A stretch of DNA of 64,000 bases from an uncultured Clostridia bacterium (GTDB lineage Bacteria > Bacillota > Clostridia > Oscillospirales > Oscillospiraceae): the NCBI GenBank assembly GCA_947165595.1, contig CAMVAV010000002.1:1-64000 (forward strand), read 5' to 3'. Below the pieces are notes generated by a model. It had not been told where the DNA came from. It worked only from the letters and a program-made list of their open reading frames with translations, and searched no databases. The position numbers and the translations under genes were made by a program. Position 1 is the first letter of the stretch. Every line of letters begins with the position of its first letter. Below, piece by piece: positions 1-64,000 of the stretch.

Positions 1-586
1 AGTGCCGCACGATGGCGGCGTTGCTCTCGAACTGCGCCATGCGCACGTCCTTCACGCCGGAGCCGACGGGCGGGATGCCCTTCGACGCGACGAACACCAG
101 CACGTCGCAGTCGAACAGCCGCGCCGCGTCCACAACCTCCACCTCGGGAAACGCGCCGTAGTCCCACGGGAGCGAAACCTGTCCCATCTCGAACTCCCAG
201 CGGGCGGTGATCTGCTCCGACAGGTCGCAGATGCCGATGCGCCCGATCACGTCGCCGCCGAGAAGCTTGAGTCCCGTCAGCAGCGTCGAGCCGACGTCCC
301 CGATGGCGAGGATATTGACGCGCTTCTTTCCCTTTTTCGGCGGCTCCAGCATCCGCTCCCAGCCGGGGCGGCTGCGGTTGACGACGGTGAGCCGCCCCTC
401 CTCCAGCGCCCGAAGCGCCGCTTCCTCCGGTTCAAAGCGCGGCAGGCGCGAGGCGTCCAGCACGGAAAGGCCGTGCGGCTCCTTCAGCTGGCCGGGATGG
501 TTCGCCCGGAAGCTGCCGCGCCCGAGGACCGGGTCGCCCTCGATGAGGTAAAAGAGGCGTCCGTTCCGTTCGATGATCTCATGCAT
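1..586 (-). CDS. NAD-binding lactate/malate-dehydrogenase-like protein, 3' end off the window
   Basis: The first 195 codons of a minus-strand gene that runs off the left edge. The start is the ATG at 584-586, which overlaps the end of the upstream 1574-residue gene by 8 bp, so the two are very probably one operon and translationally coupled. After about 75 N-terminal residues a Rossmann fold begins with NILAIGDVGSTLLTG, a glycine-rich dinucleotide loop, and an acidic residue follows the next strand (IGICDLSEQ). The later stretch VFVASKGIPPVGSG and the run towards FESNAAIV resemble the strand-4/loop region of the lactate/malate dehydrogenase superfamily. The catalytic half lies outside the window, so the substrate cannot be named. 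The classification is inferred from the fold motifs only. Confidence 0.7.
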   Translation of the reverse strand, partial: MHEIIERNGRLFYLIEGDPVLGRGSFRANHPGQLKEPHGLSVLDASRLPRFEPEEAALRALEEGRLTVVNRSRPGWERMLEPPKKGKKRVNILAIGDVGSTLLTGLKLLGGDVIGRIGICDLSEQITARWEFEMGQVSLPWDYGAFPEVEVVDAARLFDCDVLVFVASKGIPPVGSGVKDVRMAQFESNAAIVRH

Positions 587-3500
587 AGTCCTGCCCCCTC
601 ATGAGCTGTTCCAGATCGTTTTCCAGATACACCGACGCCGCGAGGCTCGGGTCATAGCGCAGGCACGCCCCCTTGTCGGGGCACAGCGGCAGGATGACCG
701 CCTCGCTGAGCCGGCTGAGCGTCAGGTTGCGCGCGTACTGCTCCCGATACGCCCGCTCCAGCGCCAGCATGACCTCCCGCGCGGACTCGAGGCAGCAGCG
801 GGAGAGCGCGTATACCGCCCGGCCGGAGCACTCGCTTTCAAACGTGGGCGCGGCGTAGGGCAGGATGTGGTTGATCCCCGGCAGCAGCCCCGGCACCGGC
901 GCTTCGGCGCGGCGGACGGTGTTGCCCCCGATGAAGGGGTAGAGCGTGGACTCGATGAACCACTGCCGCAGCGTCGGCACAAAATAGGCGCCGTCCACGG
1001 GGTAGCCCTGCTCGCGCATCAGGTCGCGCCCGTGACCGGAGAGCAGGCCGACGAACACCATGCGGATGTCGATGCCCTCCCGCCGCAGCAGCGGGTCCAG
1101 CGCGCGGATTCGTATGCCGGGGTGCATCACGTCGTCCACGAGGATGACCGGGCGGTCGAAGGACTTGATGATGCGGATCTGGCGCGGAATGGTCGGATAG
1201 TTCGGGAACGCCTCGATCCGGCTCGAGCGGAGGTCCGGCTCGAACACCTTGTCGGTGTGGATGGTCTTGGTGACGGTATTGGGGATCATGCGCCCGCGCA
1301 GCATCTTGCCGAAGGGCACGCACATGCACTCTCCCAGCCTCCGCGGCACGACGGGCGTGTCGGGCACGCGGTTGAACGCCGTGATGCGCTCCAGCAGCCG
1401 CCGATGGATCACGTCGGACGAGAGCGTCAGCACCAGCGAGCCGGGATAGAGCCCCGTCAGCGCGCGCTGCAGGCGGCGGTGCCCGTTTTCAATGGCGGAG
1501 AGCACGCGTTCGTCATGCGCGAGCGGCTCCTGGATCGTGGTCTCCAGATTGCGGATCAGGACCGAGGGCGAGCGCATATCCACCTCCAGCAGCGGCGCGT
1601 CCCCCTCCCGGCGGGAAAAACCCTGGCGCAGCAGCAGCTCCTCCAGCTCCGCGGTCACGCCGCCGCGCGGGCGGCAGAGCGCGTAGACGCAGTCCTCCTG
1701 CAGTGAGCGCGCCAGCACCTCGCTCAAAAGGAGCTGCGCGTCGTCCCCCCGCGCTCGCACGCCGGTGACGAGCAGCGACTTTCCCGCCGCGCGCAGGCGC
1801 ACGCGGTCGCTCAGGGAGGAATCGCCCAGCGCCCCGAACAGCTCCGTCGCGCCGAGGTAGCGCCACGTCAGGAAGCCGGCGCGCCGCCCGCCGCGGCGCA
1901 GGGCGAGCATCTCGTCGCCCTCCCGCGCCGCCTCGGCAAGCTCCGGGCCGTCCGGCTCGCCATAGGGCGCCGTCAGCCACTCGAAGCAGATATCGGCGGC
2001 GGTCAGCAGCGGCTTTTCGTGGCTGTCGCGCAGATAGAGGCCGTTCTGATAGATGAAGTCCTGGATGATGGGGTCGATGAAATGGGAGATGTCGCGGTTC
2101 TGGTCCACGTTCTCCCGGATACGGGTCGAACTGATGTCCTCCAGCTCGGGCGGCAGGCGCAGCTCCATCAGGTCGCCCGTGATGCGGAGCGCCTCCCGGT
2201 CCGGCAGTCCGGTCTGATCGGGGCGGCGGAACACGATGTGGTTGAGCGAGTGGACGGACCACGGCTCCGGCTCCCTGCGGTACGCCGACGCGCCCGCGAT
2301 GACGTCCGCGCCGACGACCAGGTACAACCGCCGCCCGCCGAAGATCGTCCGCAGCCGCCTGAGGTCCGCGGGATTCGCGATGTTGACGGGGATGTCGCTC
2401 GGGAAGAGATAGACGTGGAAATCCCCCGCCACCGACATGTTGATGATCTGGCGGCGCAGCAGGTGCGGCTGCGGCTTCTTCGACCATGAGAACTCGTCCA
2501 CGGCGAGATAGACCTCAAAGCCCATCTCGCGTATTTCCCGCACGATGCCCTTGTGCGAAAGCGTGAAGGGGTCGAAGGTGCCGGGGAAGAACGCGATCTT
2601 GCGCGGGCGCTCGAACCGAAACGCGCCGCGCTCGAGCTTGTGCAGCGTGAGGAAGCGATCTATGTGCGCCAGCGCGGAGGCGCGGTAGAAAAACGTCAGC
2701 GCGTCGGCGTCCGGCGCGGTGTCGACCAAAAACAGCAGCTTGCGGCAGCAGAGCGTGAAAAGCCGCTCCTCCTGCTCCAGCGCGCCGGTGTCGAACAGTT
2801 GCCCGAACACCAGCAGCGCCTCCTGCCGCACCGCCTCGCGGTAGTGGGCGAGCCCCTGCAGCAGCAGCCCGATCAGCTCGTGCCAGCGCTCCGTGTAGCG
2901 CGCCGCCGGCTCGACGAAGCGCCCGCGGTACTCCTCATAGTGCCGCAGCATGACCCCGATCGTGCGCAGCGCGCCCGCGACGGCGCTGTCCGTCGGGGAG
3001 CCCAGCAGGGTCTTGAGCCAGAGCACCTGCTCGTCCAGCTCGCTCGGGTACAGCAGCAGCGCGGTCTGCCCCAGATAGTCGGGGATGTACTTGGAGATGG
3101 CGTACTGTCCCAGCTCGATGCCCTTGCCCAGCTCGACCACGACCTCGTTGCGCTGCTCGCGCCGCAGCAGCGGCAGCACGTCCAGCAGCGCCTGCCCCGC
3201 CGCGTGGCGCACGACCACGCGCTCGGAGACCTTGATGAGGTTGGAAAAGTGCGTGCAGATGTGCAGGATGTTGTCCTTCCCGCTCCGCTCCGCCTGGTCG
3301 CGCAGGATACCGACGCCCACGACCTTGTTGACCCACGGCGTCGCGGTCTTGAGGTTGTCGAGGAAGATCTCCGCGGTGACGTCCTGCTCGAACACCTCGC
3401 GGTAGGCGGACACGTCCTCCCCCGCGCGGCGCAGGATGCGGTAGCGCAGGAACTGCAGCGTCAGGCCCTCTCTCGCGCTCCCCCGCGCGGCGAGCTCCGC

Positions 3501-5303
3501 GATGCGTTTCATCTGCGGATGGTCCTGCGCCAGCGGGCGCTGCGCCTCCTGCAAAAACAGCAGCGCCGCCGTTTGCAGCCGCGTGTCGCCGCAGAGGGCA
3601 AAGTACGCGGCAAACTCGATCAGCTTCGCGCGCGTCTGGTCGCCGTAGTGGTGGGGCGGCAGGCTCTGGATCGCGTCGAGCAGGGTGAACGCCGTGTCCG
3701 GCTCCTTCTCCTCCGGCTTGTCGTAATAGGTCAACAGCACGCCGACGAAGCGCGGCAGCGTCTCCCGCCGTCCGTAGCGCAGCATGGCCGCCACGACGAG
3801 CTTTAGCGTGTAGCCGATGTGCGAGCGCTGCTGGGCGGTGGTCTTGTGGTCGGGGTTGATGATCTTGTCGAGGTACTCCGCCCAGAGGGTGAAGGGCACC
3901 TCCTCCGCGGGGTCGGAGGACGCGTCCTCCGGCAGGCGCTTGCGGTAGACGAGGTGGAACTTCGCGATGATCTGCCCGATCAGCCCCGCCGCCTGACGGC
4001 GGATATCGCCCTCGCGGTGGGTCAGCAGCTCGTAGAGGAAGGCGAGCGCCTGCGTCTTCTGCCGCGCGGACAGATAGGTGCAGTACGCCTCGAAGATGTT
4101 GAGGTAGACGCGCAGCTGCTTCCAGTCGCGGCTGGCGCGCGCCGCCTCGATGATGTTGCCGAAGCGCTGCTCGCCGGAGAGCTGATGCATCAGGCGCAGA
4201 TGGTGCTCCATGGAGAGCAGCATCAGCCGCTCGACGGACTCCTCCGGCGTCATCAGGGCGGGGTCCTTCGCCTCCGCGCTCACGCGCGGCGCGCCGGTCA
4301 GGCCGATGTCCGCGCCGAGCGAGCGGAGGTAGCGCTCAAAGTCCTGCAGCCGGCTGTAGACCAGCTCATAGCGGCGGCGCTTTACCGCGTCGACGTTTTC
4401 GAGCTTCCCGAGGATCACGTCAAAGGCGTCGGCAAGGGAGAAGATCTCCGTCACCTCCCGCCCCTGCGCGTCGCGGCTCTGCTTGCAGCGGACGTCGGCG
4501 TAGATGAGGCACAGCGACTCGGCGGAGAGCGCGTCCAGCTCCAGGTCCCAGGTCGAATGGTTCGAGGCGATGTGGCTGACGGCGTACATCCCGCGCTTTT
4601 CCAGCCAGTACCCCGTGTAGTAGTAGTGCAGGTGCGGCACCGCCTCGCCGGGACGGCAGCCGTATTTGCCGAGGTCGTGCGCCGCGGCGGCGGCGGATAT
4701 GAGTGCGAGGTCGATCTCCTCCCCCGCCTCGCGGACGCCGCGCGCGACGGTCAGCGCGATGTGGTGCACGCCCGCGATATGGCTCAGCGTGCGGTAGGGC
4801 GTCACCTCGTCGCCGAGGCGCATCAGCTCGTAGATGAACTCCCCTCGGAAGGCGGCGAGGAAGCGCTTGTACTCCTCCGCGTGGTCGCAGTCCTCATACT
4901 CCTCCGGTGCGAGAAAGGCGAAGTCGTGCATCGGGTCGAAGGGCAGCGTCCGGCGCTCCCGCTCCAGCAGGAGCTGCAAAACCGTCAAAAACGTCAGCGC
5001 CCCGCGCTCGAAGCCGTAGGCGTCCGGCGCAAAGCGTCCCTGCGGATACATCCGGGCGCGGATAAAATCGTAGCAGAACGCGCACCAGCCCCGCTCCGGC
5101 GCTTTTCCGAGCAGCGGGGCGCAGAGCTCGGCGACGGCGGCGCAGGACAGCCGCTCCCGGATCGGAAGCAGGGCCTCCAGCCGCACGTCGAGCCCCGCCT
5201 CGCGCAGGCTGCGCAGCGCCGCGCGGCGGTCCCGCTCCAGCCCTCTGTCACAAAGCGCGCCCGAAAGCGCGTCCAGCAGCTCGCGCACCGCCTTTTTGCT
5301 CAT
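579..5303 (-). CDS. Giant HD / HEAT-repeat / nucleotidylyltransferase / phosphoribosyltransferase fusion protein
   Basis: A 1574-residue soluble protein with no signal peptide. Residues about 165-300 form an HD phosphohydrolase domain (HHIALTVARGV, then AAAAAHDLGKYG with the HD pair at 209-210). Residues about 400-880 are helical and HEAT-like. Residues 901-1090 are a cytidylyltransferase/NadD-type domain with the nucleotide motif GTFDPFTLSH at 908-917 and the ISSTRIRE signature at 1057-1064. Residues about 1095-1240 look GNAT-like. Residues about 1250-1470 carry a phosphoribosyl-binding loop, VILVDDVMHPG, at 1386-1396. NadD itself is about 200 residues, so this is an unusual fusion. A role in NAD or nucleotide metabolism is inferred from the domains only. 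A good promoter lies at 5337-5365, and the dehydrogenase-like gene overlaps its 3' end. Confidence 0.85.
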   Translation of the reverse strand: MSKKAVRELLDALSGALCDRGLERDRRAALRSLREAGLDVRLEALLPIRERLSCAAVAELCAPLLGKAPERGWCAFCYDFIRARMYPQGRFAPDAYGFERGALTFLTVLQLLLERERRTLPFDPMHDFAFLAPEEYEDCDHAEEYKRFLAAFRGEFIYELMRLGDEVTPYRTLSHIAGVHHIALTVARGVREAGEEIDLALISAAAAAHDLGKYGCRPGEAVPHLHYYYTGYWLEKRGMYAVSHIASNHSTWDLELDALSAESLCLIYADVRCKQSRDAQGREVTEIFSLADAFDVILGKLENVDAVKRRRYELVYSRLQDFERYLRSLGADIGLTGAPRVSAEAKDPALMTPEESVERLMLLSMEHHLRLMHQLSGEQRFGNIIEAARASRDWKQLRVYLNIFEAYCTYLSARQKTQALAFLYELLTHREGDIRRQAAGLIGQIIAKFHLVYRKRLPEDASSDPAEEVPFTLWAEYLDKIINPDHKTTAQQRSHIGYTLKLVVAAMLRYGRRETLPRFVGVLLTYYDKPEEKEPDTAFTLLDAIQSLPPHHYGDQTRAKLIEFAAYFALCGDTRLQTAALLFLQEAQRPLAQDHPQMKRIAELAARGSAREGLTLQFLRYRILRRAGEDVSAYREVFEQDVTAEIFLDNLKTATPWVNKVVGVGILRDQAERSGKDNILHICTHFSNLIKVSERVVVRHAAGQALLDVLPLLRREQRNEVVVELGKGIELGQYAISKYIPDYLGQTALLLYPSELDEQVLWLKTLLGSPTDSAVAGALRTIGVMLRHYEEYRGRFVEPAARYTERWHELIGLLLQGLAHYREAVRQEALLVFGQLFDTGALEQEERLFTLCCRKLLFLVDTAPDADALTFFYRASALAHIDRFLTLHKLERGAFRFERPRKIAFFPGTFDPFTLSHKGIVREIREMGFEVYLAVDEFSWSKKPQPHLLRRQIINMSVAGDFHVYLFPSDIPVNIANPADLRRLRTIFGGRRLYLVVGADVIAGASAYRREPEPWSVHSLNHIVFRRPDQTGLPDREALRITGDLMELRLPPELEDISSTRIRENVDQNRDISHFIDPIIQDFIYQNGLYLRDSHEKPLLTAADICFEWLTAPYGEPDGPELAEAAREGDEMLALRRGGRRAGFLTWRYLGATELFGALGDSSLSDRVRLRAAGKSLLVTGVRARGDDAQLLLSEVLARSLQEDCVYALCRPRGGVTAELEELLLRQGFSRREGDAPLLEVDMRSPSVLIRNLETTIQEPLAHDERVLSAIENGHRRLQRALTGLYPGSLVLTLSSDVIHRRLLERITAFNRVPDTPVVPRRLGECMCVPFGKMLRGRMIPNTVTKTIHTDKVFEPDLRSSRIEAFPNYPTIPRQIRIIKSFDRPVILVDDVMHPGIRIRALDPLLRREGIDIRMVFVGLLSGHGRDLMREQGYPVDGAYFVPTLRQWFIESTLYPFIGGNTVRRAEAPVPGLLPGINHILPYAAPTFESECSGRAVYALSRCCLESAREVMLALERAYREQYARNLTLSRLSEAVILPLCPDKGACLRYDPSLAASVYLENDLEQLMRGQDYA

Positions 5304-5336
5304 CGTACCGTCCCCGTTTCAAAAAAATAATATTGT

Positions 5337-5365
5337 ATTTTACCATCTTTGGCCGCCGCCGTCAA
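5337..5365 (-). promoter_or_regulatory. Promoter of the 1574-residue fusion gene
   Basis: On the minus strand a -35 TTGACG (5360-5365) and a -10 TAAAAT (5337-5342) are separated by 17 bases. Transcription would start near 5330, about 27 bases before the ATG at 5301-5303. The rest of this 211-bp divergent gap holds a possible plus-strand -10 (TATGAT, 5471-5476) without a convincing -35. Confidence 0.65.
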
Positions 5366-5514
5366 CGAAATCGCGCCGCCGCGGTCCGTTTTTTCCTGCC
5401 GCTCCTCACCCCGGCAAAAAGAAAGCGTGAAAAATCGAAAAATCTTCTTCCCTTTCCGGCGGATCGGTTGTATGATAATGGCGACGACAAACTGACAGAA
5501 ACGGAGAGAACGAC

Positions 5515-6636
5515 ATGGAAAAGGCAAAGGTTTATTTTACCGATTTTCGCACCCAGGTCGGCGTGAACCAGGGCGAGAAGCTGCAAAAGCTCTGCCGTGC
5601 CGCCGGCATCGAAAGCATCGGCTTTGAGGGCAAATTCGCGGCGATCAAGATGCACTTCGGTGAGCTGGGCAACTTCTCCTACCTGCGCCCGAACTACGTC
5701 AGGGCGGTGGCGGACCTGATCCGGGCGCTCGGCGGCAAGCCGTTTTTGACGGACTGCAACACGCTCTACCCCGGCAGCCGCAAGAACGCGGTCGACCATC
5801 TCTACAACGCGGAGGTCAACGGCTTCAACAGCGTCACGACGGGCTGCTACGTCATCATCGCGGACGGCCTCAAGGGCACGGACGAGGCGACGGTCCCCGT
5901 GCCGAACGGCGAGTACTGCAAGGAGGCGTACATCGGCCGCGCGCTCTATGACGCGGACGTGATCGTCTCGCTGACGCACTTCAAGGGACACGAGATGACC
6001 GGCTTCGGCGGCGCGATCAAGAATATCGGCATGGGCGGCGGCAGCCGCGCGGGCAAGATGCAGCAGCACTGCGACGGCAAGCCCACGGTCGACCCGTCGC
6101 TCTGCCGCACATGCAAACGGTGCGCGCGGGAGTGCGGCTCGGACGCGATCTCCTATGACAGCGGCAAGGCGGTGATCGACCAGTCGCTCTGCAAGGGCTG
6201 CGGCCGGTGCATCGGCGCCTGCGCGTTTGACGCGATCTCCTCCGAGCAGGACACGGCGCTCGAGGCGTTGTGCTGCAAGATGGCGGAGTATACGGCGGCG
6301 GTTTTGAGCGGCAAGCCGGCGTTTCACATCAGCCTCATCATGGACGTGTCGCCCAACTGCGACTGCCACGGGGAAAACGACGCGCCGATCCTGCCGAACC
6401 TCGGCATGCTCGCGTCCTTCGACCCGGTCGCGCTCGACCAGGCGTGCGCCGACCTCTGCCTCGCGGCGGAGCCGATCCGCAACAGCCAGCTCGGCGACAA
6501 CCTTGCAAGGCCTGACTGGCACCATCACCACGACTGCTTCCTCGACAGCAACCCGAACGTCCGCTGGAAGGAGACGCTCGCGCACGGCGAAAAGATCGGC
6601 CTCGGCACAAGAGAATACGAGCTGATCCGTATTTAA
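5515..6636 (+). CDS. DUF362-family protein with two [4Fe-4S] clusters
   Basis: A 373-residue cytoplasmic protein. The N-terminal two thirds match the DUF362 family (KMHFGELGN, an FLTDCNTLY segment, and a GFGGAIKNIGMG loop). A bacterial-type ferredoxin pair follows: CRTCKRCARECGSDAI and CKGCGRCIGACAFDAI, each giving the four cysteines of a cubane cluster. Such proteins are thought to handle electron transfer or cofactor-linked reactions, but no substrate is established for the family. The start is set by GGAGAG at 5503-5508, seven bases before the ATG. It is monocistronic: a strong hairpin terminator follows at 6660-6712, and the next gene is convergent. Confidence 0.88.
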   Translation: MEKAKVYFTDFRTQVGVNQGEKLQKLCRAAGIESIGFEGKFAAIKMHFGELGNFSYLRPNYVRAVADLIRALGGKPFLTDCNTLYPGSRKNAVDHLYNAEVNGFNSVTTGCYVIIADGLKGTDEATVPVPNGEYCKEAYIGRALYDADVIVSLTHFKGHEMTGFGGAIKNIGMGGGSRAGKMQQHCDGKPTVDPSLCRTCKRCARECGSDAISYDSGKAVIDQSLCKGCGRCIGACAFDAISSEQDTALEALCCKMAEYTAAVLSGKPAFHISLIMDVSPNCDCHGENDAPILPNLGMLASFDPVALDQACADLCLAAEPIRNSQLGDNLARPDWHHHHDCFLDSNPNVRWKETLAHGEKIGLGTREYELIRI

Positions 6637-6659
6637 GCTTGTTTCGGACAACAGAAAAC

Positions 6660-6712
6660 GGGGCTGCGAAGGATGAGAATGAACGCTCTCACGCTTCGCA
6701 GCCCCTCGGTTT
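6660..6712. terminator. Rho-independent terminator between convergent genes
   Basis: A perfect 12-bp stem (6660-6671 with 6694-6705), with a further TGAGA/TCTCA pairing in the loop, is followed on the plus strand by a T-run. It ends the DUF362 gene and may also stop transcription of the opposing cyclase gene. Confidence 0.85.
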
Positions 6713-6731
6713 TTTGTTTCGCCCGTCCGCC

Positions 6732-8132
6732 CTACGCCTCCCGCTTCGCCTTCAGCCACGCCTCGTATCCCGCCGGGATGGACGTGTAGCGCAGCAGGCA
6801 GCCGTCCTCCGTGCGCTTGACCACCTTGGCGAACAGCTCGCCGCCCGCCTCGAGCTTGACGTTGTCATAGACGGCGAGCTCCGTGCCCGTGTCCAGCACC
6901 GCCCCGTCGTGCGCTACGGCGACGATGCCGCCGTAATAGGACTTCGCGCCGCCGTGTTTTCCGTCGAGCCGGCGGAAGCACACGGGGATGGGACGCTCCA
7001 GCGCGCGCGGCACCGTGTCCCTTGTCCTGACCGTCACGTTGTACGGCGCGCCTATGCCCGTCACCTGCGAAAGCACCAGCTCGCCCTGCACGCCCTTGGG
7101 ATAGACGGTCATCTCCTGCGCGATCTCCAGCTCCGCCGCGCAGAGCCTCCGCGTCATCGGGGAGAGCAGCACCTGTCCGCCCACCGTATAGCTTTCGATC
7201 CTGCCGCAGAGGTTGACGTGGCTGCCGACCACGCCGTACTTGGTGCGCTTTTCCGAGCCGATGTTGCCGACGACGACCTCGCCGGTGTTGACGCCGATGC
7301 CCATTTCCAGCTCCGGGTAGCCCTGTCGGGCGTTCCAGACGTTTACCGCCTCCATCTGCGCCTCCATCTCCAGCGCCGCCGCGACGGCGTCCTCCGCGTG
7401 CGTCTCCGAAGGGACGGGCGCGCCGAAGATCGCCAGGATCCCGTCGCCGATGAATTCGATAATCGTGCCGCCGCGCGCCTCGATCACCTCGGTCATCTCG
7501 CCGAGGTAATGGTTGAGCATCGTGATGAGCTCGTTCGCGTCCATGCGCTCGCTCATGGCGGCGAAGCCGCGCAGATCGCTCATAAGGATGGAGAGCGTCC
7601 GCTTTTTCCCGCCGAGGGCAAGCCCGTCCGGCGTCTCGAGCAGCTGCCGCACGATCTCGTCGGAGAGAAAGCGGCCGAAGGTCTCGCTCAGGAGCTTGTT
7701 GCGCAGCTCCAGCTGCCCGTTCAGGGCGCGGATGCGCTCCATCGCACGCACGGCGTCGCGCAGGCCGGCCAGCTCCGTCATGTCGCTGAGCACGACGATG
7801 ACGCCGACGCTCCTGCCCTCGTCCGTCAGAAAGGAGGTCACCATGCGCAGCTGCCTGGTCTCCGTCCCTGTGAAGTAGGGCACGATCGCCTCGTGCGGCC
7901 GCTCCCGGTCGTAGACCGCGTCGAGCACCGTCTGCGCGAAGGCGTCGTTCTCCTCACAGTCGAAAAAGCACTCGCCGAAGCTCCTGTGCAGAAGCTCCGC
8001 TTCCTCCCGGGACAGAATCCGCAGAGCGGAGGGATTCAGGCAGATGATCTTACCGTCGAAGCCGACGACCATCACTCCCTCCGACATATCCCGCATGATG
8101 CTGTTTCGGATCAGCTCGCTCTTGTCCGCCAT
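6732..8132 (-). CDS. PAS-linked class III adenylate/guanylate cyclase
   Basis: A 466-residue protein starting at the ATG at 8130-8132 behind a GGGGGAGA ribosome site. Residues about 5-125 form a PAS domain (SEGVMVVGFDGKIICLNPSA). A short linker leads to a class III cyclase domain at about 178-345. Both metal-binding aspartates are visible: D186 in MSDLRGF and D230 in EFIGDGILA. The transition-state pair N307 and R311 (VNLCGRIE) is present. The substrate-selecting lysine of adenylate cyclases is Glu226 here, and the partner position is Gly300. GTP as substrate is therefore possible but unproven. The C-terminal about 100 residues resemble a weak PilZ-like beta domain. The HD-GYP gene lies 39 bp upstream on the same strand, suggesting co-expression. 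Confidence 0.85.
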   Translation of the reverse strand: MADKSELIRNSIMRDMSEGVMVVGFDGKIICLNPSALRILSREEAELLHRSFGECFFDCEENDAFAQTVLDAVYDRERPHEAIVPYFTGTETRQLRMVTSFLTDEGRSVGVIVVLSDMTELAGLRDAVRAMERIRALNGQLELRNKLLSETFGRFLSDEIVRQLLETPDGLALGGKKRTLSILMSDLRGFAAMSERMDANELITMLNHYLGEMTEVIEARGGTIIEFIGDGILAIFGAPVPSETHAEDAVAAALEMEAQMEAVNVWNARQGYPELEMGIGVNTGEVVVGNIGSEKRTKYGVVGSHVNLCGRIESYTVGGQVLLSPMTRRLCAAELEIAQEMTVYPKGVQGELVLSQVTGIGAPYNVTVRTRDTVPRALERPIPVCFRRLDGKHGGAKSYYGGIVAVAHDGAVLDTGTELAVYDNVKLEAGGELFAKVVKRTEDGCLLRYTSIPAGYEAWLKAKREA

Positions 8133-8171
8133 CAACGTCTCCCCCTGTCCCCGCCGCGACGCGGGAGCCGC

Positions 8172-11100
8172 TCACACCTTCGCCTGCGCTTCCTCGTCCT
8201 GCTTGCTGCGGATGTTCTCGATGTTCTCCATGCTGCCGCCGCCGTGGTCGTCCTTGGCGCGCAGCTCGCCCTTGTCCACCAGACGCAAAAACGCGTCCAC
8301 CACGTCCGGCTCCAGCTGCGTGCCGGAGACCTCGCGGATGATGGAGACGACCTTGTCGAAGTTCATACGGTTGCGGTAGGGGCGGTTGGAGTACATCGCG
8401 TCGAAGCAGTCCGCCACCGCGATGATCTGCGCCACGCGCGGGATCTCGTCGCCCTTGAGATGATTGGGATAGCCCCGCCCGTCCGGGCGCTCGTGGTGCG
8501 ACTGCGCGCCGACGGACAGCTCCGGCATGATGCTGATGTCCTTGAGTACCTCATAGCCCTGGGAGGTGTGGGACTTGATCTTTTCAAATTCCTCGTCCGT
8601 CAGCTTTCCGTTCTTGTTGAGCACCTCCGGCGGTACGCCGATCTTGCCGATGTCGTGCAGCAGGGCGATGCGGTAGTATTTCTCCACCGTCTCCTTGTCG
8701 TACCCCAGCTCCTCCGCGAGCCGCGCCGTGTATTGGGCGACGCGCGTGGAGTGGCCGTTGGTGTACTTGTCCTTCATATCGATCACCTTCGCGAACGCCT
8801 CGGTGATCTCGCGGATAAAGGTCATGCTCTCCTGCTGCTTCTTTTCCAGCTTCTGCGTCTTTCCGTGGACATAGAGCTGCACGCACGCCGCCAAAAGCAG
8901 CAGCGCCAGCAGACCCGAGACGATAAAAAACCACGTCTGCTCGTAAAACGCCTTCTCCTTGACGATCCGGACGGACACCTCCTTGTTTCCGCGTCCCATG
9001 GAATCGCGAAGCTGGATCACAAAGTCGTAGGTCCCGCCGCGCAGATTCGTGTAGTCCACCGGCACCAGCTCGCTGCGGCTGACGGTGGTGCGGTTTTGCT
9101 CGAAGCCCTCCAGCCGGTAGCTTACCTGCGGGTTGCTCAGGGAATAGCTGAAGACATAACTGTAGACCGTCAGCTTCCGCACGTCGGAGGGAATCGTGAA
9201 CGAGCCGTCCGCGTCGGGATAGACCCGCTCCCCGTCCGTATCGAGGAAGGGAACGGAGACCTTGAGGTCGTTGACGTTTTCAAAGGTGGCTTCGATATTG
9301 ACCTTGCAGACGCCGGTGCCTCCCGCGATATACAGGTCGCCGTCCGCGCTCAGATCGCTGTAGGAGTTCGCCGTCGCGATGCAGGGCAGGCCGTTGGCAA
9401 TGCTGTAATAGACCGGGTCGATCTCGCCGTTGGCGACCAGCTCCTCCGTCGGGACGACGTAGATGCCGTTGCTCGAGAGCACCCACATGTCGCCCTTGCT
9501 GTTCTCGTAGAGGTCGAAGTTGTTCGTGTAGGGGAACTTCCGCACCGTCGTCACCTCATAGTCGGGGGTCATGTAGGCGATGCCGCTGCTGGCGACGATC
9601 CAGATGATGTCCCGCTTCGGATCGTGCTTGAGACGCATCACGATGTCCGAGGGCAGCCCGTCCTCCACGTTGATGTTCCGGGCGCCTCTCCCGTCGATGA
9701 TGTAGATGCCGCCGCCGTTGCTGCCGAGGACAATGTCGCCGTTCAGCCCCTCCTCGACGCAAAGGCTCTCCGTGTCGGCGATGCCGTTTTCCTCGCCGTA
9801 GGAGGCGGTGACGCGGTCCCCCCGGATCACGTTCACGCCACCGGTCAGCGCGACGAGGATGCTCCCGTCCTCCCTTTCGCAGACGGAGCGCAGGCTGTTG
9901 GACAGCAGGCCGTCGTCCTGCGTGAAGGCGGTCAGCTCGCCGCGGTCATAGCGCAGCAGCCCGTATTTGCGCCAGGTGGATATCCACAGACGCCCGCGGC
10001 TGTCGCGGATGACGGAGCGGATGCGGCAGCCGTCGAGCAGCGCGATCAGGTCGTCCGCACCCAGGTCCGCGCCGGAGGCGGTCTCCGCCTTCGTCAGCGG
10101 GAGCTCGGACACCGGGCCGTTCCCGTCCAGCACGATCAGTCCCCCGTCCGTGCCGACGAACAGCTTCCCGTCGGACACACAGGTGGAATTTGCCACCGTC
10201 TCGGGCAGATCGTAACGCGCGAACAGGTCGGAAAACCGGTTCGGCACCACCTTCATCACGCCCTGCCGCGTGGAGGTAAACCAGAGATTGCCCTGATAGT
10301 CCGTCATCACGTGGCCGACGTTGCTGCTCATCGGCAGGTTCTCCAGCACGCGGAACTTTCCGTTCTCCAGCACGCCGATGCCGTTCGAGGCGCAAATCCA
10401 GAGCTTGCCGTCGATGTACTCCATCTGCTGGATATAGCTCAGCGGCTGAATGTCGATCGGCTTCAGGTCCGTGAGCGTGTCCCCGAGGGAGGCGCGGTAA
10501 AAGCAGAAATCCCCGGCCTCAAAATAGACCTTTCCCGGATGCTCCGGATCGGGCAGGATGGAGCCCGCGCCCTTGACCGGGCTGTCCTCCACGCTGAAGA
10601 AGCTCAGCAGCGCGCCGTCCTTTATCCTCAGCATATCGCCCAGGTCCGTCGTCCCGTAGAGGACCCCGTCGTTTCCCGCCCGAAGGTTTCGCATGTTCGC
10701 CTCGGCGAGGGCCTCGTCCTCCATCATGGCGAGCTTCCCCTCCGGGTCGATCGTCGCAATGCCGCAGGTGGTGGCGACGTAGATCGTCCCGTTTGGATCC
10801 TCCGCGATGGCGCGGGTGTGGGCGGAGCGCATGCCGTCCAGCTTGCCCCACATGCGCAGCTCTCCGCGCTCCATGACCGCGACGCCGTTGTCGTTCGTCC
10901 CGATCCACAGGCGGTCGCGGCTGTCCACATAGAGGCACTTCACGCTGCTCAGCCCCGTGGTGGAATCCATGCGCACGAAGGTGTTGCCGTCGTAGCGGAT
11001 CAAGCCGCCGTAGCTGCCGATCCACAGAAAGCCGTCGCCCGTCTCGGCGATGGCGTTCGCCTCCGAGGTCGGCAGGCCGTTTGTGTTGTTGTACAGCACC

Positions 11101-11288
11101 GCCGAAAAGCCCTCCGTGCGTCCCGTCGGATCGACGGAGACGGGGCGGTTTTCGGTGCCCGCGGCATTGAGCGCCTGCGGTCCCGCGCCGAAGCACGGCG
11201 TCTGCAGCGCGAAAAGCAGGCACAGCAGCGCGCAGAGCACAAAGCGGCGCAGGCCGTCCGTTTGAAGCTTTTCTTTCCGTCTGTTCAT
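8172..11288 (-). CDS. Extracytoplasmic beta-propeller sensor with HD-GYP c-di-GMP phosphodiesterase domain
   Basis: A 1038-residue membrane sensor. A basic N-terminus and hydrophobic stretch (LCALLCLLFALQ) form the signal sequence. Residues about 60-690 contain repeated two-component-regulator propeller blades (for example GDGFLWIGSYGGLIRYDG and DSRDRLWIGTNDNG). A Y_Y_Y-type beta domain follows (YRLEGFEQN, LRGGTYDFVIQL). One transmembrane helix lies at about 785-807, then an HD-GYP domain with HDIGKIG at 878 and HHERPDGRGYP near 930-942. Both metal-binding and GYP signatures are complete, so it should hydrolyse c-di-GMP in the cytoplasm in response to an outside ligand, probably a polysaccharide fragment or surface cue (inference). 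A consensus promoter at 11337-11365 drives it and the cyclase gene downstream. Confidence 0.9.
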   Translation of the reverse strand: MNRRKEKLQTDGLRRFVLCALLCLLFALQTPCFGAGPQALNAAGTENRPVSVDPTGRTEGFSAVLYNNTNGLPTSEANAIAETGDGFLWIGSYGGLIRYDGNTFVRMDSTTGLSSVKCLYVDSRDRLWIGTNDNGVAVMERGELRMWGKLDGMRSAHTRAIAEDPNGTIYVATTCGIATIDPEGKLAMMEDEALAEANMRNLRAGNDGVLYGTTDLGDMLRIKDGALLSFFSVEDSPVKGAGSILPDPEHPGKVYFEAGDFCFYRASLGDTLTDLKPIDIQPLSYIQQMEYIDGKLWICASNGIGVLENGKFRVLENLPMSSNVGHVMTDYQGNLWFTSTRQGVMKVVPNRFSDLFARYDLPETVANSTCVSDGKLFVGTDGGLIVLDGNGPVSELPLTKAETASGADLGADDLIALLDGCRIRSVIRDSRGRLWISTWRKYGLLRYDRGELTAFTQDDGLLSNSLRSVCEREDGSILVALTGGVNVIRGDRVTASYGEENGIADTESLCVEEGLNGDIVLGSNGGGIYIIDGRGARNINVEDGLPSDIVMRLKHDPKRDIIWIVASSGIAYMTPDYEVTTVRKFPYTNNFDLYENSKGDMWVLSSNGIYVVPTEELVANGEIDPVYYSIANGLPCIATANSYSDLSADGDLYIAGGTGVCKVNIEATFENVNDLKVSVPFLDTDGERVYPDADGSFTIPSDVRKLTVYSYVFSYSLSNPQVSYRLEGFEQNRTTVSRSELVPVDYTNLRGGTYDFVIQLRDSMGRGNKEVSVRIVKEKAFYEQTWFFIVSGLLALLLLAACVQLYVHGKTQKLEKKQQESMTFIREITEAFAKVIDMKDKYTNGHSTRVAQYTARLAEELGYDKETVEKYYRIALLHDIGKIGVPPEVLNKNGKLTDEEFEKIKSHTSQGYEVLKDISIMPELSVGAQSHHERPDGRGYPNHLKGDEIPRVAQIIAVADCFDAMYSNRPYRNRMNFDKVVSIIREVSGTQLEPDVVDAFLRLVDKGELRAKDDHGGGSMENIENIRSKQDEEAQAKV

Positions 11289-11336
11289 CGCTTTCCGCCG
11301 CCCCTCTTTTTTCTTTCATGCTTTTACGATCATAAT

Positions 11337-11365
11337 ATTATATCCGACGCCGCTCCGGATTGCAA
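11337..11365 (-). promoter_or_regulatory. Sigma-A promoter of the HD-GYP / cyclase pair
   Basis: A minus-strand -35 TTGCAA (11360-11365), 17-base spacer and perfect -10 TATAAT (11337-11342). The start codon lies about 40 bases beyond the predicted transcription start. Confidence 0.75.
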
Positions 11366-11427
11366 GAAAAAGCTGCCCGCCGCGCCGTCCCGCCTTTTTG
11401 GGAAGCGGCTGTCTGTCCGGCGGCGGA

Positions 11428-11456
11428 TTGACAAGCGCGGCGCGCGCCGCTATAAT
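11428..11456 (+). promoter_or_regulatory. Full-consensus promoter of the patB-like gene
   Basis: TTGACA (11428-11433), exactly 17 bases, TATAAT (11451-11456): both hexamers match the consensus perfectly. It is set back to back with the HD-GYP promoter, about 60 bp apart. Confidence 0.9.
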
Positions 11457-11462
11457 TTTGAA

Positions 11463-11486
11463 AAGCCGCCGGACAGCCGGCGGCTT
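11463..11486 (+). promoter_or_regulatory. Perfect hairpin at the 5' end of the patB-like transcript
   Basis: A 10-bp perfect stem (11463-11472 with 11477-11486) with a 4-base loop begins at the expected transcription start, 7 bases after the -10. It may protect the RNA 5' end or serve as an operator. The GGAGGA ribosome site lies downstream at 11505-11510. Confidence 0.5.
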
Positions 11487-11518
11487 ACAACACGGACGAA
11501 AGCCGGAGGAAAAAGGAC

Positions 11519-12742
11519 ATGACGGAGAACCGATTTGATTTTACCACCGTCGTCGACCGGCGTGGGAAGGACGCGCTGGCGGTGGACTGCCTCGGCACGG
11601 GCGGCTCCGCGCCGGACAGGCCGCGCGAGGGCTTCCGCGCGATCCCGATGTGGGTCGCGGATATGAGCTTCGCCACCGCGCCGAGCGTGCAGGCGGCGCT
11701 GCGCGAGCGGCTGGAGCATCCGCTCTACGGCTATTTCCCGCCGCGGCGGGAGTACTACGACGCGATCATCGGCTGGCAGCGGGACCGGAACGGCGCCGAG
11801 GGGCTGACAAAGGAGCACATCGGGCATGAAAACGGCGTGCTGGGGGGCCTCATCAGCGCGGTGGGCGCGCTCTGCTCGCGCGGGGACAACCTTCTCATCC
11901 ATTCGCCCACCTACGTCGGGTTCACGAGCGCCCTGGAGAACTGCGGCTACCATCTGATCCACAGCCCGCTCCGGCGGGACGCGGACGGCGTGTACCGCAT
12001 GGACCTCGAGGACATGGAGCGCCGGATCGCGGAAAAGCACATCCACACGGCGGTGTTCTGCTCGCCGCACAACCCCTGCGGCAGGGTGTGGACGCGCGCG
12101 GAGCTGGAGGATATGCTGGCGCTGTTCGAGCGCCGCCGCGTCACCGTGATCTCGGACGAAATCTGGTCGGACCTCATCATGCCCGGGCATCGCCACATCC
12201 CCACGCAGTCCGTCTCCGCCTACGCGCGCGCGAACACCGTCGCGCTCTACGCGCCGTCGAAGAGCTTCAATCTGGCGGGGCTGGTCGGGAGCTATCACAT
12301 CATCTACGACCCCGTGCTGCGCGACCGGGTGCGGAAGGAGGCGTCGCTGAGTCACTACAACAACGCCAACGTCCTGTCCATGCACGCGCTGATCGGCGCG
12401 TACAGCGAGGAGGGGGGCGCGTGGCTCGACGCGCTCAACCGCGTGCTGGACGGCAACCACGAGCGCGCCGTGCGGCGGATTCGCGAGCGCTTTGCCGGCG
12501 TCTCCGCCGCGAAGCCGGAGGGGACGTACATGCTCTTCGCCGACTGCGGCGGCTGGTGCGAGGCGCACGGAAAAACGATGGACGAGCTGGAGCACGCGCT
12601 CTGGGACGTCGGCGTCGCCGTACAGGACGGGCGGATGTTCCACGGGCCGACGCATCTGCGCCTGAACCTCGCGCTGCCGCCCGCCCTGCTGGACGAGGCG
12701 CTCGACCGGATGGACCGCCTTGTTTTCAACGCAGCCCGGTAA
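11519..12742 (+). CDS. patB: PatB/MalY-type PLP-dependent aminotransferase / C-S lyase
   Basis: A 407-residue fold-type I PLP enzyme. Family hallmarks are MWVADMSF near the N-terminus, HPLYGYFPP, the CSPHNPCGRVW loop, the cofactor-phosphate strand SDEIWSDLI, and the PLP lysine K248 in APSKSFNLAG. MalY/PatB proteins cleave cystathionine and cysteine conjugates (C-S beta-lyase activity) and are usually 385-400 residues, so the gene looks complete. It is transcribed alone from a perfect promoter, and its 3' end faces the convergent ywlG-like gene 23 bp away. The lyase role is by family; the natural substrate is not shown by the sequence. Confidence 0.88.
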   Translation: MTENRFDFTTVVDRRGKDALAVDCLGTGGSAPDRPREGFRAIPMWVADMSFATAPSVQAALRERLEHPLYGYFPPRREYYDAIIGWQRDRNGAEGLTKEHIGHENGVLGGLISAVGALCSRGDNLLIHSPTYVGFTSALENCGYHLIHSPLRRDADGVYRMDLEDMERRIAEKHIHTAVFCSPHNPCGRVWTRAELEDMLALFERRRVTVISDEIWSDLIMPGHRHIPTQSVSAYARANTVALYAPSKSFNLAGLVGSYHIIYDPVLRDRVRKEASLSHYNNANVLSMHALIGAYSEEGGAWLDALNRVLDGNHERAVRRIRERFAGVSAAKPEGTYMLFADCGGWCEAHGKTMDELEHALWDVGVAVQDGRMFHGPTHLRLNLALPPALLDEALDRMDRLVFNAAR

Positions 12743-12765
12743 GCGCCCGCGCAAGGGCCGCGCCG

Positions 12766-13335
12766 CTACCGCCTGACCTCGTGGCCGATGAGCGCCTCGT
12801 CGTACTGCGCGCGGGAGCCTCCGATAAACTTGGGTCTGGTCCTCGCGCAGACGAGGTTCGCCTCTCCGATCCGTTTGACCGAAATTCGGACGGGGACCGC
12901 CACATGCCGGAGGTGCATCCCGATGAGCGTGTCCCCGATGTCCATTCCGGCAGCCGCCTTGATCTCCTCCACCGCGACGGGGTGCGCCGCGTTCTGATAA
13001 ACGGTCATGGCGAAGGCTCCGCCGGCGTGCAGCTGCGGCACCACGTTGCAGATCTCCGTTCCCGGCAGCAGCGCGGCGCGCTCGACGATGACCGCGCGGT
13101 TCAAATGCTCGCAGCACTGCGCGGCAAGATAGACGCCCCGCTCGCGCAGCGCCGGAAGGACGCCGTCGTACACGGCCTTCGCCGCCTCCGGGCTGGAGCC
13201 CTTTCCGATGCGCTCTCCCATAATCTCGCTCGTCGAGCAGCCGACGATGAAGATATCCCCTTTTTCGATCTGCGCCGCCGCCAGCAGCTCGCGCACGGCG
13301 CGGTCCGCCTGCGCGCGGATTTCTTCATAATCCAT
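12766..13335 (-). CDS. ywlG: UPF0340 / TIGR01440 family protein (YwlG-like)
   Basis: A 189-residue conserved protein of unknown function. Recognisable family segments are GDIFIVGCSTSEIMGERIGK, AAQCCEHLNRA, VVPQLHAGGAFA and GDTLIGMHLRHVAVPV. Length and ends agree with the family, so it is intact. AAGGAGG sets the ATG at 13333-13335. It is the last gene of a minus-strand run behind the ion-channel gene, 21 bp away. No biochemical role is assigned here. Confidence 0.88.
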   Translation of the reverse strand: MDYEEIRAQADRAVRELLAAAQIEKGDIFIVGCSTSEIMGERIGKGSSPEAAKAVYDGVLPALRERGVYLAAQCCEHLNRAVIVERAALLPGTEICNVVPQLHAGGAFAMTVYQNAAHPVAVEEIKAAAGMDIGDTLIGMHLRHVAVPVRISVKRIGEANLVCARTRPKFIGGSRAQYDEALIGHEVRR

Positions 13336-13356
13336 ACCGATCCTCCTTCGCTTCCC

Positions 13357-15219
13357 TCAGTCCGTCGCGATCACAATAAACGCGTCCTGCCCGGTGAAGG
13401 TCACCTTCTGCGCCTTGGGCGGGTTCGTCACGATCCTCACGCCGCCGTTTTCGTCCTTCGTGCGATAGCCGATGAACACCTCCCGGCGCCGTGCCGCCGC
13501 CTCGCAGGCGGTGTAAATGTCCGTTTCGCGCGAAAGCCTGACATAGCTTCCCGCGGGGCGGACATAGATTTCGGAGCCCTCCTCGCGCAGCAGCTCGTTG
13601 AAGATCGCGCGCAGCTCGCGGATCTGGGAGATCTGCGTGAGAATGAGGCTGGTGATGTTGCTGCTGATGACAAAATCGTTGACCTCCGCGATCTGCGCGA
13701 GCTCCTGATTCTCCACGCGCAGCATCTCGCTCGTGACGGTGAACTTATAGCCCTTCGTCCTGGCGAGATAGCGGAGCTGGAGCAGGATCATCAATATCTT
13801 CGCGTCGCGCCGCTCGATCTCCGCGTCGTCCATGCCGTCGGGCGTGTCGGCAAGCACGAGCACCGTGTCCTCGCCGGGCAGCAGCGATTCCAGCCCCGAG
13901 CGGCTGTAGATGTCGCACTCCACGACCTTGAGCCGGATGTTTCTGAGCCGGATATCCTCCAGCTCCGCCTTGTGCTCCATCTGTTCCGCGCTCAGCGCGA
14001 CCGTCATCTGCGAGCCGTCGCCGACGTAGTTGTCCTCCTCCTCCAACACCTGGCGCAGCTTGGAGCTGTATCCGACAAGGAGCATATCGGTGCGCTGCGC
14101 CGGCTCCTTCACATACTCCCCGAGGATGTCGTCCTCCCGCACGGGCGCGGGCGAGGCGTCCATGCGGCTCTCGCCGTCGTCCTCGGCAAAGAGGATGAGC
14201 CGGTCGCCCGCCTCCGCCCTGCGGTCCGATTCGGGATTGATGAGGATCCCGCCGTCCTTCGTCACGAAGCCGACGGCGACGGAAACGGGGAAGAAACGGT
14301 TGAGCTCTCCGAGCGTCTTGCCTACCGCCTCGGGGTGCTCCTCGATGTAGAACTCGCTGCCGTCGCAGTCGAACAGCTCCGTATAGACCTGCGAGAGCCC
14401 GGCGCTGCGCCCGGTGTGGGCGATGATGCGGGACATCATGTTCTGGAAGCTCAAAACCTCGGCGCGGCCCTCGCCGGCGACCTCGGCGGCTTCGAGGTTT
14501 TCCTCGTCGCGGATGACCGCGGCGATGTACGCCCTGTCGTTGCCGGACTGCTTCAAAAGCCGCGTCACGGCGAGGATCGACTTGATGGTGGTAAAGTCGT
14601 CGTCCGCGTTGATGATGACGCTGCGGCAGGTGTCGAACGAGCAGACCTCGAGGTCGGAGACGTCCGTGATGTTTCCGCAGCGGCAGATCACGCGCGTGGT
14701 TTTGGTGTCCGGGAAGCGCTGGCGGATGTTCTCGTCCATGACGTCCTTGGTATCCTTGTCGTCCAGGATGACGAGCGCCTCGTGCCTGTGGTTGGAATTG
14801 GCCTCGATCAGCTCCGAAACGATGGTGTAGAGGCCGCCCGCGGTGCCGAGGACGACGACGTGGTTCTCCTCGACGACGGCGGACTTGCCGCGCCGGAGGT
14901 CCGCGACCTTCTCGTCGATGGAGTTGCAGATGATACCCGTCAGCGTGCTCGTGACAAATACGCCGATGAACGTGATGACGAGCATGCCGAGGATGTAGCC
15001 GAGGCTCGCGCCCTCATCGTTCGCGATCGTACCGGCGTCCATCATGTGCGTCAGGCTGATCCAAAGGCCGCCGCCGATGCCGCTCGCGCCGAACGCCGCG
15101 ACCGCGAGGCCGAGAACGACCACAGCGGTGACGGTGACGATGACGAGCAGCTTGATGAGCGCCGCCGTGCCCCGCGACATCTGATTGTCGAACCAATAGC
15201 TGAATTTGTTTTTCTTCAT
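13357..15219 (-). CDS. CASTOR/POLLUX-like ion channel with RCK (TrkA-N) domains
   Basis: A 620-residue membrane protein. The start is taken at the ATG at 15217-15219 because GGGAGA lies upstream; an in-frame start 21 codons earlier would add a peptide that does not resemble the family. A transmembrane helix (LIKLLVIVTVTAVVVLGLAV) is followed by a pore-like re-entrant region and a second hydrophobic segment (YILGMLVITFIGVFVTSTL). A Rossmann RCK domain (HVVVLGTAGGLYTIVSELI) and a second regulatory half with DTVLVLADTPDG follow. This layout is that of the CASTOR/POLLUX/DMI1 channel family. Potassium or calcium-regulated cation flux is inferred from the family only. Confidence 0.8.
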   Translation of the reverse strand: MKKNKFSYWFDNQMSRGTAALIKLLVIVTVTAVVVLGLAVAAFGASGIGGGLWISLTHMMDAGTIANDEGASLGYILGMLVITFIGVFVTSTLTGIICNSIDEKVADLRRGKSAVVEENHVVVLGTAGGLYTIVSELIEANSNHRHEALVILDDKDTKDVMDENIRQRFPDTKTTRVICRCGNITDVSDLEVCSFDTCRSVIINADDDFTTIKSILAVTRLLKQSGNDRAYIAAVIRDEENLEAAEVAGEGRAEVLSFQNMMSRIIAHTGRSAGLSQVYTELFDCDGSEFYIEEHPEAVGKTLGELNRFFPVSVAVGFVTKDGGILINPESDRRAEAGDRLILFAEDDGESRMDASPAPVREDDILGEYVKEPAQRTDMLLVGYSSKLRQVLEEEDNYVGDGSQMTVALSAEQMEHKAELEDIRLRNIRLKVVECDIYSRSGLESLLPGEDTVLVLADTPDGMDDAEIERRDAKILMILLQLRYLARTKGYKFTVTSEMLRVENQELAQIAEVNDFVISSNITSLILTQISQIRELRAIFNELLREEGSEIYVRPAGSYVRLSRETDIYTACEAAARRREVFIGYRTKDENGGVRIVTNPPKAQKVTFTGQDAFIVIATD

Positions 15220-15294
15220 ACCGATAATTCTCCCGTTTCCGTTTTGCCGCCGGTGCGGGCGCGCACCCCGCACGGTCCGCAAAGCCGACGCCCG

Positions 15295-17187
15295 CTACGC
15301 CCGCGCCGCGCCGTATTTGCGCACGAACTCCTCCACGGGCAGCGGCTTTGAGAAGTAATAGCCCTGCAGATAGTCGCAGCCGATGGCGGTCAGGGAATCC
15401 GCCATTTCCTCCGACTCGATTCCCTCCGCGGTCACGCTGTAATCCATCTCCTTGAACGCCTTCACGATGCTGGGCAGCAGCTGGTCCTGATCGTGGTAGT
15501 AGTCCCAGACCACCTCCATGTCCAGCTTGATGTTGACGAACGGATAGTGCTTGACGCGGCTGAGGTTGGAGTAGCCGCTGCCGTAATCGTCCAGCGCGAA
15601 GTGGAACCCGCTCAGGCGCAGCGTTTCGATGTGCCGCTCCAGCAGCGGGATATCGGCGACCGCCTGCTCGGTGATCTCCAGCCGGATCATGTCCGGCGAG
15701 ACGCGGTTCTCGGCAAGGATGGTGAGGAAGCGCTCGCTCAGGTCCTTTTTCATGCACTGGATGGGGGACAGGTTGACGTTGACCCAGTGGATTCCCATGG
15801 CTTCCAGGTCGTTCCCGCTGATGAAGCGGCACGCCTTTTCCAGCACCTGCTCGCCCAGGTTGTTGATCTTGCCGCTCCGCTCCGCGATGGGAACGAAATT
15901 GCCGGGGGAAATGAGCTTGCCGTCCGTCCCGCGGATGCGTGAGAGCACCTCCACCCCGGCGAGCCTCCGCGTCCGGCTGTCGATGAGCGGCTGCAGGAAG
16001 ATCTCCACCCGGTCCTGCTCCAGCGACAGGTCCAGCGCGCGCTTGACCTCCGTATCGCGGTCGAGCTCCTTCGTATTGTTCAGCTCGATCACGCTGTCCA
16101 CCGCCTGAGAGGCGCGGTGGAGGGCGCTGACGAGATTGGTGACCGTCTTGTCGGCGCTGTCCGCGCAGGAATCCGAGTCGATCATCACAAAGGCGGCCGC
16201 CAGATGCAGCTCCGCGTTGTCCGCCGCCCAGGGGTCCTGAAACCGCTCGACGATCTTTCTGTGGATCAGGTCCCAGGGCATCTTCTGCGGCCCGAGCATG
16301 GTGAAGCAGCCGTTGCGCAGGTAGAACACGCGGCAGCTCGGATAGTTCAGCGTCAGATAGTGCGCGATCATGTCGACGCCGCGGTCCATCTGCGTTCCGC
16401 CGTAGATCCCGCGCATTTCGACAAAGTCCTGGATCGCGAAGGCGAGAATGTGGAACGGGTGCCCCCTTGCGACGATATCCGACAGCTCCTCCCGCAAAGC
16501 GGCCATGTTGAACGCGATGCGCCGGGTGGAAAGGTAGAGGTCCGGATTCTCGAACGCGAGATAGACGGAAAGCAGCGACAGCGTGCAGAAGGTGTTCATG
16601 ATGAGATAGCGCGGCAGCAGGATGCGCGCCACGTTTCCCGCGATCAGGATCAGATTGAAGCCCAGCGCGCTGAAGAACTCATATCTGCTGAGGCTCTTCG
16701 CGTTGCGCAGCAGCAGCGCGACGGCCAGCGCCAGGTAGAAAAACCAGCAGACATAGAGGATATCGTACAGCGGTCCGCGCACGTAGCCCTCCTCGCCGAT
16801 GCGGAACACCGCGCCGGTGAAAAAGCTCGAAAGTGTGACGAGCTCGGTAATCAAAAACACTGCGCTGATGAGCAGGCTTTTGCGCCTGTCGCTTTCCGGC
16901 CGGATGTGCAGGATGTCGCAGGTAATGCGGAAAAACCAGAAGCCGCGGGCGTGATACAGCACAAAATAGCCCATATTCAGAAGGTACAGCCAGTAACCGG
17001 GAAGGATGGCGTAATTCTCGTCCGCCAGGCTGGCGAGCAGGTCCAGAACCAGCGTGCCGAGCTGCAGGCAGATCAGCTGGACGTAGGTCCTGTTGATCTG
17101 GATGTTCGCCCGCGGCATGGCAAGGTAATGGCACAGCAGGATGGCCATAACGAGCACGCCGGTCAGAATGTAGTCATAGTTCCACAT
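15295..17187 (-). CDS. Seven-TM-like membrane protein with degenerate GGDEF and EAL phosphodiesterase domain
   Basis: A 630-residue protein. Residues 1-215 contain about seven hydrophobic helices (for example LTGVLVMAILLCHYLAM, LLISAVFLITELVTL). A GGDEF-like domain follows in which the signature is lost (FYLRNGCFTML), so it should not make c-di-GMP. The EAL domain (about 385-620) has EVLSR in place of EALVR but keeps the catalytic set: NVNLSP, EITEQ, ALDDYGSGYSNL, NIKLDME, AEGIES and LQGYYFSKP. Phosphodiesterase activity is therefore likely. GGGAGGT precedes the ATG. It sits between the ptb-like and channel genes in a minus-strand run probably started by the hppA promoter. Confidence 0.88.
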   Translation of the reverse strand: MWNYDYILTGVLVMAILLCHYLAMPRANIQINRTYVQLICLQLGTLVLDLLASLADENYAILPGYWLYLLNMGYFVLYHARGFWFFRITCDILHIRPESDRRKSLLISAVFLITELVTLSSFFTGAVFRIGEEGYVRGPLYDILYVCWFFYLALAVALLLRNAKSLSRYEFFSALGFNLILIAGNVARILLPRYLIMNTFCTLSLLSVYLAFENPDLYLSTRRIAFNMAALREELSDIVARGHPFHILAFAIQDFVEMRGIYGGTQMDRGVDMIAHYLTLNYPSCRVFYLRNGCFTMLGPQKMPWDLIHRKIVERFQDPWAADNAELHLAAAFVMIDSDSCADSADKTVTNLVSALHRASQAVDSVIELNNTKELDRDTEVKRALDLSLEQDRVEIFLQPLIDSRTRRLAGVEVLSRIRGTDGKLISPGNFVPIAERSGKINNLGEQVLEKACRFISGNDLEAMGIHWVNVNLSPIQCMKKDLSERFLTILAENRVSPDMIRLEITEQAVADIPLLERHIETLRLSGFHFALDDYGSGYSNLSRVKHYPFVNIKLDMEVVWDYYHDQDQLLPSIVKAFKEMDYSVTAEGIESEEMADSLTAIGCDYLQGYYFSKPLPVEEFVRKYGAARA

Positions 17188-17234
17188 GCGATACCTCCCC
17201 CCCCCTTTTTCCGCTTGCCGGTCTCACGCCGCGA

Positions 17235-18161
17235 TCATTCCGCCTTTTGCCGCTGCTCCAGGATCGTGCAGAACGCGACGGAGAGGAACGTCTCGTGCTC
17301 GCTGGCGGAGCGGCTGGTCAGCGCAATGGGGATCTTCGCGCCGATCACCGCGCCGCAGACGTGGCAGTTCGCGTGGATCAGCCAGCTCTTGAGCAGCGTG
17401 TTCGCCGTGGTAAGCTCCGGCGCGATGATGCCGTCGAAGCCGCCGCCGCACCATTCGCACTCGTAATTCTTCAGGCGCGCGGCGTCCTTGCTCATGATGA
17501 GGTCGTAGGAGATCGGCCCCCACAGCTCGCACGCCGCGATGGGGCGGCGGCGCTGCTCGAACACAAGACTCTGCGCCTCGACCGTGTCCTGCATGTGGAA
17601 GGTGCCCTTTTCGATGAGCGCGAGCATGGCGAGCTTCGGGTTCTCATAGCCCAGCGCGTTCAGCGCCTCGACCGTGTTGCGGATGATGGCGCGCTTTTTA
17701 CTGATGTCGGGACGGATGATGACCGCCATGTCCGCCAGCGCCAGCAGCTTCGGGTAGCCCGGCATGGAGGCGATCGACACATGGCTCACGACGCGGTTGT
17801 CCCTGCGCAGCCCCGTGTCCCTTGCGAGCACCGGCAGCAGGAAGTCGCGCGTGAGCATGTTGCCGCGCATCAGGATGTCGCCCTCGCCGTAGCGTATGAC
17901 GTCGATGGCGGCGGAGGCGACGTTCTGCCCCGGCATCGTGTCCACCATGGTGTACGGCTCCCGCTCCAGCCCAAGCTCCTCCAGCTTTGTCATCGTGCGG
18001 GCGCGGTCGCCGACGAGCACGGGCTGGGCAAAGCCCGCCTCCTGCGCCGCGAACAGCCCCTTGAGCATATTCTCCCCGTCGGAGCCGGCCAGCACCACGC
18101 GGCGCGGGCCGTTCTTCTTCGGCACCAGGGCCAGCATCTCGTCAAAGTTTTTCAGTTCCAT
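17235..18161 (-). CDS. Phosphate acetyl/butyryltransferase family protein
   Basis: A 308-residue protein of the Pta/Ptb superfamily, which exchanges CoA for phosphate on short acyl groups. Visible family segments are VVLAGSDGENMLKGLFAAQE, PVLVGDR, ILMRGNMLTRDFLLPVL, RVVSHVSIASMPGYPKL and FDGIIAPELTTANTLLKSW. The length (about 300) fits phosphotransbutyrylase better than the larger phosphotransacetylases. No butyrate kinase gene is adjacent, so the exact acyl group is uncertain. GGGAGGAAG sets the start, and hppA ends only 19 bp upstream, implying one transcript. Pairing with a pyrophosphatase suits an energy-limited fermenter (inference). Confidence 0.8.
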   Translation of the reverse strand: MELKNFDEMLALVPKKNGPRRVVLAGSDGENMLKGLFAAQEAGFAQPVLVGDRARTMTKLEELGLEREPYTMVDTMPGQNVASAAIDVIRYGEGDILMRGNMLTRDFLLPVLARDTGLRRDNRVVSHVSIASMPGYPKLLALADMAVIIRPDISKKRAIIRNTVEALNALGYENPKLAMLALIEKGTFHMQDTVEAQSLVFEQRRRPIAACELWGPISYDLIMSKDAARLKNYECEWCGGGFDGIIAPELTTANTLLKSWLIHANCHVCGAVIGAKIPIALTSRSASEHETFLSVAFCTILEQRQKAE

Positions 18162-18180
18162 TTCGTTTTCTTCCTCCCAA

Positions 18181-20301
18181 TCACAGCAGTGAGATCAGAT
18201 TCCACGACAGCACCAGCCCCGAGAACACGATGGAGACCGTGGAGCAGAGCTTGATGAGGATGTTGAGCGAGGGGCCGGAGGTGTCCTTGAACGGGTCGCC
18301 CACCGTGTCGCCCACGACCGCCGCCTTGTGCTGATACGAGCCCTTGCCGCCGTGGTGGCCGGACTCGATGTATTTCTTGGCGTTGTCCCACGCGCCGCCC
18401 GCGTTGGACATGAACACCGCCATGGCAAAGCCCGTGACGCTCACGCCGCCGAGCAGGCCCACCACGCCGGTCGGGCCGAGGACCAGCCCCGTGAGGAGCG
18501 GGACGACAATGGCGATGAGCGCGGGCATGACCATCTCGTGCAGCGCGCCCTTGGTGCACAGCGCGACGCAGGAGGCGTAGTCGGGGTCCGTTTTGAACTC
18601 CATGATACCCTCGATCTCGCGGAACTGGCGGCGCACCTCGACGACGATGGACTGCGCCGCCGTCTGCACCGCCTCCATGGTCAGCGCGGAGAACACGAAG
18701 GTGAGCATCGCGCCGATGAACAGGCCCACCAGCACGGTCGGGGAGGTCAGCGTGAAGTTCAGCACCTCGTCCGTGCGCTCCTGCACGATGTTGACGTAGC
18801 TCACCAGCAGCGCCAGCGCGGTGAGCGAGGCGGAGCCGATGGCAAAGCCCTTGCCGGTCGCCGCGGTGGTGTTGCCGAGCGAGTCCAGCGCGTCCGTGCG
18901 CTCGCGCACCTCGTCGGGCATGAGGCTCATCTCCGCGATGCCGCCCGCGTTGTCCGCCACGGGTCCGTAGGCGTCCGTCGCCAGCGTGATGCCGAGCGTT
19001 GAGAGCATCCCGACGCCCGCGATGCCGATGCCGTACAAGCCCCGGTTGAACGCCGCCGTGAACGCGCCGGAGGCGTCCACGATCGTCACCGAGCCGCCCG
19101 CCGCGAAGTAGGAGACCAGCACCGCGACGGCGACGATCAGGATCGAGGTCATCGTCGAGCGCAGGCCGAGCCCGATGCCGCCGATGATGATGGTCGCCGC
19201 GCCGGTCTCGGAGGCGTCCGCCAGCTTCTGCGTGGGCTTGTAGGTGTCGGAGGTGTAATACTCCGTAAAGTAGCCGATGGCGCAGCCGCCGACCAGGCCG
19301 CAGAGGATCGCGACGTATACGCCCCATGAACCGACGATCAGGTACGTCAGCGGCGCGGCAAGCACGGCGGAGAGCGCCGCCGCGGTGTAGGTGCCGGTGC
19401 GCAGGCTCTTGAGCAGGGATTCCTGCGTCGCGTCCTCCTTCGTCTTGACGAGGAAGGAGCCGAGAATGGAGCACAGTATGCCGCACACGGCGAGCGCCAC
19501 GGGCAGCAGCATGCCGGAAAAGCCGTAGCCGCCCGCCGCGCCGAGGGCAAAGGTGGCGAGAATGGAGCCGACGTAGCTCTCATAGAGGTCGGCGCCCATG
19601 CCCGCGACGTCGCCCACGTTGTCGCCGACGTTGTCCGCGATGGTGGCGGGGTTGCGCGGGTCGTCCTCCGGGATGCCCGCCTCGACCTTGCCGACGAGGT
19701 CGGCGCCGACGTCCGCCGCCTTGGTGTAGATGCCGCCGCCCACGCGGGCGAACAGCGCCATAAAGCTCGCGCCCATGCCGTTCATGACCATGATGTTGCC
19801 GAGCGTCGAGGGATCGTCGATGCCGAAGGCGAAGCGCAGCGCGAAAAACCACATCGTGATGTCCAGCAGCCCCAGCCCCACGACGGTGAAGCCCATGACC
19901 GAGCCGGAGGAAAACGCCACGCGCAGCCCGCGGTTCAGGCTCTCGCTGGCGGCCTGCGCCGTGCGGGCGTTGGAATTGGTGGCGATGCGCATCCCGATGA
20001 AGCCCGCGAGCATCGAGAACACGCCGCCGGTGAGAAACGCGAAGGGCGTGAATTGCGAAAGGATGCGTCCGCCCGAGGCAAAGGCCATCACCACCAGAAG
20101 CACGAACACGACGGCAAAGACCTTGAATACCGTCGTGTACTGGTGCTTGAGATAGGCGTTGGCGCCCGCGCGGATCGAGGCCGCGATCTTCCGCATCACG
20201 TCGCTCCCCTCCGAATAGGAGAGGACCTTTTTGCGCTGCAGCGCCGCAAACAGCAGCGCGACCGCCGCGCCGAGGAAACCGATGGCAAGATACTGTTCCA
20301 T
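18181..20301 (-). CDS. hppA: Membrane-bound cation-pumping pyrophosphatase, K+-dependent type
   Basis: A 706-residue polytopic membrane protein that couples pyrophosphate hydrolysis to Na+ or H+ export. The active-site motif DVGADLVGKVE is at 197-207 and the DNVGDNVGD motif at 223-231. At GNTTAATGKG (476-485) the key position is Ala480 rather than Lys, the signature of K+-dependent enzymes. The pumped ion cannot be told by eye. The length is typical and the gene intact. It has a strong promoter (20377-20406) and an AAGGAGG site at 20310-20316, and probably leads the operon that includes the ptb-like gene. Confidence 0.95.
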   Translation of the reverse strand: MEQYLAIGFLGAAVALLFAALQRKKVLSYSEGSDVMRKIAASIRAGANAYLKHQYTTVFKVFAVVFVLLVVMAFASGGRILSQFTPFAFLTGGVFSMLAGFIGMRIATNSNARTAQAASESLNRGLRVAFSSGSVMGFTVVGLGLLDITMWFFALRFAFGIDDPSTLGNIMVMNGMGASFMALFARVGGGIYTKAADVGADLVGKVEAGIPEDDPRNPATIADNVGDNVGDVAGMGADLYESYVGSILATFALGAAGGYGFSGMLLPVALAVCGILCSILGSFLVKTKEDATQESLLKSLRTGTYTAAALSAVLAAPLTYLIVGSWGVYVAILCGLVGGCAIGYFTEYYTSDTYKPTQKLADASETGAATIIIGGIGLGLRSTMTSILIVAVAVLVSYFAAGGSVTIVDASGAFTAAFNRGLYGIGIAGVGMLSTLGITLATDAYGPVADNAGGIAEMSLMPDEVRERTDALDSLGNTTAATGKGFAIGSASLTALALLVSYVNIVQERTDEVLNFTLTSPTVLVGLFIGAMLTFVFSALTMEAVQTAAQSIVVEVRRQFREIEGIMEFKTDPDYASCVALCTKGALHEMVMPALIAIVVPLLTGLVLGPTGVVGLLGGVSVTGFAMAVFMSNAGGAWDNAKKYIESGHHGGKGSYQHKAAVVGDTVGDPFKDTSGPSLNILIKLCSTVSIVFSGLVLSWNLISLL

Positions 20302-20376
20302 GTCTGCTGCCTCCTTCTCTTTTGGAAGGGCCGTCTCCCGCCCCTCCCGTTTTTCCTTCGTTGATTGCCTATTGCA

Positions 20377-20406
20377 ATTATAAGCTTTTTCCCGCGCTCA
20401 AGTCAA
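20377..20406 (-). promoter_or_regulatory. hppA promoter
   Basis: A minus-strand -35 TTGACT (20401-20406), 18-base spacer, perfect -10 TATAAT (20377-20382). The predicted leader is about 70 bases. The rest of the 321-bp gap to the next gene holds no coding sequence that I can support. Confidence 0.85.
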
Positions 20407-20622
20407 GGGCGGCGCGCCGGGCTCCAGCAGCCAGCCGGCGTCCAGCGGCAGCGCCGCGAGCGCGACGCCGCGCCGAAATGCGGCTCCGGATCGATATGCG
20501 TATTGTACAACTTTGAAAATGCAATGGCAAGCCCTTTTCTTTTTTGCAAGCTTCATTGAAATCACGAAAATGCTGATATAGTTACGATAATACGGTGCGC
20601 TGGCACGGAACGGAGGCACGCC

Positions 20623-21070
20623 ATGAAAAGCATACGGACGCACCCCGGCGTGCCCGCGCCGGGCGATCGCCTCCTATCATCTGCTGATGCTGTTCAGCCT
20701 GCTCGAGGGGTTGAACCTTCTCGCGTTCGGCGGACAGAACCGTGGCATTCTGTTCTCGATGGGCGTGATCTGCTACGCCCTCGGCATGGCGGTCGAGCAG
20801 GCGCTCTCGCAGCGCAGGCTGGTCACGGACTTCCGTCAGGCGCAGATGGAAAGCCGCACCAAGAGCGATTTTCTCGCCAGCGTGTCCCATGAGATCCGCA
20901 CGCCCATCAACGCGGTCCTCGGCATGGATGAGATGATCCTGCGCGCGGCGTCCATGATCGAGTCTCTGGGCGGCTTCCGGCTGCCGGACGGCGAGCGCGA
21001 GCGCTTCGTGCGGCTCCGCAAGGCCGTTGAGTGCTTTGACTGGGACAAGCTGGACGGGCTGCTGCCCTGA
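20623..21070 (+). pseudogene. Collapsed hybrid sensor histidine kinase remnant
   Basis: A GGAGG site precedes an ATG at 20623, but that frame is lost after about 15 codons. A second frame from about 20666 reads a membrane helix ([17 protein letters not shown]), a coiled linker and a complete phospho-acceptor box: [21 protein letters not shown], with the histidine. Only about 15 residues later the protein jumps to a C-terminal tail ([25 protein letters not shown]) that looks like the end of an Hpt domain. The ATP-binding, receiver and remaining Hpt parts, several hundred residues in normal hybrid kinases, are missing. A frameshift plus a large internal deletion is the simplest reading. Confidence 0.65.
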
Positions 21071-21090
21071 CCCGGGCGACAGACAATAAG

Positions 21091-21142
21091 GCGGCGGAGA
21101 TCGGAGCGATTCATCCACGCTCCGGCCTCCGCCGCGTTCTTT
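21091..21142. terminator. Hairpin terminator after the kinase remnant
   Basis: A stem of GCGGCGGAG (21091-21099) with CTCCGCCGC (21127-21135) and an inner GGAGCG/CGCTCC pair, then a T-rich run. It separates the remnant from the convergent EAL gene. Confidence 0.75.
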
Positions 21143-21170
21143 TCTGTATTTCGGTCTCCCTCTCCCCGTC

Positions 21171-24100
21171 TCAAAGCTGGAAGCCGGAGGTGTCGATGTT
21201 CGCCTCGTCCCCGATGAGCGTCTCGAATTCGGACACGGGCATGGGCTTGTAGAAGTGGTAGCCCTGCACGTAGCGGCAGCCGAGGCTCTTGATGAACTCC
21301 GTCTCCTCCGCGGTCTCCACGCCCTCGACGATGATGGGGGACTCCATGCTCTTCGCCATGCCGACGATGGACTCGAGTATCTGCACGCCCCTTTTGTCGT
21401 CGCTGCTCATGCGCAGGAACTTCGCGTCCAGCTTGATGATGTCGACATTGAGGCTGCGGAGCATGTTGAGCGAGGAATAGCCGCTTCCGAAGTCATCCAT
21501 CAGTACCAGAAAGCCTGTCTCGCGCAGCCGCTTCACGGCGTCCGCCACCTTGCCGTCGCCCACATAGGCTGACTCGGTGATCTCGATCTTGATCGTGTCC
21601 ACCGGCAGCTTGTATTTCCACAGCAGCAGCCGGAAAAACGAGGGCACGTCGATGGTGAAGATGTCGATCTGCGAAACGTTGACCGAGATCGGCAGCGGCG
21701 TATGCCCGCCGTCGATCCATTTTTTCTGCCACGCGCAGACCTCCTCCCAGACGAACTGGTCCAGGTCGGTGACGAAGCCGTACTGCTCCAGCACGGGCAC
21801 GAAAACGCCCGGAGAGACCATCGACCCGTCCGCCTTCCTCCAGCGCACGAGCGACTCCGCGCCGACGATCCTGCCGCTCTCGATCAGGCACTGCGGCTGA
21901 AGCTGGATGAACAGCTCCTGGTTTTGCAGCGCCTGCTGGAAATCGGAGAGAATCTGGTAGTCGCGCTCCGTCTTCCGGTACATGGACTCCTCGAAGACGC
22001 GGATGCGGTGGTGGTAGTCCTCCTTCGCGTGCTGCGACGCCTGCAGCGCGCGGTCGAACAGCTCCTCGACGGAGTGCTTTCCCTCCGCCCGGCACACGCC
22101 GACGGCGGGCATGAAGCCAACGGACGAGCCTTGCTCCATGACCAGCTCGTGCACGTCCTCGAACAGCCGCCGGCTGCGCTCCTCGTCAAAGGGGATCAGC
22201 AGCGCGAAATCGTCCTGCCCCAGATAGCAGCAAAGCCCGTCGGTCTCCTCCTCCTCGCGCGTCAGGCGCTCGCCGATCTGCGCGAGCAGCTGGTCGCCGG
22301 CGTCCCTGCCGTACCACTCGTTGAACAGCCGGAAGTGCTCCAGATCGAGCGCGATCAGGCACCAGCCGTCCGGGTGCGCGCGCAGCAGCTCCTTGCCGCG
22401 GACCAGGAGCGCCGATTTCATGCGCAGGCCGGTCAGCCCGCTGCGCTCGTCGATGTCGGTGTCGAAGCCGAAGCCGACGAGCAGGTGGCTGTCGTCGCCC
22501 TGCATGGGGGAAATGTGCATCTTGCAGTAGAGCGTCTCGCCGTCCTTTAAAATGCGGCAGCTCAGGTTCATCTCGCCGTGCTCCCGTATGTTGCGCAGCA
22601 CGTTTTCAAGCTCCAGCTCCCGGTCAAAGAACCCGCGGTCCTCCTCGACGATCATCGGCTCGAACTTCTTTTTGCTGCTGCCGAAGAAGTCGGTCCCGCT
22701 CTCGTCCCCCAGCATGTCCTCCTGATACGAGATGTAATTCCCCGTTTCGGTCTCGACGTAGTAGAGGGCGAAGTAATTCGCGGAAAGGGACAGCGCAATG
22801 CTGGAGTAAAGGTCGCTGGCGCTCTTCGCCCGCTCGTAGGCCTCCCGCGCCTCCGCCGTCTCCTGCCGGACGCGCACCAGCTCCGTAAAGTCCTGGCTCA
22901 GGCCCAGAAGGCAGCTCCGTCCCGTCGCGTCGGTGAATTTGAGCTTGGTCGTCTGGTGCTGATACGTCCGTCCCGCGGCGTCCGTCGATTCCTCGTAGTA
23001 GCTGTACGGCCCGTCCATGGAGAGCGCCGTTTTGTCCTTTTCGGTGAAGCGGTCCGCGGTTTCCCGGTCGAAGAGGTCGTAATCCGTCGCGCCGATGACC
23101 TCCTCGACGCTCCTGCGCGCCGCGAAATCCGCGAACGCCTGGTTGCACGCGAGATATTCGCCGGTCTCGACGTCCTTGGAGAACATCAGGCCGGGCATGT
23201 TGTCCAAAAGCGCGGTCACGCTCCGCGTCAGCTCCGCGATCCGGAGCGCGGCGGACGCCTTTTCCTCCAGCCGCTGGTTCTCCTCCTCCACCTCCGTGGC
23301 GTAGTCGCGGATGATCGCCTCGTGATAGCGCCGCAGGGAAATGCTGACCATCACGACGATCAGCCCGGCGATGCCGAGGATGGCGACGATGACGGAAATG
23401 ACAAGGTTGCGCGTGATGCGGCTGACGACCTCGTCGTACTCCAGCCCCGAAAAGACGTACCAGTCGTCCAGCTTTCCGCAGTTGTAGATGATCAGCTTGC
23501 CCTCGTCCTCGATCTGGAAGACGGTCCGGTTGTAGAGCATGATCTGCTGCGCGGTCTCCCGCTCGACGGGATCGCCGGAGAGTATGTAGTTCTTCAGCAG
23601 CTCCGACTCGTCGGAATGCGCGAGGATCACGCCGTTGATGTCCATGACAAAGATTCTCGCGTATTCATACGGCAGGCCGCCCCCCTCCGAGGAGGCGCCG
23701 TCCGCGTTCATGAGGCCGGTGACGATCCGCTGCAGCTTCTCCGTCGGAAAGTCCATCGCGACCACGCTCGTCCCGTCGGAGAGGAGCCGGCAGATCGTGA
23801 TCGTCGTGGAGCCGCTCTGGAGATTGGCGAAGGGCGAAACGTGGGCGATCCTGCCGCCCGCGCGTTTGGCGCCGACGTACCAGGGGCGGCTCGTCGGCTC
23901 GTATCCCGGATCGGGCGTCCAGCCGGTGCCGTCCAGATATTCGTCCCCGATGTAGCCGTACACACCGGCGGCCTCCGCGCTCCGCTCGCGAAAGCTCTCG
24001 GTCTCGCGCTGCATGTAGGCGAGGATCTCCGCGTTCGTCGCGCCGCCCGCGCGCATCTCCTCGATCCTTCGGGAGGCGGACTCCACCGCGTCGTCCGCCG

Positions 24101-24308
24101 AGCGCAGATAGTCGTCGATCTCGCGGGACGCCAGCAGATAACCGTTCTGGCAGTTCCGGTATGCGTTCTCCTGGCCCAGCTGCATCAGCTCCCGCAGGTT
24201 GAGAAGGAGCATTCCCAAAAACAGAAGGCAGCATGCCGCGCACAGGAGGATATGCTTCCACCCCATGATCTTCAGAATGCCGACCTGCTTTGCCATGATC
24301 TTTTTCAC
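21171..24308 (-). CDS. CACHE-PAS-GGDEF(degenerate)-EAL membrane phosphodiesterase
   Basis: A protein of about 1045 residues: transmembrane helix, large extracytoplasmic CACHE-like sensor (GTGWTPDPGYEPTSRPWYVG), second helix (VISVIVAILGIAGLIVVMV), coiled coil, a PAS domain (LLDNMPGLMFSKDVETGEYL), a second PAS-like segment, a GGDEF fold whose signature is LGQDDF and probably inactive, then an EAL domain with AESLVRW, NVSQIDI, EITES, LMDDFGSGYSSL, IKLDAKF, VEGVET and VQGYHFYKPM. The catalytic residues are kept, so c-di-GMP hydrolysis is expected. The GTG at 24306-24308 is chosen because a G-run lies 7 bases upstream and the promoter at 24387-24415 excludes longer starts; the ATG at 24294-24296 is the alternative. 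Confidence 0.85.
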   Translation of the reverse strand: MKKIMAKQVGILKIMGWKHILLCAACCLLFLGMLLLNLRELMQLGQENAYRNCQNGYLLASREIDDYLRSADDAVESASRRIEEMRAGGATNAEILAYMQRETESFRERSAEAAGVYGYIGDEYLDGTGWTPDPGYEPTSRPWYVGAKRAGGRIAHVSPFANLQSGSTTITICRLLSDGTSVVAMDFPTEKLQRIVTGLMNADGASSEGGGLPYEYARIFVMDINGVILAHSDESELLKNYILSGDPVERETAQQIMLYNRTVFQIEDEGKLIIYNCGKLDDWYVFSGLEYDEVVSRITRNLVISVIVAILGIAGLIVVMVSISLRRYHEAIIRDYATEVEEENQRLEEKASAALRIAELTRSVTALLDNMPGLMFSKDVETGEYLACNQAFADFAARRSVEEVIGATDYDLFDRETADRFTEKDKTALSMDGPYSYYEESTDAAGRTYQHQTTKLKFTDATGRSCLLGLSQDFTELVRVRQETAEAREAYERAKSASDLYSSIALSLSANYFALYYVETETGNYISYQEDMLGDESGTDFFGSSKKKFEPMIVEEDRGFFDRELELENVLRNIREHGEMNLSCRILKDGETLYCKMHISPMQGDDSHLLVGFGFDTDIDERSGLTGLRMKSALLVRGKELLRAHPDGWCLIALDLEHFRLFNEWYGRDAGDQLLAQIGERLTREEEETDGLCCYLGQDDFALLIPFDEERSRRLFEDVHELVMEQGSSVGFMPAVGVCRAEGKHSVEELFDRALQASQHAKEDYHHRIRVFEESMYRKTERDYQILSDFQQALQNQELFIQLQPQCLIESGRIVGAESLVRWRKADGSMVSPGVFVPVLEQYGFVTDLDQFVWEEVCAWQKKWIDGGHTPLPISVNVSQIDIFTIDVPSFFRLLLWKYKLPVDTIKIEITESAYVGDGKVADAVKRLRETGFLVLMDDFGSGYSSLNMLRSLNVDIIKLDAKFLRMSSDDKRGVQILESIVGMAKSMESPIIVEGVETAEETEFIKSLGCRYVQGYHFYKPMPVSEFETLIGDEANIDTSGFQL

Positions 24309-24386
24309 AGCGCAGCCCCCCCGCTGGATCGCCGCGCGGGACCGCAAACGCGATCGCCCCGCGCCGGCAAATTCTCTTTCGATTTT

Positions 24387-24415
24387 ATTATAGCGCATAA
24401 ACGCGCGGCTTGCAA
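24387..24415 (-). promoter_or_regulatory. Promoter of the CACHE-PAS-EAL gene
   Basis: A minus-strand TTGCAA (24410-24415), 17 bases, TATAAT (24387-24392). The predicted start of transcription near 24380 lies downstream of the longest possible reading frame, which decides the start codon. Confidence 0.75.
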
Positions 24416-24464
24416 TGATTTCTTTCAGGCAAATTCGCGCAATTACCACGCGCGGATCGCCCGG

Positions 24465-25394
24465 TCAGGCGGTCCCGTCTCCCGTGTTCACTTTTTCCAG
24501 GAATTGCTCCACATACGCCCGATACTCGTCCGGCGCCGTCAATACCGATTCCGCGTGTCCGGCCTTCGGGATCAGGCGGACCTCGCTGTATCCCTTCGTT
24601 CTCGCCGCCATCTTCTCCGAATTCTCCGGAAGGATGAAGCGGTCCTCCGCGCCGTGGATAAAGAGGATCGGCACTGTGTTGCCGTCCAGCGAATCGATCG
24701 GCCGCATTTCCTTCAGCGAATAGTGATAGCGCAGCCTGCCCGTGAAATCCGCGACGTCGACCAGAAATACCGGCGCGTGGGCGTTCCGGTATCCCTCCCT
24801 CAGAACGTTCTCGATATCGGCAAACCCGCAGTCCGCCACGGCAAAATCCACCTCCGGACGGTACTTCAGGGCTGTGATCGTCGTGGCGGCGCCCAGCGAT
24901 TCCCCGTGAAGGCCCAGCACGGAAAGCTCCGGATACCTTGCCCTTGTGTCCTCCGTAAGACACTTCAGGTCCAGACCCTCTCTCACCCCGTAGGTGGTAA
25001 ACGTCGGCGCGTTCTCCCCGTGGCCCCGCAGATCATATATGACGCAGTTGAAGCCGAGCTCCAAATACATCGGAACGTATTTCAGCGAGCCCATGCGATT
25101 GTCCGTATATCCGTGGGACAGGATAAGATACCGGTCCGTTGGGAGCGGATTTTTGAGCAGTTCCACATGAAGCTCGTAATCCTCAAAGCCCCTGACCGTA
25201 TAATCCGTCTTTTCAAGCGTCTCATAAAACGACGTATCATAGCGCTCGCTCTGCCAGGCGAAGGCCTCCTCCAGCGTCTGCCGCTTCCCCGTCATTACAA
25301 AGGACGGCAGCCAGAATGAAAACGCCGCAAAAAGGAGCGTCAAGGCGCAAATCGCGGCAAGCAGGCCCTTTTTCCGTCTGTTTCGTCCCTTCAC
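24465..25394 (-). CDS. Membrane-anchored alpha/beta hydrolase
   Basis: A 309-residue protein with an N-terminal membrane anchor (basic RNRRKKG, then LLAAICALTLLFAAFSFWL). The body is an alpha/beta hydrolase: oxyanion region LILSHGYTDNRMGS, strand VIYDLRGHGEN, nucleophile elbow LGLHGESLGAATT with the serine, acid in FIHGAEDRF, and the catalytic histidine in AGHAESV. It probably acts on an ester or peptide outside the membrane; the substrate is unknown. A GTG start (25392-25394) is supported by GGAGG nine bases upstream. Its composition appears less GC-rich than its neighbours, so recent acquisition is possible. It has its own promoter at 25435-25463. Confidence 0.88.
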   Translation of the reverse strand: MKGRNRRKKGLLAAICALTLLFAAFSFWLPSFVMTGKRQTLEEAFAWQSERYDTSFYETLEKTDYTVRGFEDYELHVELLKNPLPTDRYLILSHGYTDNRMGSLKYVPMYLELGFNCVIYDLRGHGENAPTFTTYGVREGLDLKCLTEDTRARYPELSVLGLHGESLGAATTITALKYRPEVDFAVADCGFADIENVLREGYRNAHAPVFLVDVADFTGRLRYHYSLKEMRPIDSLDGNTVPILFIHGAEDRFILPENSEKMAARTKGYSEVRLIPKAGHAESVLTAPDEYRAYVEQFLEKVNTGDGTA

Positions 25395-25434
25395 CCATCT
25401 TCCCTCCCGTTTCTCTCCGCGTGCTTTTGCCTGC

Positions 25435-25463
25435 AGTATAGCACGGTTTCGCCCCCGTGTCGA
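25435..25463 (-). promoter_or_regulatory. Promoter of the alpha/beta hydrolase gene
   Basis: A minus-strand TCGACA (25458-25463), 17 bases, TATACT (25435-25440). Confidence 0.6.
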
Positions 25464-25504
25464 GACCGTGCCGCCCGTTCGCGCGCCGGCTCCGTTTTCC
25501 GCTC

Positions 25505-25533
25505 TTGACAGCGACGCCGCAAGCCGCTATAGT
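25505..25533 (+). promoter_or_regulatory. Promoter of the iron alcohol dehydrogenase gene
   Basis: TTGACA (25505-25510), 17 bases, TATAGT (25528-25533). It leaves a GC-rich untranslated leader of about 130 bases. Confidence 0.8.
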
Positions 25534-25668
25534 ATAAAATCGCGTCTGCCCCGGACCGGCCATCCTGCCGCGCCCCGCGGCGGAGCCTCCGGGCCGGGAT
25601 GCCCCTCGCCCGCGGCAGCTTGCCGAAAACATGGGGCAAATATCCGTACGGCAGGAATGAAAGCATCA

Positions 25669-26895
25669 ATGAATCCGTTTCAAATGGCATATTGCCGCGC
25701 CTTTCAGCAGGGCTTTCGCATCATGTACCCGCATTTCCCCTACCGCGAGCCCGAGGAGCTGCGTTCCGACGCGGACATCCCCGCGAAGCTGAACGAGCTG
25801 GGCGTCCGCTCGGCGCTGCTGGTCACAAACAAAAGCCTGCGCGGGCTGGGCGTCACCGCGTCGCTGGAGCAGGCCATGGAGGACGCGGGCGTCCGCTGCG
25901 CCGTCTATGACGCCACGCCGCCCAACCCGTCGATCGACGACGTGGAGGAGGCGTTCGCGCTCTATCAAAGGGAGGGCTGCGGCGCCGTGATCGGCTTCGG
26001 CGGCGGCTCGTGCATCGACTGCGCCAAGACGGCGGCGGCGCGCGCGGCGTACCCGAAGCGAAGCGTCCGGCAGCTCGCCGGCAACCTGAAGTTCTGGGGC
26101 AGGCTCCCGCCCGTCTTCGCGGTGCCCACCACGGCGGGGACCGGGAGCGAGGCGACGCTCGCCGCGGTGCTGGTGGACGGGCAGACAAAGCACAAATTCA
26201 CGATCAACGCCTTTCCGCTCATCCCCCGCTACGCGGTGCTGGACGCGCAGAACACCGTCGGCCTCCCGCCGTTCTATACGGCGACGACGGGCATCGACGC
26301 GCTGACGCACGCGGTGGAGGCGTACATCGGGCAGTCCACCACGCGCGAAACGCGCGCCTGGTCGGTCGAGGCGGTCAAGCTCATCTTCGAGTATCTGCCG
26401 CGCGCCTACCGGAACGGGAACGACCGGGAGGCGCGGCAGGCCATGCTGCACGCCTCGTATCTCGCGGGGATGTCCTTCACGCGCTCCTACGTGGGCTATT
26501 GCCACGCGGTGGCGCACTCGCTCGGCGGGCGCTACGACACGCCTCACGGTCTGGCGAACTCGGTGCTGCTGCCCTACGTGCTGCGCGCCTACGGCAAGAG
26601 CGTCTACCGCCCGCTCCGGGAGCTCGCCGTGGCGGTTGGGATCGCGGGGAAGGAGCTGCCGGAGGCGTTCGCCTCGGAGCGCTTCATCCGCGCCGTCGAA
26701 GCGATGAACCGCGAGATGGGGATCCCCGACAAGCTCGGCGGCATCCGCCCCGAGGACGTCGAATCGCTCTCCCGCTACGCCGACCGCGAGGGAAACCCGC
26801 TCTACCCCGTTCCGCGCCTTATGGACCGGCGGGAGCTGCAGCGTTTTTACGCGATGGTCTCCGATGAGCCGGAGCCCCCGAAAACCGAAGCCTGA
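25669..26895 (+). CDS. Iron-containing alcohol dehydrogenase family protein
   Basis: A group III (Fe2+-type) alcohol dehydrogenase of 408 residues. The nucleotide loop GFGGGSCIDCAK and the PTTAGTGSEAT strand are typical. The metal ligands are all visible: D210 and H214 (GIDALTHAVEAYI), H279 (YCHAVAHSLGG) and H293 (TPHGLANSVLLP), with the spacing of FucO-like enzymes. It should reduce aldehydes or ketones, or oxidise alcohols, with NAD(P)H. The ATG at 25669 is preferred because AGGA lies 12 bases upstream; the in-frame ATG at 25657 has no room for a ribosome site. A strong terminator follows, so it is monocistronic. Confidence 0.9.
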   Translation: MNPFQMAYCRAFQQGFRIMYPHFPYREPEELRSDADIPAKLNELGVRSALLVTNKSLRGLGVTASLEQAMEDAGVRCAVYDATPPNPSIDDVEEAFALYQREGCGAVIGFGGGSCIDCAKTAAARAAYPKRSVRQLAGNLKFWGRLPPVFAVPTTAGTGSEATLAAVLVDGQTKHKFTINAFPLIPRYAVLDAQNTVGLPPFYTATTGIDALTHAVEAYIGQSTTRETRAWSVEAVKLIFEYLPRAYRNGNDREARQAMLHASYLAGMSFTRSYVGYCHAVAHSLGGRYDTPHGLANSVLLPYVLRAYGKSVYRPLRELAVAVGIAGKELPEAFASERFIRAVEAMNREMGIPDKLGGIRPEDVESLSRYADREGNPLYPVPRLMDRRELQRFYAMVSDEPEPPKTEA

Positions 26896-26898
26896 CTC

Positions 26899-26931
26899 AA
26901 AAAGCCTCCGCACGCGGGCGGAGGCTTTTTT
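26899..26931 (+). terminator. Rho-independent terminator
   Basis: A 12-bp perfect stem including AGCCTCCG/CGGAGGCT, an 8-base loop and a T6 tail; A5 on the left arm makes it potentially bidirectional. Confidence 0.92.
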
Positions 26932-26996
26932 GACCGGCCCGCCTGCCGGACATTTCGCGCCGCTGCAAAAGAATCGTTTCTTTTTCGGCGCGGGTC

Positions 26997-27025
26997 TTGC
27001 AAAAACGCACGATTCGGTTTATCAT
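26997..27025 (+). promoter_or_regulatory. Promoter of the GNAT-symporter pair
   Basis: TTGCAA (26997-27002), 17 bases, TATCAT (27020-27025), in a locally AT-rich stretch (a second TATAAT at 27034-27039 lacks a -35). Confidence 0.55.
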
Positions 27026-27133
27026 AATATAAATATAATCTCATCCCATTAAAGGGAGAACGAAGCGCCGTCCCGAAAAGGCGGGCGGGCGTTTCCGGCA
27101 AAACGCGGCGGCAAAACCACAGGAGGACACATT

Positions 27134-27619
27134 ATGGTGGAAATCAGGCATCCCACGGCAGAGGACGCGGTATCGGTCGCGGAGGCGGAAAAGCAGTGCT
27201 TCCCCGCGGCGGAGAGCGCGTCCGAGGAAAAGATCCGCGGCAGGATCGCCGCCTACGGCGACCAGTGCTGGCTGCTGCTGGAGGATGGGGCGCTCGCCGC
27301 GTACATCTTCGCCATGGCGTCCGACGAGGCGGATTTTCTCGACGGGATGTACGTCGATCCGTCGCTCCACAACCCGCGCGGCGCGTGGCATATGTTCGTC
27401 ACATTCGGCGTCTCCCCGCGCTTCCGCGGAAAGGATTACGGCACGGTCCTGCTGCGGCACGCGCTCGACGACGCGAAGGCGCAGGGGCGCAAGGGCTGCG
27501 TGGGCTGCTGCAAGGAGCACATGCTGAAATACTACGCGCCGTTCGGCTTCCGGGACGAGGGCGTCTGCGGGTCTGAGCTTGGCGGTGCCGAGTGGCATCA
27601 GGTCCGTCTGGTTTTCTGA
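27134..27619 (+). CDS. GNAT-family N-acetyltransferase
   Basis: A 161-residue single-domain protein. The acetyl-CoA binding segment is VSPRFRGKDYGTVLLRHALDDAK (R/Q-x-x-G-x-G/A-like, with RGKDYG), and the closing part KYYAPFGFRDEG is the usual C-terminal GNAT signature. AGGAGG precedes the ATG by eight bases. The acceptor substrate is not evident. The symporter gene begins five bases after its stop codon, so translation is probably coupled. Confidence 0.85.
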   Translation: MVEIRHPTAEDAVSVAEAEKQCFPAAESASEEKIRGRIAAYGDQCWLLLEDGALAAYIFAMASDEADFLDGMYVDPSLHNPRGAWHMFVTFGVSPRFRGKDYGTVLLRHALDDAKAQGRKGCVGCCKEHMLKYYAPFGFRDEGVCGSELGGAEWHQVRLVF

Positions 27620-27624
27620 CGGCG

Positions 27625-29205
27625 ATGCGCGGTATCACAAAAGCCTTTCCGCTCGACGAGCAGGGCGTCGACGCCGTCGCGGAGGAGCTTGACGCCTTTT
27701 TCACGGCGCGCGGGCTCGATAAGAGCATTATACTGCGCGCGCGCTTTGCCGCGGAGGAGCTGCTGCTGTGCGTCATGGAGCACGCCGACGCGCCGAAGTC
27801 CTGCACGCTCACGATGGGGACGCGGTTCGGGAGGGCCAGCGCGGACATACAGTATGAAGGTGCCGCCATCGACCCCACCACCGTGGAGGACGAGTGGAGC
27901 ACGCGGCTGCTTTCCAATCTGGGGCTGACGCCGATCTGGAGCTATCGCAGGGGCGTCAACACGCTGCGGCTCCGCGTTCTGCGGGCGTCCGGGCGCAAGG
28001 ACCTGCTGTATCTCCTGCTCGCGGTCGCGGCGGCGGCAGCGCTCGGTCTGCTGGGCGGCATACTGCCTGAGGCGTTCACAGGCGGCGTCACCGAACTGCT
28101 GCTCGCGCCCCTGTTCAACGCCTTTGTCGGGCTTCTTGCCACATTCGCCGGTCTGCTGATCCTGCTCACGGTGGCGTCCGGCGTGTTCGGCGTCGGGGAC
28201 ACGCGCCTGCTCCAAAGGGTGGGCTGCGTCATGTTCTCCCGCTATGTCCTCACCTCGTTCGCATGCTCCCTCTGCGCGACGCTCCTTGCCGCCCGGCTGT
28301 TTCCGCTGACGGCGGCGCCCTCCGGCGGGGAATCGCAGCTTTCCGCCGTCTCGCAGCTGTTCTTTGACATCCTGCCCAAAAATCTCATCACGCCCTTTCT
28401 GGAGGGCAACATGATGCAGATCATCGTGCTCGCGCTCTTTCTGGGCGTCGTGCTGCTGCTGCTCGGCGAGCGCGCCGCGACCGTGGCCCGTTTCGTCGAG
28501 GAGGGAAGCTGGGTGCTTCAGGCGATGATGGGACAGGTTTGCCGTCTGATCCCCCTGTTTGTATTCGCATCGCTGCTGCGGATGTTCTGGTCCGGCGGCG
28601 GCGCGCAGTTCCTCGGCCTGTGGAAGCCGATCCTTTTGTACCTCGTGCTTCTCGCCGGCGCGGTCACGGTCGAGCTCGTCACCGTCGCCCTTCGGACGAA
28701 GGCGCCGGTCGGGCTTCTGCTGCGCAAGGTGCTCCCGCAGATCGTGATCGCGTTCACGACCGCCTCGTCGATGGCCGCGTATGAAACCAGCGTCGGCTCC
28801 TGTGAGTACAAGCTCGGCGTCGACAGGCACTTTGTCGCCGTCGGCGCTTCGGTCGGCTCCGTTGTTTTCATGCCCTCGTCGGCAATCGCCCTCGCGCTGT
28901 TTTCCGTCTATCTGGCGCAGTTCTACGGCGTTGCCGCCGATTTGAGCTGGTATATGCAGGTCTGTCTGCTCGCGGCGGTCCTCTCGATCGCGGCGCCGCC
29001 GACGCCGGGTGCCGCGCTCACCGTCAACACGGTCATGCTCGCGCAGCTCGGCATCCCGTCGGAGGGTCTTCTGATCATCGCTGCCGTCGGCGCCGTTCTG
29101 GACTTCTTCGACACGGCAGGCAACGTCGCCATGCGCGATCTCGAGCTGGTCAAGCAGGCGGATATTCTGAATCTGCTCGACCGGGAAACGCTTCTCCAAA
29201 AATGA
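27625..29205 (+). CDS. SLC1-type symporter with N-terminal degenerate RsbW-like ATPase domain
   Basis: A 526-residue fusion. Residues 1-120 resemble a GHKL anti-sigma-factor kinase: FAAEELLLCVMEH corresponds to the N-box EELFVNIAHY of the RsbW-like gene at 34.8 kb, and GVNTLRL to its GRNILTI. The N-box Asn is Cys49, and the DGG motif is YEG, so ATP binding is doubtful. From about residue 127, eight or so hydrophobic segments follow with an SLC1 (dicarboxylate/glutamate) pattern: TASSMAAYETSVGSCEYKLGV in the hairpin-1 region and PPTPGAALTVNTVML in hairpin 2. The canonical NMDGT is absent (VFMPSS). The ATG at 27625 is preferred over the GTG at 27592, which overlaps the GNAT gene. Confidence 0.8.
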   Translation: MRGITKAFPLDEQGVDAVAEELDAFFTARGLDKSIILRARFAAEELLLCVMEHADAPKSCTLTMGTRFGRASADIQYEGAAIDPTTVEDEWSTRLLSNLGLTPIWSYRRGVNTLRLRVLRASGRKDLLYLLLAVAAAAALGLLGGILPEAFTGGVTELLLAPLFNAFVGLLATFAGLLILLTVASGVFGVGDTRLLQRVGCVMFSRYVLTSFACSLCATLLAARLFPLTAAPSGGESQLSAVSQLFFDILPKNLITPFLEGNMMQIIVLALFLGVVLLLLGERAATVARFVEEGSWVLQAMMGQVCRLIPLFVFASLLRMFWSGGGAQFLGLWKPILLYLVLLAGAVTVELVTVALRTKAPVGLLLRKVLPQIVIAFTTASSMAAYETSVGSCEYKLGVDRHFVAVGASVGSVVFMPSSAIALALFSVYLAQFYGVAADLSWYMQVCLLAAVLSIAAPPTPGAALTVNTVMLAQLGIPSEGLLIIAAVGAVLDFFDTAGNVAMRDLELVKQADILNLLDRETLLQK

Positions 29206-29308
29206 TGGTCCCGCCCGTTCCGCCCGCGGAAACCGCATTCCGCGGCGCGGACGGCAGGCCCGTGTGAATATAACTCTGTATTTTATTTTGAAAGGAGACC
29301 CATACAAC

Positions 29309-32300
29309 ATGAAGCAAACCGCAAAGCGAATCCTCTCCGCCTTTCTCTCCCTGGCGCTGATGTTCAGCCTGTGCGCCGTCGCCTCGGCGGCCGGCTCCAT
29401 CACCTTGGAGGTCGGCGGGTCCGAGCCGGTCAGCACCTTTCTGTCCGGCGACAGCTATGAGTGGAGCAGCGACGACCCGTCCGTTGCCTCGGTATCCGGC
29501 AGAGGCGACTCCGCCACGATCTGCGGCGTCGGCGCCGGTCGTGCCACGGTCACTGTGACCGTCACGAAGGAGGTCACGACCACCACAACAGAGACTGTCG
29601 AAACCGGTGAAACGGACGAAACCGGCGCTCCCATCACGGAGGAGCGCGAGGTGTCCGAGACCACCACCGAAGAAGTCGGCACCGAGTCCTGGAGCGTCAC
29701 GGTCACCGAGCCCGCGCCCCCGGCCCGTGAAGATCTGGATGTCTCCATCCGCCCGTCGTCGCTTTCCCTGACCGTGGGTGAGGGTGACGTCTCCCTGTCG
29801 GCGAGCACCAGAGGCGAGGTCGGCACCGTGAGCTACGATTGGAGAAGCTCGAACACGCGCGTCGCCGATATCTCCGGCTCAGGGCCGGACATCATGGTCA
29901 CGCCTCTCAGCGCCGGCACGGCAACGATCTCGCTGAAGGTGACCGACGATTCCCAGTCCGCCAGCGACAGCATTACCGTCACGGTCAGCGCGCCCGAGCT
30001 TGAGGAGCTGGACGTTACGATCAGCCCCTCGTCGGGTCTGGACCTGACCGCGGGCGGAAAGGATGGTTCTTTGTCCGCGTCCGTGACCGGCGCGGCGGGC
30101 GGCATCTCCTACAGCTGGGTCAGCACGAATACCAACGTCGCCACCGTCTCCGGCAGCAGCCAGAGCACGACGGTTGAACCCCTGAGCGCGGGCTCCTCCG
30201 TGATCCGCGTGACTGTGACCGACAGAAACGGCCGCTCCGCTTCCGACGAGGTCACCGTCTCGGTCGCCAAGGCGCAGACCACGCGCGTCATGGCCTCCGC
30301 CGGCGCCTCCACCACCCTGACCATGAACGCCGGCGACACGCAGAGCCTCATCGCCAGCGTCAGCGGCGGCAGCGGCAGCTATGCGTTTGTCTGGAACGCC
30401 AGCGGCGCCATCGACATTGTCGACCAGATGCGCACCAACGCGACGATCCGGGGCGACGACGCCGGCACCGGCACAGTCACGCTCTATGTGTACGACGCGG
30501 AGGACAACAGCAATTACGACACGGTGACCTGGAACGTCACGGTCAACGGCAAGTCGACGCCGATGAGCGTCTCGCTCAGTCCCGCGACGCTGAGCCTCAA
30601 TGTCGCCGGCAGCGGCACGCTGTCCGCCAGCGCCTCCGGCGGCAGCGGCAACAGCGGCAGCTATAACTACTCCTGGAGCACCAACAACGGCATCGTAACC
30701 GTCACGGGCAACGGCAGCGCCGCGACGGTCATCGCCGGCAGCGCCGGCACCGCGGTCGTCACCGTCACCGTCACGGACCGCTCCACCAACACAAGCGGCA
30801 AGGCGGCCTGCACGGTGACGGTTCAGAGCAAGGACGCCAGCTACAACGCCAGCGGCACGGTGACCGTCGGGGAAAATACCAGCATCACCGGCGCAGCCAG
30901 TTCGATCGCGTCCGGCTTCCAGAAGGCGTTCGGCGTCGCGCTGAGCGCCAGCGCCAGCGTGCGTCTGACCACGCCGAGCGCCGCGATCGGCCAGCTCCGC
31001 CTGTCGAACGGCGCCCAGGTCGCCGCGAACACCAGCTACACCTACAGCCAGTTCTCCGCGATGAAATGCTACGCGACCCAGGCCGGCTCCTTCTCGACCG
31101 CCTACACGATCAACGACAACGGCAACGTGCTCTCCGGCACGCTGACGATCACGGCGTCGGGCGGCGCGGCGGTCTCGTCGGTCTCGATCAACCGCAGCTC
31201 CGTCACGCTCGACACCTACAGCAGCTACTTCCTGAGCCTCGGCATCCTGCCGAGCAACGCCGCCTATACGGTGACCTGGCGTTCGAGCAATTCGAACATC
31301 GCGTACGTCGAAGGCAACGGCACCTCCGTGACGGTCTATTCAAAGGGCAGAAGCGGCATCGCGGAGATCACGGCGACCGTCCAGAGCGCCGGCACGGGCA
31401 AGAAATTCGAGCGCACCTGCGAGGTTGAGGTCACGGACGCGAGCAACAGCACCTACAACCCCAGCCTGACGCTGACGGTCGGCTCCGACTACTACGGAAC
31501 CAACCTCGCGGACAACTTCCGCGACCGTTACCGCGCCGTGTACGGCTACGCGCTGGGCGACAACGCAACGATCCGCTTCAGCAGTCTCGGCACCACGAAC
31601 GTCGCGATCACGCGCCTGTCGGACGGCACAGCGGTGCGGACGAACACAAACTACAGCTTCGCACAGTATGCGGCGATGTCCGTGACGCCCGTCTCGGCGG
31701 GAACGATCACGGCGAGCTATTCGCTGACCTATAACAACAACACCCTCAGCGGCACGATCACGATGTACGTCCGCGCGGCAAACATCAGCGTCTCGATCTC
31801 CCCCTCCTCCATGACGCTCGCGCCGAACAGCAATCAGGGCGCCAGCGTCACCGTCACGCCCGCGAACTCGTACTACACGGTGACGTGGAGCTCCAGCAAC
31901 ACCAACGTCGCCAAGGTGTATGGCAACGGCATCACCGCGACGGTAAGCTCCGGGAGCCAGGCGGGTACGGCGACGATTGCCGCGACCGTCACGGACCGGA
32001 GCGGCGTCAAGGTCGTCCGGAGCTTCGTCGTCACGGTCAGAAATCAGCCCGGCAGCGTCTACAACCCGAGCCTTTCGATGACGCTGGGCGTGAACTACAC
32101 GGGCACCTCGCTTTCCAGCGCGCTCGCCGCGCAGTTCCAGAGCGTGTATAACACCGCGCTGAGGAACGACAGTGCGAAGATCCGCTTCTCCTCCCTTGGC
32201 AACTCCGCCATCGCGGTCACGCACCTCTCCGACGGCAGGCTGATCTCCGCGAACACGGACTACACCTTCTCGCAGTACATCGCCATGTACGTCGAGCCGC

Positions 32301-33256
32301 TCTCCGCGGGCAGCTTCAACGTGCCCTATACGCTGACCTACAACGGCAACTCGCTGTCCGGCACGGTCATGGTTACAGTCGCGCAGGGCTCCATCAGCAG
32401 CTCGCTGAACCTCATCGGCACGAACCCCTACGCGTTCCGTGACGCGACCGCGGACAACAACGCCGCGCACAAGCTGCTCAGCAGCGCGATCACGAACGCG
32501 GTCGGCTCGTCGTGGAGCTTTATCCGCTTCAGCAGCTTCTCCGACTCCGTCGGCACGCTCTACAAGGACGCCTTCCGCGCGTCGCTCAACAATGAGAACA
32601 TCACCGCCTCCGCGCTCGAAAACCTGTACTTCGTTCCCGCGCAGACCGGAAAGTTCAGCGCAAGCTTCTCCGTCTACAATCACGGCGGCGGCTGCCTCGC
32701 CTCCGGCACGCTGTACATCTCGGTCTCGGGCAGCACCAACGGCAATGTCTCGTTCAACGACGTTGCCGCGAGCGACTGGTTCAGCACCCCGGTGATCTGG
32801 GCGATCAACCGCGGCATCACCAACGGCACGAGCGCCAACACCTTCTCCCCCTATGACGTGTGCACCACGGCGCACATCCTGACCTTCCTGTGGCGCTCCA
32901 AGGGAAGCCCCGCGCCGACGATCAGCAATCCGTTCTCCGATGTCAAGGCGAGCGACTACTACTATCAGGCGGCTCTCTGGGCGTATGAGAAGGGTCTCGT
33001 CAGCGGCTCGCAGTTCAACGGCAGTCAGGCCTGCACCCGCGCCTCGACCGTGATCTTCCTGTGGAAGCTCGCCGGCCGTCCCGAGGCGATGTCCTCCGGC
33101 TTCACCGACGTGCCCGCAAACACGGAGACCGCCTCCGCGGTCAACTGGGCGGTCGCCAAGGGCATCACCAACGGCATGTCCGCGCAGTCCTTCTCTCCCG
33201 CGACCACCTGCAACCGCGGCCAGATCGTCACGTTCCTGTACCGCGCCTACGCGTAA
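29309..33256 (+). CDS. SLH-anchored surface adhesin with Big-2 and four long repeat domains
   Basis: A 1315-residue secreted protein. The ATG at 29309 follows AAAGGAGA. The signal peptide ends near SLCAVASAAG. The N-terminal third has about five immunoglobulin-like Big-2 repeats (SPSSGLDLTAGG, ATVEPLSAGS patterns). The first is interrupted by a Thr/Glu-rich loop (VTTTTTETVETGETDETG). The middle holds four copies of a domain of about 105 residues (YNPSLTLTVG... ending LSGTITMYV), alternating with Big-2 units. The C-terminus has three SLH domains (DWFSTPVIWAINRGITNGT, YYYQAALWAYEKGLVSG, ASAVNWAVAKGITNGM) that attach it to the cell-wall polymer. Role: surface display or adhesion, by family. It follows the symporter gene after a 103-bp gap. 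Confidence 0.9.
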   Translation: MKQTAKRILSAFLSLALMFSLCAVASAAGSITLEVGGSEPVSTFLSGDSYEWSSDDPSVASVSGRGDSATICGVGAGRATVTVTVTKEVTTTTTETVETGETDETGAPITEEREVSETTTEEVGTESWSVTVTEPAPPAREDLDVSIRPSSLSLTVGEGDVSLSASTRGEVGTVSYDWRSSNTRVADISGSGPDIMVTPLSAGTATISLKVTDDSQSASDSITVTVSAPELEELDVTISPSSGLDLTAGGKDGSLSASVTGAAGGISYSWVSTNTNVATVSGSSQSTTVEPLSAGSSVIRVTVTDRNGRSASDEVTVSVAKAQTTRVMASAGASTTLTMNAGDTQSLIASVSGGSGSYAFVWNASGAIDIVDQMRTNATIRGDDAGTGTVTLYVYDAEDNSNYDTVTWNVTVNGKSTPMSVSLSPATLSLNVAGSGTLSASASGGSGNSGSYNYSWSTNNGIVTVTGNGSAATVIAGSAGTAVVTVTVTDRSTNTSGKAACTVTVQSKDASYNASGTVTVGENTSITGAASSIASGFQKAFGVALSASASVRLTTPSAAIGQLRLSNGAQVAANTSYTYSQFSAMKCYATQAGSFSTAYTINDNGNVLSGTLTITASGGAAVSSVSINRSSVTLDTYSSYFLSLGILPSNAAYTVTWRSSNSNIAYVEGNGTSVTVYSKGRSGIAEITATVQSAGTGKKFERTCEVEVTDASNSTYNPSLTLTVGSDYYGTNLADNFRDRYRAVYGYALGDNATIRFSSLGTTNVAITRLSDGTAVRTNTNYSFAQYAAMSVTPVSAGTITASYSLTYNNNTLSGTITMYVRAANISVSISPSSMTLAPNSNQGASVTVTPANSYYTVTWSSSNTNVAKVYGNGITATVSSGSQAGTATIAATVTDRSGVKVVRSFVVTVRNQPGSVYNPSLSMTLGVNYTGTSLSSALAAQFQSVYNTALRNDSAKIRFSSLGNSAIAVTHLSDGRLISANTDYTFSQYIAMYVEPLSAGSFNVPYTLTYNGNSLSGTVMVTVAQGSISSSLNLIGTNPYAFRDATADNNAAHKLLSSAITNAVGSSWSFIRFSSFSDSVGTLYKDAFRASLNNENITASALENLYFVPAQTGKFSASFSVYNHGGGCLASGTLYISVSGSTNGNVSFNDVAASDWFSTPVIWAINRGITNGTSANTFSPYDVCTTAHILTFLWRSKGSPAPTISNPFSDVKASDYYYQAALWAYEKGLVSGSQFNGSQACTRASTVIFLWKLAGRPEAMSSGFTDVPANTETASAVNWAVAKGITNGMSAQSFSPATTCNRGQIVTFLYRAYA
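30839..32733 (+). repeat. Four copies of a ~105-residue domain inside the adhesin
   Basis: Approximate spans are 30839-31164, 31451-31773, 32057-32388 and 32401-32733. Shared landmarks are an N-terminal YNxSxTxTVG strand, an IRFSSL-like centre, a loop with N-T-x-Y-x-F-x-Q-Y/F-x-A-M, and a closing SAGSF...TYNxNxLSGTV. The fourth copy is the most diverged. The boundaries are by eye. Confidence 0.75.
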
Positions 33257-33297
33257 GGCCCCGGAGCCAAAGCCTCCGAAAGCGCAAAAATCCATAG

Positions 33298-33335
33298 ACA
33301 ATGCCCGCAGGCCGATTTCGGTCTGCGGGCATTGT
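33298..33335. terminator. Long inverted repeat between convergent genes
   Basis: A 13-bp perfect outer stem (33298-33310 with 33323-33335) and an inner CCGA/TCGG pair. A T5 run lies about ten bases beyond it on the minus strand; on the plus strand the tail is poor. It probably ends both the adhesin and the minus-strand diguanylate cyclase operon. Confidence 0.65.
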
Positions 33336-33372
33336 GTTGACTTGTGATCGGTCCGGGAAAACGACAAGCGCG

Positions 33373-34788
33373 TCAAAAAATGCTTTCCGTCTGTTTCTCT
33401 TCCTTCATTTCCTTCTTGGCGCTGATCATCTCGGCGACCGCGCGCGTGTAAACGCACTTTGTATTTGGGTCGCTGCCCGGCTGATAGGCGGACATGCCGA
33501 TCGCGGCGGAATAGCACTGCCACGGCTGCTTGGTCATCGAGCGCCTGGCGGACTGCTCGAAGTCCTTGCGCAGCGACTCCACCAGCGCCTCTCTGTCCCG
33601 ATAGTCCCGGCCCTGCAGCACGACCGCGAAATCGTCCCCGCCCACGCGGTAGACCGGCGAGTGCTTGAACACGCTGGAGATCAGCATACAGGCTCCCACG
33701 ATATACTCGTCGCCCATGCTTTGCCCGTATTTCCGGTTGATCGCGCCCGTGCCGTTCACATCCACGATCACGATCGCGAACTCGGCGTTGTTGTCCGCGA
33801 TCTTGCGGTCCAGCTTCTGCGACATTTTGACGTACGCCGCCTCCAGATTCACTCTGGTCAGGCTGTCCTTAAAGACGGAGTCCTGAAGCTCCCGCATCGT
33901 CTCCTCCGCCTCCGCCAGACCCTGCGCATAGTCCCGCATGTCGGCGGTCATTTTGGTCACGGCGCGGCTCAGCGCCTCAACCTCGTTGTCGGTATGGATG
34001 TCCGGCGGCTGGAACAGCAGCTCGTCCGGGTCGCGCTGTCCGTGCGACGAGGCGGCAAATTTCGTCACGCTGTTCTCCAGCAGCCGGATCGGCTTGCTGA
34101 CGTACGTGCGCATCCAAAGGACGAGGAGGACGGTAAACAGGAGGCCGAGCCCCATGATGAGCGCGATGCAGATGTAAATATTCCGATAGATCGTGTTTTG
34201 GATCTCATTGATGGAAATATCCACGCAGAGCACGCCGTAGTGGACGCCCTCCGCGTTGATCAGCGGCCTTGCCAGCGTGTAGTCCACGCCCCACTCCGTC
34301 GGGTCCTCGAAAAAGACATCCTCGGTCCCGCTTTGGATGTCCCGGAGCATCTGGGCGACCGTATCCGAGTACCAGCTCTCCGCCCCGTCGCCGAGGCGCA
34401 GGAGCTTGTCCGGCGTTTGGGTCTTCTCATAGGTCGTGTTCGCCGAGCACACGCTGCGTATCCTGAACTCGTCCCCCGGCTCTGTCGCCTTCAGAATATA
34501 GAGGTAGTGCAGGTCCTTGTAGTAATCGACGAACCGGTCAAACGCCGCATGCGTCTCCTGGTATTTTTCCGATTCCGCATAGGTTTCAGCACAACGGGCC
34601 ATATCCTCGTCGTCGATGAAGCTCTGCGCGTAGTCCAGAACGCTTGTCATCTGCTCCTGATACCTTCGGTACATCGCAGACGTGAAGACCCGATACGTCA
34701 CCACGGACAGCAGCACGCTCAACAACACGAAAATCACGGTGCATGCAATCGTGATGCTTCGGTTCATCGGTTTGATTTTCTTTTCCAT
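33373..34788 (-). CDS. Membrane sensor diguanylate cyclase (GGDDF)
   Basis: A 471-residue protein with an N-terminal helix (IACTVIFVLLSVLLSVV), an extracytoplasmic CACHE-like domain ending in YGVLCVDISI, a second helix (IYICIALIMGLGLLFTVLLV), a HAMP-like linker and a GGDEF domain. DSLTRVNLEAAY is the domain entry, and the active loop reads RVGGDDFAVVL: Glu is replaced by Asp in the fourth position, a conservative change that may lower activity. No RxxD inhibitory site is seen five residues upstream. It is the only probable c-di-GMP synthase in the window and the last gene of the RsbV-RsbU-RsbW run, 48 bp behind RsbW. Confidence 0.85.
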   Translation of the reverse strand: MEKKIKPMNRSITIACTVIFVLLSVLLSVVTYRVFTSAMYRRYQEQMTSVLDYAQSFIDDEDMARCAETYAESEKYQETHAAFDRFVDYYKDLHYLYILKATEPGDEFRIRSVCSANTTYEKTQTPDKLLRLGDGAESWYSDTVAQMLRDIQSGTEDVFFEDPTEWGVDYTLARPLINAEGVHYGVLCVDISINEIQNTIYRNIYICIALIMGLGLLFTVLLVLWMRTYVSKPIRLLENSVTKFAASSHGQRDPDELLFQPPDIHTDNEVEALSRAVTKMTADMRDYAQGLAEAEETMRELQDSVFKDSLTRVNLEAAYVKMSQKLDRKIADNNAEFAIVIVDVNGTGAINRKYGQSMGDEYIVGACMLISSVFKHSPVYRVGGDDFAVVLQGRDYRDREALVESLRKDFEQSARRSMTKQPWQCYSAAIGMSAYQPGSDPNTKCVYTRAVAEMISAKKEMKEEKQTESIF

Positions 34789-34836
34789 ACGGCTCGCCCC
34801 TCTTCCGTCGTTCCGCGCAACGGCACGGCGTCTTCC

Positions 34837-35256
34837 TCAGCCGGCCGCGATCCTCTTCCTGATTGTCAGGATATTGCGGCCGTCCTTGCGCTCATAGGTC
34901 ATTTCGTCCATCTTTTTCTTGACCATAAAGATACCGAGCCCCCCGATCGGGCGCTCCTCCGCGGGCACCGTCATGTCCGGGTCCGGCTTTGCGAGCGGAT
35001 CAAAGGGGATACCGCCGTCAATCAGCGTGACGGCAACAATGCCGCCCTCCACGCCCGCGCGGATCTCTGCCCAGCCGTTTCCCTCCGGATAGGCGTAATG
35101 CGCGATGTTGACGAACAGCTCCTCCAGCGAGACCTCGATCAGCATCTGCGTCGCCGGAGGGCAGTCGTTTTCCTCCAGCAGCGCGCTCACAAAGCCGAGC
35201 ACCTCGTAGAGCTTGTCGGTCTCCGCGGCGACCTTCAGCACTCTTTCCTCACTCAT
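34837..35256 (-). CDS. RsbW-like anti-sigma factor / serine kinase
   Basis: A 139-residue GHKL ATPase. The N-box is LEELFVNIAHYAY and the G1 box DGGIPFDP; GGLGIFMVKKKMDEMTYE and GRNILTI complete the pattern. Proteins of this type phosphorylate an RsbV-like antagonist and bind a sigma factor or another target. The ATG overlaps the stop of the RsbU-like gene as ATGA, with GGAGGAG just upstream, so translation is coupled. No sigma factor gene is next to it, so the regulated partner is unknown. Confidence 0.85.
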   Translation of the reverse strand: MSEERVLKVAAETDKLYEVLGFVSALLEENDCPPATQMLIEVSLEELFVNIAHYAYPEGNGWAEIRAGVEGGIVAVTLIDGGIPFDPLAKPDPDMTVPAEERPIGGLGIFMVKKKMDEMTYERKDGRNILTIRKRIAAG

Positions 35257-36866
35257 ACGCTCTCCTCCGGTCCCGCATAGTGCAGGCACAGCATCGTGAT
35301 GTCATCGAACTGCACCGCGTCGCCGACGAACTCGTCGATGGCCTGCTTGACCGATTGCAGCAGTTCTTTGGGCTTCGCGGCGGGATCGCGGTTCAGCGCC
35401 TCCGTCAATTTTTCCTCGCCGAAGAGCTTTTTATCCGCGTTCGTCGCCTCCGTCACGCCGTCCGTATAGACGAACAGGCAGTCGCCGGGGGCAAGCGTAA
35501 ACTCATGCTCGCGGAATTTCATGCCTCCCATCGTGGCAAGCGCGGGCGAATGACGGTACTTCACCAGCTCGAACGTCCCGTCTCCGCGGCGCACGGCGGG
35601 ATGCTCGTGTCCGGCGTTCGCCGCCATGCCCTTGCCGGTGCTGAGCTCCAAAATCGCGAGCCAGACCGTCACGAACAGCTCCGCCTCGTTGCCCTCGCTA
35701 AGCTGCTCGTTCACGTCGTGCAAAATCCCGGCGGGCGTGCCGCCCATCTGCGCGCGGTTCTTGATGAGCGTCTTGGCAATGACCATAAAGAGCGCCGCCG
35801 GCACGCCCTTGCCGGACACGTCCGCGATCACCATGGCAAGGTGGTCGTCGTCAATGAGGAAGAAGTCGTAAAAGTCGCCGCCGACCTCCTTCGCCGGCGT
35901 CATGCTGGCGTAGAGGTCCAACTCTTTGCGGTCGGGGAACGGCGGGAAAATGCGCGGCAGCATGTCCGCCTGGATCTTCGTGGCGACGTTCAGCTCCGCG
36001 CCGATACGCTCCTTCTCCGCCGTGACGCGCTCGACCTCCGCGGTGTACGCGTCGATGCGCCGCGTCATCTCCGCGAACGACCCCGCCAGCCATTGCAGCT
36101 CGTCGTCGTACCGCAGCTTCGGCTCCGCGATCGCCTGATTCGCATAGGAATTCACCAGCGACGTCAACTGTCCCACTGGCTCCGAAACGTTCCGCCGGAG
36201 GATCAGGATATCGAGCGCCAATACGGCGAAAATGCACAGCAGCAGCACGCCCACGATCCGCAGCGCGTGCGCGCGCACCACCGCGTTCAGATTGGAAAGC
36301 GAGCAGTCCGCCTCGACTATGCCGACCACGCGGCCCGACGAGTCAAAGACCGGCGCCCACGCGCTCACCGACGCGCCGTACCCGACGTCCTGGCCCAGGA
36401 TCAGCTCCGTCGAGGCGCGCCCTGCCTCGATATCCGGCAAAAGGTGCTCGTACTCCGTCGCTTCGTACTCATAGACATCGCCGAGGCTGCAGATCTGGCT
36501 CATGTCATCGCCCTCCGCGAAGCCCTCCACGACGTAGATGAAGCGGTCCTGCTCCGGATACGCGAGATACACATATTGTATCCCCGTAAACTTTGACTTC
36601 ACCCGGTCAAATTCACTCTTGAGCCAATCGTAGTACTCGTCCGTTTCGCCTGTTATTACATAATTCTCCACCTTGTCGCCGTCAACCTCGGCGGCAAGGC
36701 TGCGGGCAAGGTCCTGCGCCTTCTCGCTGTAAAGGTTCAGATAGGTGGCGCGCAGCGCAAGATAGCTGATACTCGTCACCAGCACCGCCATGAGCGCCAT
36801 CAGCACCGCCAGCTGCACCGTAATGCGCTGGCTCAGCGATTTCCGCGTTTTTTTCTGCTCCTCCAT
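35253..36866 (-). CDS. RsbU-like membrane PP2C (SpoIIE) phosphatase
   Basis: A 537-residue protein. An N-terminal helix (LAVLMALMAVLVTSISYLAL), an extracytoplasmic CACHE-like sensor (IQYVYLAYPEQDRFIYVV), a second helix (LLLCIFAVLALDILIL), a HAMP domain, a short coiled coil (VERVTAEKERIGAELNVA) and a SpoIIE-type phosphatase domain. The phosphatase motifs are TPAKEVGGDFYDFFLI, MVIADVSGKGVPAALFM, AANAGHEHPAV, FVYTDGVTEATN and DDITMLCL, with the metal-binding aspartates in place. It should dephosphorylate the RsbV-like protein encoded just upstream, in response to an outside signal. Confidence 0.9.
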   Translation of the reverse strand: MEEQKKTRKSLSQRITVQLAVLMALMAVLVTSISYLALRATYLNLYSEKAQDLARSLAAEVDGDKVENYVITGETDEYYDWLKSEFDRVKSKFTGIQYVYLAYPEQDRFIYVVEGFAEGDDMSQICSLGDVYEYEATEYEHLLPDIEAGRASTELILGQDVGYGASVSAWAPVFDSSGRVVGIVEADCSLSNLNAVVRAHALRIVGVLLLCIFAVLALDILILRRNVSEPVGQLTSLVNSYANQAIAEPKLRYDDELQWLAGSFAEMTRRIDAYTAEVERVTAEKERIGAELNVATKIQADMLPRIFPPFPDRKELDLYASMTPAKEVGGDFYDFFLIDDDHLAMVIADVSGKGVPAALFMVIAKTLIKNRAQMGGTPAGILHDVNEQLSEGNEAELFVTVWLAILELSTGKGMAANAGHEHPAVRRGDGTFELVKYRHSPALATMGGMKFREHEFTLAPGDCLFVYTDGVTEATNADKKLFGEEKLTEALNRDPAAKPKELLQSVKQAIDEFVGDAVQFDDITMLCLHYAGPEESV

Positions 36867-36870
36867 GCGC

Positions 36871-37167
36871 TCACTCGATCGTCAGGATATCCGAAAAGCC
36901 GGTCACCTCGAAAATATCCATCAAACTGCTGTCGGCGTTGCGGATAACCATGCTCCCCTGCTTGCTCATCACCTTATGCGCCGAAAGCAGCACGCGAAGT
37001 CCCGCGGAGGAGATGTACTCCAGCTTCGCGAGGTCAAAGATGAGCTCCGTCACGCCGTCCAGCGCGGTGTGCAGCTCGCCCTCCAGCTGCGGCGCGGTGG
37101 TGGTGTCGAGCCGTCCCTCCAGCGCCACGGTCAGCTTGCTTCCGTCCTTGTTCTGCTTGATCGTCAT
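36871..37167 (-). CDS. RsbV-like STAS anti-sigma factor antagonist
   Basis: A 98-residue STAS protein. LEYISSAGLRVLLSAHK contains the phosphorylatable serine (S54) of the partner-switch family. GGGAGGT precedes the ATG. It is followed four bases later by the RsbU-like phosphatase gene, the classic arrangement of antagonist, phosphatase and kinase. When dephosphorylated it should bind the RsbW-like kinase. Confidence 0.9.
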   Translation of the reverse strand: MTIKQNKDGSKLTVALEGRLDTTTAPQLEGELHTALDGVTELIFDLAKLEYISSAGLRVLLSAHKVMSKQGSMVIRNADSSLMDIFEVTGFSDILTIE

Positions 37168-37203
37168 TGTCTGTACCTCCCATATGTTTTTATTGGTTCC
37201 TGT

Positions 37204-37375
37204 TTACACCTGGTTCGCCCGCTTGCAGCCCGGCGCGATCGCGCGCTCCGGGCAGGCCGGCATACACAGGTGACAGCCCACGCATTTGCTCGCGGCGGAA
37301 TTCGGGGCCGGCGGCCGTGTCGCGCTTCGGCACGTCCGTCGTCTTGCCGGCGGAGGAGAGCGCGAGCCCTCTCAC
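37204..37375 (-). pseudogene. Ferredoxin-motif remnant between VanX-like and RsbV genes
   Basis: In one minus-strand frame, 37204-37284 reads KCVGCHLCMPACPERAI followed by a short tail and stop: a near-perfect [4Fe-4S] cysteine pattern (CxxCxxCxxxCP). A possible upstream part (DVPKRDTAAGPEFRREQ) lies in another frame, so a frameshift would be needed to join them. No start codon is credible for the cysteine frame. I read it as the C-terminal scrap of an iron-sulfur protein; chance is possible because it is short. Confidence 0.4.
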
Positions 37376-38031
37376 CTCCGCAAATAGCTCGCAGACACCG
37401 GGAAATTAAAATAGGTATTGGGGTACGGCTCGTTTTCGAGCGCAAAGTGCCACCACTCACAGTCGATCGGCACAAAGCCGTTGCGTGTCATAACGCGCTG
37501 CAGGAGCATGCGGTTGTTGTACTGCTCCTCCGTGACCTCCCGGCAGTCCGGGTGGGACACCTCGCCGAAGAAGTCGAAGGGGCTGCCCATGTCCAGTTCC
37601 TTCCCGGTCTTCATGTCCAGCAGCGTCAGATCGACCGCGCTGCCGCGGCTGTGGCTGGACTGCCTGGCAATATAGCCTCTGGCGAACAGCTCCTGCTTCG
37701 GGAGCTCCGGATAGAAGTACGGCTTCATGCGCACGTCCTGATCCTCAATGCCCCAGAGCACGAAGTGCCTGACCGCGCAGGCGGGGCGATAGGCGTCGAA
37801 CACCTTGAGCCGGTACCCCTGCACGATCATCTCGCTGCCGGCGCTCTTGAGCGCTCTTGCCGCCTCGACCGTCAGCAGCGCGCAGGGCTCCTCATAGCCG
37901 TCGATCCGCTCGCCGACGAAGTTATAGGTGGAGTAATATCGGATCTCCTGCACGATGTGCGGCACATAGTCCGATAAAAGCACGAAGCCAGACGGGTCCA
38001 TCGTCACATCGTTCTTATTCTCGCTTCGCAT
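37372..38031 (-). CDS. VanX-like D-alanyl-D-alanine dipeptidase (peptidase M15D)
   Basis: A 219-residue zinc peptidase. The zinc motif SSHSRGSAVDL gives the His and Asp ligands (SxHxxGxAxD), and DCEWWHF supplies the catalytic Glu and third His (ExxH). VFDAYRP carries the substrate-binding arginine. The family hydrolyses D-Ala-D-Ala in wall turnover or, with partner genes, glycopeptide resistance. No vanH/vanA-type genes are near, so ordinary wall turnover is more likely. AGGAGG sets the ATG at 38031. No signal peptide is seen, so it is probably cytoplasmic. Confidence 0.9.
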   Translation of the reverse strand: MRSENKNDVTMDPSGFVLLSDYVPHIVQEIRYYSTYNFVGERIDGYEEPCALLTVEAARALKSAGSEMIVQGYRLKVFDAYRPACAVRHFVLWGIEDQDVRMKPYFYPELPKQELFARGYIARQSSHSRGSAVDLTLLDMKTGKELDMGSPFDFFGEVSHPDCREVTEEQYNNRMLLQRVMTRNGFVPIDCEWWHFALENEPYPNTYFNFPVSASYLRR

Positions 38032-38067
38032 CGCACCGTCCTCCTGTTTTCTCCGCGCGGCGGCGCT

Positions 38068-39552
38068 TTACTTCCTGGTCACGCCCTCGCCGTAGATGGT
38101 CGTCCAGTCGTTCTTCATGGAGACGGGGATCCAGCCGTACTTCTCGCAGGACTGGCGCATGCTCTCCGCCTTATCCAGATTGCCGTTCTCGCGGACGAGG
38201 TCGTCGCAGCAGAGCATGAACGCCGCGCTGCGGTGGGGGTTGTTGTAAAGGACGTAGTTCGCCATGCTGGCGTCGCCGCCGCTGTTGCCGAAGGAGAGGA
38301 CGGGCTGCTGGCCGATCTCCTGCACGATGACGCCGACCTTGTTCATTTTCAGGTTCTTGATGATGAACTCGCCGCCGAGCACCGTCTCGTCCTCACGGCT
38401 GAAGACATAGCTCAGGTTGTCCGTATCGCCCTGGTGGGAGGCCACCACCGTCTCGTCGGAGCCGATGACCTGCGCCGGGGGAATGTCCAGCACACCCTCG
38501 ACGATCACGCGCGCAATGAAGCGGTCCGTGCCGCTGACGATATACACGGTAAAGTCGTTCGCCTGCAGGAACTCGACGACCTGCAGCATGGGCTTGTAGA
38601 ACCCCTCCGCGCGCGTCATGTTGGTATAGCCGGGCATGGGCTGCTTCTTGAATTCCCGGATATAGTCGCTGAATTCCCCGACGCTCATGCCGGCAAACGC
38701 GGAGGCGACCGCCTTGCCGTGGTCAATATCCAGTCCCTTTGCCGCCACGCCGGTCTCGTTCATGGTCTGGATTTTCTCCGCGACCTCCCGCTCAAACGCG
38801 GACGCCTTATCCTTGTAGTCGGGGTCCTCCGTCACGCGGTATTTGAGCAGCGTATAGTCGTAATAATTGGGGTCGGTCTCGTTGAGCAGCGTACCGTCCA
38901 TATCAAACACGGCGATGCGGTCCTCCACGGGGATGTAGTCCGTGCCGCTCCGGTCGGTGATCGCGGCCATGTACTCCACCAGCGCGGTCTTCGGCTGCGC
39001 GTTTTCCGTCCACGCGCTCAGGAGGTCGGCGTGAATCCGCAGCACGCCGAAGCGCTCCAGCGCCGCGGCAAGCTCCTGCTGCGTGACGGTGCCCCACGCG
39101 TCCGGGCTCCCGTCGTCCGCCTCGCGCAAAACGCCGTTGCTGACCGCCCAATGCAGCGCGCTCACCGCCCAGCCGGGCATGTCGCTGCGGACAAGGATGC
39201 CGGTGTTTTCGCCCATCGAGACATCCATGCCGAGGTGCTGCGCCCAGCGGTAGAGCATGCAGGCAAGCTCCGCGCGCGTGACGGCCTGCGCGCCGTTGAA
39301 GCATCCGTTCTCGTCGCCGTTCGCGATCCCCGCGCCCTTCGCCCAGACGGCGGCGTTCGCATACTCCGTACCCGCCGCGTCCGGGAACGCGACCGGCTGG
39401 ATCACCGCGGGCTCCCCCTCGCGCTCATAGAGCGTCCGGATCACGGTCCCGCGGTCCACGGGAGCGGCGGAGCCGCTTTCCGCCCGTGTGGGCACCGCAA
39501 CAAGGCTCAGGAACAGAGCCAGCGTCAGAAGCAGGCTGCCAATTCTTTTCAT
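38068..39552 (-). CDS. Secreted HAD-family phosphatase with N-terminal SLH-like domains
   Basis: A 494-residue protein. The signal peptide is LLLTLALFLSLVAVPTRA. Residues about 50-175 hold two SLH-type units (ANAAVWAKGAGIANGDENG and VSALHWAVSNGVL) for cell-wall attachment. A HAD phosphatase domain follows: motif I FDMDGTLLNE with D217/D219, motif II IVSGTDR, the lysine region IIKNLKM and motif III LSFGNSGGDASM. It probably removes phosphate from an exported substrate at the cell surface. The combination of SLH with HAD is uncommon. It lies 36 bp upstream of the vanX-like gene on the same strand. Confidence 0.85.
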   Translation of the reverse strand: MKRIGSLLLTLALFLSLVAVPTRAESGSAAPVDRGTVIRTLYEREGEPAVIQPVAFPDAAGTEYANAAVWAKGAGIANGDENGCFNGAQAVTRAELACMLYRWAQHLGMDVSMGENTGILVRSDMPGWAVSALHWAVSNGVLREADDGSPDAWGTVTQQELAAALERFGVLRIHADLLSAWTENAQPKTALVEYMAAITDRSGTDYIPVEDRIAVFDMDGTLLNETDPNYYDYTLLKYRVTEDPDYKDKASAFEREVAEKIQTMNETGVAAKGLDIDHGKAVASAFAGMSVGEFSDYIREFKKQPMPGYTNMTRAEGFYKPMLQVVEFLQANDFTVYIVSGTDRFIARVIVEGVLDIPPAQVIGSDETVVASHQGDTDNLSYVFSREDETVLGGEFIIKNLKMNKVGVIVQEIGQQPVLSFGNSGGDASMANYVLYNNPHRSAAFMLCCDDLVRENGNLDKAESMRQSCEKYGWIPVSMKNDWTTIYGEGVTRK

Positions 39553-39720
39553 CTCTCGGTCCTCCCCGGTTCTTTGATACGCTTCGCTTCCGGTCGGACG
39601 CCGCGCCGTCCGCCGGCCTACGGCATCCTGTTGGCATTATACATCATTTGTACCGACAAAATCCAGACATATTTTCACATTTTTTTGAGACGCCGCGCCG
39701 TCCGTACGCGGCGCTTCCCG

Positions 39721-42321
39721 TCAATCGTAGTGCTTCCTCCGAAGACGCTTTTCGAAATCCTCCGTCGGCAGCGGCTTGTCGAACAGATAGCCCTGCACCA
39801 TGTTGATGTTGACGCTCTTGAGGAACTCGACCTGTTCGCGGCTTTCCACGCCCTCCGTGATAATGCTCATGTCCAGCTCCTTCGCCATTTTCGCGATGTT
39901 CGACACGACCACGCTGTCGCGCCTGGTGTCCGTATGTCCGTCGATGAAGGACTTGTCCAGCTTGAGGACGTCGGCAGGATAATCCCGCAGGAGGTTCAAA
40001 GAGGAATAGCCCGTTCCGAAGTCGTCGATCGCCATGGCGATATCCGCCGCGTGCATCTCGGTGATGAACCGGCTGAGCCGGTCGTTTTCCTGCTCGCTCG
40101 TGGTCTCCGTCAGCTCCACCTCGATGTACCGCTTCGGGATATCGTACTTCTCGAGGATTCTCTTGATGTGCTCGGAAAACCCGGGATCGAACAGATTCAT
40201 GCGGGAGAAGTTGGTGGAGATGCGCACCGGCTCGATCCCCTCGTCGAGCCATCTGCGGATATCCCGGCAGACCTGCTCAAAGATGCAGAAATCGAGCGTG
40301 CAGATGCTCTCGTCGGTCTCCAGCACGGGGATGAACTCGCCCGGCGTGATCATTTTGCCGTCCCGTATCCATCGCACCAGCGCCTCCGCGCCGGCGAGCA
40401 TATTCGCGTCGGTATTGACCTTGGGCTGATAGTACGGTCTGAATTCGCCCTTCTCGACCGCGTTGGAAAACATGGAGAGGATCTGCTTGCGATGGATCGC
40501 CTTGCTGTGCATCTCCGGCGTGACGAACACATACGGCAGGTGCTTTTCGTTCCTTGCGACATTCAGCGCCGTGGCGCACCGGCCCAGAATCCCCTCGCTG
40601 TCCATCTCCGTGTCGTCGATGTCGAGGCAGCCCGCCACCGCCTTGAGGGACACCATTTCCTCCTGCCCCTCGAACACGGCGGGGATCTTCACGCCCTCCG
40701 TCAGCATCAGCACGGCCTCCGTCTTTTCCTTGCGGACCATCAGGAGGAAATTGTCCGCGGACAGGCGGCCCGCGCACTCGTCGTCGTCGACATAGGACAG
40801 CAGATGCTCCGCATAGCGAATGATGATGTGATCCGCCTCCTGCTTGCCATACCTTTTGTTGACAAGGCCGAAGTTCTTCAGGTTCAGATAGAAGGCGTTG
40901 TACTTTGTAAGCGTATCCGCCGTTCTGAGCCCGTTGATATAAGTCCGGAAGCCCGCCGCGTTCGGCAGTCCGGTCATCACGTCCGTCTCCGCCGCCTTCA
41001 GCACGACCATGTCCTTGAGATAGTGGATGCAGTTGTCCTTGTGGTTGAAGCCGTTGTGTATGGCGACCGCCATTTCCTCGCAGGAATCGTACCCGCAGCA
41101 GGAGCAGTTGATGCGGCGGGACGCCTCGTCGAGCTTGTTCATCTCGAGGAAGATCATGTCCAGCTCCTCGGCGTCAGGGATGCGCAGGACGCACTGCTTC
41201 GACAGGTCCGTATACGCGCGCAGATAATCCTCCGGCTTCAAATGCGAGAACTGCTCGTTCAGGCAGCTCAGCCTCTCCTCCGGCGTCGCGAATCTGGACC
41301 ACGCGCTGCCCTCGGTGTTCTTTTTGACTTTCTCCTGAATGTCGTGAAGGCTGTACAGCGCGTCGTCGGTGGCGGAGAGCGCCTCCTCCGTGCCGGTCCC
41401 GCAGATGCAGCCCTTTTCGCAGTTGAGCGCGTCCACGAACAAAAACGGCGTCTTTCCGTCACGCAGGCGGTCCTTGTTGTGCTGCAGATAGTGATAGAGC
41501 CTCTTCTCTCCCTCCACCTGACGGACAAACGCGTCGCTGCCGAGAAGCCACAGGACGTTATCCCGCAGGCCGCCCGGCATGGGATAGATCGAGCCCAGGC
41601 CGTATTCGATCTCGTCCGTGCAGGGCTCGCCGTACACATGGTGCGCCTCGACATACTCCATCAGATGCGCGAAGGTCACGTTGTACTGGACGAGGCCGCG
41701 GTTGTTGGGATCGTCGATCTCCAGCTTTTTGGCGATGCAGGGGCTGATAAAGGCAAATTTATCGGTGATGCCGAGCTCCCGCCTCGCGTAGATCGCCGCG
41801 CACATCAGCGGGCTCTGGACGGGGAAAAGCTTCGGGAGCAGCTCGGGGAGGTATCGCTCGATGTAGCCGACGACGGCCGGGCAGGGCTGCGAGATGCCGC
41901 CCGTAAAATCATGCTGCCGGATGTAGTTGATATATCCCCACGTGGTGATATCCGCCCCGAAGGACACGCTGATCATCCGGTTGGCGCCGAGCGCCTTCAG
42001 ACCGCCCAGGACCCTCGCGTAGGTATCCGGATAGTTCGCGGGAAAGGCCGGCGCGATCAGAAGCGATATCCTCTCCCCGTTTTTCAGGTCGTTGAAAAAG
42101 CGCTCCGTATCGTCCCGAAAATCGCGCGCGCCGTGCTCGCAGACGTCGAAGCAGGCGCCGCAGGCAACGCAGAGGCTCCCGTCCACCTCGATCCTCGATA
42201 CGCCGTTCTCATCGGGCTGCGTCGACACGCAGGCGCCGATGCAGCTGCAAGCGCGGATGCACTTGTTGCAGCCGATACACTTGTCATTGGTATAGACAAG
42301 CCCCTCTTTCATCTCTCTCAT
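39721..42321 (-). CDS. [FeFe]-hydrogenase-like sensor fused to degenerate GGDEF and intact EAL domain
   Basis: An 866-residue protein; the ATG at 42319-42321 follows AAGGAG. Residues 14-65 carry two ferredoxin clusters (CIGCNKCIRACSCIGAC, CVACGACFDVC). Residues about 85-340 are a hydrogenase H-domain: C147 in QPCPAVV (L1), C195 in ISPCIAKKLE (L2), and C301/C305 in LNCEKGCICGTG (L3), so all four H-cluster cysteines are present. The neighbouring proton-path Cys of TSCCP is Pro. A PF04060-like FeS unit (NCSCCGYDSCEEM) is at 405-431. The GGDEF fold (about 440-600) has lost its signature (RLSADNF). The EAL domain (about 610-855) is complete: AEALVR, NFSRMNL, ELTET, IDDFGTGYSSL, LKLDKSF, TEGVES, VQGYLFDKP. 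Inferred role: H2 or redox-controlled c-di-GMP hydrolysis. Confidence 0.9.
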   Translation of the reverse strand: MREMKEGLVYTNDKCIGCNKCIRACSCIGACVSTQPDENGVSRIEVDGSLCVACGACFDVCEHGARDFRDDTERFFNDLKNGERISLLIAPAFPANYPDTYARVLGGLKALGANRMISVSFGADITTWGYINYIRQHDFTGGISQPCPAVVGYIERYLPELLPKLFPVQSPLMCAAIYARRELGITDKFAFISPCIAKKLEIDDPNNRGLVQYNVTFAHLMEYVEAHHVYGEPCTDEIEYGLGSIYPMPGGLRDNVLWLLGSDAFVRQVEGEKRLYHYLQHNKDRLRDGKTPFLFVDALNCEKGCICGTGTEEALSATDDALYSLHDIQEKVKKNTEGSAWSRFATPEERLSCLNEQFSHLKPEDYLRAYTDLSKQCVLRIPDAEELDMIFLEMNKLDEASRRINCSCCGYDSCEEMAVAIHNGFNHKDNCIHYLKDMVVLKAAETDVMTGLPNAAGFRTYINGLRTADTLTKYNAFYLNLKNFGLVNKRYGKQEADHIIIRYAEHLLSYVDDDECAGRLSADNFLLMVRKEKTEAVLMLTEGVKIPAVFEGQEEMVSLKAVAGCLDIDDTEMDSEGILGRCATALNVARNEKHLPYVFVTPEMHSKAIHRKQILSMFSNAVEKGEFRPYYQPKVNTDANMLAGAEALVRWIRDGKMITPGEFIPVLETDESICTLDFCIFEQVCRDIRRWLDEGIEPVRISTNFSRMNLFDPGFSEHIKRILEKYDIPKRYIEVELTETTSEQENDRLSRFITEMHAADIAMAIDDFGTGYSSLNLLRDYPADVLKLDKSFIDGHTDTRRDSVVVSNIAKMAKELDMSIITEGVESREQVEFLKSVNINMVQGYLFDKPLPTEDFEKRLRRKHYD

Positions 42322-42543
42322 ACGAATCTCCTTCTGTCCGCCCACCGCGCGCCTTCGCCGGAGGCGCGGTCCGAAAGGAAAAGACCGCCAGCCGGACATC
42401 AGCGGCTTCAGCGGTCGTTCCTGTCCTGATCGTGTTCCTTCTCTGTCCGATTTGTCCCGCACGGGTCCGGCTCCGCCGCTTTCCGTAAAGCCGCGGAGCT
42501 TTTTCCGCCTGTCGGGCAGCGAGTCGGGCTGTCGTTCGGATCG
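42322..42543 (-). promoter_or_regulatory. Structured ~220-base leader of the hydrogenase-EAL gene
   Basis: From the promoter at 42550-42579 to the ATG there are about 220 untranslated bases. They contain a strong hairpin (AGCTCCGC with GCGGAGC and inner GCTTT/AAAGC, about 42473-42504), a GACCGC/GCGGTC hairpin followed by TTTTCCTTT (about 42378-42417) that resembles an attenuator, and an ACCGCGC/GCGCGGT hairpin nearer the start codon. No known riboswitch class could be assigned by eye. Confidence 0.5.
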
Positions 42544-42547
42544 TGCC

Positions 42548-42661
42548 TTATGATAACACGCCGGGTCCCCGTCTGTCAATGATGCCGCGCCGCCGCGGCA
42601 TTTTTCTTTTCCCGCCGAAGCGCGCGGCCGCCGCGGCGCGCATCAGTTTGTTCCGCATCAT
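42548..42661 (-). CDS. Small basic protein (37 residues), possible
   Basis: A short frame begins MMRNKLMRAAAAARFGGKRK and ends at 42548. Support is positional: AAGGAG (42670-42675) eight bases before the double ATG, and a good promoter (42692-42720) just upstream. The peptide is rich in Arg/Lys and Ala, has no membrane segment, and matches nothing I recognise. It may be a small regulator or leader peptide for the hydrogenase-EAL gene, or may not be translated. Confidence 0.4.
   Translation of the reverse strand: MMRNKLMRAAAAARFGGKRKMPRRRGIIDRRGPGVLS
42550..42579 (-). promoter_or_regulatory. Promoter of the hydrogenase-EAL gene
   Basis: A minus-strand TTGACA (42574-42579), 18 bases, TATCAT (42550-42555). 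The -10 overlaps the stop region of a small upstream reading frame. Confidence 0.7.
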
Positions 42662-42691
42662 CCGTGCATCTCCTTCGGTTTTGATACGCTT

Positions 42692-42720
42692 ATTGTAACC
42701 CGCCGCCCCATGTGTTGCAA
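42692..42720 (-). promoter_or_regulatory. Upstream promoter with palindrome over the -35
   Basis: A minus-strand TTGCAA (42715-42720), 17 bases, TACAAT (42692-42697). The -35 sits in the 10-base palindrome TGTTGCAACA (42713-42722), a possible operator. A 12-base direct repeat (GTAACCCGCCGC at 42695 and 42757) lies nearby. Nothing else is seen between 42723 and 42893. Confidence 0.55.
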
Positions 42721-42893
42721 CAATGGTTCGGCATTTTTCATTGCACGTTTTTTATCGTAACCCGCCGCGCGCCGGCGTCCCTCATGGTCGGGCGTGGCCG
42801 CAGTCCGCCTTTCCCGTCGCGCCTGTGAGGCAAGACGCAGGGAAATACCGCGGGTCCTTGCAATAAGACCGGTATTTTCATTGCCGCCCGCCC

Positions 42894-42922
42894 TTGCGCT
42901 TTGGGCGATCCTCCGCTATAAT
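42894..42922 (+). promoter_or_regulatory. Promoter of the lipoprotein gene
   Basis: TTGCGC (42894-42899), 17 bases, perfect TATAAT (42917-42922); the leader is about 115 bases. Confidence 0.7.
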
Positions 42923-43045
42923 CAGTATGTTGGGAGAGGCCGGAGACAGAGTGGACGCGCGGAGCGAAAAAAGCCGCCCTGCGGGACGGCGGAAGCTCCG
43001 GCGGGAAGGAAACGGCAGCATGGACTGCGAAACGGAGGCGGAATG

Positions 43046-44929
43046 ATGAAACGTGGAAACGGAAAGCGGCTGCTGTGCCTGCTGCTGTGCCTGGCGGCGG
43101 CGCTCGCCGTTCTCGGCGGCTGCGGCGCGAAGGACGAGGCCGAGGACAAGCCGCGGGAGAGGGAGAGAAGCGACAGCGCGCGCACGGAATCCCTCGGCGG
43201 CAGGAGCGAGGCCAAGCCCGAGAAGCCGGGGAACGAGCCGAAGGAGGACGCGCCGAAGGGGGCGGCGGCCTATCAGGACGTGCTGCAGGCGTATTACGAC
43301 GCGCTGTACGCCGACTGGTACGAGCCGCTGACCGCGGAGAAGCTCGCGGAGATGGGGCTTTGCCCGCTGCTCGCGGAGTTCGACGACGCGGACAGGGGGC
43401 AGTTCGGATACTACCTGACCGACCTCAACGGTGACGGCGCGGACGAGCTGCTGCTGGGCTACAACAACGACGCGTACGCCGACACGATCTACGCCCTTTA
43501 CACAACGGCGGGCGGCACGGTGACGCCGGTGTTCACCGCAAGCGACTTCGATTCGCTCTATCTGCGCGAGGACGGGACGCTGGTGCGCGAGGGCATGGAC
43601 GACACCTATGACTACTACTGCGCGCTGTACCGGCTGGACGAGACCGGCTATGCCGTGATGACGGAGGCGCTGCTCAACGACGACGACGCCGGCGCGCCGT
43701 ATCTGCACGCGACGGAGTCGGGAAACGAGCCGATGGAGGAGGACGCCTTCTGGGACGCGACGGTCCGCATGGAGCTCGGACAGGAGTATGTGACCTACAC
43801 GCCGCTTGCCGGATACTTCGAGGGCGGCCAGGCGGACGGCGGCTCGACGGGCGGCGGACTTTCGGGCCTCGGCAATCTCTTTTCAAGCCGCCCGGCGGAC
43901 GTGACGCAGCTCGACACGAGCGGCGCGCGCGGCAGCTATTTCACGCATGAGACCTTCTACGACAGCGCCACCGGCGCGCCCGCCGCGCAGGTGCTCGTGC
44001 CCTACGGCTGGACGGGCTCGCTCTCGGTCAACTGGAACTTTGTCAGCACCGACAGCCCCGGCGTCGGCGAGGTGACGCTGCAAAGCCCCGACGGACAGGC
44101 GAGCATTACCATCACGAGCAACCAGGCGTTTGTGGATATCACCGCGAACGGGATACACTTCGGCGAGGGGCCGGACAGTGGCCTGTATGTGACGCAGCTT
44201 TACTACCGCAACGCCCAGCAGGTGCAGGAGCTGTACCTGACGCACCAGGGCTTCGGCAGCACGACGCCCGTACAGAGCCTCCCCGTCTCCGATTCTCTGC
44301 GGCAGATGATCGAGGAGGCGGCGCGCGTCAAGCTGCAGGCCTCGTCGAACGCCTCCGGCATCACGGCGGTGGGCTGCGAGGGAACGGTGGCGCACAATCT
44401 CTACCAAAGCGGCGGCGCGTATCTGGAATACGTCACCTTCGTCACCGCCGCGCATACCCGCGTGGTTTCGTCCCACGTCACGCAGGACATGATCTCGTGG
44501 AACGTCCCCGCGTCCTTTATCCTGCGGGCGAGCTCGCGCGAGGCGTATGAGCGCTGGGCGGACACGTTTGCCGCCGTCGTGGGCAACTCCAGCTTCACCG
44601 CGGAGTTCCTCTATCTCAACATCCGCTGCGGCGCGGCGATCAGCGACGCGATCCACGAGGGCCTGATGGCGCAGTCGGAGGCACGGCTGCGGTCCGACTC
44701 CGCGAGCTGGCGCAGCGACTATGAGAGTTCCTCGTCCTACACCTCCGACGACTGGGCGAACCAGTGGAGCGACGTGATCTATGAGCGCAACGAGTACGCC
44801 ACGACGGACGGCGGCACGGTCAAGGTCGATACGAAGTACGACACCGTGTACCAGGACGGCGACCTGCTCTACATGGGGCCGAGCGCCTACGCCCCGGACG
44901 GCTGGACGGAGCTGAGCCAAACCTACTGA
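43046..44929 (+). CDS. Large lipoprotein with EF-hand-like DxNxDGxDE segment
   Basis: A lipoprotein of about 627 residues. The lipobox LAVLGGC places the lipidated cysteine at residue 26; a charged, flexible linker follows. Residues about 75-255 contain YYLTDLNGDGADELLLGY, the calcium-loop-like motif common in secreted Clostridia proteins. The second half (from GARGSYFTHETFYDS) is beta-rich and unrecognised, with a Ser/Asp-rich region (SYESSSSYTSDDW-like) near the end. The ATG at 43046 is seven bases from GGAGG; an ATG one codon earlier is also possible. Function unknown, exposed on the outer face of the membrane. Confidence 0.85.
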   Translation: MKRGNGKRLLCLLLCLAAALAVLGGCGAKDEAEDKPRERERSDSARTESLGGRSEAKPEKPGNEPKEDAPKGAAAYQDVLQAYYDALYADWYEPLTAEKLAEMGLCPLLAEFDDADRGQFGYYLTDLNGDGADELLLGYNNDAYADTIYALYTTAGGTVTPVFTASDFDSLYLREDGTLVREGMDDTYDYYCALYRLDETGYAVMTEALLNDDDAGAPYLHATESGNEPMEEDAFWDATVRMELGQEYVTYTPLAGYFEGGQADGGSTGGGLSGLGNLFSSRPADVTQLDTSGARGSYFTHETFYDSATGAPAAQVLVPYGWTGSLSVNWNFVSTDSPGVGEVTLQSPDGQASITITSNQAFVDITANGIHFGEGPDSGLYVTQLYYRNAQQVQELYLTHQGFGSTTPVQSLPVSDSLRQMIEEAARVKLQASSNASGITAVGCEGTVAHNLYQSGGAYLEYVTFVTAAHTRVVSSHVTQDMISWNVPASFILRASSREAYERWADTFAAVVGNSSFTAEFLYLNIRCGAAISDAIHEGLMAQSEARLRSDSASWRSDYESSSSYTSDDWANQWSDVIYERNEYATTDGGTVKVDTKYDTVYQDGDLLYMGPSAYAPDGWTELSQTY

Positions 44930-45011
44930 GCGCCGCCTGCGTCCCCTTTTGCCTCACGCGTTCAGCGGGGCGCCTTCGTGTAGAATGGGAAAAGCCGAAG
45001 GAGGAGCGAAT

Positions 45012-45623
45012 ATGGCATACGACTATCAGGGCAAGCTGGTCTCCGCGGAGGAGGCGGTTCGCGCCGTCCGGGACGGCGACTGGGTGGATTACGGCTTCGG
45101 CGCGGGGCGCTCTGTCTGGAACCTCGCCATGGGCTCACAGGAGCTCTACGACTGGCTGGACGCGGAGCCGGAGCTGTTCCGCCCCGGCGATCTGGACTAT
45201 GTCCACGACCCGTACCGCATCGCCGCGATGAAGAACGTCATCAGCATCAACGGCGGCGTGCAGCTGGACCTGATGGGACAGGAGAACGGCGAGAGCGCGG
45301 GGACGCGGCAGCTCTCCGGCATCGGCGGGCAGATGGATTTCCTCGAGGGCGCGTATCGCTCCGAGGGAGGCAAGGGCTTTATCTGCCTGAATTCCTCGCG
45401 CGTGACGAAGGACGGCGAGCGCAAGTCCAACATTCTTCCCTTTATCCCCGGCGGCTCGACGGTTTCCGCGCCGCGCACGATGACCCAGTACGTGGCGACG
45501 GAGTACGGCGTCGTCAAGCTCTCCGGCCTTTCGCTGCGCGAGCGGGCGGAGGCGATGATCTCCGTCGCCCATCCCGATTTCCGCTCGGAGCTGACGGCAT
45601 ACGCGCGGGAGAATTTCAAATAA
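45012..45623 (+). pseudogene. Internally deleted butyryl-CoA:acetate-type CoA-transferase
   Basis: The frame stays open for 203 codons but lacks the middle of the enzyme. Residues 1-33 (KLVSAEEAVRAVRDGDWVDYG) match the N-terminus of 4-hydroxybutyrate/butyryl-CoA CoA-transferases. From SVWNLAMGSQELYDWLD onward it matches the C-terminal third (YVHDPYRIAAMKNVISING, LSGIGGQMDFLEGAY, TEYGVVKL, AHPDFRSEL). Normal members are about 440-450 residues, so roughly 230 are missing, including the region of the catalytic glutamate. A GFGAG-like sequence occurs at both expected edges, suggesting deletion between short repeats. AAGGAGG and the ATG are intact, so a non-catalytic protein may still be made. Confidence 0.75.
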
Positions 45624-46365
45624 TGCTGCTCGCTCCCGGATACTCCGCATCCCGCGTGTCGATAACGTTCCTGTCCAGATAAGCCGGACAGCGGAAGATG
45701 TTTCCGCGCGCCGCGTACTCCTCCCGCCAGTCGAGCGCGATCCTGTTCTCCTCTTTGTCGAGGACGATCCCGATGTCCGTGACGACAAGGCGCTTCATGA
45801 ACCTTTCCGCGCCGGCCGCCAGCATCCCGTTCTTCACAAAGCCGATCGCAACGGTCAGGTCGGAGCGCACCGCAAGCTCAGCCTCGCCGGTATCCCCATT
45901 CATGCCGCTGTTGATGTCCACGCTGACGACGTATGCTCCGGCTGCGTTGATCTCGCGGACCGCCGTTGCGTAGGGCTCGCGCACCGCGCCGCGGAAGCCC
46001 GTGCCCAGCAGGCAATCCACGATGATGGCGCTTCCCTCGAAAGCGCCGGTAGAATACGGCGCAACAGGTACGCCGGCGGCCTTCGCCTTTGCCGCGAAGT
46101 GCGCGCTGTCCGGGGTGAGCCTCTCGCCGAGCGCGACCACCCTGCTGTCGATGCCGTTCGTCTTGAGGATATACGCCAGCGCATAGCCGTCTCCGCCGTT
46201 GTTGCCCGAGCCGGCGGCAATGACAATATTGCCGTGCCAGTCGGCGGCGCGACAGACGCCCATGGCCGCGCGATACATCAGCGTGAGGCCCGGCACATGC
46301 TTTTCGATGGTCTTGCGGTCGCTCTCACGCATGTTTTCAACAGATACGCAGTTCAGAAAGCCCAT
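45616..46365 (-). CDS. nnrE: NAD(P)H-hydrate epimerase (YjeF N-terminal domain)
   Basis: A 249-residue single-domain YjeF_N protein that epimerises damaged NAD(P)HX for repair. Visible motifs are MRESDRKTIE near the start, IAAGSGNNGGDGYALAYIL (nucleotide-binding loop), VDCLLGTGFRGAVREPY, and VSVDINSGMNGDTGE with the catalytic aspartate. The dehydratase half (NnrD) found fused in many bacteria is absent and not adjacent. The ATG at 46363-46365 follows AGGGAG. The last eight bases overlap the end of the convergent CoA-transferase remnant. Confidence 0.88.
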   Translation of the reverse strand: MGFLNCVSVENMRESDRKTIEKHVPGLTLMYRAAMGVCRAADWHGNIVIAAGSGNNGGDGYALAYILKTNGIDSRVVALGERLTPDSAHFAAKAKAAGVPVAPYSTGAFEGSAIIVDCLLGTGFRGAVREPYATAVREINAAGAYVVSVDINSGMNGDTGEAELAVRSDLTVAIGFVKNGMLAAGAERFMKRLVVTDIGIVLDKEENRIALDWREEYAARGNIFRCPAYLDRNVIDTRDAEYPGASSII

Positions 46366-46696
46366 GGCATCATTTCTCCCTTTCACGTCCCATGCGCAAA
46401 AAGCCGATCCGCAATCCCGCCGCGGCGCGGACACGGCAAGCGCAGGGTCCGAAATAACCGCATCCCCGCGGAGAAGCAAAACCGCGTTTTTGTCCCGTCG
46501 CGGCTCAGTATACCGCAAAAGCGCCGAAAAAGCAATGAAGGCTCCGTCTGCCCGGAGCCGTACGGCATTCTCACGGATATGACTGAAACGTAGAGCGGCA
46601 GGGCCGCCGCCGAGCTGCAAGGCATGGGCTGTACGGGTCTCCAGAACCCCGGCGGGATCAACCAACGGAGCGGGAACAAAGAATCGAGGTGAGCCG
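46366..46696. other. Gap without a supportable gene
   Basis: 331 bp between the divergent epimerase gene and the HD remnant. The one clear structure is a hairpin GGCTCCG/CGGAGCC (46540-46559); on the minus strand a T-rich tail follows it, as in a terminator. No gene is seen; the sequence may be residue of deleted genes. Confidence 0.4.
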
Positions 46697-46963
46697 ATGA
46701 CCGATACGACGATCGAGGCGGCGATCGCATTCATTCAGGACCTGTTCCGCGGCAACGCGGGCGGGCACGACGCCGGCCACAGTCTGCGCGTATACAGAAA
46801 CGCGCTGCGCATCGCGGAGAGCGAACCCGGCTGCGACGGGGTTCAAGCCCCCGGTGTCCTGCCGGACTCCGGCAGCACAACGGCCTGCGTACACTTTCGG
46901 TACGGTGTCGGCGGCTTGCAATGCTCCGGGTCCGCTCCCGAACGGATAATATTCACAGACTGA
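46697..46963 (+). pseudogene. Truncated HD-domain hydrolase (YedJ-like)
   Basis: A GAGGTGA site precedes an ATG, and the first 46 codons (AFIQDLFRGNAGGHDAGHSLRVYRNALRIAE in three parts) match the N-terminus of small HD-domain phosphohydrolases, including the first metal-binding His (GHSLRVY). After GCD the homology stops abruptly and the frame runs on as low-quality sequence to 46963. The HD pair and the rest of the about 200-residue domain are missing. Confidence 0.65.
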
Positions 46964-47032
46964 TCTGCGGCAGGCTCCGGAAAATCAGCGGCTCCGCGCA
47001 GCGCGAAAGCGCCGGCGCAAGGTCCGGCGGTA

Positions 47033-47059
47033 TTAGCACTCGAATCGGTCGAGTGCTAA
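47033..47059 (+). promoter_or_regulatory. CIRCE operator (HrcA binding site)
   Basis: TTAGCACTC (47033-47041), nine bases, GAGTGCTAA (47051-47059): a perfect match to the CIRCE consensus. It lies 140 bases before the hsp20 start. A weak promoter candidate (TTTACA 47062-47067 with GTATCT 47086-47091) or the TATACT at 47110-47115 would place it just upstream of or within the hsp20 promoter. HrcA repression relieved by heat is the established role. Confidence 0.95.
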
Positions 47060-47199
47060 GCTTTACAATTCGTTCATAAAAAGACGTATCTTTGTTCACA
47101 GACCGTGACTATACTCATAATTGTCCGAAGGGGGAAAGCCCCGGAGGATAAATATCAAGCGACTACCGCGCGAGCGGCATGCCAAAGGAGGTTTTCAAA

Positions 47200-47640
47200 A
47201 TGTTTGAACTCGTACCTTTTGTGCATGGAAATCATCTCCGCACATACGACCCCTTCCGTGAGATGGAGGATCTGGAGAACCGCTTCTTCGGCGGGACTGC
47301 CGGTGACTGGGGCGGCATCCGGACCGACATCCAGGACAAGGGCGACCACTATCTGATGGAGGCCGATCTGCCGGGCTTTCAGAAGAATGACATCCACATC
47401 GACGTTTCGAACGGCGTGATGACGATCACGGCGGAACGGCACAGCGAGCACGAGGAGAAGGACAAGAAAGACTCTTACGTGCGCTGTGAACGCAGCTATG
47501 GCAGCTATCAGCGTTCGTTCGACCTCAGCGGGATCGACGAGAGCGGTGTGCAGGCGGCCTATGTCGACGGCGTCCTGAAGCTGACGCTGCCCAAGTCGAA
47601 GGAGCAGAAGCCCGAGACGCATCAGGTGAAGATTGCCTGA
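47200..47640 (+). CDS. hsp20: Hsp20 small heat-shock protein
   Basis: A 146-residue alpha-crystallin chaperone that holds unfolding proteins. The ATG at 47200 follows AAAGGAGG (47186-47193); an in-frame start seven codons earlier lies before this site. The alpha-crystallin domain runs from about IRTDIQDKGDHYLMEADLPG to AAYVDGVLKLTLPKSKE, with the characteristic A-x-x-x-n-GVL-like (AAYVDGVLKL) motif. The C-terminal KPETHQVKIA lacks a clear IxI anchor (VKI instead). CIRCE upstream implies HrcA control. A GC-rich hairpin at 47678-47724 probably ends the transcript. Confidence 0.95.
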   Translation: MFELVPFVHGNHLRTYDPFREMEDLENRFFGGTAGDWGGIRTDIQDKGDHYLMEADLPGFQKNDIHIDVSNGVMTITAERHSEHEEKDKKDSYVRCERSYGSYQRSFDLSGIDESGVQAAYVDGVLKLTLPKSKEQKPETHQVKIA

Positions 47641-47677
47641 GTTCCGAAGAGAGCTCCTAAAAGCGGCAAAATGAAGC

Positions 47678-47724
47678 AAAGCGCGCAGAGAATGTCCGGG
47701 CAGACCGCACTCCCTGCGCGCTTT
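47678..47724 (+). terminator. Hairpin after hsp20
   Basis: An 11-bp perfect stem AAAGCGCGCAG (47678-47688) with CTGCGCGCTTT (47714-47724). The T-tract is short, so termination may be partial and allow read-through to the DUF5684 gene. Confidence 0.55.
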
Positions 47725-47746
47725 CCCAACAAACGGGAAGGAGACG

Positions 47747-48205
47747 ATGATGATGCTGACTCTGACTCTGATTCTGATGGCGGTTCTTGGCTCCGCGCTG
47801 GCGCTGGGCGCGCTCTATATCGGCGCGATGCTGTTCGGGTATCTGCTGCTTGCCATCGGTCGGTGGCAGATGTTCGAGAAGATGGGCCAGCCCGGCTGGA
47901 AGGGCTTCATCCCCATTTACTCCGACTATATTCTGTATGGCTCGTGCTGGGAAACCGCTTTTTTCTGGGCCGCGCTTGCCGCCTCCGCCGTCTGCGCGAC
48001 GGGAGGCGCGGACTCGCGCAGTCTCCTGGTTTCGCTCGCCGGCATCGTCGCCGCCGTGATGGAAGCGGGTCTTGCGCTTCGTATTTCCCGCTCCTTCGGG
48101 CACGGCGTCCCGTTCGCCCTCGGCCTTATGCTCCTGAATCCGCTCTTTGTCCTCTATCTGGGCTTCGGCCCGGATCGGTACAGGGGGCTCAGCTGGGGCT
48201 GCTGA
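47747..48205 (+). CDS. DUF5684-type small membrane protein
   Basis: A 152-residue protein with four or so hydrophobic segments. The cytoplasmic loop WQMFEKMGQPGWKGFIPIYS is the hallmark of this family (GKPGWKalIPiYN), known from many Firmicutes next to signal peptidases or stress genes, with no settled function. GGAAGGAG lies three to nine bases before three successive ATG codons (47747, 47750, 47753), so the exact start is uncertain by two residues. A good terminator follows. Confidence 0.8.
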   Translation: MMMLTLTLILMAVLGSALALGALYIGAMLFGYLLLAIGRWQMFEKMGQPGWKGFIPIYSDYILYGSCWETAFFWAALAASAVCATGGADSRSLLVSLAGIVAAVMEAGLALRISRSFGHGVPFALGLMLLNPLFVLYLGFGPDRYRGLSWGC

Positions 48206-48222
48206 CAAACAGCATACAGCAT

Positions 48223-48257
48223 AAATGGGTCGCGCCAACCGGCTGCGGCCCATTTTT
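48223..48257 (+). terminator. Rho-independent terminator
   Basis: AAATGGGTCGC (48223-48233) pairs with GCGGCCCATTT (48245-48255) with one mismatch, followed by a T5 run. Confidence 0.85.
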
Positions 48258-48284
48258 CATGCGGCATAAGATGCGCATTTTTCT

Positions 48285-48313
48285 TTGCGGGCTGCGATTT
48301 TCTGTGATATACT
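48285..48313 (+). promoter_or_regulatory. Extended -10 promoter ahead of the hairpin array
   Basis: TTGCGG (48285-48290), 17 bases, TATACT (48308-48313) preceded by TGa (extended -10). The transcript would begin near 48320 and carry the whole hairpin array before the gene at 48531. Confidence 0.7.
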
Positions 48314-48327
48314 TGATTGATAAGGGC

Positions 48328-48505
48328 GAGATCCCGGCGAAGCGGGACTTCTCCGAAGTAATACTACTTTCAAATTAAAAGATTTAATTTGAAAGGCGCG
48401 TGCTGCGCACGCTGGTTTTGCGCCAAAGGCGCAAAACACGTCTCATGCGAAATTTAACGCCGCTGCGCGGCTATAAAACGATTTTCAATCGTTTTAATAA
48501 ATTTC
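48328..48505 (+). repeat. Array of consecutive triloop hairpins
   Basis: Five perfect hairpins with three-base loops follow one another: 48367-48395 (13-bp stem, loop AGA), 48398-48412 (6 bp, TGC), 48415-48437 (10 bp, AAA), 48459-48471 (5 bp, TGC), 48474-48496 (10 bp, TTC). A sixth, six-base-loop hairpin precedes them (TCCCG/CGGGA, 48332-48347). GAAATTT (48449-48455) and AAATTTC (48499-48505) enclose the last two. No coding sequence overlaps. It could be an RNA, a protein-binding leader or a dispersed palindromic repeat. Confidence 0.85.
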
Positions 48506-48530
48506 AGTATAAGACAAGCGAGGATGGGAA

Positions 48531-49283
48531 ATGAGCGTTGAAAACGGCGAATGGATCATGCGCGGGCTGGACTGGAACGATCCCTTCCGCATCCGATCCC
48601 GGCGCGAGCTGGTCAGCTGGATCAATGAAGTCGGGTTTCTGCCGCTGTTCGGCAATGAGATCAAGGGCTTTTCCGTCGAGGAGCATGTGTCTCCGAGCTT
48701 CTGGTGGACGGGCGACACGGAGCAGGACCCGTGGGAATGGCGGGAGATCATCGCGCGCAGCCGCGAGGCCGCCTACGGCAAGTTCTTCGGCGGGAAGGCA
48801 GGCTTCATCAGCCTTGCGTGGCTGCCGTACTTTGCCAACTGCCGCAGGGATGGGTACGACTTCGATTCGCTCTACGACGAGGGGCTTGCGAACGCGCGCA
48901 GCAAACGCATCATGGACGTCTTCGCCGATCCGGAGCATGACGGCGCGTGGAAGAGCGACCCGATCTTCTCCACGGAGCTCAAAAAGCTCGCGGGCTTCGG
49001 CAAGGAAGGCGCAAAGAATTTCCCGGGCATTCTGACCGAACTCCAGATGTGGCTCTACCTCGTGGTCGTGGACTTCAGGCGCCGGCAGAACAAGCGCGGC
49101 GGCGAGTACGGCATGCCGGTTTCGATCCTGCTCCCGCCCGAAGCCGTGTGGGGCTATGACGCCGTGACCGCCGCTTACGGAGAAGCGCCGGAGGTATCGG
49201 CGGAGCGGATCGCCGAGCAGATTCGGAAGCACTGGCCCGCCGCGGAGGAAAAGGCCGTCCGGAGAATGGTCGGAAAGCGGTGA
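48531..49283 (+). CDS. AlkZ-related protein
   Basis: A 250-residue protein. The segments GFLPLFGNEIKGFSVEEHV, SFWWTGDTEQDPWEWREI, YGKFFGGKAGFISLAWLPYF, RDGYDFDSLYDEG and WGYDAVTAAYGEAPE are those of a Clostridia family annotated as AlkZ-related (a distant relation of a winged-helix DNA glycosylase). No activity is demonstrated for this branch that I know of. No membrane segment. A purine-rich GAGGATGGGAA precedes the ATG. It is transcribed through the hairpin array, and followed after 43 bp by another plus-strand gene. Confidence 0.8.
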   Translation: MSVENGEWIMRGLDWNDPFRIRSRRELVSWINEVGFLPLFGNEIKGFSVEEHVSPSFWWTGDTEQDPWEWREIIARSREAAYGKFFGGKAGFISLAWLPYFANCRRDGYDFDSLYDEGLANARSKRIMDVFADPEHDGAWKSDPIFSTELKKLAGFGKEGAKNFPGILTELQMWLYLVVVDFRRRQNKRGGEYGMPVSILLPPEAVWGYDAVTAAYGEAPEVSAERIAEQIRKHWPAAEEKAVRRMVGKR

Positions 49284-49326
49284 ACAAGGTCAGTTCGACA
49301 AAAATCCTTTCTGTTGAGGTGAGAAA

Positions 49327-49668
49327 ATGAAAGTCATCAATGTTTATGACCAGTATTTCGCCGCGCGCTGCACTTTTCATGAGGTGGAGCGGCGCGGCGT
49401 GCGCGTGCTTCTGACTGCCGCGTCCGAGGACGGCAGGATCCGCTATGAGGAGAGCGTTTCCTTCTTCCCTCACGTCGATGACGAGGACTATGCCGTCAGC
49501 TCCGACGCCTATGCGGCTCGCGAGCTGTATTCCGCAAAGGGCCGGCGCTCCAAAAAGCGCGAAGCGGAGCTGATGTCCGGGTTCCGCGTGTGCGCGGATG
49601 AGCTTGCGGCCTCTCTCGGCGGGAGCATTGACTGGAAAAAGCCGCTTCGGGACGCCAGATACGGCTGA
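49327..49668 (+). CDS. Hypothetical protein, 113 residues
   Basis: A soluble alpha/beta protein with no family I recognise. It begins MKVINVYDQYFAARCTFHEV, has an acidic middle (FFPHVDDEDYAV) and a basic segment (SAKGRRSKKREAE). TTGAGGTGAG precedes the ATG. The gene is probably co-transcribed with the AlkZ-related gene. Codon usage and the clean ribosome site argue that it is real. Confidence 0.65.
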   Translation: MKVINVYDQYFAARCTFHEVERRGVRVLLTAASEDGRIRYEESVSFFPHVDDEDYAVSSDAYAARELYSAKGRRSKKREAELMSGFRVCADELAASLGGSIDWKKPLRDARYG

Positions 49669-49681
49669 AGAGGAACGAAGC

Positions 49682-49717
49682 AAAAAGCGCCGCGCAGGGG
49701 CCTTCCCCGCGCGGCGT
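49682..49717 (-). terminator. Terminator facing the minus strand
   Basis: GCGCCGCGC (49687-49695) with GCGCGGCGT (49709-49717) and an inner GGGG/CCCC. The T5 tail is on the minus strand (A5 at 49682-49686), so it ends the reductase remnant's transcript; the plus-strand gene meets it from the other side. Confidence 0.75.
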
Positions 49718-49741
49718 CGATAATTATGAGAAAGAATGCGC

Positions 49742-50235
49742 TTACCAGTATTCGCCGGGGACCTCCAATACCGCGTCGGACAGCGGGAAGGCGGCGCAGG
49801 GATGAATATAGCCGTATTGCTTGTCCGCCCAGCGCCTGCCGTCATTCTCCTCCGGCATGAAATACTCGCCGGAGACGAGCCGGCTGCGGCACCAGCCGCA
49901 CTCGCCGCTTCGGCAGCGCGACGGCGCCTTGATCCCCGCGCGCTCCAGCGCGACGAGGATCGGCTCGTTCGCGGCGGCGTCGATCACATACTCCCGCGGT
50001 CCCTGCCGGACCGTGAGCTTATACACCGCGTCCCTGGAGGCGGCGGGATAGCCGGGCTGCTCCCAGACCTTCTTCGTCACGCCGAGCATCTCCCGGCGCA
50101 CGAGGCGGCGCGGAAGCCCGAGCTTCGCGACCTCCTTCTCCGCGAAGCGGTACATCGCCTCGGGGCCGCAGATAAAGATGCTGTACCGCTCCGGCGCGTA
50201 CCTCCGGATCAGCTCCGCCGTGCCCGCTCGCGCTT
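49742..50235 (-). pseudogene. 5'-truncated ferredoxin-type oxidoreductase
   Basis: About 160 C-terminal codons of a flavin reductase-like protein. It opens mid-domain at TAELIRRYAPERYSIFICGPEAMYR (the NAD-binding CGPxxM motif is in this stretch), then a plant-type [2Fe-2S] domain with CRSGECGWCRSRL and the last ligand in IHPCAAFPL. The FAD-binding and most of the NAD-binding part are missing. Upstream of about 50235 the frame enters the end of the zinc-ribbon gene, whose last codons overlap it. No start codon or ribosome site of its own was found, so it is a remnant. Confidence 0.7.
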
Positions 50236-51432
50236 CAAAAAGCGTTCCGCGCGGCGCTTGACGTTGACCTTGCCGCCCATATACGCCGCGGCGTCCCATG
50301 CCGTATGGACGTTTTTGACCTGCATCACCCAAAAGCTCTGTGCCCAGGCCGCAAGCGCCGTGAAGATGCCGAGAGCTGCGCCGAGAGTCCACAAATCGGT
50401 CTTTACAAATGAGAGCAGCACGACGGGCAGAGCGTAGGCAAGCGCCATCAGCGCAAGCGTTTTGGGGACGCTCATGGGCAGCTCGCCGGTGACTCTCCCC
50501 GTCTGCCCGTTCATGGCAAAGGTGCGCTTGCCGCCTTTCCACCGCGCTGTCAGCAGCCACACGGGAAGCAGCGCGTACTGCGCGCGGTCCGTGCGGAGCT
50601 TGACCTGCACATTCCGCGTCTCGCCGAGGTTTTCGTGCCGAATGACTTTTGCAATACGCGCCGCCGCAGTCTTTTTCACGCGCTCTGCGGCGCGCCGCTC
50701 GTCTTCCTTCGTGAGCACGTCGTACCGCTCCGCGAGCAGTCCCGGCAGATACGAGAGTGAAAACGGCTTCAGCGCGGCGAAATCGTACGGCTCGATGCTG
50801 TCCATCAGGTCATCGTCCATGCGGCGCGATGCGTCGGCGGGAACCTTTTCAAAGCGGATCGCACCGCATATTTCCTCGCGGTAAACGGCGCGCATCTCGC
50901 GCAGCAGCCCGCGCCGCTCCACGTCGTAGGTGTCGTAAACCGCGTCCACGGTCGCCGCGCCGTCGTAGAGACGGAACGGAACATAGACGCCTTGCAGATC
51001 CTCTACCTCGTTGCAGCGGCGGAACGCACGCGGCTGCATGAAGCGTTGGAAGAGGCTGCCGCGGTAATATGCGCGGTAGGATTCCAGTGCCTGCTCCCGC
51101 GTCGTTTGGAACGGGATGATCCAATCGGGACACAGCTCGCCGGAGAACTGCGCGGGGACGACGGTATTGCTGCCGCACCACGGGCAATGCAGCGCTGCCG
51201 TGACGCCGCTCGTGACCATCTGCGCGCCGCAGGATGAGCACTCGAACGCTCTAAGACCGTCCGTACTGCCCTTTGCCGCCGCGTTTTCGAGCGCCGAGCG
51301 CCCATCCAGCGTTTCGGGGTCGAGCGCTGCGCCGCAATGCTCGCAGCACAGCGTTCCCGTTTCGGCGTCAAAGCGCAGCGGCGCACCGCAGTTCGGGCAT
51401 CGGACGGCACGCGCCGTCAGGGGCTGATCCAT
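50209..51432 (-). CDS. TFIIB-type zinc-ribbon membrane protein
   Basis: A 407-residue protein. Two zinc ribbons open it: CPNCGAPLRF...CCEHCGAA and CSSCGAQMVT...CPWCGSNTV. A long soluble part with YVPFRLYDGAATVDAVYDTY follows, and near the C-terminus two hydrophobic helices (LALMALAYALPVVLLSFV and LGAALGIFTALAAWAQSFWVM). The family is widespread in Clostridia, often beside LURP-one or toxic-anion-resistance genes, and its function is not settled. The ATG at 51430-51432 follows GGAGGAAGG. The basic tail (FLKRERARRS) may have been altered where it abuts the reductase remnant. Confidence 0.82.
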   Translation of the reverse strand: MDQPLTARAVRCPNCGAPLRFDAETGTLCCEHCGAALDPETLDGRSALENAAAKGSTDGLRAFECSSCGAQMVTSGVTAALHCPWCGSNTVVPAQFSGELCPDWIIPFQTTREQALESYRAYYRGSLFQRFMQPRAFRRCNEVEDLQGVYVPFRLYDGAATVDAVYDTYDVERRGLLREMRAVYREEICGAIRFEKVPADASRRMDDDLMDSIEPYDFAALKPFSLSYLPGLLAERYDVLTKEDERRAAERVKKTAAARIAKVIRHENLGETRNVQVKLRTDRAQYALLPVWLLTARWKGGKRTFAMNGQTGRVTGELPMSVPKTLALMALAYALPVVLLSFVKTDLWTLGAALGIFTALAAWAQSFWVMQVKNVHTAWDAAAYMGGKVNVKRRAERFLKRERARRS

Positions 51433-51472
51433 ACGTTTCCTTCCTCCCGCGCCATATGGCGCGGGGCTTCCT

Positions 51473-51828
51473 TTAATCGTAATCTCTGCGATTGCTCTGC
51501 TGCTCCTGATACGCCGCCTGAATGAGCACGGCGCACAGCGCTGCGATCGAAACGACTTCGTCGGCCATCTTCGCGTCGTAGACCTCGATGGCGTAACCGG
51601 TGGCCACGCCGCCGCCACCGAATTTCCGGCTCGTCTCGCACGAGCCGACGCTGCCGATGCGCGTGCCGCCAAGCGCTATGGTGAAATCCATGCCGGACAG
51701 GCTTGCCTCGATCCTCAGTTCCCGATCGTGGAGCGTTCTGCTGAACACCAAGTCAAAGAGGGAAATTTTTTTCTTGAAGCGTCCGATCTCCGCGTCGTCC
51801 TCCAGCAGCAGGTATTCAGGCACGATGC
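51473..51828 (-). pseudogene. 5'-truncated LURP-one-related protein
   Basis: About 118 C-terminal codons (from EYLLLEDDAEIGRFKKKI to the stop). The pattern of strands, with GMDFTIALGGTRIGSV and the closing TGYAIEVYDAKMADEVVSIAAL, resembles the second half of LURP-one (scramblase-like fold) proteins, which often neighbour zinc-ribbon proteins like the one downstream. It is fused in frame to part of an FAD oxidoreductase, so it has lost its own start. Confidence 0.5.
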
Positions 51829-52328
51829 CCATCGTGGTTTTCACGCCGCAAAGCCTGTCACCCCGGAACAGGAACCGCTCCGCGCGGCAGTTGAACCACG
51901 CTTCGCCTCCGAGAGAGCGGAACCGCTCCAGCATCGCGCAGGAGATCTCATGCGAGGTATGCAGCGGGATATACGCGCCGATGCGCACATAGCGCTGCAT
52001 CATGGAGGCATAGTGGAAGAACGACAGGTGCCCCATATCCACGCCGAGGTAGCCCCAGTAGGTCGAAAGGATATCCTGGCACTTCTGCGGCAGCTTCATC
52101 GCGCGGAACACCTTCGCGACGGGATACGCGCCCGTGCGGAGCATATTGGGGAAATGCTCCTTCATGTACTTGGGGTCCGCCTTCCCCGCGCTCGCCGCCG
52201 TGTAGATCGCACCGAGGCGGATCTCCTCATAGAGGTCGAACAGCTCGCGCATCTTGGGCGTGCTGCCGGATCGCCGCGGACAGTCCGGCGTTGCCGGCGC
52301 CCACGACGACCGCATCGTATTTTGCCAT
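51829..52328 (-). pseudogene. Internally deleted FAD-dependent oxidoreductase
   Basis: The start is intact: GGAGAGGAG then the ATG at 52326-52328, and MAKYDAVVVGAGNAGLSAAI, a perfect FAD-binding Rossmann start. After about 21 codons (near 52265) the reading jumps to a different frame with KMRELFDLYEEIRLG, where a normal phytoene-desaturase-like protein would have some 100-150 more residues. The middle part (GYLGVDMGHLSFFHYASMM, HEISCAMLERFRSLGGEAWF) is recognisable up to GVKTTMG, after which the LURP-one fragment begins. So it has a deletion with frameshift and a lost C-terminus. Confidence 0.65.
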
Positions 52329-52439
52329 GGATCCATCTCCTCTCCCAGCGTAGTAAATATGGTTCAAACAACCAAATCAATTATATATTTCGCTGCGAGA
52401 TTTGTCAACATGGCATGAAGGGCATCGCGGACGCCCGTT

Positions 52440-52689
52440 TTACCGGCCGGAAGCCCCCGCCGCGTGCTGACGCCCCTCGTGGTCGAGCGTGTACTCCCCC
52501 TTGAGCAAGAGCTCCGACACCGGCACGACCTCATAGCCCTCCTGCGTGAGATACCGCAAAATATCCGGCAGCGCCTCGGGCGTGTGCTCCCCCGCGTTGT
52601 GGAACAGGACGATGGAGCCGCAGCCCACCTTCCCCGTCACGCGCTTCGTGATCTCGGCGGCGGAGATGCCCTTCCAATCGAGGCTGTCC
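52440..52689 (-). pseudogene. Polysaccharide deacetylase, C-terminal piece (left of the element)
   Basis: About 82 codons from DSLDWKGISAAEITKRV to the stop. SIVLFHNAGEHTPEALP and the VPVSELLLKGEYTLDHEGRQ tail are typical of the end of PdaB-like/NodB deacetylases, including the LFHNA histidine motif. The piece continues exactly where the fragment at 63423-63761 stops: joined across the attachment core they read QWDV-DSLDWKG in frame. The serine-recombinase element separates them by 10.7 kb. Confidence 0.85.
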
Positions 52690-52709
52690 CCGTCCCAAAC
52701 AAAGGAAAG
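52674..52709. other. Left attachment site of the integrated element
   Basis: CCAATCGAGGCTGTCC (52674-52689) is deacetylase sequence; from 52690 it changes to element sequence with the arm TCCCAAACA (52693-52701) and AAGGAAAG. The three bases TCC (52687-52689) are shared with the right site. The proposed crossover dinucleotide is TC (52687-52688). Confidence 0.8.
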
Positions 52710-52802
52710 CGCGCCTGTGACGCGGCTTTGAAGCAGAACCGGCTCCCTGCGGCGCAATGCCTCAGAGAGCTATACAGAGGTCCATATTTCGATGGTTTTT
52801 CG

Positions 52803-52855
52803 TGGTGCACCCAACCGGGATCGAACCAGCGGCCTTTGCAAAATGCCGTATTTGT
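52803..52855 (-). other. 3' half of a tRNA-like sequence
   Basis: On the minus strand the sequence shows a plausible anticodon arm (loop TTTGCAA, stem with one mismatch), a T arm with loop TTCGATC and GG/CC stem pairs, and an acceptor end TGGGTGC-A-CCA with CCA encoded. No D arm or 5' acceptor strand precedes it. It is a remnant or tRNA-like motif just inside the left end of the element, not a working tRNA gene. Confidence 0.5.
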
Positions 52856-52895
52856 TCGCCTTTCGAGGCGCGCTCAACGGTATCCCGAACCCTTC

Positions 52896-52934
52896 AAAAA
52901 CGCCGCCAGCCCGCGTATTCAACGGGCCGGCGGC
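52896..52934 (-). terminator. Terminator of the C39 peptidase / MOSC genes
   Basis: GCCGCCAGCCCG (52902-52913) with CGGGCCGGCGGC (52923-52934), one mismatch, and a T5 tail on the minus strand. Confidence 0.8.
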
Positions 52935-53002
52935 ATTCTCGCAAAACAGCAGTCTGGCAGCAGTCAGGCGTCTGTCGTAAATCCTCCGTGCGCCGGATCG
53001 TG

Positions 53003-53623
53003 TTATATGAAGTATTCAATGGTTTTTTCCGGCGTCAATTTTGTTTCCTCGTTGAAGATCAGTACCGCCTCGCGATCTTCGACCTTGCCGAGCGCGTAGA
53101 GCGTATCGCTCTCACGCTCCAAAACCGCCTTGGGAACGATCCGATTGTGCGAAAACGGGCAGTCCGCGACGGTTTGGACGCCGGCCTCCGCAAAGCCGCT
53201 TTCGGAAAAGTAGGGATCGAACATCAGAAAATTCCCATCCCTGAGCCCTGTCAGCGTGACATAGTGCTCCTCGTCGAGCATCAGCCGGACAACGGCGGCG
53301 CCTCCGCGGCGCAGGGCGTCGGCCAGCTCGCTTGCGGCTCCGAGGCGCACGGCGCTGCCGGACAAATATCGGCTCGTCACCGGCAGGCGTCCGACGCTGC
53401 CGAAGCCGTTGAGCCAATGGCTCAGAAACAGCATCGCCGTGCGCGACGTTCCGCTCTTCCCGCTCACGCCGTCCGTTCCGTAGCTGTCAAGACTGTAGAG
53501 CATGACGTTGCGGATCAGCTCCGGCGGGATCTGCTCGCGTTCAAAGAGAAAGCTGACCGCGTTGAGGAACGCGGTCGGACCGCAGTCATATTCACTGATC
53601 TGATAGCGAAGAGGCGTTTTCAT
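53003..53623 (-). CDS. C39-like papain-fold peptidase
   Basis: A 206-residue protein. ISEYDCGPTAFLNAVSFLF carries the nucleophile cysteine in the C39/papain-like DCGPT setting, EEHYVTLTGLRDG the histidine and LMFDPYFSES the aspartate. No ABC-transporter part is attached, so it is a free-standing member of the peptidase C39 family whose substrate is unknown. The ATG at 53621-53623 has GGAG eight bases upstream and overlaps the end of the MOSC gene by 32 bp, implying coupled expression. Confidence 0.75.
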   Translation of the reverse strand: MKTPLRYQISEYDCGPTAFLNAVSFLFEREQIPPELIRNVMLYSLDSYGTDGVSGKSGTSRTAMLFLSHWLNGFGSVGRLPVTSRYLSGSAVRLGAASELADALRRGGAAVVRLMLDEEHYVTLTGLRDGNFLMFDPYFSESGFAEAGVQTVADCPFSHNRIVPKAVLERESDTLYALGKVEDREAVLIFNEETKLTPEKTIEYFI

Positions 53624-54059
53624 CTGAATCACTCCCAACTGTCATCTCGTCGCCCACGGTGATCGTGCCGCCCTTCAGAACGCGCGCGAACACGCCCTCT
53701 CGCGGCATGATGCAATCGCCCATTTTTTGGCGGATCGCGCAGTGGCTGTGGCACTCCTTGCCGATCTGCGTCATTTCCAGCAGCACGTCGCCGCAGCGCA
53801 GCAGCGTACCCACCGGCAGCGTCCGAAAATCGATGCCCGAAACGATCAGGTTTTCTCCAAACGCGCCGGGGCCGACGTCCGCGCCTCTTGCGCGGAACTC
53901 CTCGACACGCTCGGCGCTGATCAGGCTCACCTGCCGATGCCATGCTCCCGCGTGCGCGTCGCCCTCAATGCCGTGTTCCGCGACAAAGCGCGCGCGTTCG
54001 CCCGGCGTTTTTTGGACGCCCCTGCGGTCGCTCGTGCATACCGCCGTTACTTTGCCCAT
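53592..54059 (-). CDS. MOSC-domain protein
   Basis: A 155-residue protein with the MOSC (molybdenum cofactor sulfurase C-terminal) fold. Visible segments are AVCTSDRRGVQKTP, AEHGIEGDAHAG, GPGAFGENLIVSGID, VGTLLRCGDVLLEMTQIGKECHSHC (the conserved cysteine lies here) and REGVFARVLKGGTI. Such proteins are thought to carry sulfur or bind molybdopterin; the acceptor is unknown. The ATG at 54057-54059 follows GGAAGGAAGGGA. It is followed by the overlapping C39 gene. Confidence 0.88.
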   Translation of the reverse strand: MGKVTAVCTSDRRGVQKTPGERARFVAEHGIEGDAHAGAWHRQVSLISAERVEEFRARGADVGPGAFGENLIVSGIDFRTLPVGTLLRCGDVLLEMTQIGKECHSHCAIRQKMGDCIMPREGVFARVLKGGTITVGDEMTVGSDSDENASSLSDQ

Positions 54060-54185
54060 TGCATTGTCCCTTCCTTCCGATGCTGCCGGGAGCAGCATGC
54101 TTCTCAACGCAAAAGCGTCAGAATAATTGCTTTCGGTCTGCCCGGCATTGTTACCGGGCGTTTCGCTGTCAGGTCCGTCTCCTGT

Positions 54186-54228
54186 GTTCAACGCCCGCGC
54201 GGCAAATGAGACCGCGCGGGCGTTGAAC
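54186..54228 (-). terminator. 17-bp perfect hairpin downstream of metY
   Basis: GTTCAACGCCCGCGCGG (54186-54202) pairs without mismatch with 54212-54228, loop of nine bases. No T-run follows on either strand, so it may act as an mRNA 3'-end stabiliser or Rho-assisted stop for metY. Confidence 0.55.
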
Positions 54229-54262
54229 TCTGGAGATACTATGGCAAAAGTGAGGTGTCGTA

Positions 54263-55543
54263 TCAGACCGCCGCGAAGCCCTTTTCCAGGTCGGCGATGA
54301 TATCGTCGATGTGCTCCGTGCCGATGGAGAGGCGGATCGTGTTCGGGTGGATGCCCGCCGATTCCAGCTCCGCCGTCGTGAGCTGGGAGTGCGTCGTTGT
54401 CGCGGGATGGATGACGAGGCTCTTCACGTCCGCGACGTTCGCCAGCAGCGAGAATATCTCCAGCGCGTCGATGAACGCGAACGCCTCCTTCTGTCCGCCC
54501 TTGATGTCGAAGGTGAAGATCGACGCGCCGCCGTTCGGGAAATACTTCTCATAGAGCGCGTGGTCGGGGTGGTCGGGCAGCGAAGGGTGATAGACCTTTT
54601 CGACCTTCGGGTGGTTCTTGAGGTACTCGACCACCTTCTTTGTGTTCTCCGCGTGGCGCTCGAGGCGGAGCGACAGCGTCTCCGTCCCTTGCAGCAGCAG
54701 GAACGCAGCGAACGGCGAGATGCTGGAGCCGGTGTCGCGCAGCAATATCGCGCGGATGTAGACCGCGAACGCCGCCTTGCCCGCCGCGTCGGTGAATTTG
54801 ACGCCGTGATAGCTGGGATTCGGCTCGCTGATCCACGGATAGCGGCCGCTTGCCGCCCAGTCGAAGTTGCCGCTGTCCACGATCACGCCGCCGAGGGTCG
54901 TGCCGTGTCCGCCGATGAACTTGGTCGCGCTGTGGACCACGATGTCCGCGCCGTGCTCGATGGGGCGGATGAGGAAGGGCGTTCCGAACGTGTTGTCGAT
55001 GACGAGCGGCAGGCCGTGCTCATGCGCGATCTGCGAGAGCGCGTCGATGTCGGGGATGTCGCTGTTCGGATTGCCGAGCGTCTCGATGTAGATCGCCTTG
55101 GTGTTGGGTCGGATCGCCGCCGTGACCTCGTTTAAGTCGTGGATGTTGACCAGCGTGCTCTCGATGCCGTAGAGCGGGAGCGTGTGCTCGAGCAGGTTCG
55201 CGCTGCCGCCGTAGATGGTCTTTTGCGCGACGATGTGCTCGCCCGCCTTGGCGAGCGCCTGGATGGTGTAGGTGATCGCCGCCGCGCCGGACGCGACCGC
55301 GAGGCCGGCAACGCCGCCTTCGAGCGCCGCGATGCGGTCCTCAAACACGCCCTGCGTGGAGTTGGTGAGGCGGCCGTAGATGTTGCCGGGATCGGCGAGA
55401 CCGAAGCGCGCGGCGGCGTGCTCGGAGTTGCGGAAGACGTAGCTGGTGGTCGCGTAGATGGGCACCGCGCGGGCGTCGCTGGCGGGATCGGGCTTTTCCT
55501 GTCCGACGTGGAGCTGAAGCGTTTCAAATTTATAGTTCGACAT
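54263..55543 (-). CDS. metY: O-acetylhomoserine sulfhydrylase / PLP-dependent Cys/Met metabolism enzyme
   Basis: A 426-residue enzyme of the Cys/Met gamma-family. ETLQLHVGQEKPD is the typical N-terminus of MetY, YGRLTNSTQGVFEDRIAALEGG the substrate channel, and the PLP lysine is K208 in VVHSATKFIGGHGTTLGG. Length agrees with MetY (about 425) rather than MetB (about 380). It makes homocysteine (or cysteine) from an O-acetylated amino acid and sulfide. AGAGGT precedes the ATG. A strong promoter and a 190-base leader encoding a Cys-ended peptide lie upstream, pointing to sulfur-responsive control (inference). Confidence 0.92.
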   Translation of the reverse strand: MSNYKFETLQLHVGQEKPDPASDARAVPIYATTSYVFRNSEHAAARFGLADPGNIYGRLTNSTQGVFEDRIAALEGGVAGLAVASGAAAITYTIQALAKAGEHIVAQKTIYGGSANLLEHTLPLYGIESTLVNIHDLNEVTAAIRPNTKAIYIETLGNPNSDIPDIDALSQIAHEHGLPLVIDNTFGTPFLIRPIEHGADIVVHSATKFIGGHGTTLGGVIVDSGNFDWAASGRYPWISEPNPSYHGVKFTDAAGKAAFAVYIRAILLRDTGSSISPFAAFLLLQGTETLSLRLERHAENTKKVVEYLKNHPKVEKVYHPSLPDHPDHALYEKYFPNGGASIFTFDIKGGQKEAFAFIDALEIFSLLANVADVKSLVIHPATTTHSQLTTAELESAGIHPNTIRLSIGTEHIDDIIADLEKGFAAV

Positions 55544-55622
55544 GATAAATACCTCTTTCTTGTTATTTGGGAAGTCTTGCTTCCATCTGATTTTTGATCG
55601 GTTTGCGGGGCCGGTCTTCCCG

Positions 55623-55694
55623 TCAGCAAGCAGAGGTACACATTCGGCCGTTTCGGAAGTTGGCGCGCAGCAGGCGCCAAAAGATGTTATTCAT
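55623..55694 (-). CDS. Candidate cysteine-ended leader peptide before metY
   Basis: A 23-codon frame, starting MNNIFWRLLRANF and ending RMCTSAC-stop, lies in the metY leader. Two of its last five codons are Cys (TGT, TGC), right at the stop. A hairpin GGAAG/CTTCC with a five-base loop follows between it and the metY ribosome site. This is the layout of translation-attenuation leaders that sense a charged tRNA. The ribosome site is only moderate (AAAGGAAAGGA 15-20 bases upstream). Confidence 0.5.
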   Translation of the reverse strand: MNNIFWRLLRANFRNGRMCTSAC

Positions 55695-55730
55695 GTCGCT
55701 GTCCGCCGTCCTTTCCTTTAGGTTGTGGCA

Positions 55731-55759
55731 AGTATAACCTACTAAGTTTATTTTGTCAA
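55731..55759 (-). promoter_or_regulatory. metY promoter
   Basis: A minus-strand TTGACA (55754-55759), 17 bases, TATACT (55731-55736). Half-sites ACCTA (55738) and TAGGT flank and overlap the spacer, as an operator would. The 314-bp gap upstream of metY also holds the leader peptide; 55760-55857 shows nothing further. Confidence 0.8.
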
Positions 55760-55857
55760 TAGGTTTAGTGAATATTTTTTTGATTCCATTGACTTTGCGC
55801 AATCGGTCATCTGTAATCTGCGTCTTGCGGTAGCAAAACGCAGATGCAAATTGAGAC

Positions 55858-56187
55858 TCAGAAGCTTGTGCGCCAGAGCGGGATCGCGTTGATGACCGGT
55901 TCCTCGTAGGGGTGGATACGCTTGATCGCGGCGACGGTCTCGTCCACGCGCTCGGCGCGGACGGTCACCTCCACCTTCAGCTCCGGCTCGCGGCTGATCT
56001 CGCCGACGCTGCCGAGGCAGGGACTCGTCCCCTCCAGCGGCCGCCAGCAGCCCGTGACGGGGCTGTACGAAAGACAGCAGTCATAGTTCCCGATGTGTCC
56101 GGCGTCCGCCTCCCGCAGCGCGCGCTGCAGCGGCTCCAGATGCGTTTCGGGGATGAAGATTTCCAGCTTGCAGTATGAAAAGTCCAT
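55858..56187 (-). CDS. Nif3/YqfO-type CutA1-like domain protein
   Basis: A 109-residue protein. YCKLEIFIPETHLEPLQRAL, GHIGNYDCCLSYSPVTGCWRPLEG and the closing IKRIHPYEEPVINAIPL match the central CutA1/PII-like domain of YqfO/Nif3 proteins, here as a free-standing unit. Family members of this size are widespread with no proven reaction. GGGAG precedes the ATG at 56185-56187, and the thpR-like gene ends 12 bases upstream, so it is the last gene of the rhodanese-phosphatase-thpR operon. Confidence 0.82.
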   Translation of the reverse strand: MDFSYCKLEIFIPETHLEPLQRALREADAGHIGNYDCCLSYSPVTGCWRPLEGTSPCLGSVGEISREPELKVEVTVRAERVDETVAAIKRIHPYEEPVINAIPLWRTSF

Positions 56188-56199
56188 AGGTCGCTCCCG

Positions 56200-56697
56200 T
56201 CACTCGTTGTTTCCAAGCTCCGTGTAGATCATGCCGTTCTTCCCACGCTCCGAGCGCATCAGCGACACGCGCTCCGCCGTCATCGACGCCGCGGGAACGA
56301 TAACGCCGGGCATCCGGTCGGTCGACGCCTTGCGCAGCAGCGTGATATGCGGCGAGAATCGCTTGCGGTCGAACGGGATATCCGCCTCCGCGAGCGCGCG
56401 CCGCAGGCGCCTGACATATGCCGTCAGCTCCTCCGCACGAGCCAGTCCGCACCAGTACAGGTCTCCGAAGCTGCCGAAGCCCTGCAGCTGTATGGGGACC
56501 GGCTCAAACGGCACGCTGCGGATAACCTCCAGCACACGGTCGGGATCACCGTACTCGCCGATGAACGCGAGCGTGAGGTGCAGGTTCTCGATCTTCGTAT
56601 AGTTCCCGCCGACGCGACCGGCGCGCAGCGTCTTCTGCACCGCGGTCAAGGCGTCTTTGATGTTGTTATCCAACCGGATGGCAATAAACAGTCTCAT
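56200..56697 (-). CDS. thpR: RNA 2',3'-cyclic phosphodiesterase (ThpR/LigT family)
   Basis: A 165-residue 2H phosphoesterase. The two HxTx motifs are present: HLTLAFIGE at 40-48 and HITLLRKAS near 128. MRLFIAIRLDN is the usual start. The enzyme opens 2',3'-cyclic phosphate ends of RNA. Its ATG is two bases after the stop of the histidine phosphatase gene, so it depends on upstream translation. Confidence 0.92.
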   Translation of the reverse strand: MRLFIAIRLDNNIKDALTAVQKTLRAGRVGGNYTKIENLHLTLAFIGEYGDPDRVLEVIRSVPFEPVPIQLQGFGSFGDLYWCGLARAEELTAYVRRLRRALAEADIPFDRKRFSPHITLLRKASTDRMPGVIVPAASMTAERVSLMRSERGKNGMIYTELGNNE

Positions 56698-56699
56698 AC

Positions 56700-57236
56700 T
56701 CAAAAGTCGTAGCGCACGATCGCGCAGTTTTTCACTCCAAAGGCGGAGAACTCCTCGTTCGTCATTTCGCGGAAATAGGACTCGACAATGCGCGCAATGC
56801 CGTTGTGCGCCACAAGAATGCGGACCTTGTCCGGCTCCTTCTTCAAATCGTCGAGCAGGTTGTAGATGCGCTGCGCGACCTGAAGCATCGACTCTCCTGT
56901 GCCGTAGCGGCTGGCAATGGCCTTTTTCGCCTCGTGGAACTCCTTCCCGTCGCGCGGCGTGGACTCGTAGCGCCCGAAGTTCTGCTCCGTGAGGCGCGGC
57001 TCCGGATGCGCCGGGATGCCGGTGATCTCGGAGATGTGCTTCGCCGTGTCCGCCGCCCGGCAGAGCGGGGAGTAGAGTATCTCGTCCGCCGTCAGGCCCT
57101 GCTCCACGAATTTTCTGCCGGTTTCGACTGCCTGCTGATGCCCCAGCTCCGTCAGCGCGATATCGGTCGCGCCGCAAATCTTGTTCTCCACGTTCCACAC
57201 GGTCTGCCCGTGCCGTACAAAGTAGAAATGACCCAT
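56700..57236 (-). CDS. Histidine phosphatase family protein (phosphoglycerate-mutase-like)
   Basis: A 178-residue enzyme with the RHG motif FVRHGQTVWN (phospho-accepting H9), ATDIALTELGHQQA, the acidic TEQNFGRYE region, and the second histidine in ILVAHNGIARI. Substrates in this family range from phosphosugars to nucleotides and cannot be told here. The start ATG (57234-57236) overlaps the rhodanese stop as TAATG, a coupling signal. Confidence 0.9.
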   Translation of the reverse strand: MGHFYFVRHGQTVWNVENKICGATDIALTELGHQQAVETGRKFVEQGLTADEILYSPLCRAADTAKHISEITGIPAHPEPRLTEQNFGRYESTPRDGKEFHEAKKAIASRYGTGESMLQVAQRIYNLLDDLKKEPDKVRILVAHNGIARIVESYFREMTNEEFSAFGVKNCAIVRYDF

Positions 57237-57556
57237 TATTTCTCGATTTCTCCGTTCCATTTGCTGATCCCGCCGAGGTTGCGGAGATTTGTGTATCCCA
57301 TGCCTTGCAGCTCCGCAACCGCGCGGCTGCTGCGCGCGCCGGAAAGGCAGTACACAAACAGCGGCGTGTCCAATTCGGGAATCCGATCCTCCGCCGCTCG
57401 AATCTCGGAAAGCGGCAGATTGACACTGCCGGGAATATGGCCCATGGCGTACTCGTCCGGGTTGCGCACGTCCAGCAGCATCGCGCCCGGCGTGGCGGCG
57501 CAGTTTCTGACGCCCTCGTTGATGTCGGGCTTGCGGGTGAAATCAAACAGTCCCAT
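57236..57556 (-). CDS. Single-domain rhodanese (sulfurtransferase)
   Basis: A 106-residue rhodanese. MLLDVRNPDEYAMGHIPGSVNLP is the family start, and VYCLSGARSSRAV carries the persulfide-forming cysteine. It moves sulfane sulfur to an acceptor. It is the first gene of a four-gene run with the phosphatase, ThpR and Nif3-like genes. Together with MetY and MOSC it gives the element a sulfur-handling flavour (inference). Confidence 0.93.
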   Translation of the reverse strand: MGLFDFTRKPDINEGVRNCAATPGAMLLDVRNPDEYAMGHIPGSVNLPLSEIRAAEDRIPELDTPLFVYCLSGARSSRAVAELQGMGYTNLRNLGGISKWNGEIEK

Positions 57557-57659
57557 CTTTTGTGCTCTCTTTCTTCCGGTATTCTTCCTCGGTCATGCAG
57601 TCATCTCGTCAAGCCGGAATGGTCGAGCTCCCGTAAAACCGGAGCCCGTTCCCGATCCG

Positions 57660-58373
57660 TCACCGCTTTTCCTTCCGCTTCTCCTGCTTTCGGACCGCCG
57701 CTTGCATCGCTTCGTTGGCCTCTTCATCCCAGACCGTCCTCTCAGGCCCGAGCGTACCGTACATCGTGTTCTCAAACGAATACGTTCTCTTCGCGGTCCG
57801 GATCAGCCTTTCGTTGTCCGTGTCGTCGGCGAACGTGCCCAGCCGGCTGTAAATATCCTGCGTGATCTCGTAGTCGTACTGCTCGCGCCCCTCGCGGCTG
57901 GTGTACATGATCTCGGCGAAGTACCGCCCCGTTTCGGGATCATAGTACGCCGTCCAGTTGTTGCCCTTCTTTTTTGTTTTCATGCTGCGCTCCTCCTCTT
58001 CCGCCGTCGTCAGTCCGTCGCCGACGCCCCGCTCCGCCGCCGATATGCCGCGCTGCTTCAGCGTGTCGCTGACAATGGCGTCGACCAGTGCCTCCCTGCT
58101 TTTACACTCCTCCGGGATCGCCACAATGGTGTACCATTTCCCCGGATAGTCCCAATGCTCCTGAAAATAAGCCTCCACCGGCCATCGGTCGACGACGGAC
58201 TCGATCTCGGGATGCAGCTTTTGTATCCGCTCAAGCGCCTCAGCGTAGACGCCCTCCCGGAACTCCGCGGCGTATTGCAGATCCTGCTCGCTGTGCTGCT
58301 CCATATTGCCGTCCTCCACGCAGGCGACGACCTGTTTGAGATCGTCGTTCCTGATCGCCTCAAGGATGTTCAT
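57660..58373 (-). CDS. Hypothetical protein, 237 residues
   Basis: A soluble acidic protein of unknown function. Residues 1-110 are helical (begins MNILEAIRNDDLKQVVACVE); from about 130 the sequence changes to MKTKKKGNNWTAYYDPETG and YFAEIMYTSREGREQYDYEI, ending in a Lys/Glu-rich tail (RKQEKRKEKR). The Met at the change point could be an internal start or the mark of an old fusion. Its ATG overlaps the stop of the DUF434 gene as ATGA, so the two are translated together. The 103 bp to the rhodanese gene holds no clear signal. Confidence 0.7.
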   Translation of the reverse strand: MNILEAIRNDDLKQVVACVEDGNMEQHSEQDLQYAAEFREGVYAEALERIQKLHPEIESVVDRWPVEAYFQEHWDYPGKWYTIVAIPEECKSREALVDAIVSDTLKQRGISAAERGVGDGLTTAEEEERSMKTKKKGNNWTAYYDPETGRYFAEIMYTSREGREQYDYEITQDIYSRLGTFADDTDNERLIRTAKRTYSFENTMYGTLGPERTVWDEEANEAMQAAVRKQEKRKEKR

Positions 58374-59089
58374 GCTTCCATCGGCTCCAAAATCTTCACA
58401 TAGGGATACTCCCCAAGCTCCGCGGCGATGGCCCGTCTGGCCAGGTTGAACCATGACCTGCATTGGTCGAGGATGATCGCGTCGCCCGTCACAACCTGAT
58501 CCTTCGTGTAAAGCGCGCGGTCCACGTCGTTGATAACGGAGAAATCCGCCTGCACGGGCGAAGCCTCCATGATCTCCGCGATCCGCGCCTTGAGGCGGCC
58601 GGAGTTCGATACAGGGGCGTCCAGATAGAAATGCGCCACGCCCGCCTTCTCCCGCTCCAGCACGCTTCTGACCGCGCGGATCGCCATATCGGTCTTGTCG
58701 ATCAGGCGGTAGTTTCCGCGCAGTCCCGCCAGATCCCGAACCGTTCCGTCCATGCACAAAAGAAGCGTGGAGCCGGCGAACGCGATCTCAAGCGAGATGA
58801 TGGTATTGAACCCGTCGATATGTACGGTCGAGCCCTCCGGCAGGGCAGGCAGTTCCTTCGCTTTTCGCGCCAGAATGCTTTCCTCCGGGGAAACGCTGCG
58901 CGTCAGCGCCAGCCGCTGGCGCTCGGAGAGCAGGTAGTGGTTCCCGACGAACTCGGACGCCGACTTGATCGGATAACCGCGGTTGATCAGATAGAAGAGG
59001 TCGTTTCCGGCACGCCTCAATGCATCGAGATGCCTGCTGAAATCCCGCTCGTCCGTCGGGCAATATCCTCTCGCCACTACTTCGGGCAT
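58370..59089 (-). CDS. DUF434 / DUF5616 family protein
   Basis: A 239-residue protein. RGYCPTDERDFSRHLDALRRAGNDLFYLINRGYP and FVGNHYLLSERQRLALTRSV belong to DUF434; VHIDGFNTIISLEIAFAGS and LDAPVSNSGRLKARIAEIM belong to the following DUF5616 part, with conserved acidic residues that suggest a nuclease or PIN-like fold (inference, not established). GGAGG lies 11 bases before the ATG at 59087-59089. It follows the small gene at 59107 by 17 bp. Confidence 0.82.
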   Translation of the reverse strand: MPEVVARGYCPTDERDFSRHLDALRRAGNDLFYLINRGYPIKSASEFVGNHYLLSERQRLALTRSVSPEESILARKAKELPALPEGSTVHIDGFNTIISLEIAFAGSTLLLCMDGTVRDLAGLRGNYRLIDKTDMAIRAVRSVLEREKAGVAHFYLDAPVSNSGRLKARIAEIMEASPVQADFSVINDVDRALYTKDQVVTGDAIILDQCRSWFNLARRAIAAELGEYPYVKILEPMEA

Positions 59090-59106
59090 GAACCTTCGCC
59101 CTCCGG

Positions 59107-59331
59107 TCAATAGATTTGCTTGATGTCCTTCGGCTCGATCCCGACACGGGCGCAAAACGCATCCACGTCGCTCCGGCTGCGCGTCAGCTCGTATTCGCGG
59201 AACCTGCCTGTCTTGCGGTCAAGAAAGCCTACGACCGTCTCGCCGGTGCAGATGCTGGACCGGACCGCAGGCTCCTGCGTCGCGGGATCGTAGGGGATCC
59301 GCGGCTGTTCGCGTTTCCGAAACAGGCTCAT
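59107..59331 (-). CDS. Small hypothetical protein, 74 residues
   Basis: Begins MSLFRKREQPRIPYDPATQE and ends ARVGIEPKDIKQIY. The middle (TGETVVGFLDRKTGRFREYEL) looks like a compact beta fold. The ATG overlaps the stop of the ArsC/Spx-like gene as ATGA, which supports real translation. No family recognised. Confidence 0.7.
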   Translation of the reverse strand: MSLFRKREQPRIPYDPATQEPAVRSSICTGETVVGFLDRKTGRFREYELTRSRSDVDAFCARVGIEPKDIKQIY

Positions 59332-59681
59332 TTCAGGACCCGCGCTTTCCACTCGTCTTCCTTGAACCCCACCAGCACAAAGCCGTCGCCCACGAGGAGC
59401 GGGCGCTTGACGAGCATACCGTCGGGCGCGAGCAGCTCGAACTGCTCCGCCTCGCTCATGGTCGGGAGCTTGTCCTTGAGGTGCAGCTCCTTGTATGGAA
59501 GCCCGCTGGTGTTGAAGAGCTTTTTCAGCGGCAGACCGCTCTGCTTGTGCCATGCCTTCAGCTCGGCAAGCGTGGGCCTCTCGTCCCTGATGTGGCGCTC
59601 GTCGCAGGCGACGCCGTTTGCGTCCAGCCACTTCTTCGCCTTCTGGCAGGTCGTGCATTTTGGATAGCAGATGAATTGCAT
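59328..59681 (-). CDS. ArsC/Spx-family thioredoxin-fold protein
   Basis: A 117-residue protein. FICYPKCTTCQKAKKWL carries the active-site cysteines (C9, C12) of the YffB/ArsC/Spx family, and KRPLLVGDGFVLVGFKEDEW is the conserved C-terminal strand with the Arg-Pro. Family roles include arsenate reduction and thiol stress control; there are no arsenic-resistance genes nearby. AAGGAGG sets the ATG. A promoter with a perfect -10 lies upstream, and the four genes to 57660 appear to form one operon with ATGA overlaps. Confidence 0.88.
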   Translation of the reverse strand: MQFICYPKCTTCQKAKKWLDANGVACDERHIRDERPTLAELKAWHKQSGLPLKKLFNTSGLPYKELHLKDKLPTMSEAEQFELLAPDGMLVKRPLLVGDGFVLVGFKEDEWKARVLK

Positions 59682-59744
59682 AGGGCAAATCCTCCTTCAA
59701 TCCTGATGATCCGTTACCTCATTCCAAGACGATATATATGCTTG

Positions 59745-59772
59745 ATTATAGCATATTTTTATATTTTGTCGA
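59745..59772 (-). promoter_or_regulatory. Promoter of the ArsC/Spx-DUF434 operon
   Basis: A minus-strand TCGACA (59767-59772), 16 bases, TATAAT (59745-59750), in an AT-rich stretch. It lies in the 334-bp gap between this operon and the Ldh-family gene. Confidence 0.65.
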
Positions 59773-59926
59773 GCAAATACTGCATTCGTTGTAAATGTGC
59801 TTGTCCATTTTCAAATTCTTCGTTATAATGTATTCGCTCGACGGCCAGGTTTTTGACGGCTTTAAATCCACATTTCTGCAAATCGGGGTTCATCGCATAT
59901 CGTCTAAGCAGCGAATCGGTTGACAT
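59759..59926 (-). CDS. Doubtful small frame, 55 residues
   Basis: An open frame (MSTDSLLRRYAMNPDLQKCG to MQYLLDKI) in less GC-rich sequence. The amphipathic composition is protein-like, but there is no ribosome site and the frame overlaps the -35 of the ArsC/Spx promoter. It may be the tail of a lost gene. Confidence 0.3.
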   Translation of the reverse strand: MSTDSLLRRYAMNPDLQKCGFKAVKNLAVERIHYNEEFENGQAHLQRMQYLLDKI

Positions 59927-60015
59927 AATGTGCATCATGTTATTTGGACGGCAGAGCATATCCGCCGCCCTGTTTTGCTTTACAAAAGGAACGACAAAAT
60001 GAGGAGGATCGGCGT

Positions 60016-61053
60016 ATGCGTTTTTCGGTATGCAATCTGAAGGGGTATTGCCAAGAGCTCATGGAGAAGCACGGCGTTGACGGCGAATGCGCCGCGACGG
60101 TCGCCGACATGCTCCTTGACGCGGAGCTGACCGGCGTCGCCACGCACGGCGTCAGCCGGCTCGCGATCTATCTGGAGCGCGTGGACAAGGGGCTGGTGTC
60201 AAAGCGCAACGACACGCGGATCGTTCGCGAAAGCCCCTCCGCCGCAGCCATCGACGCGGGCAACAGTCTCGGCGCGGTGGGCGCGAAATTCGCGATGGAA
60301 ACCTGCGTCCGCAAGGCAAGGGAAACCGGCTGCTGCTTTGCGACGGTCAGGAACTCCAATCACTTCGGCGCGGCGGCTTACTACACGCGCATGGCGGCGG
60401 ATGCGGACATGATCGGCTTCTGCTGCACGAACCTGACGGCAAAAATCGCGCCGCACGGCGCGGCGGAGCCGTTCATGGGCACCGACCCGATCTCCGTCGC
60501 CGTACCGTCGAAGAGCTTTCCCGTTGTGCTGGACATGACGCCGTCGGTTGTGGCGCTGGGCAAGCTGATCCTCGCGCAGAAGCTGGGCAAGGATATCCCG
60601 CTCGGCTGGGCGCTGGACCGGGACGGCAATCCCACGACCGACCCCGCGGCGGGGCGCGCCGGCTCGCTGATCCCCATCGGCGGGCCGAAGGGCAGCGGCC
60701 TCGCGCTGATGGTGGAGGCGCTGGCCGGCATTCTGAGCGGCGCGGGCACGGCGACGCACCTGCACGACCTCTATGCGTTCGACGCGCCGCAGGGCGTGGG
60801 GCATTTCCTCGGCGCGATCGACGTTTCGCACTTTCTGGACGCGGACGTGTTCCGTGCGGGCGTGGGCGCCATGATCCGCGAGGTCAAGGCGCTCAAACGC
60901 GCCGAGGGCGTCGGCGAGGTGCTTCTCCCCGGCGAGCGCGCGGCGCGCAGCGCGGCAAAGAAAGCCGCTGAGGGTATTGACGTGCCGGAGGCGGTCTGCG
61001 CGGAGCTCAACGCGCTGGGCGAGCCGTTCGGCATGAAGCTGGAGGAAGGATAG
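60016..61053 (+). CDS. Ldh-family (malate/L-lactate/sulfolactate) dehydrogenase
   Basis: A 345-residue NAD(P)-dependent oxidoreductase of the type-2 malate/lactate dehydrogenase family. LTGVATHGVSRLAIYLERV contains the conserved catalytic-site histidine, VRNSNHFGAAAYY the second, MGTDPISVAVPS the nucleotide region, and IG GPKGSGLALMVEAL the glycine-rich close. The length is normal and the gene intact. The ATG at 60016 follows GAGGAGG. Substrates in this family (malate, lactate, ureidoglycolate, sulfolactate) cannot be told apart here. The 2-hydroxyacid dehydrogenase remnant follows three bases later, so the two once formed an operon. Confidence 0.9.
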   Translation: MRFSVCNLKGYCQELMEKHGVDGECAATVADMLLDAELTGVATHGVSRLAIYLERVDKGLVSKRNDTRIVRESPSAAAIDAGNSLGAVGAKFAMETCVRKARETGCCFATVRNSNHFGAAAYYTRMAADADMIGFCCTNLTAKIAPHGAAEPFMGTDPISVAVPSKSFPVVLDMTPSVVALGKLILAQKLGKDIPLGWALDRDGNPTTDPAAGRAGSLIPIGGPKGSGLALMVEALAGILSGAGTATHLHDLYAFDAPQGVGHFLGAIDVSHFLDADVFRAGVGAMIREVKALKRAEGVGEVLLPGERAARSAAKKAAEGIDVPEAVCAELNALGEPFGMKLEEG

Positions 61054-61056
61054 AAT

Positions 61057-61610
61057 ATGGCTAAAATTGTTGTGACCGAACAGATCGACCCCGTGGGGAT
61101 CGCGCTGCTCAAGGCGGCGGGACACGAGGTCGCGGAGCTGGACATGAGGGGCGGCGTCGCCGTCGAGCCAGCGCGCGTGCGGGACGCCGACGCGCTGCTG
61201 GTACGCATCGCAGAGGTGGGGCGTGGGCTGATCGAAGCTTGTCCCCGGCTGCGGCTGATCTCCAAGCACGGCGTCGGCGTGGACAACATCGACGTGGAGG
61301 CGGCAAAGGCGCGCGGGAATTCGCGCTGATGAAGCCCGGCGCGATCTTTATCAACTGCGGACGCGGCGCGCTGGTGGACGAGCAGGCGCTGATCGGCGCG
61401 CTGCAAAGCGGACACCTCGGCGGCGCGGGCCTCGACGTGACGGCGCGGGAGCCATGCCCGCCGGACAGTCCGCTGTTCGCCATGTCCAACGTGCTGCTGA
61501 CGCCGCATTACGCCCCAAACACGACGGAGGCGGCGGCTGCCGTGTCTCGCGTCGCCGCGCAGAACGTCATCGACTTTTTTGAAAATCGCCCCATCGAGGG
61601 GCTTTTGTGA
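61057..61610 (+). pseudogene. Internally deleted D-isomer 2-hydroxyacid dehydrogenase
   Basis: The first 86 codons (MAKIVVTEQIDPVGIALLKA to SKHGVGVDNIDVEAAKARG) match the N-terminal substrate domain of SerA-like enzymes. Near 61315 the frame breaks; the next frame resumes at EFALMKPGAIFINCGRGALVD and runs through GLDVTAREPCPPDSPLF and LTPHYAPNTTEA (catalytic histidine) to 61610. About 130 residues, the NAD-binding GxGxxG half, are missing, and the frame is shifted. Confidence 0.88.
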
Positions 61611-61658
61611 GGACGCGATGATGCTTTTTTCGGCGTTCCGTTTCTTTCTGCCATAGCG

Positions 61659-63125
61659 TCAAACAGTCCACTTGACCTCGACGCTGTTTTCCGCGACCTC
61701 GATCCGTTCGATAAACTGTGCGGCAACCAGTTTCTTTTCTTCAAAGCCGAGCGTTCGGAATTCCATCCTGTCCGGAAGCTTTGGCCCTGCGGTCTCGCGC
61801 TTGCGCGCCTCCAGCAGCTCTGCGCGCTGCTTCTCCAATTTGATAATGGCGCGTTGGAGGTATGCGCCCGTCATGTCGTCGCTTTCCGCGAAAGCTTCCA
61901 CAAGTCTGTCCGCGCGGCGATCCAGCTCCTCCAGCTTTGCCGACCAGATATCCCGCTCGATGACAGGGGTATCCTGCGGACACTCCAGCAGAAGCCGCTC
62001 AATTTCTCCGGCAATCGTTTTCTCCAGTTCGTCGAGACCGGCTCCGATCTTCGCATCGCAGCGCTTCAGATGATACCGTCCGCTGCATGTCATCCGGCGA
62101 TACCGCTTTTCCGTCTGCACCTTGACGCTGTAACCGCATTTGGCGCACTTGAGAAGGCCGCTGAGCCATGTATGCGTTCCCTTGCCGCTGTTTCCGATCT
62201 GCGTGTTGCGCGCCAGCTTTTCCTGGCACGCCAGCCACAGCCCGGCGGGTACGACGCCCGGACTGTTCAGCACCGCGACATTCTGCTCCCGGACGGTTCT
62301 GTACTTTCGCTCGTTGGCTTCACGCTTACCGTAGAGCAGCAGGCCGTGCACGCCGTCAAACGCGTCCTCGGGCGAAATGACGCTGGCGCCCAACGCCTTG
62401 TAGTACAGCCGCACCTGCTCGTCCGCCATCGCATAGACCGGGTTGTGCAAAAGCCGTGAAACGCTGACATTGTCCCAGAGTTCCCGCCTCGCACATGGGA
62501 TCCCGCTCTCATTCAAGCCCCTCGCAACACTGCCGAGGGACGCGTCCGCTTCCGCGTACTCTTCAAAAATGCGCCGGACGACCGCGGCCTGCTCCGCGTT
62601 CTGCGTAAGCGTCGGGATCATTCGCCCATCCGCTCCCCGCGCGCGCCCGATGAGGAAGCCGTAGGGCGCCGGTCCGCCCGGCCACGCCCCGAGCGCCGTG
62701 CGAGCTGCATAGTTGTCCTTAACGCGCTCCGCCGTCGTCTCCCGCTCCAGCTGCGCAAACACCATGATGATGTGCAGCATGGCTCGTCCCATCGGCGAGG
62801 AGGTGTCGAAGTTTTCCGTTACGGAAACGAACTCCACATCGTTTTCCCGCAGGACGTTCCATAGCTGGCCGAAGTCAGCTATGGAACGGGAGAACCTGTC
62901 CAGCCGGTACACGTAGAGCTTGCTGACCCTGCCCGCCCGAATGTCCCTGAGCAGCCGGCGAAAGTCCGGGCGCTCCGTGTTCTTGCCGGAATAGCCCCTG
63001 TCCTGATAGGTCCTGATGTGCTCGTTCGCGGAAGCCTTGCGGCAGAGGTCGAGCTGCGCGGCGACGGAAAGGCTGTCCTTCTTTTCAACGGACTGGCGCG
63101 CATAAGCCGCTTCATACCGCTCCAC
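61659..63125 (-). CDS. Large serine recombinase (site-specific integrase)
   Basis: A 488-residue recombinase. The resolvase domain (1-145) has the nucleophile S12 in YARQSVEKKDSLSV and the arginines of YVYRLDRFSR and GRAMLHIIMVFAQLERE. A recombinase domain follows (APYGFLIG, GSVARGLNESGIP, VSVSRLLHNPVYAM). The zinc ribbon has C327/C330 and C347/C356 (LKCAKCGYSV, MTCSGRYHLKRC), then a coiled coil and a C-terminal tail. Members integrate and, with a directionality factor, excise elements at short dyad sites. A GTG start (63123-63125) with GGGAG upstream follows the 46-residue gene by three bases, so the two are one unit. The split target gene and att sites flank it. Confidence 0.95.
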   Translation of the reverse strand: MERYEAAYARQSVEKKDSLSVAAQLDLCRKASANEHIRTYQDRGYSGKNTERPDFRRLLRDIRAGRVSKLYVYRLDRFSRSIADFGQLWNVLRENDVEFVSVTENFDTSSPMGRAMLHIIMVFAQLERETTAERVKDNYAARTALGAWPGGPAPYGFLIGRARGADGRMIPTLTQNAEQAAVVRRIFEEYAEADASLGSVARGLNESGIPCARRELWDNVSVSRLLHNPVYAMADEQVRLYYKALGASVISPEDAFDGVHGLLLYGKREANERKYRTVREQNVAVLNSPGVVPAGLWLACQEKLARNTQIGNSGKGTHTWLSGLLKCAKCGYSVKVQTEKRYRRMTCSGRYHLKRCDAKIGAGLDELEKTIAGEIERLLLECPQDTPVIERDIWSAKLEELDRRADRLVEAFAESDDMTGAYLQRAIIKLEKQRAELLEARKRETAGPKLPDRMEFRTLGFEEKKLVAAQFIERIEVAENSVEVKWTV

Positions 63126-63128
63126 GTC

Positions 63129-63269
63129 TTACGCTCCCTTTCCCTGCCGAAGCGCTTCCTTCCGGCGCTGCGTACGGATCAGCGCCGCGCAGGTTTGGCG
63201 CACACTCGCCAGCCGTTCCATGCGCTCCTCCTCCGTTGCATGCTCCGGATGGGTCTGCCTGATCTCCAT
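63129..63269 (-). CDS. Small 46-residue protein upstream of the recombinase
   Basis: Begins MEIRQTHPEHATEEERMERL and ends RTQRRKEALRQGKGA: a short, highly charged, helical protein with one cysteine. GGGAGG, eight bases upstream, and tight spacing to the recombinase (three bases) support expression. By position it is a candidate directionality factor or regulator of the recombinase; no fold is recognised. Confidence 0.65.
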   Translation of the reverse strand: MEIRQTHPEHATEEERMERLASVRQTCAALIRTQRRKEALRQGKGA

Positions 63270-63273
63270 AGCG

Positions 63274-63292
63274 TTGACACCTCCCGTGTCAA
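63274..63292 (-). promoter_or_regulatory. Perfect inverted repeat enclosing the ribosome site
   Basis: TTGACAC and GTGTCAA flank the five bases GGGAG on the minus strand, so the ribosome site of the 46-residue gene sits in the loop. It could be an operator dyad or an RNA hairpin that hides the start. Confidence 0.6.
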
Positions 63293-63399
63293 GCCTATGA
63301 GGCATGGGGTTCGGAAAGACTACGACCGCGCCGGATTTCTTCTCCGCGGACGCCGGGCTTGTTGATACGGCGCGGCACGCCTCCCGCTCCGTGAAAGGA

Positions 63400-63435
63400 C
63401 CTTCCCCTGTTTGGGATCGCTCCACATCCCATTGG
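63400..63435. other. Right attachment site of the integrated element
   Basis: Element arm CTTCCCC-TGTTTGGGA (63401-63416), four bases, shared TCC (63421-63423), then deacetylase sequence ACATCCCATTGG. The proposed crossover dinucleotide is TC (63421-63422), the same as on the left. Between 63293 and 63400 no gene is seen. Confidence 0.8.
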
Positions 63436-63761
63436 ATCGGCTCCATGCCGATGGAGCGGATGGCGGAGATCACATGGTTGTCATACTCGCCGAAGGGACA
63501 GCGGATCAGCGTCGGCGTCACGCCGGTGAGCGCCTCGATCGTCCGGTTGCACCCCTCGACGTCCGCGACGATCTGATCGGCGGTCAGAGAATTGTAATGA
63601 TCGTGCTTGCCGGAGTGGTTCATCAGCTCGTGCCCGTGCGCGACGATCGCGCGGGCGGTGTCCGGGTACTGCTCCGCCCACGCGCCGACGACGAAAAACG
63701 TCGCCTTGATGCCGTACTCGTCCAGCACGTCCAGGATCTTCTGCGTATTGTCCGCGCCCCA
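63423..63761 (-). pseudogene. Polysaccharide deacetylase, central piece (right of the element)
   Basis: About 113 codons from WGADNTQKILDVL to QWDV. GIKATFFVVGAWAEQYP, GHELMNHSGKHDHYNSL (zinc-binding HxxxH motif) and PTLIRCPFGEYDNHVISAI are the core NodB motifs of PdaB-like deacetylases. It stops exactly at the attachment core and is continued by the piece at 52440-52689. The normal start (signal and SFDAA motif with the catalytic Asp) is also missing: upstream of 63761 a terminator hairpin takes its place, so the gene was damaged twice. Confidence 0.85.
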
Positions 63762-63775
63762 GGGTGACGGCAGAA

Positions 63776-63816
63776 TGCGGCAAGCCCCAAAATCAAGGGC
63801 TTGCCGCACTTTTGTT
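63776..63816 (+). terminator. Rho-independent-like terminator
   Basis: A 12-bp perfect stem TGCGGCAAGCCC (63776-63787) with GGGCTTGCCGCA (63797-63808), then CTTTTGTTTT on the plus strand. No plus-strand gene precedes it in this copy, which suggests it arrived by rearrangement. Confidence 0.7.
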
Positions 63817-63823
63817 TTCGTCA

Positions 63824-64000
63824 CTATTCTACAGCACGCAGGCTAATTTTGCAAGGATTTATTAGGAGGGCCGCAAAATAAGCATACTTTTTTGCAGGAG
63901 TGGCATCGGTACTATCCGGTTCAATCGCCGCGCCGCCTGCCAAGTCCGCGGGCAGCGTCGGGGATTGCTTCACCTGCCGCAATCCAAGGGCAGGAGGCGT
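63824..64000 (-). CDS. Doubtful partial frame running off the right edge
   Basis: An open minus-strand frame of 58 codons (contains LPADLAGGAAIEPDSTDATP and KKYAYFAALLINP) enters from beyond the window. The composition is protein-like, but no start, family or neighbour supports it. An alternative frame of the same DNA has CHSCKKVCLFCG. It may be a non-coding or mobile-element sequence. Confidence 0.25.
   Translation of the reverse strand, partial: TPPALGLRQVKQSPTLPADLAGGAAIEPDSTDATPAKKYAYFAALLINPCKISLRAVE

Follow-up and report, generated by a model that had tools for sequence, protein, structure and literature searches.

A giant fusion protein with HD, HEAT-type, NadD-like, GNAT-type and PRTase-like parts heads a three-gene operon in gut and rumen anaerobes

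Background

Why should one bacterial protein carry an HD domain, a long helical region, a cytidylyltransferase-type signature and a loop typical of phosphoribosyltransferases (PRTases)? This question is raised by an open reading frame at the very start of a 64,000-nucleotide stretch of DNA (the window) from an uncultured Oscillospiraceae bacterium. The window opens contig C2 of a draft genome of 2.83 Mb in 165 contigs. A first-pass annotation described the product as a single-frame fusion of HD, HEAT-like, NadD-type, GNAT-like and PRPP-binding domains, and proposed an assembly-line or stress-responsive enzyme of NAD or nucleotide metabolism. Here we ask whether the fusion is real, which of its domains are likely to be active, which genes accompany it and what the whole may do.

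The fusion gene and its distribution

The single frame claimed at first was confirmed: 1574 codons on the minus strand with no internal stop (Table 1), conserved over the full length in dozens of genomes. Homologues are about 1540 to 1660 residues long with an unchanged order of domains, and the architecture is intact even at about 33% identity, the lower end of the family range (about 33 to 83%). Such full-length conservation indicates that the fusion is more than a chance event, and the identical architecture in dozens of genomes rules out a misassembly. In the contig collection, 25 loci carry a fusion of the same length and order, some of them clipped by contig ends; they include Flintibacter muris, Lawsonibacter, rumen MAGs and gut MAGs. 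Long matches were found in 42 of the 301 genomes of the family to which the window belongs, not counting a 43rd genome whose match is a fragment next to a contig end. In a sample of the phylum, 8 of 399 genomes carry it. The nearest named relatives are rumen MAGs filed under Oscillospiraceae/Ruminococcaceae (L010 and L017), at 82-83% identity, and the fusion is also present in Acetoanaerobium noterae, which belongs to another order. The fusion is therefore a real family with a patchy distribution. Its phylogenetic tree has long branches, and no claim of gene transfer is drawn from it.

A phage or plasmid origin of the gene was rejected. The fusion has no match among phages and viral contigs, and its lone "plasmid" match is NZ_CP154629.1, a chromosome-like Acetoanaerobium record of 2.6 Mb that is labelled plasmid and nearly unannotated in the collection. 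One genome bin, Clostridium sp. RGIG9275, holds two copies of the fusion (L020 and L023), one with the operon partners described below and one without.

A consensus scan for sigma-70-like promoters found one candidate against 0.1 expected (Table 1), and no RNA leader was found by Rfam within the window.

Table 1. Coordinates of the fusion gene, its parts, its candidate promoter and the two partner genes. Positions are those of the window unless preceded by L080; residues are those of the fusion protein.
Feature	Position	Strand	Basis and remarks
Candidate sigma-70-like promoter, TTGACG-17-TAAAAT	5337..5365	-	33 nt upstream of the fusion start codon; consensus match only
Whole fusion gene	579..5303	-	1574 aa, operon gene 1; stop-free frame, conserved at full length across dozens of genomes
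Residues 1-141, helical N-terminal region	4881..5303	-	AlphaFold and conservation; least conserved part
Residues 142-340, HD domain with YqeK-type ligands	4284..4880	-	PF01966 and NF045665 matches; ligands in 37/37; YqeK aligned in order (weak score)
Residues 353-892, HEAT-type alpha solenoid	2628..4247	-	AlphaFold pLDDT mostly 80-95; Foldseek importin/HEAT matches; weak HEAT Pfam matches
Residues 900-1092, NadD-like nucleotidyltransferase	2028..2606	-	GTFDPFTLSH and ISSTRIR; PF01467, NadD NCBIfam, hhalign, PDB 8aih/2h29
Residues 1095-1251, degenerate GNAT-type fold	1551..2021	-	AlphaFold and Foldseek (GCN5/PCAF); 6/157 positions invariant
Residues 1265-1445, type I PRTase-like core	969..1511	-	VILVDD-xHxGxR loop and conserved flexible loop PNTVTKTIHTDKVF; Foldseek OPRT/XPRT/UPRT; loop residues near-invariant
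Residues 1446-1574, conserved helical C-terminal extension	582..968	-	Motif RNLTL...LPLCPDKG; AlphaFold; 23/129 positions invariant
Gene 2, LDH/MDH-like	1..586	-	Truncated at the contig end; the rest lies on contig C29 (L080:13895-14530)
Gene 3, FMN-reductase/Fe-S-flavoprotein-like	L080:12808-13887		On contig C29, after gene 2

Domains of the fusion protein

The AlphaFold model of residues 1-900 (built with a 23-row alignment; pLDDT 86.7, pTM 0.82) is almost wholly helical, and shows a helical N-terminus followed by the HD domain and a long alpha solenoid. The top PDB matches of this model in Foldseek are HEAT proteins of the importin/karyopherin type, for example Kap121 and importin beta. The helical, HEAT-like region proposed from the letters is thus borne out.

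The same is true of the HD domain. Pfam PF01966 matches residues 173-268 below its cut-off and is seen in 18 of 23 homologues, and in the alignment the six ligands (H175, H209, D210, H226, H249 and D270) are invariant in all 37 homologues. Their order, H..HD..H..H..D, is that of the YqeK-type HD phosphohydrolases (COG1713), and YqeK aligns to the fusion in that order. The hhalign score is weak (E 0.017), and the YqeK family model is absent from the NCBIfam matches of 23 fusion members at E 0.01. The apparent likeness to YqeK rests on motif order, not on score. The closest HD model in NCBIfam is the DVU_1551 family NTP transferase (NF045665; residues 137-277, E 2e-7). In that family, however, the HD part is preceded by an NTP transferase domain, and the fusion reaches 30 bits where the cut-off is 315.

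The NadD-type domain was confirmed as well. PF01467 matches above its cut-off, NadD models cover residues 900-1091 (E 1e-8), profile-profile comparison with true NadDs gives 98.6% in hhalign, and NadD structures 8aih and 2h29 are matched in the PDB. As in bacterial NadD (TIGR00482/NF000840), the fold is of full length and the GTFDP..H and ISSTxIR motifs are present; in 37 rows, T914-L-S-H917, with S for the G of the (H/T)xGH-type motif, and ISSTRIR are invariant or nearly so. Unlike bacterial NadD, the fusion has TxSH for HxGH and scores only about 30 to 59 bits over model positions 2-194, below the TIGR00482 cut-off of 112. Judging by eye from the alignment, the ATP-side motifs are kept and the acceptor side is altered: PPHK and W of NadD are absent, and the fusion has WSKKPQPH and Y1008. 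A separate true NadD, above the curated cut-off, is encoded in all 32 fusion-bearing genomes tested, so that the fusion appears to do something else. Its identity as the housekeeping NadD was rejected on this ground.

In the home genome, the true NadD (L119, G000:C123:1500-4200) shares a chain of about 400 residues with a YqeK-type HD domain, and the same NadD-HD fusion is found in several family members (L122-L130). The YqeK domain of JCVI-Syn3A hydrolyses both NaAD and wrong-base analogues of NaAD, and NadD is known to work as a pair with an HD phosphohydrolase (PMC9426524). NadD-YqeK, as known from mycoplasmas and from contig C123 of the home genome, comes closest in function as a precedent for a chain that has both HD and NadD, and shares with the giant fusion a NadD-type adenylyltransferase and a six-ligand HD domain. 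In contrast to NadD-YqeK, the giant fusion has the two in reversed order with a 540-residue HEAT solenoid between them, carries additional GNAT and PRTase-like domains, falls far below the NadD cut-off and occurs beside a true NadD.

The last third of the protein was modelled separately (residues 1089-1574; pTM 0.81, pLDDT 75). For the first part of this model, Foldseek returns GCN5/PCAF and other GNATs with a probability of about 1.0. The fold of the GNAT-like domain claimed at first is therefore seen in the model, whereas its acetyl-CoA loop is not: no RxxGxG/A loop follows the LLVTG strand in the alignment, as read by eye. The GNAT part also has the lowest conservation within the catalytic half of the fusion. 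It is probably not an acetyltransferase.

The claim of a PRPP-binding domain likewise survives in its fold, and in part in its loop. The domain reading of the first-pass annotation was right in nearly all points and passes the two checks that could have refuted it, since the C-terminal part has a PRTase-type fold in the model and the HD metal ligands are invariant. The AlphaFold model supports a PRTase-type fold: Foldseek matches OPRT (2wns_A) and XPRT (2fxv_A) with probability 1.00 and an rmsd of 2.0-2.3 over 62-65 columns, at E-values of only 0.003-0.015, and UPRT is likewise matched. Searches with the sequence of this part give marginal scores, and PF00156 stays below its cut-off, with matches in 2 of 23 members (best E 0.036). 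In the VILVDDVMHPG loop, D1390 is present in 37 of 37 homologues and D1391 in 36, and G1396 is kept. The core fold and the hhhhDD loop are shared with type I PRTases (OPRT, XPRT, APRT, UPRT). Unlike these, the fusion has HxGxR in place of the TGxT of the PRPP loop hhhhDDxxxTGxT in nearly all of 37 homologues, a long near-invariant extra loop, PNTVTKTIHTD, in the 37-row alignment, and the conserved C-terminal extension. Since the part of the loop that takes the 5'-phosphate is changed, the domain may not use PRPP. By analogy, a flexible loop of low pLDDT (residues 1335-1368) may lie at the predicted active site. A link to PRTases of the ter-operon type was considered and dropped: the Pfam family of such proteins is absent even at E 10, and the literature gave nothing useful.

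The three-gene operon

The fusion heads a three-gene operon, followed by gene 2 and gene 3. The overlap with a dehydrogenase-like gene noted at first is correct: the start codon of gene 2 lies at 586-584 and the stop codon of the fusion at 581-579, an overlap of 8 nt. The contig ends within gene 2, and the home genome has the remainder of that gene at the end of contig C29. The end of C29 and the start of C2 are identical over exactly 55 nt, as expected for a break in the assembly graph.

Gene 2 encodes a divergent LDH/MDH-like protein in which PF00056 remains below its cut-off. It shares the Rossmann domain with L-lactate/malate dehydrogenases, and D121, H280 and R256 are invariant. Unlike those enzymes it has an A-x-G-D-V-G loop in place of GxGxxG and, in an alignment read by eye, M253 where LDH has its catalytic Asp, with the His kept. 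It also carries a new N-terminal extension of about 80 residues. Gene 3 resembles FMN reductases and Fe-S flavoproteins in its flavodoxin fold, its FMN_red domain and its conserved cysteine motif (C207-x2-C210-x4-C215-x8-C224), and differs from them by a new N-terminal extension of about 160 residues.

The fusion is followed by gene 2 and then gene 3 in most loci with enough flanking sequence, and this order is the same in the home genome, in rumen and gut Oscillospiraceae and in Acetoanaerobium. The exceptions are three genomes (G618, G747 and G875) in which the fusion and genes 2-3 are on different contigs, and the paralogue L023, which has no adjoining partner. Of the 399 phylum genomes, the same 8 hold the fusion, gene 2 and a full-length gene 3; the remaining gene 3 matches there are partial and score less than 53 bits. 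In another set of genomes, gene 2 is present in 37 of 37 fusion-positive genomes and in 0 of 29 fusion-negative ones, some of these 29 being called negative only by a less sensitive single-protein search. Three of the 29 belong to the window's own genus, and both the fusion and gene 2 are absent from them. This strict co-occurrence is the strongest evidence that the three proteins form one functional unit. The conserved pairing that was worth looking for thus turned out to be a three-gene module, and the link to redox enzymes of the NAD type is stronger than the first-pass annotation had claimed.

Discussion

A search of open-licence papers gave no description of the fusion or the operon, and no family model in Pfam, NCBIfam or PADLOC fits the fusion or the module. 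The domains are individually known; it is their combination, and the three-gene module, that match no searched family model or found paper. A defence system was rejected, as none of the three operon proteins matches a PADLOC-DB model. The constant company of two redox enzymes suggests an undescribed small pathway that makes or polices a nucleotide cofactor.

Our preferred reading, to which we give a probability of about 0.4, is that the fusion joins several enzymes on one scaffold to build and edit a nucleotide or dinucleotide outside housekeeping metabolism, with clean-up by the HD domain and with the product handled by the two partner oxidoreductases. Using PRPP or a similar donor, the PRTase-like domain would place ribose-5-phosphate on a base or a base-like acid. 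From its fold and its invariant GTFDP..H and ISSTxIR motifs, the NadD-like domain would couple this mononucleotide to the AMP part of ATP, so that an NAD-like dinucleotide forms. By analogy with the YqeK fused to NadD, the HD domain could hydrolyse wrong or surplus pyrophosphate-linked products. The HEAT solenoid and the degenerate GNAT fold may hold the sites or the partner proteins together, and the LDH/MDH-like and FMN-reductase/Fe-S-flavoprotein-like partners may finish, reduce or use the product. This multi-enzyme reading is consistent with the conservation of the catalytic residues of three enzyme domains in 37 diverse homologues, the separate NadD, the strict co-occurrence, the recurrent operon order and the precedent of NadD with HD (PMC9426524). 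Against it stand the structural nature of the PRTase call, the changed 5'-phosphate part of the PRPP loop, the assignment of HD to YqeK by motif order, the split contigs and the partnerless paralogue.

A bolder form of the multi-enzyme reading, which we regard as unlikely, is a self-contained natural route to a non-canonical NAD-like dinucleotide or a similar nucleotide cofactor: the PRTase-like and NadD-like domains would make it, HD would control its quality and two dedicated oxidoreductases would use it. If the product is indeed a distinct nucleotide cofactor, it would be a natural, and rare, example of an orthogonal NAD-like cofactor. Even otherwise, the module is present in many gut and rumen anaerobes and absent from near relatives, and offers a tractable pathway with cultured hosts in Acetoanaerobium noterae and Flintibacter muris.

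Repair of the NAD(P) pool is also rather improbable. Here the NadD-like and HD domains would make and break dinucleotides, clearing away NAD analogues that are wrong or damaged, while damaged nicotinamide rings would be restored by the redox partners. The proofreading precedent of YqeK-NadD (PMC9426524) and the NAD(P)-type partners speak for such a role, but it has no clear place for the PRTase-like domain, the home genome already has its separate NadD fused to HD/YqeK, and so strict a patchiness, extending to genomes of the same genus, would be odd for housekeeping repair.

The fusion might instead be a regulatory or sensory scaffold of little or no turnover, whose enzyme folds sense PRPP, NaMN/NAD and ATP and whose solenoid signals to the partner oxidoreductases. 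The length of the solenoid, the degenerate GNAT fold and the changed PRPP loop would suit a sensor; the complete, invariant metal set of HD and the NadD catalytic motifs argue for catalysis, and we hold this alternative to be doubtful.

Nicotinate, quinolinate and nicotinamide PRTases have type II folds that lack the PRPP loop of the fusion. The alternative route of NAD synthesis or salvage proposed at first, in which the PRTase would supply NaMN and the NadD domain NaAD, agrees with NadD models being the best match of that domain and with the apparently NAD(P)-linked partners, but is very improbable given the true NadD in every genome tested, the lost acceptor side and a PRTase-like core that is of type I and has a changed loop. 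The suggestion that the fusion is stress-responsive found no support.

Beyond the operon, the window holds a gene divergent from the fusion (5515-6636, plus strand) for a DUF362 protein with 4Fe-4S domains, which is not a conserved neighbour in related loci. It is followed on the minus strand by a gene for a protein with PAS and adenylate/guanylate cyclase catalytic domains (6735-8135). Adjoining the cyclase gene is one (8172-11288, minus strand) for a 1038-residue protein in which a two-component-regulator propeller (Reg_prop, Y_Y_Y) is fused to an HD_5 output domain of the HD-GYP type.
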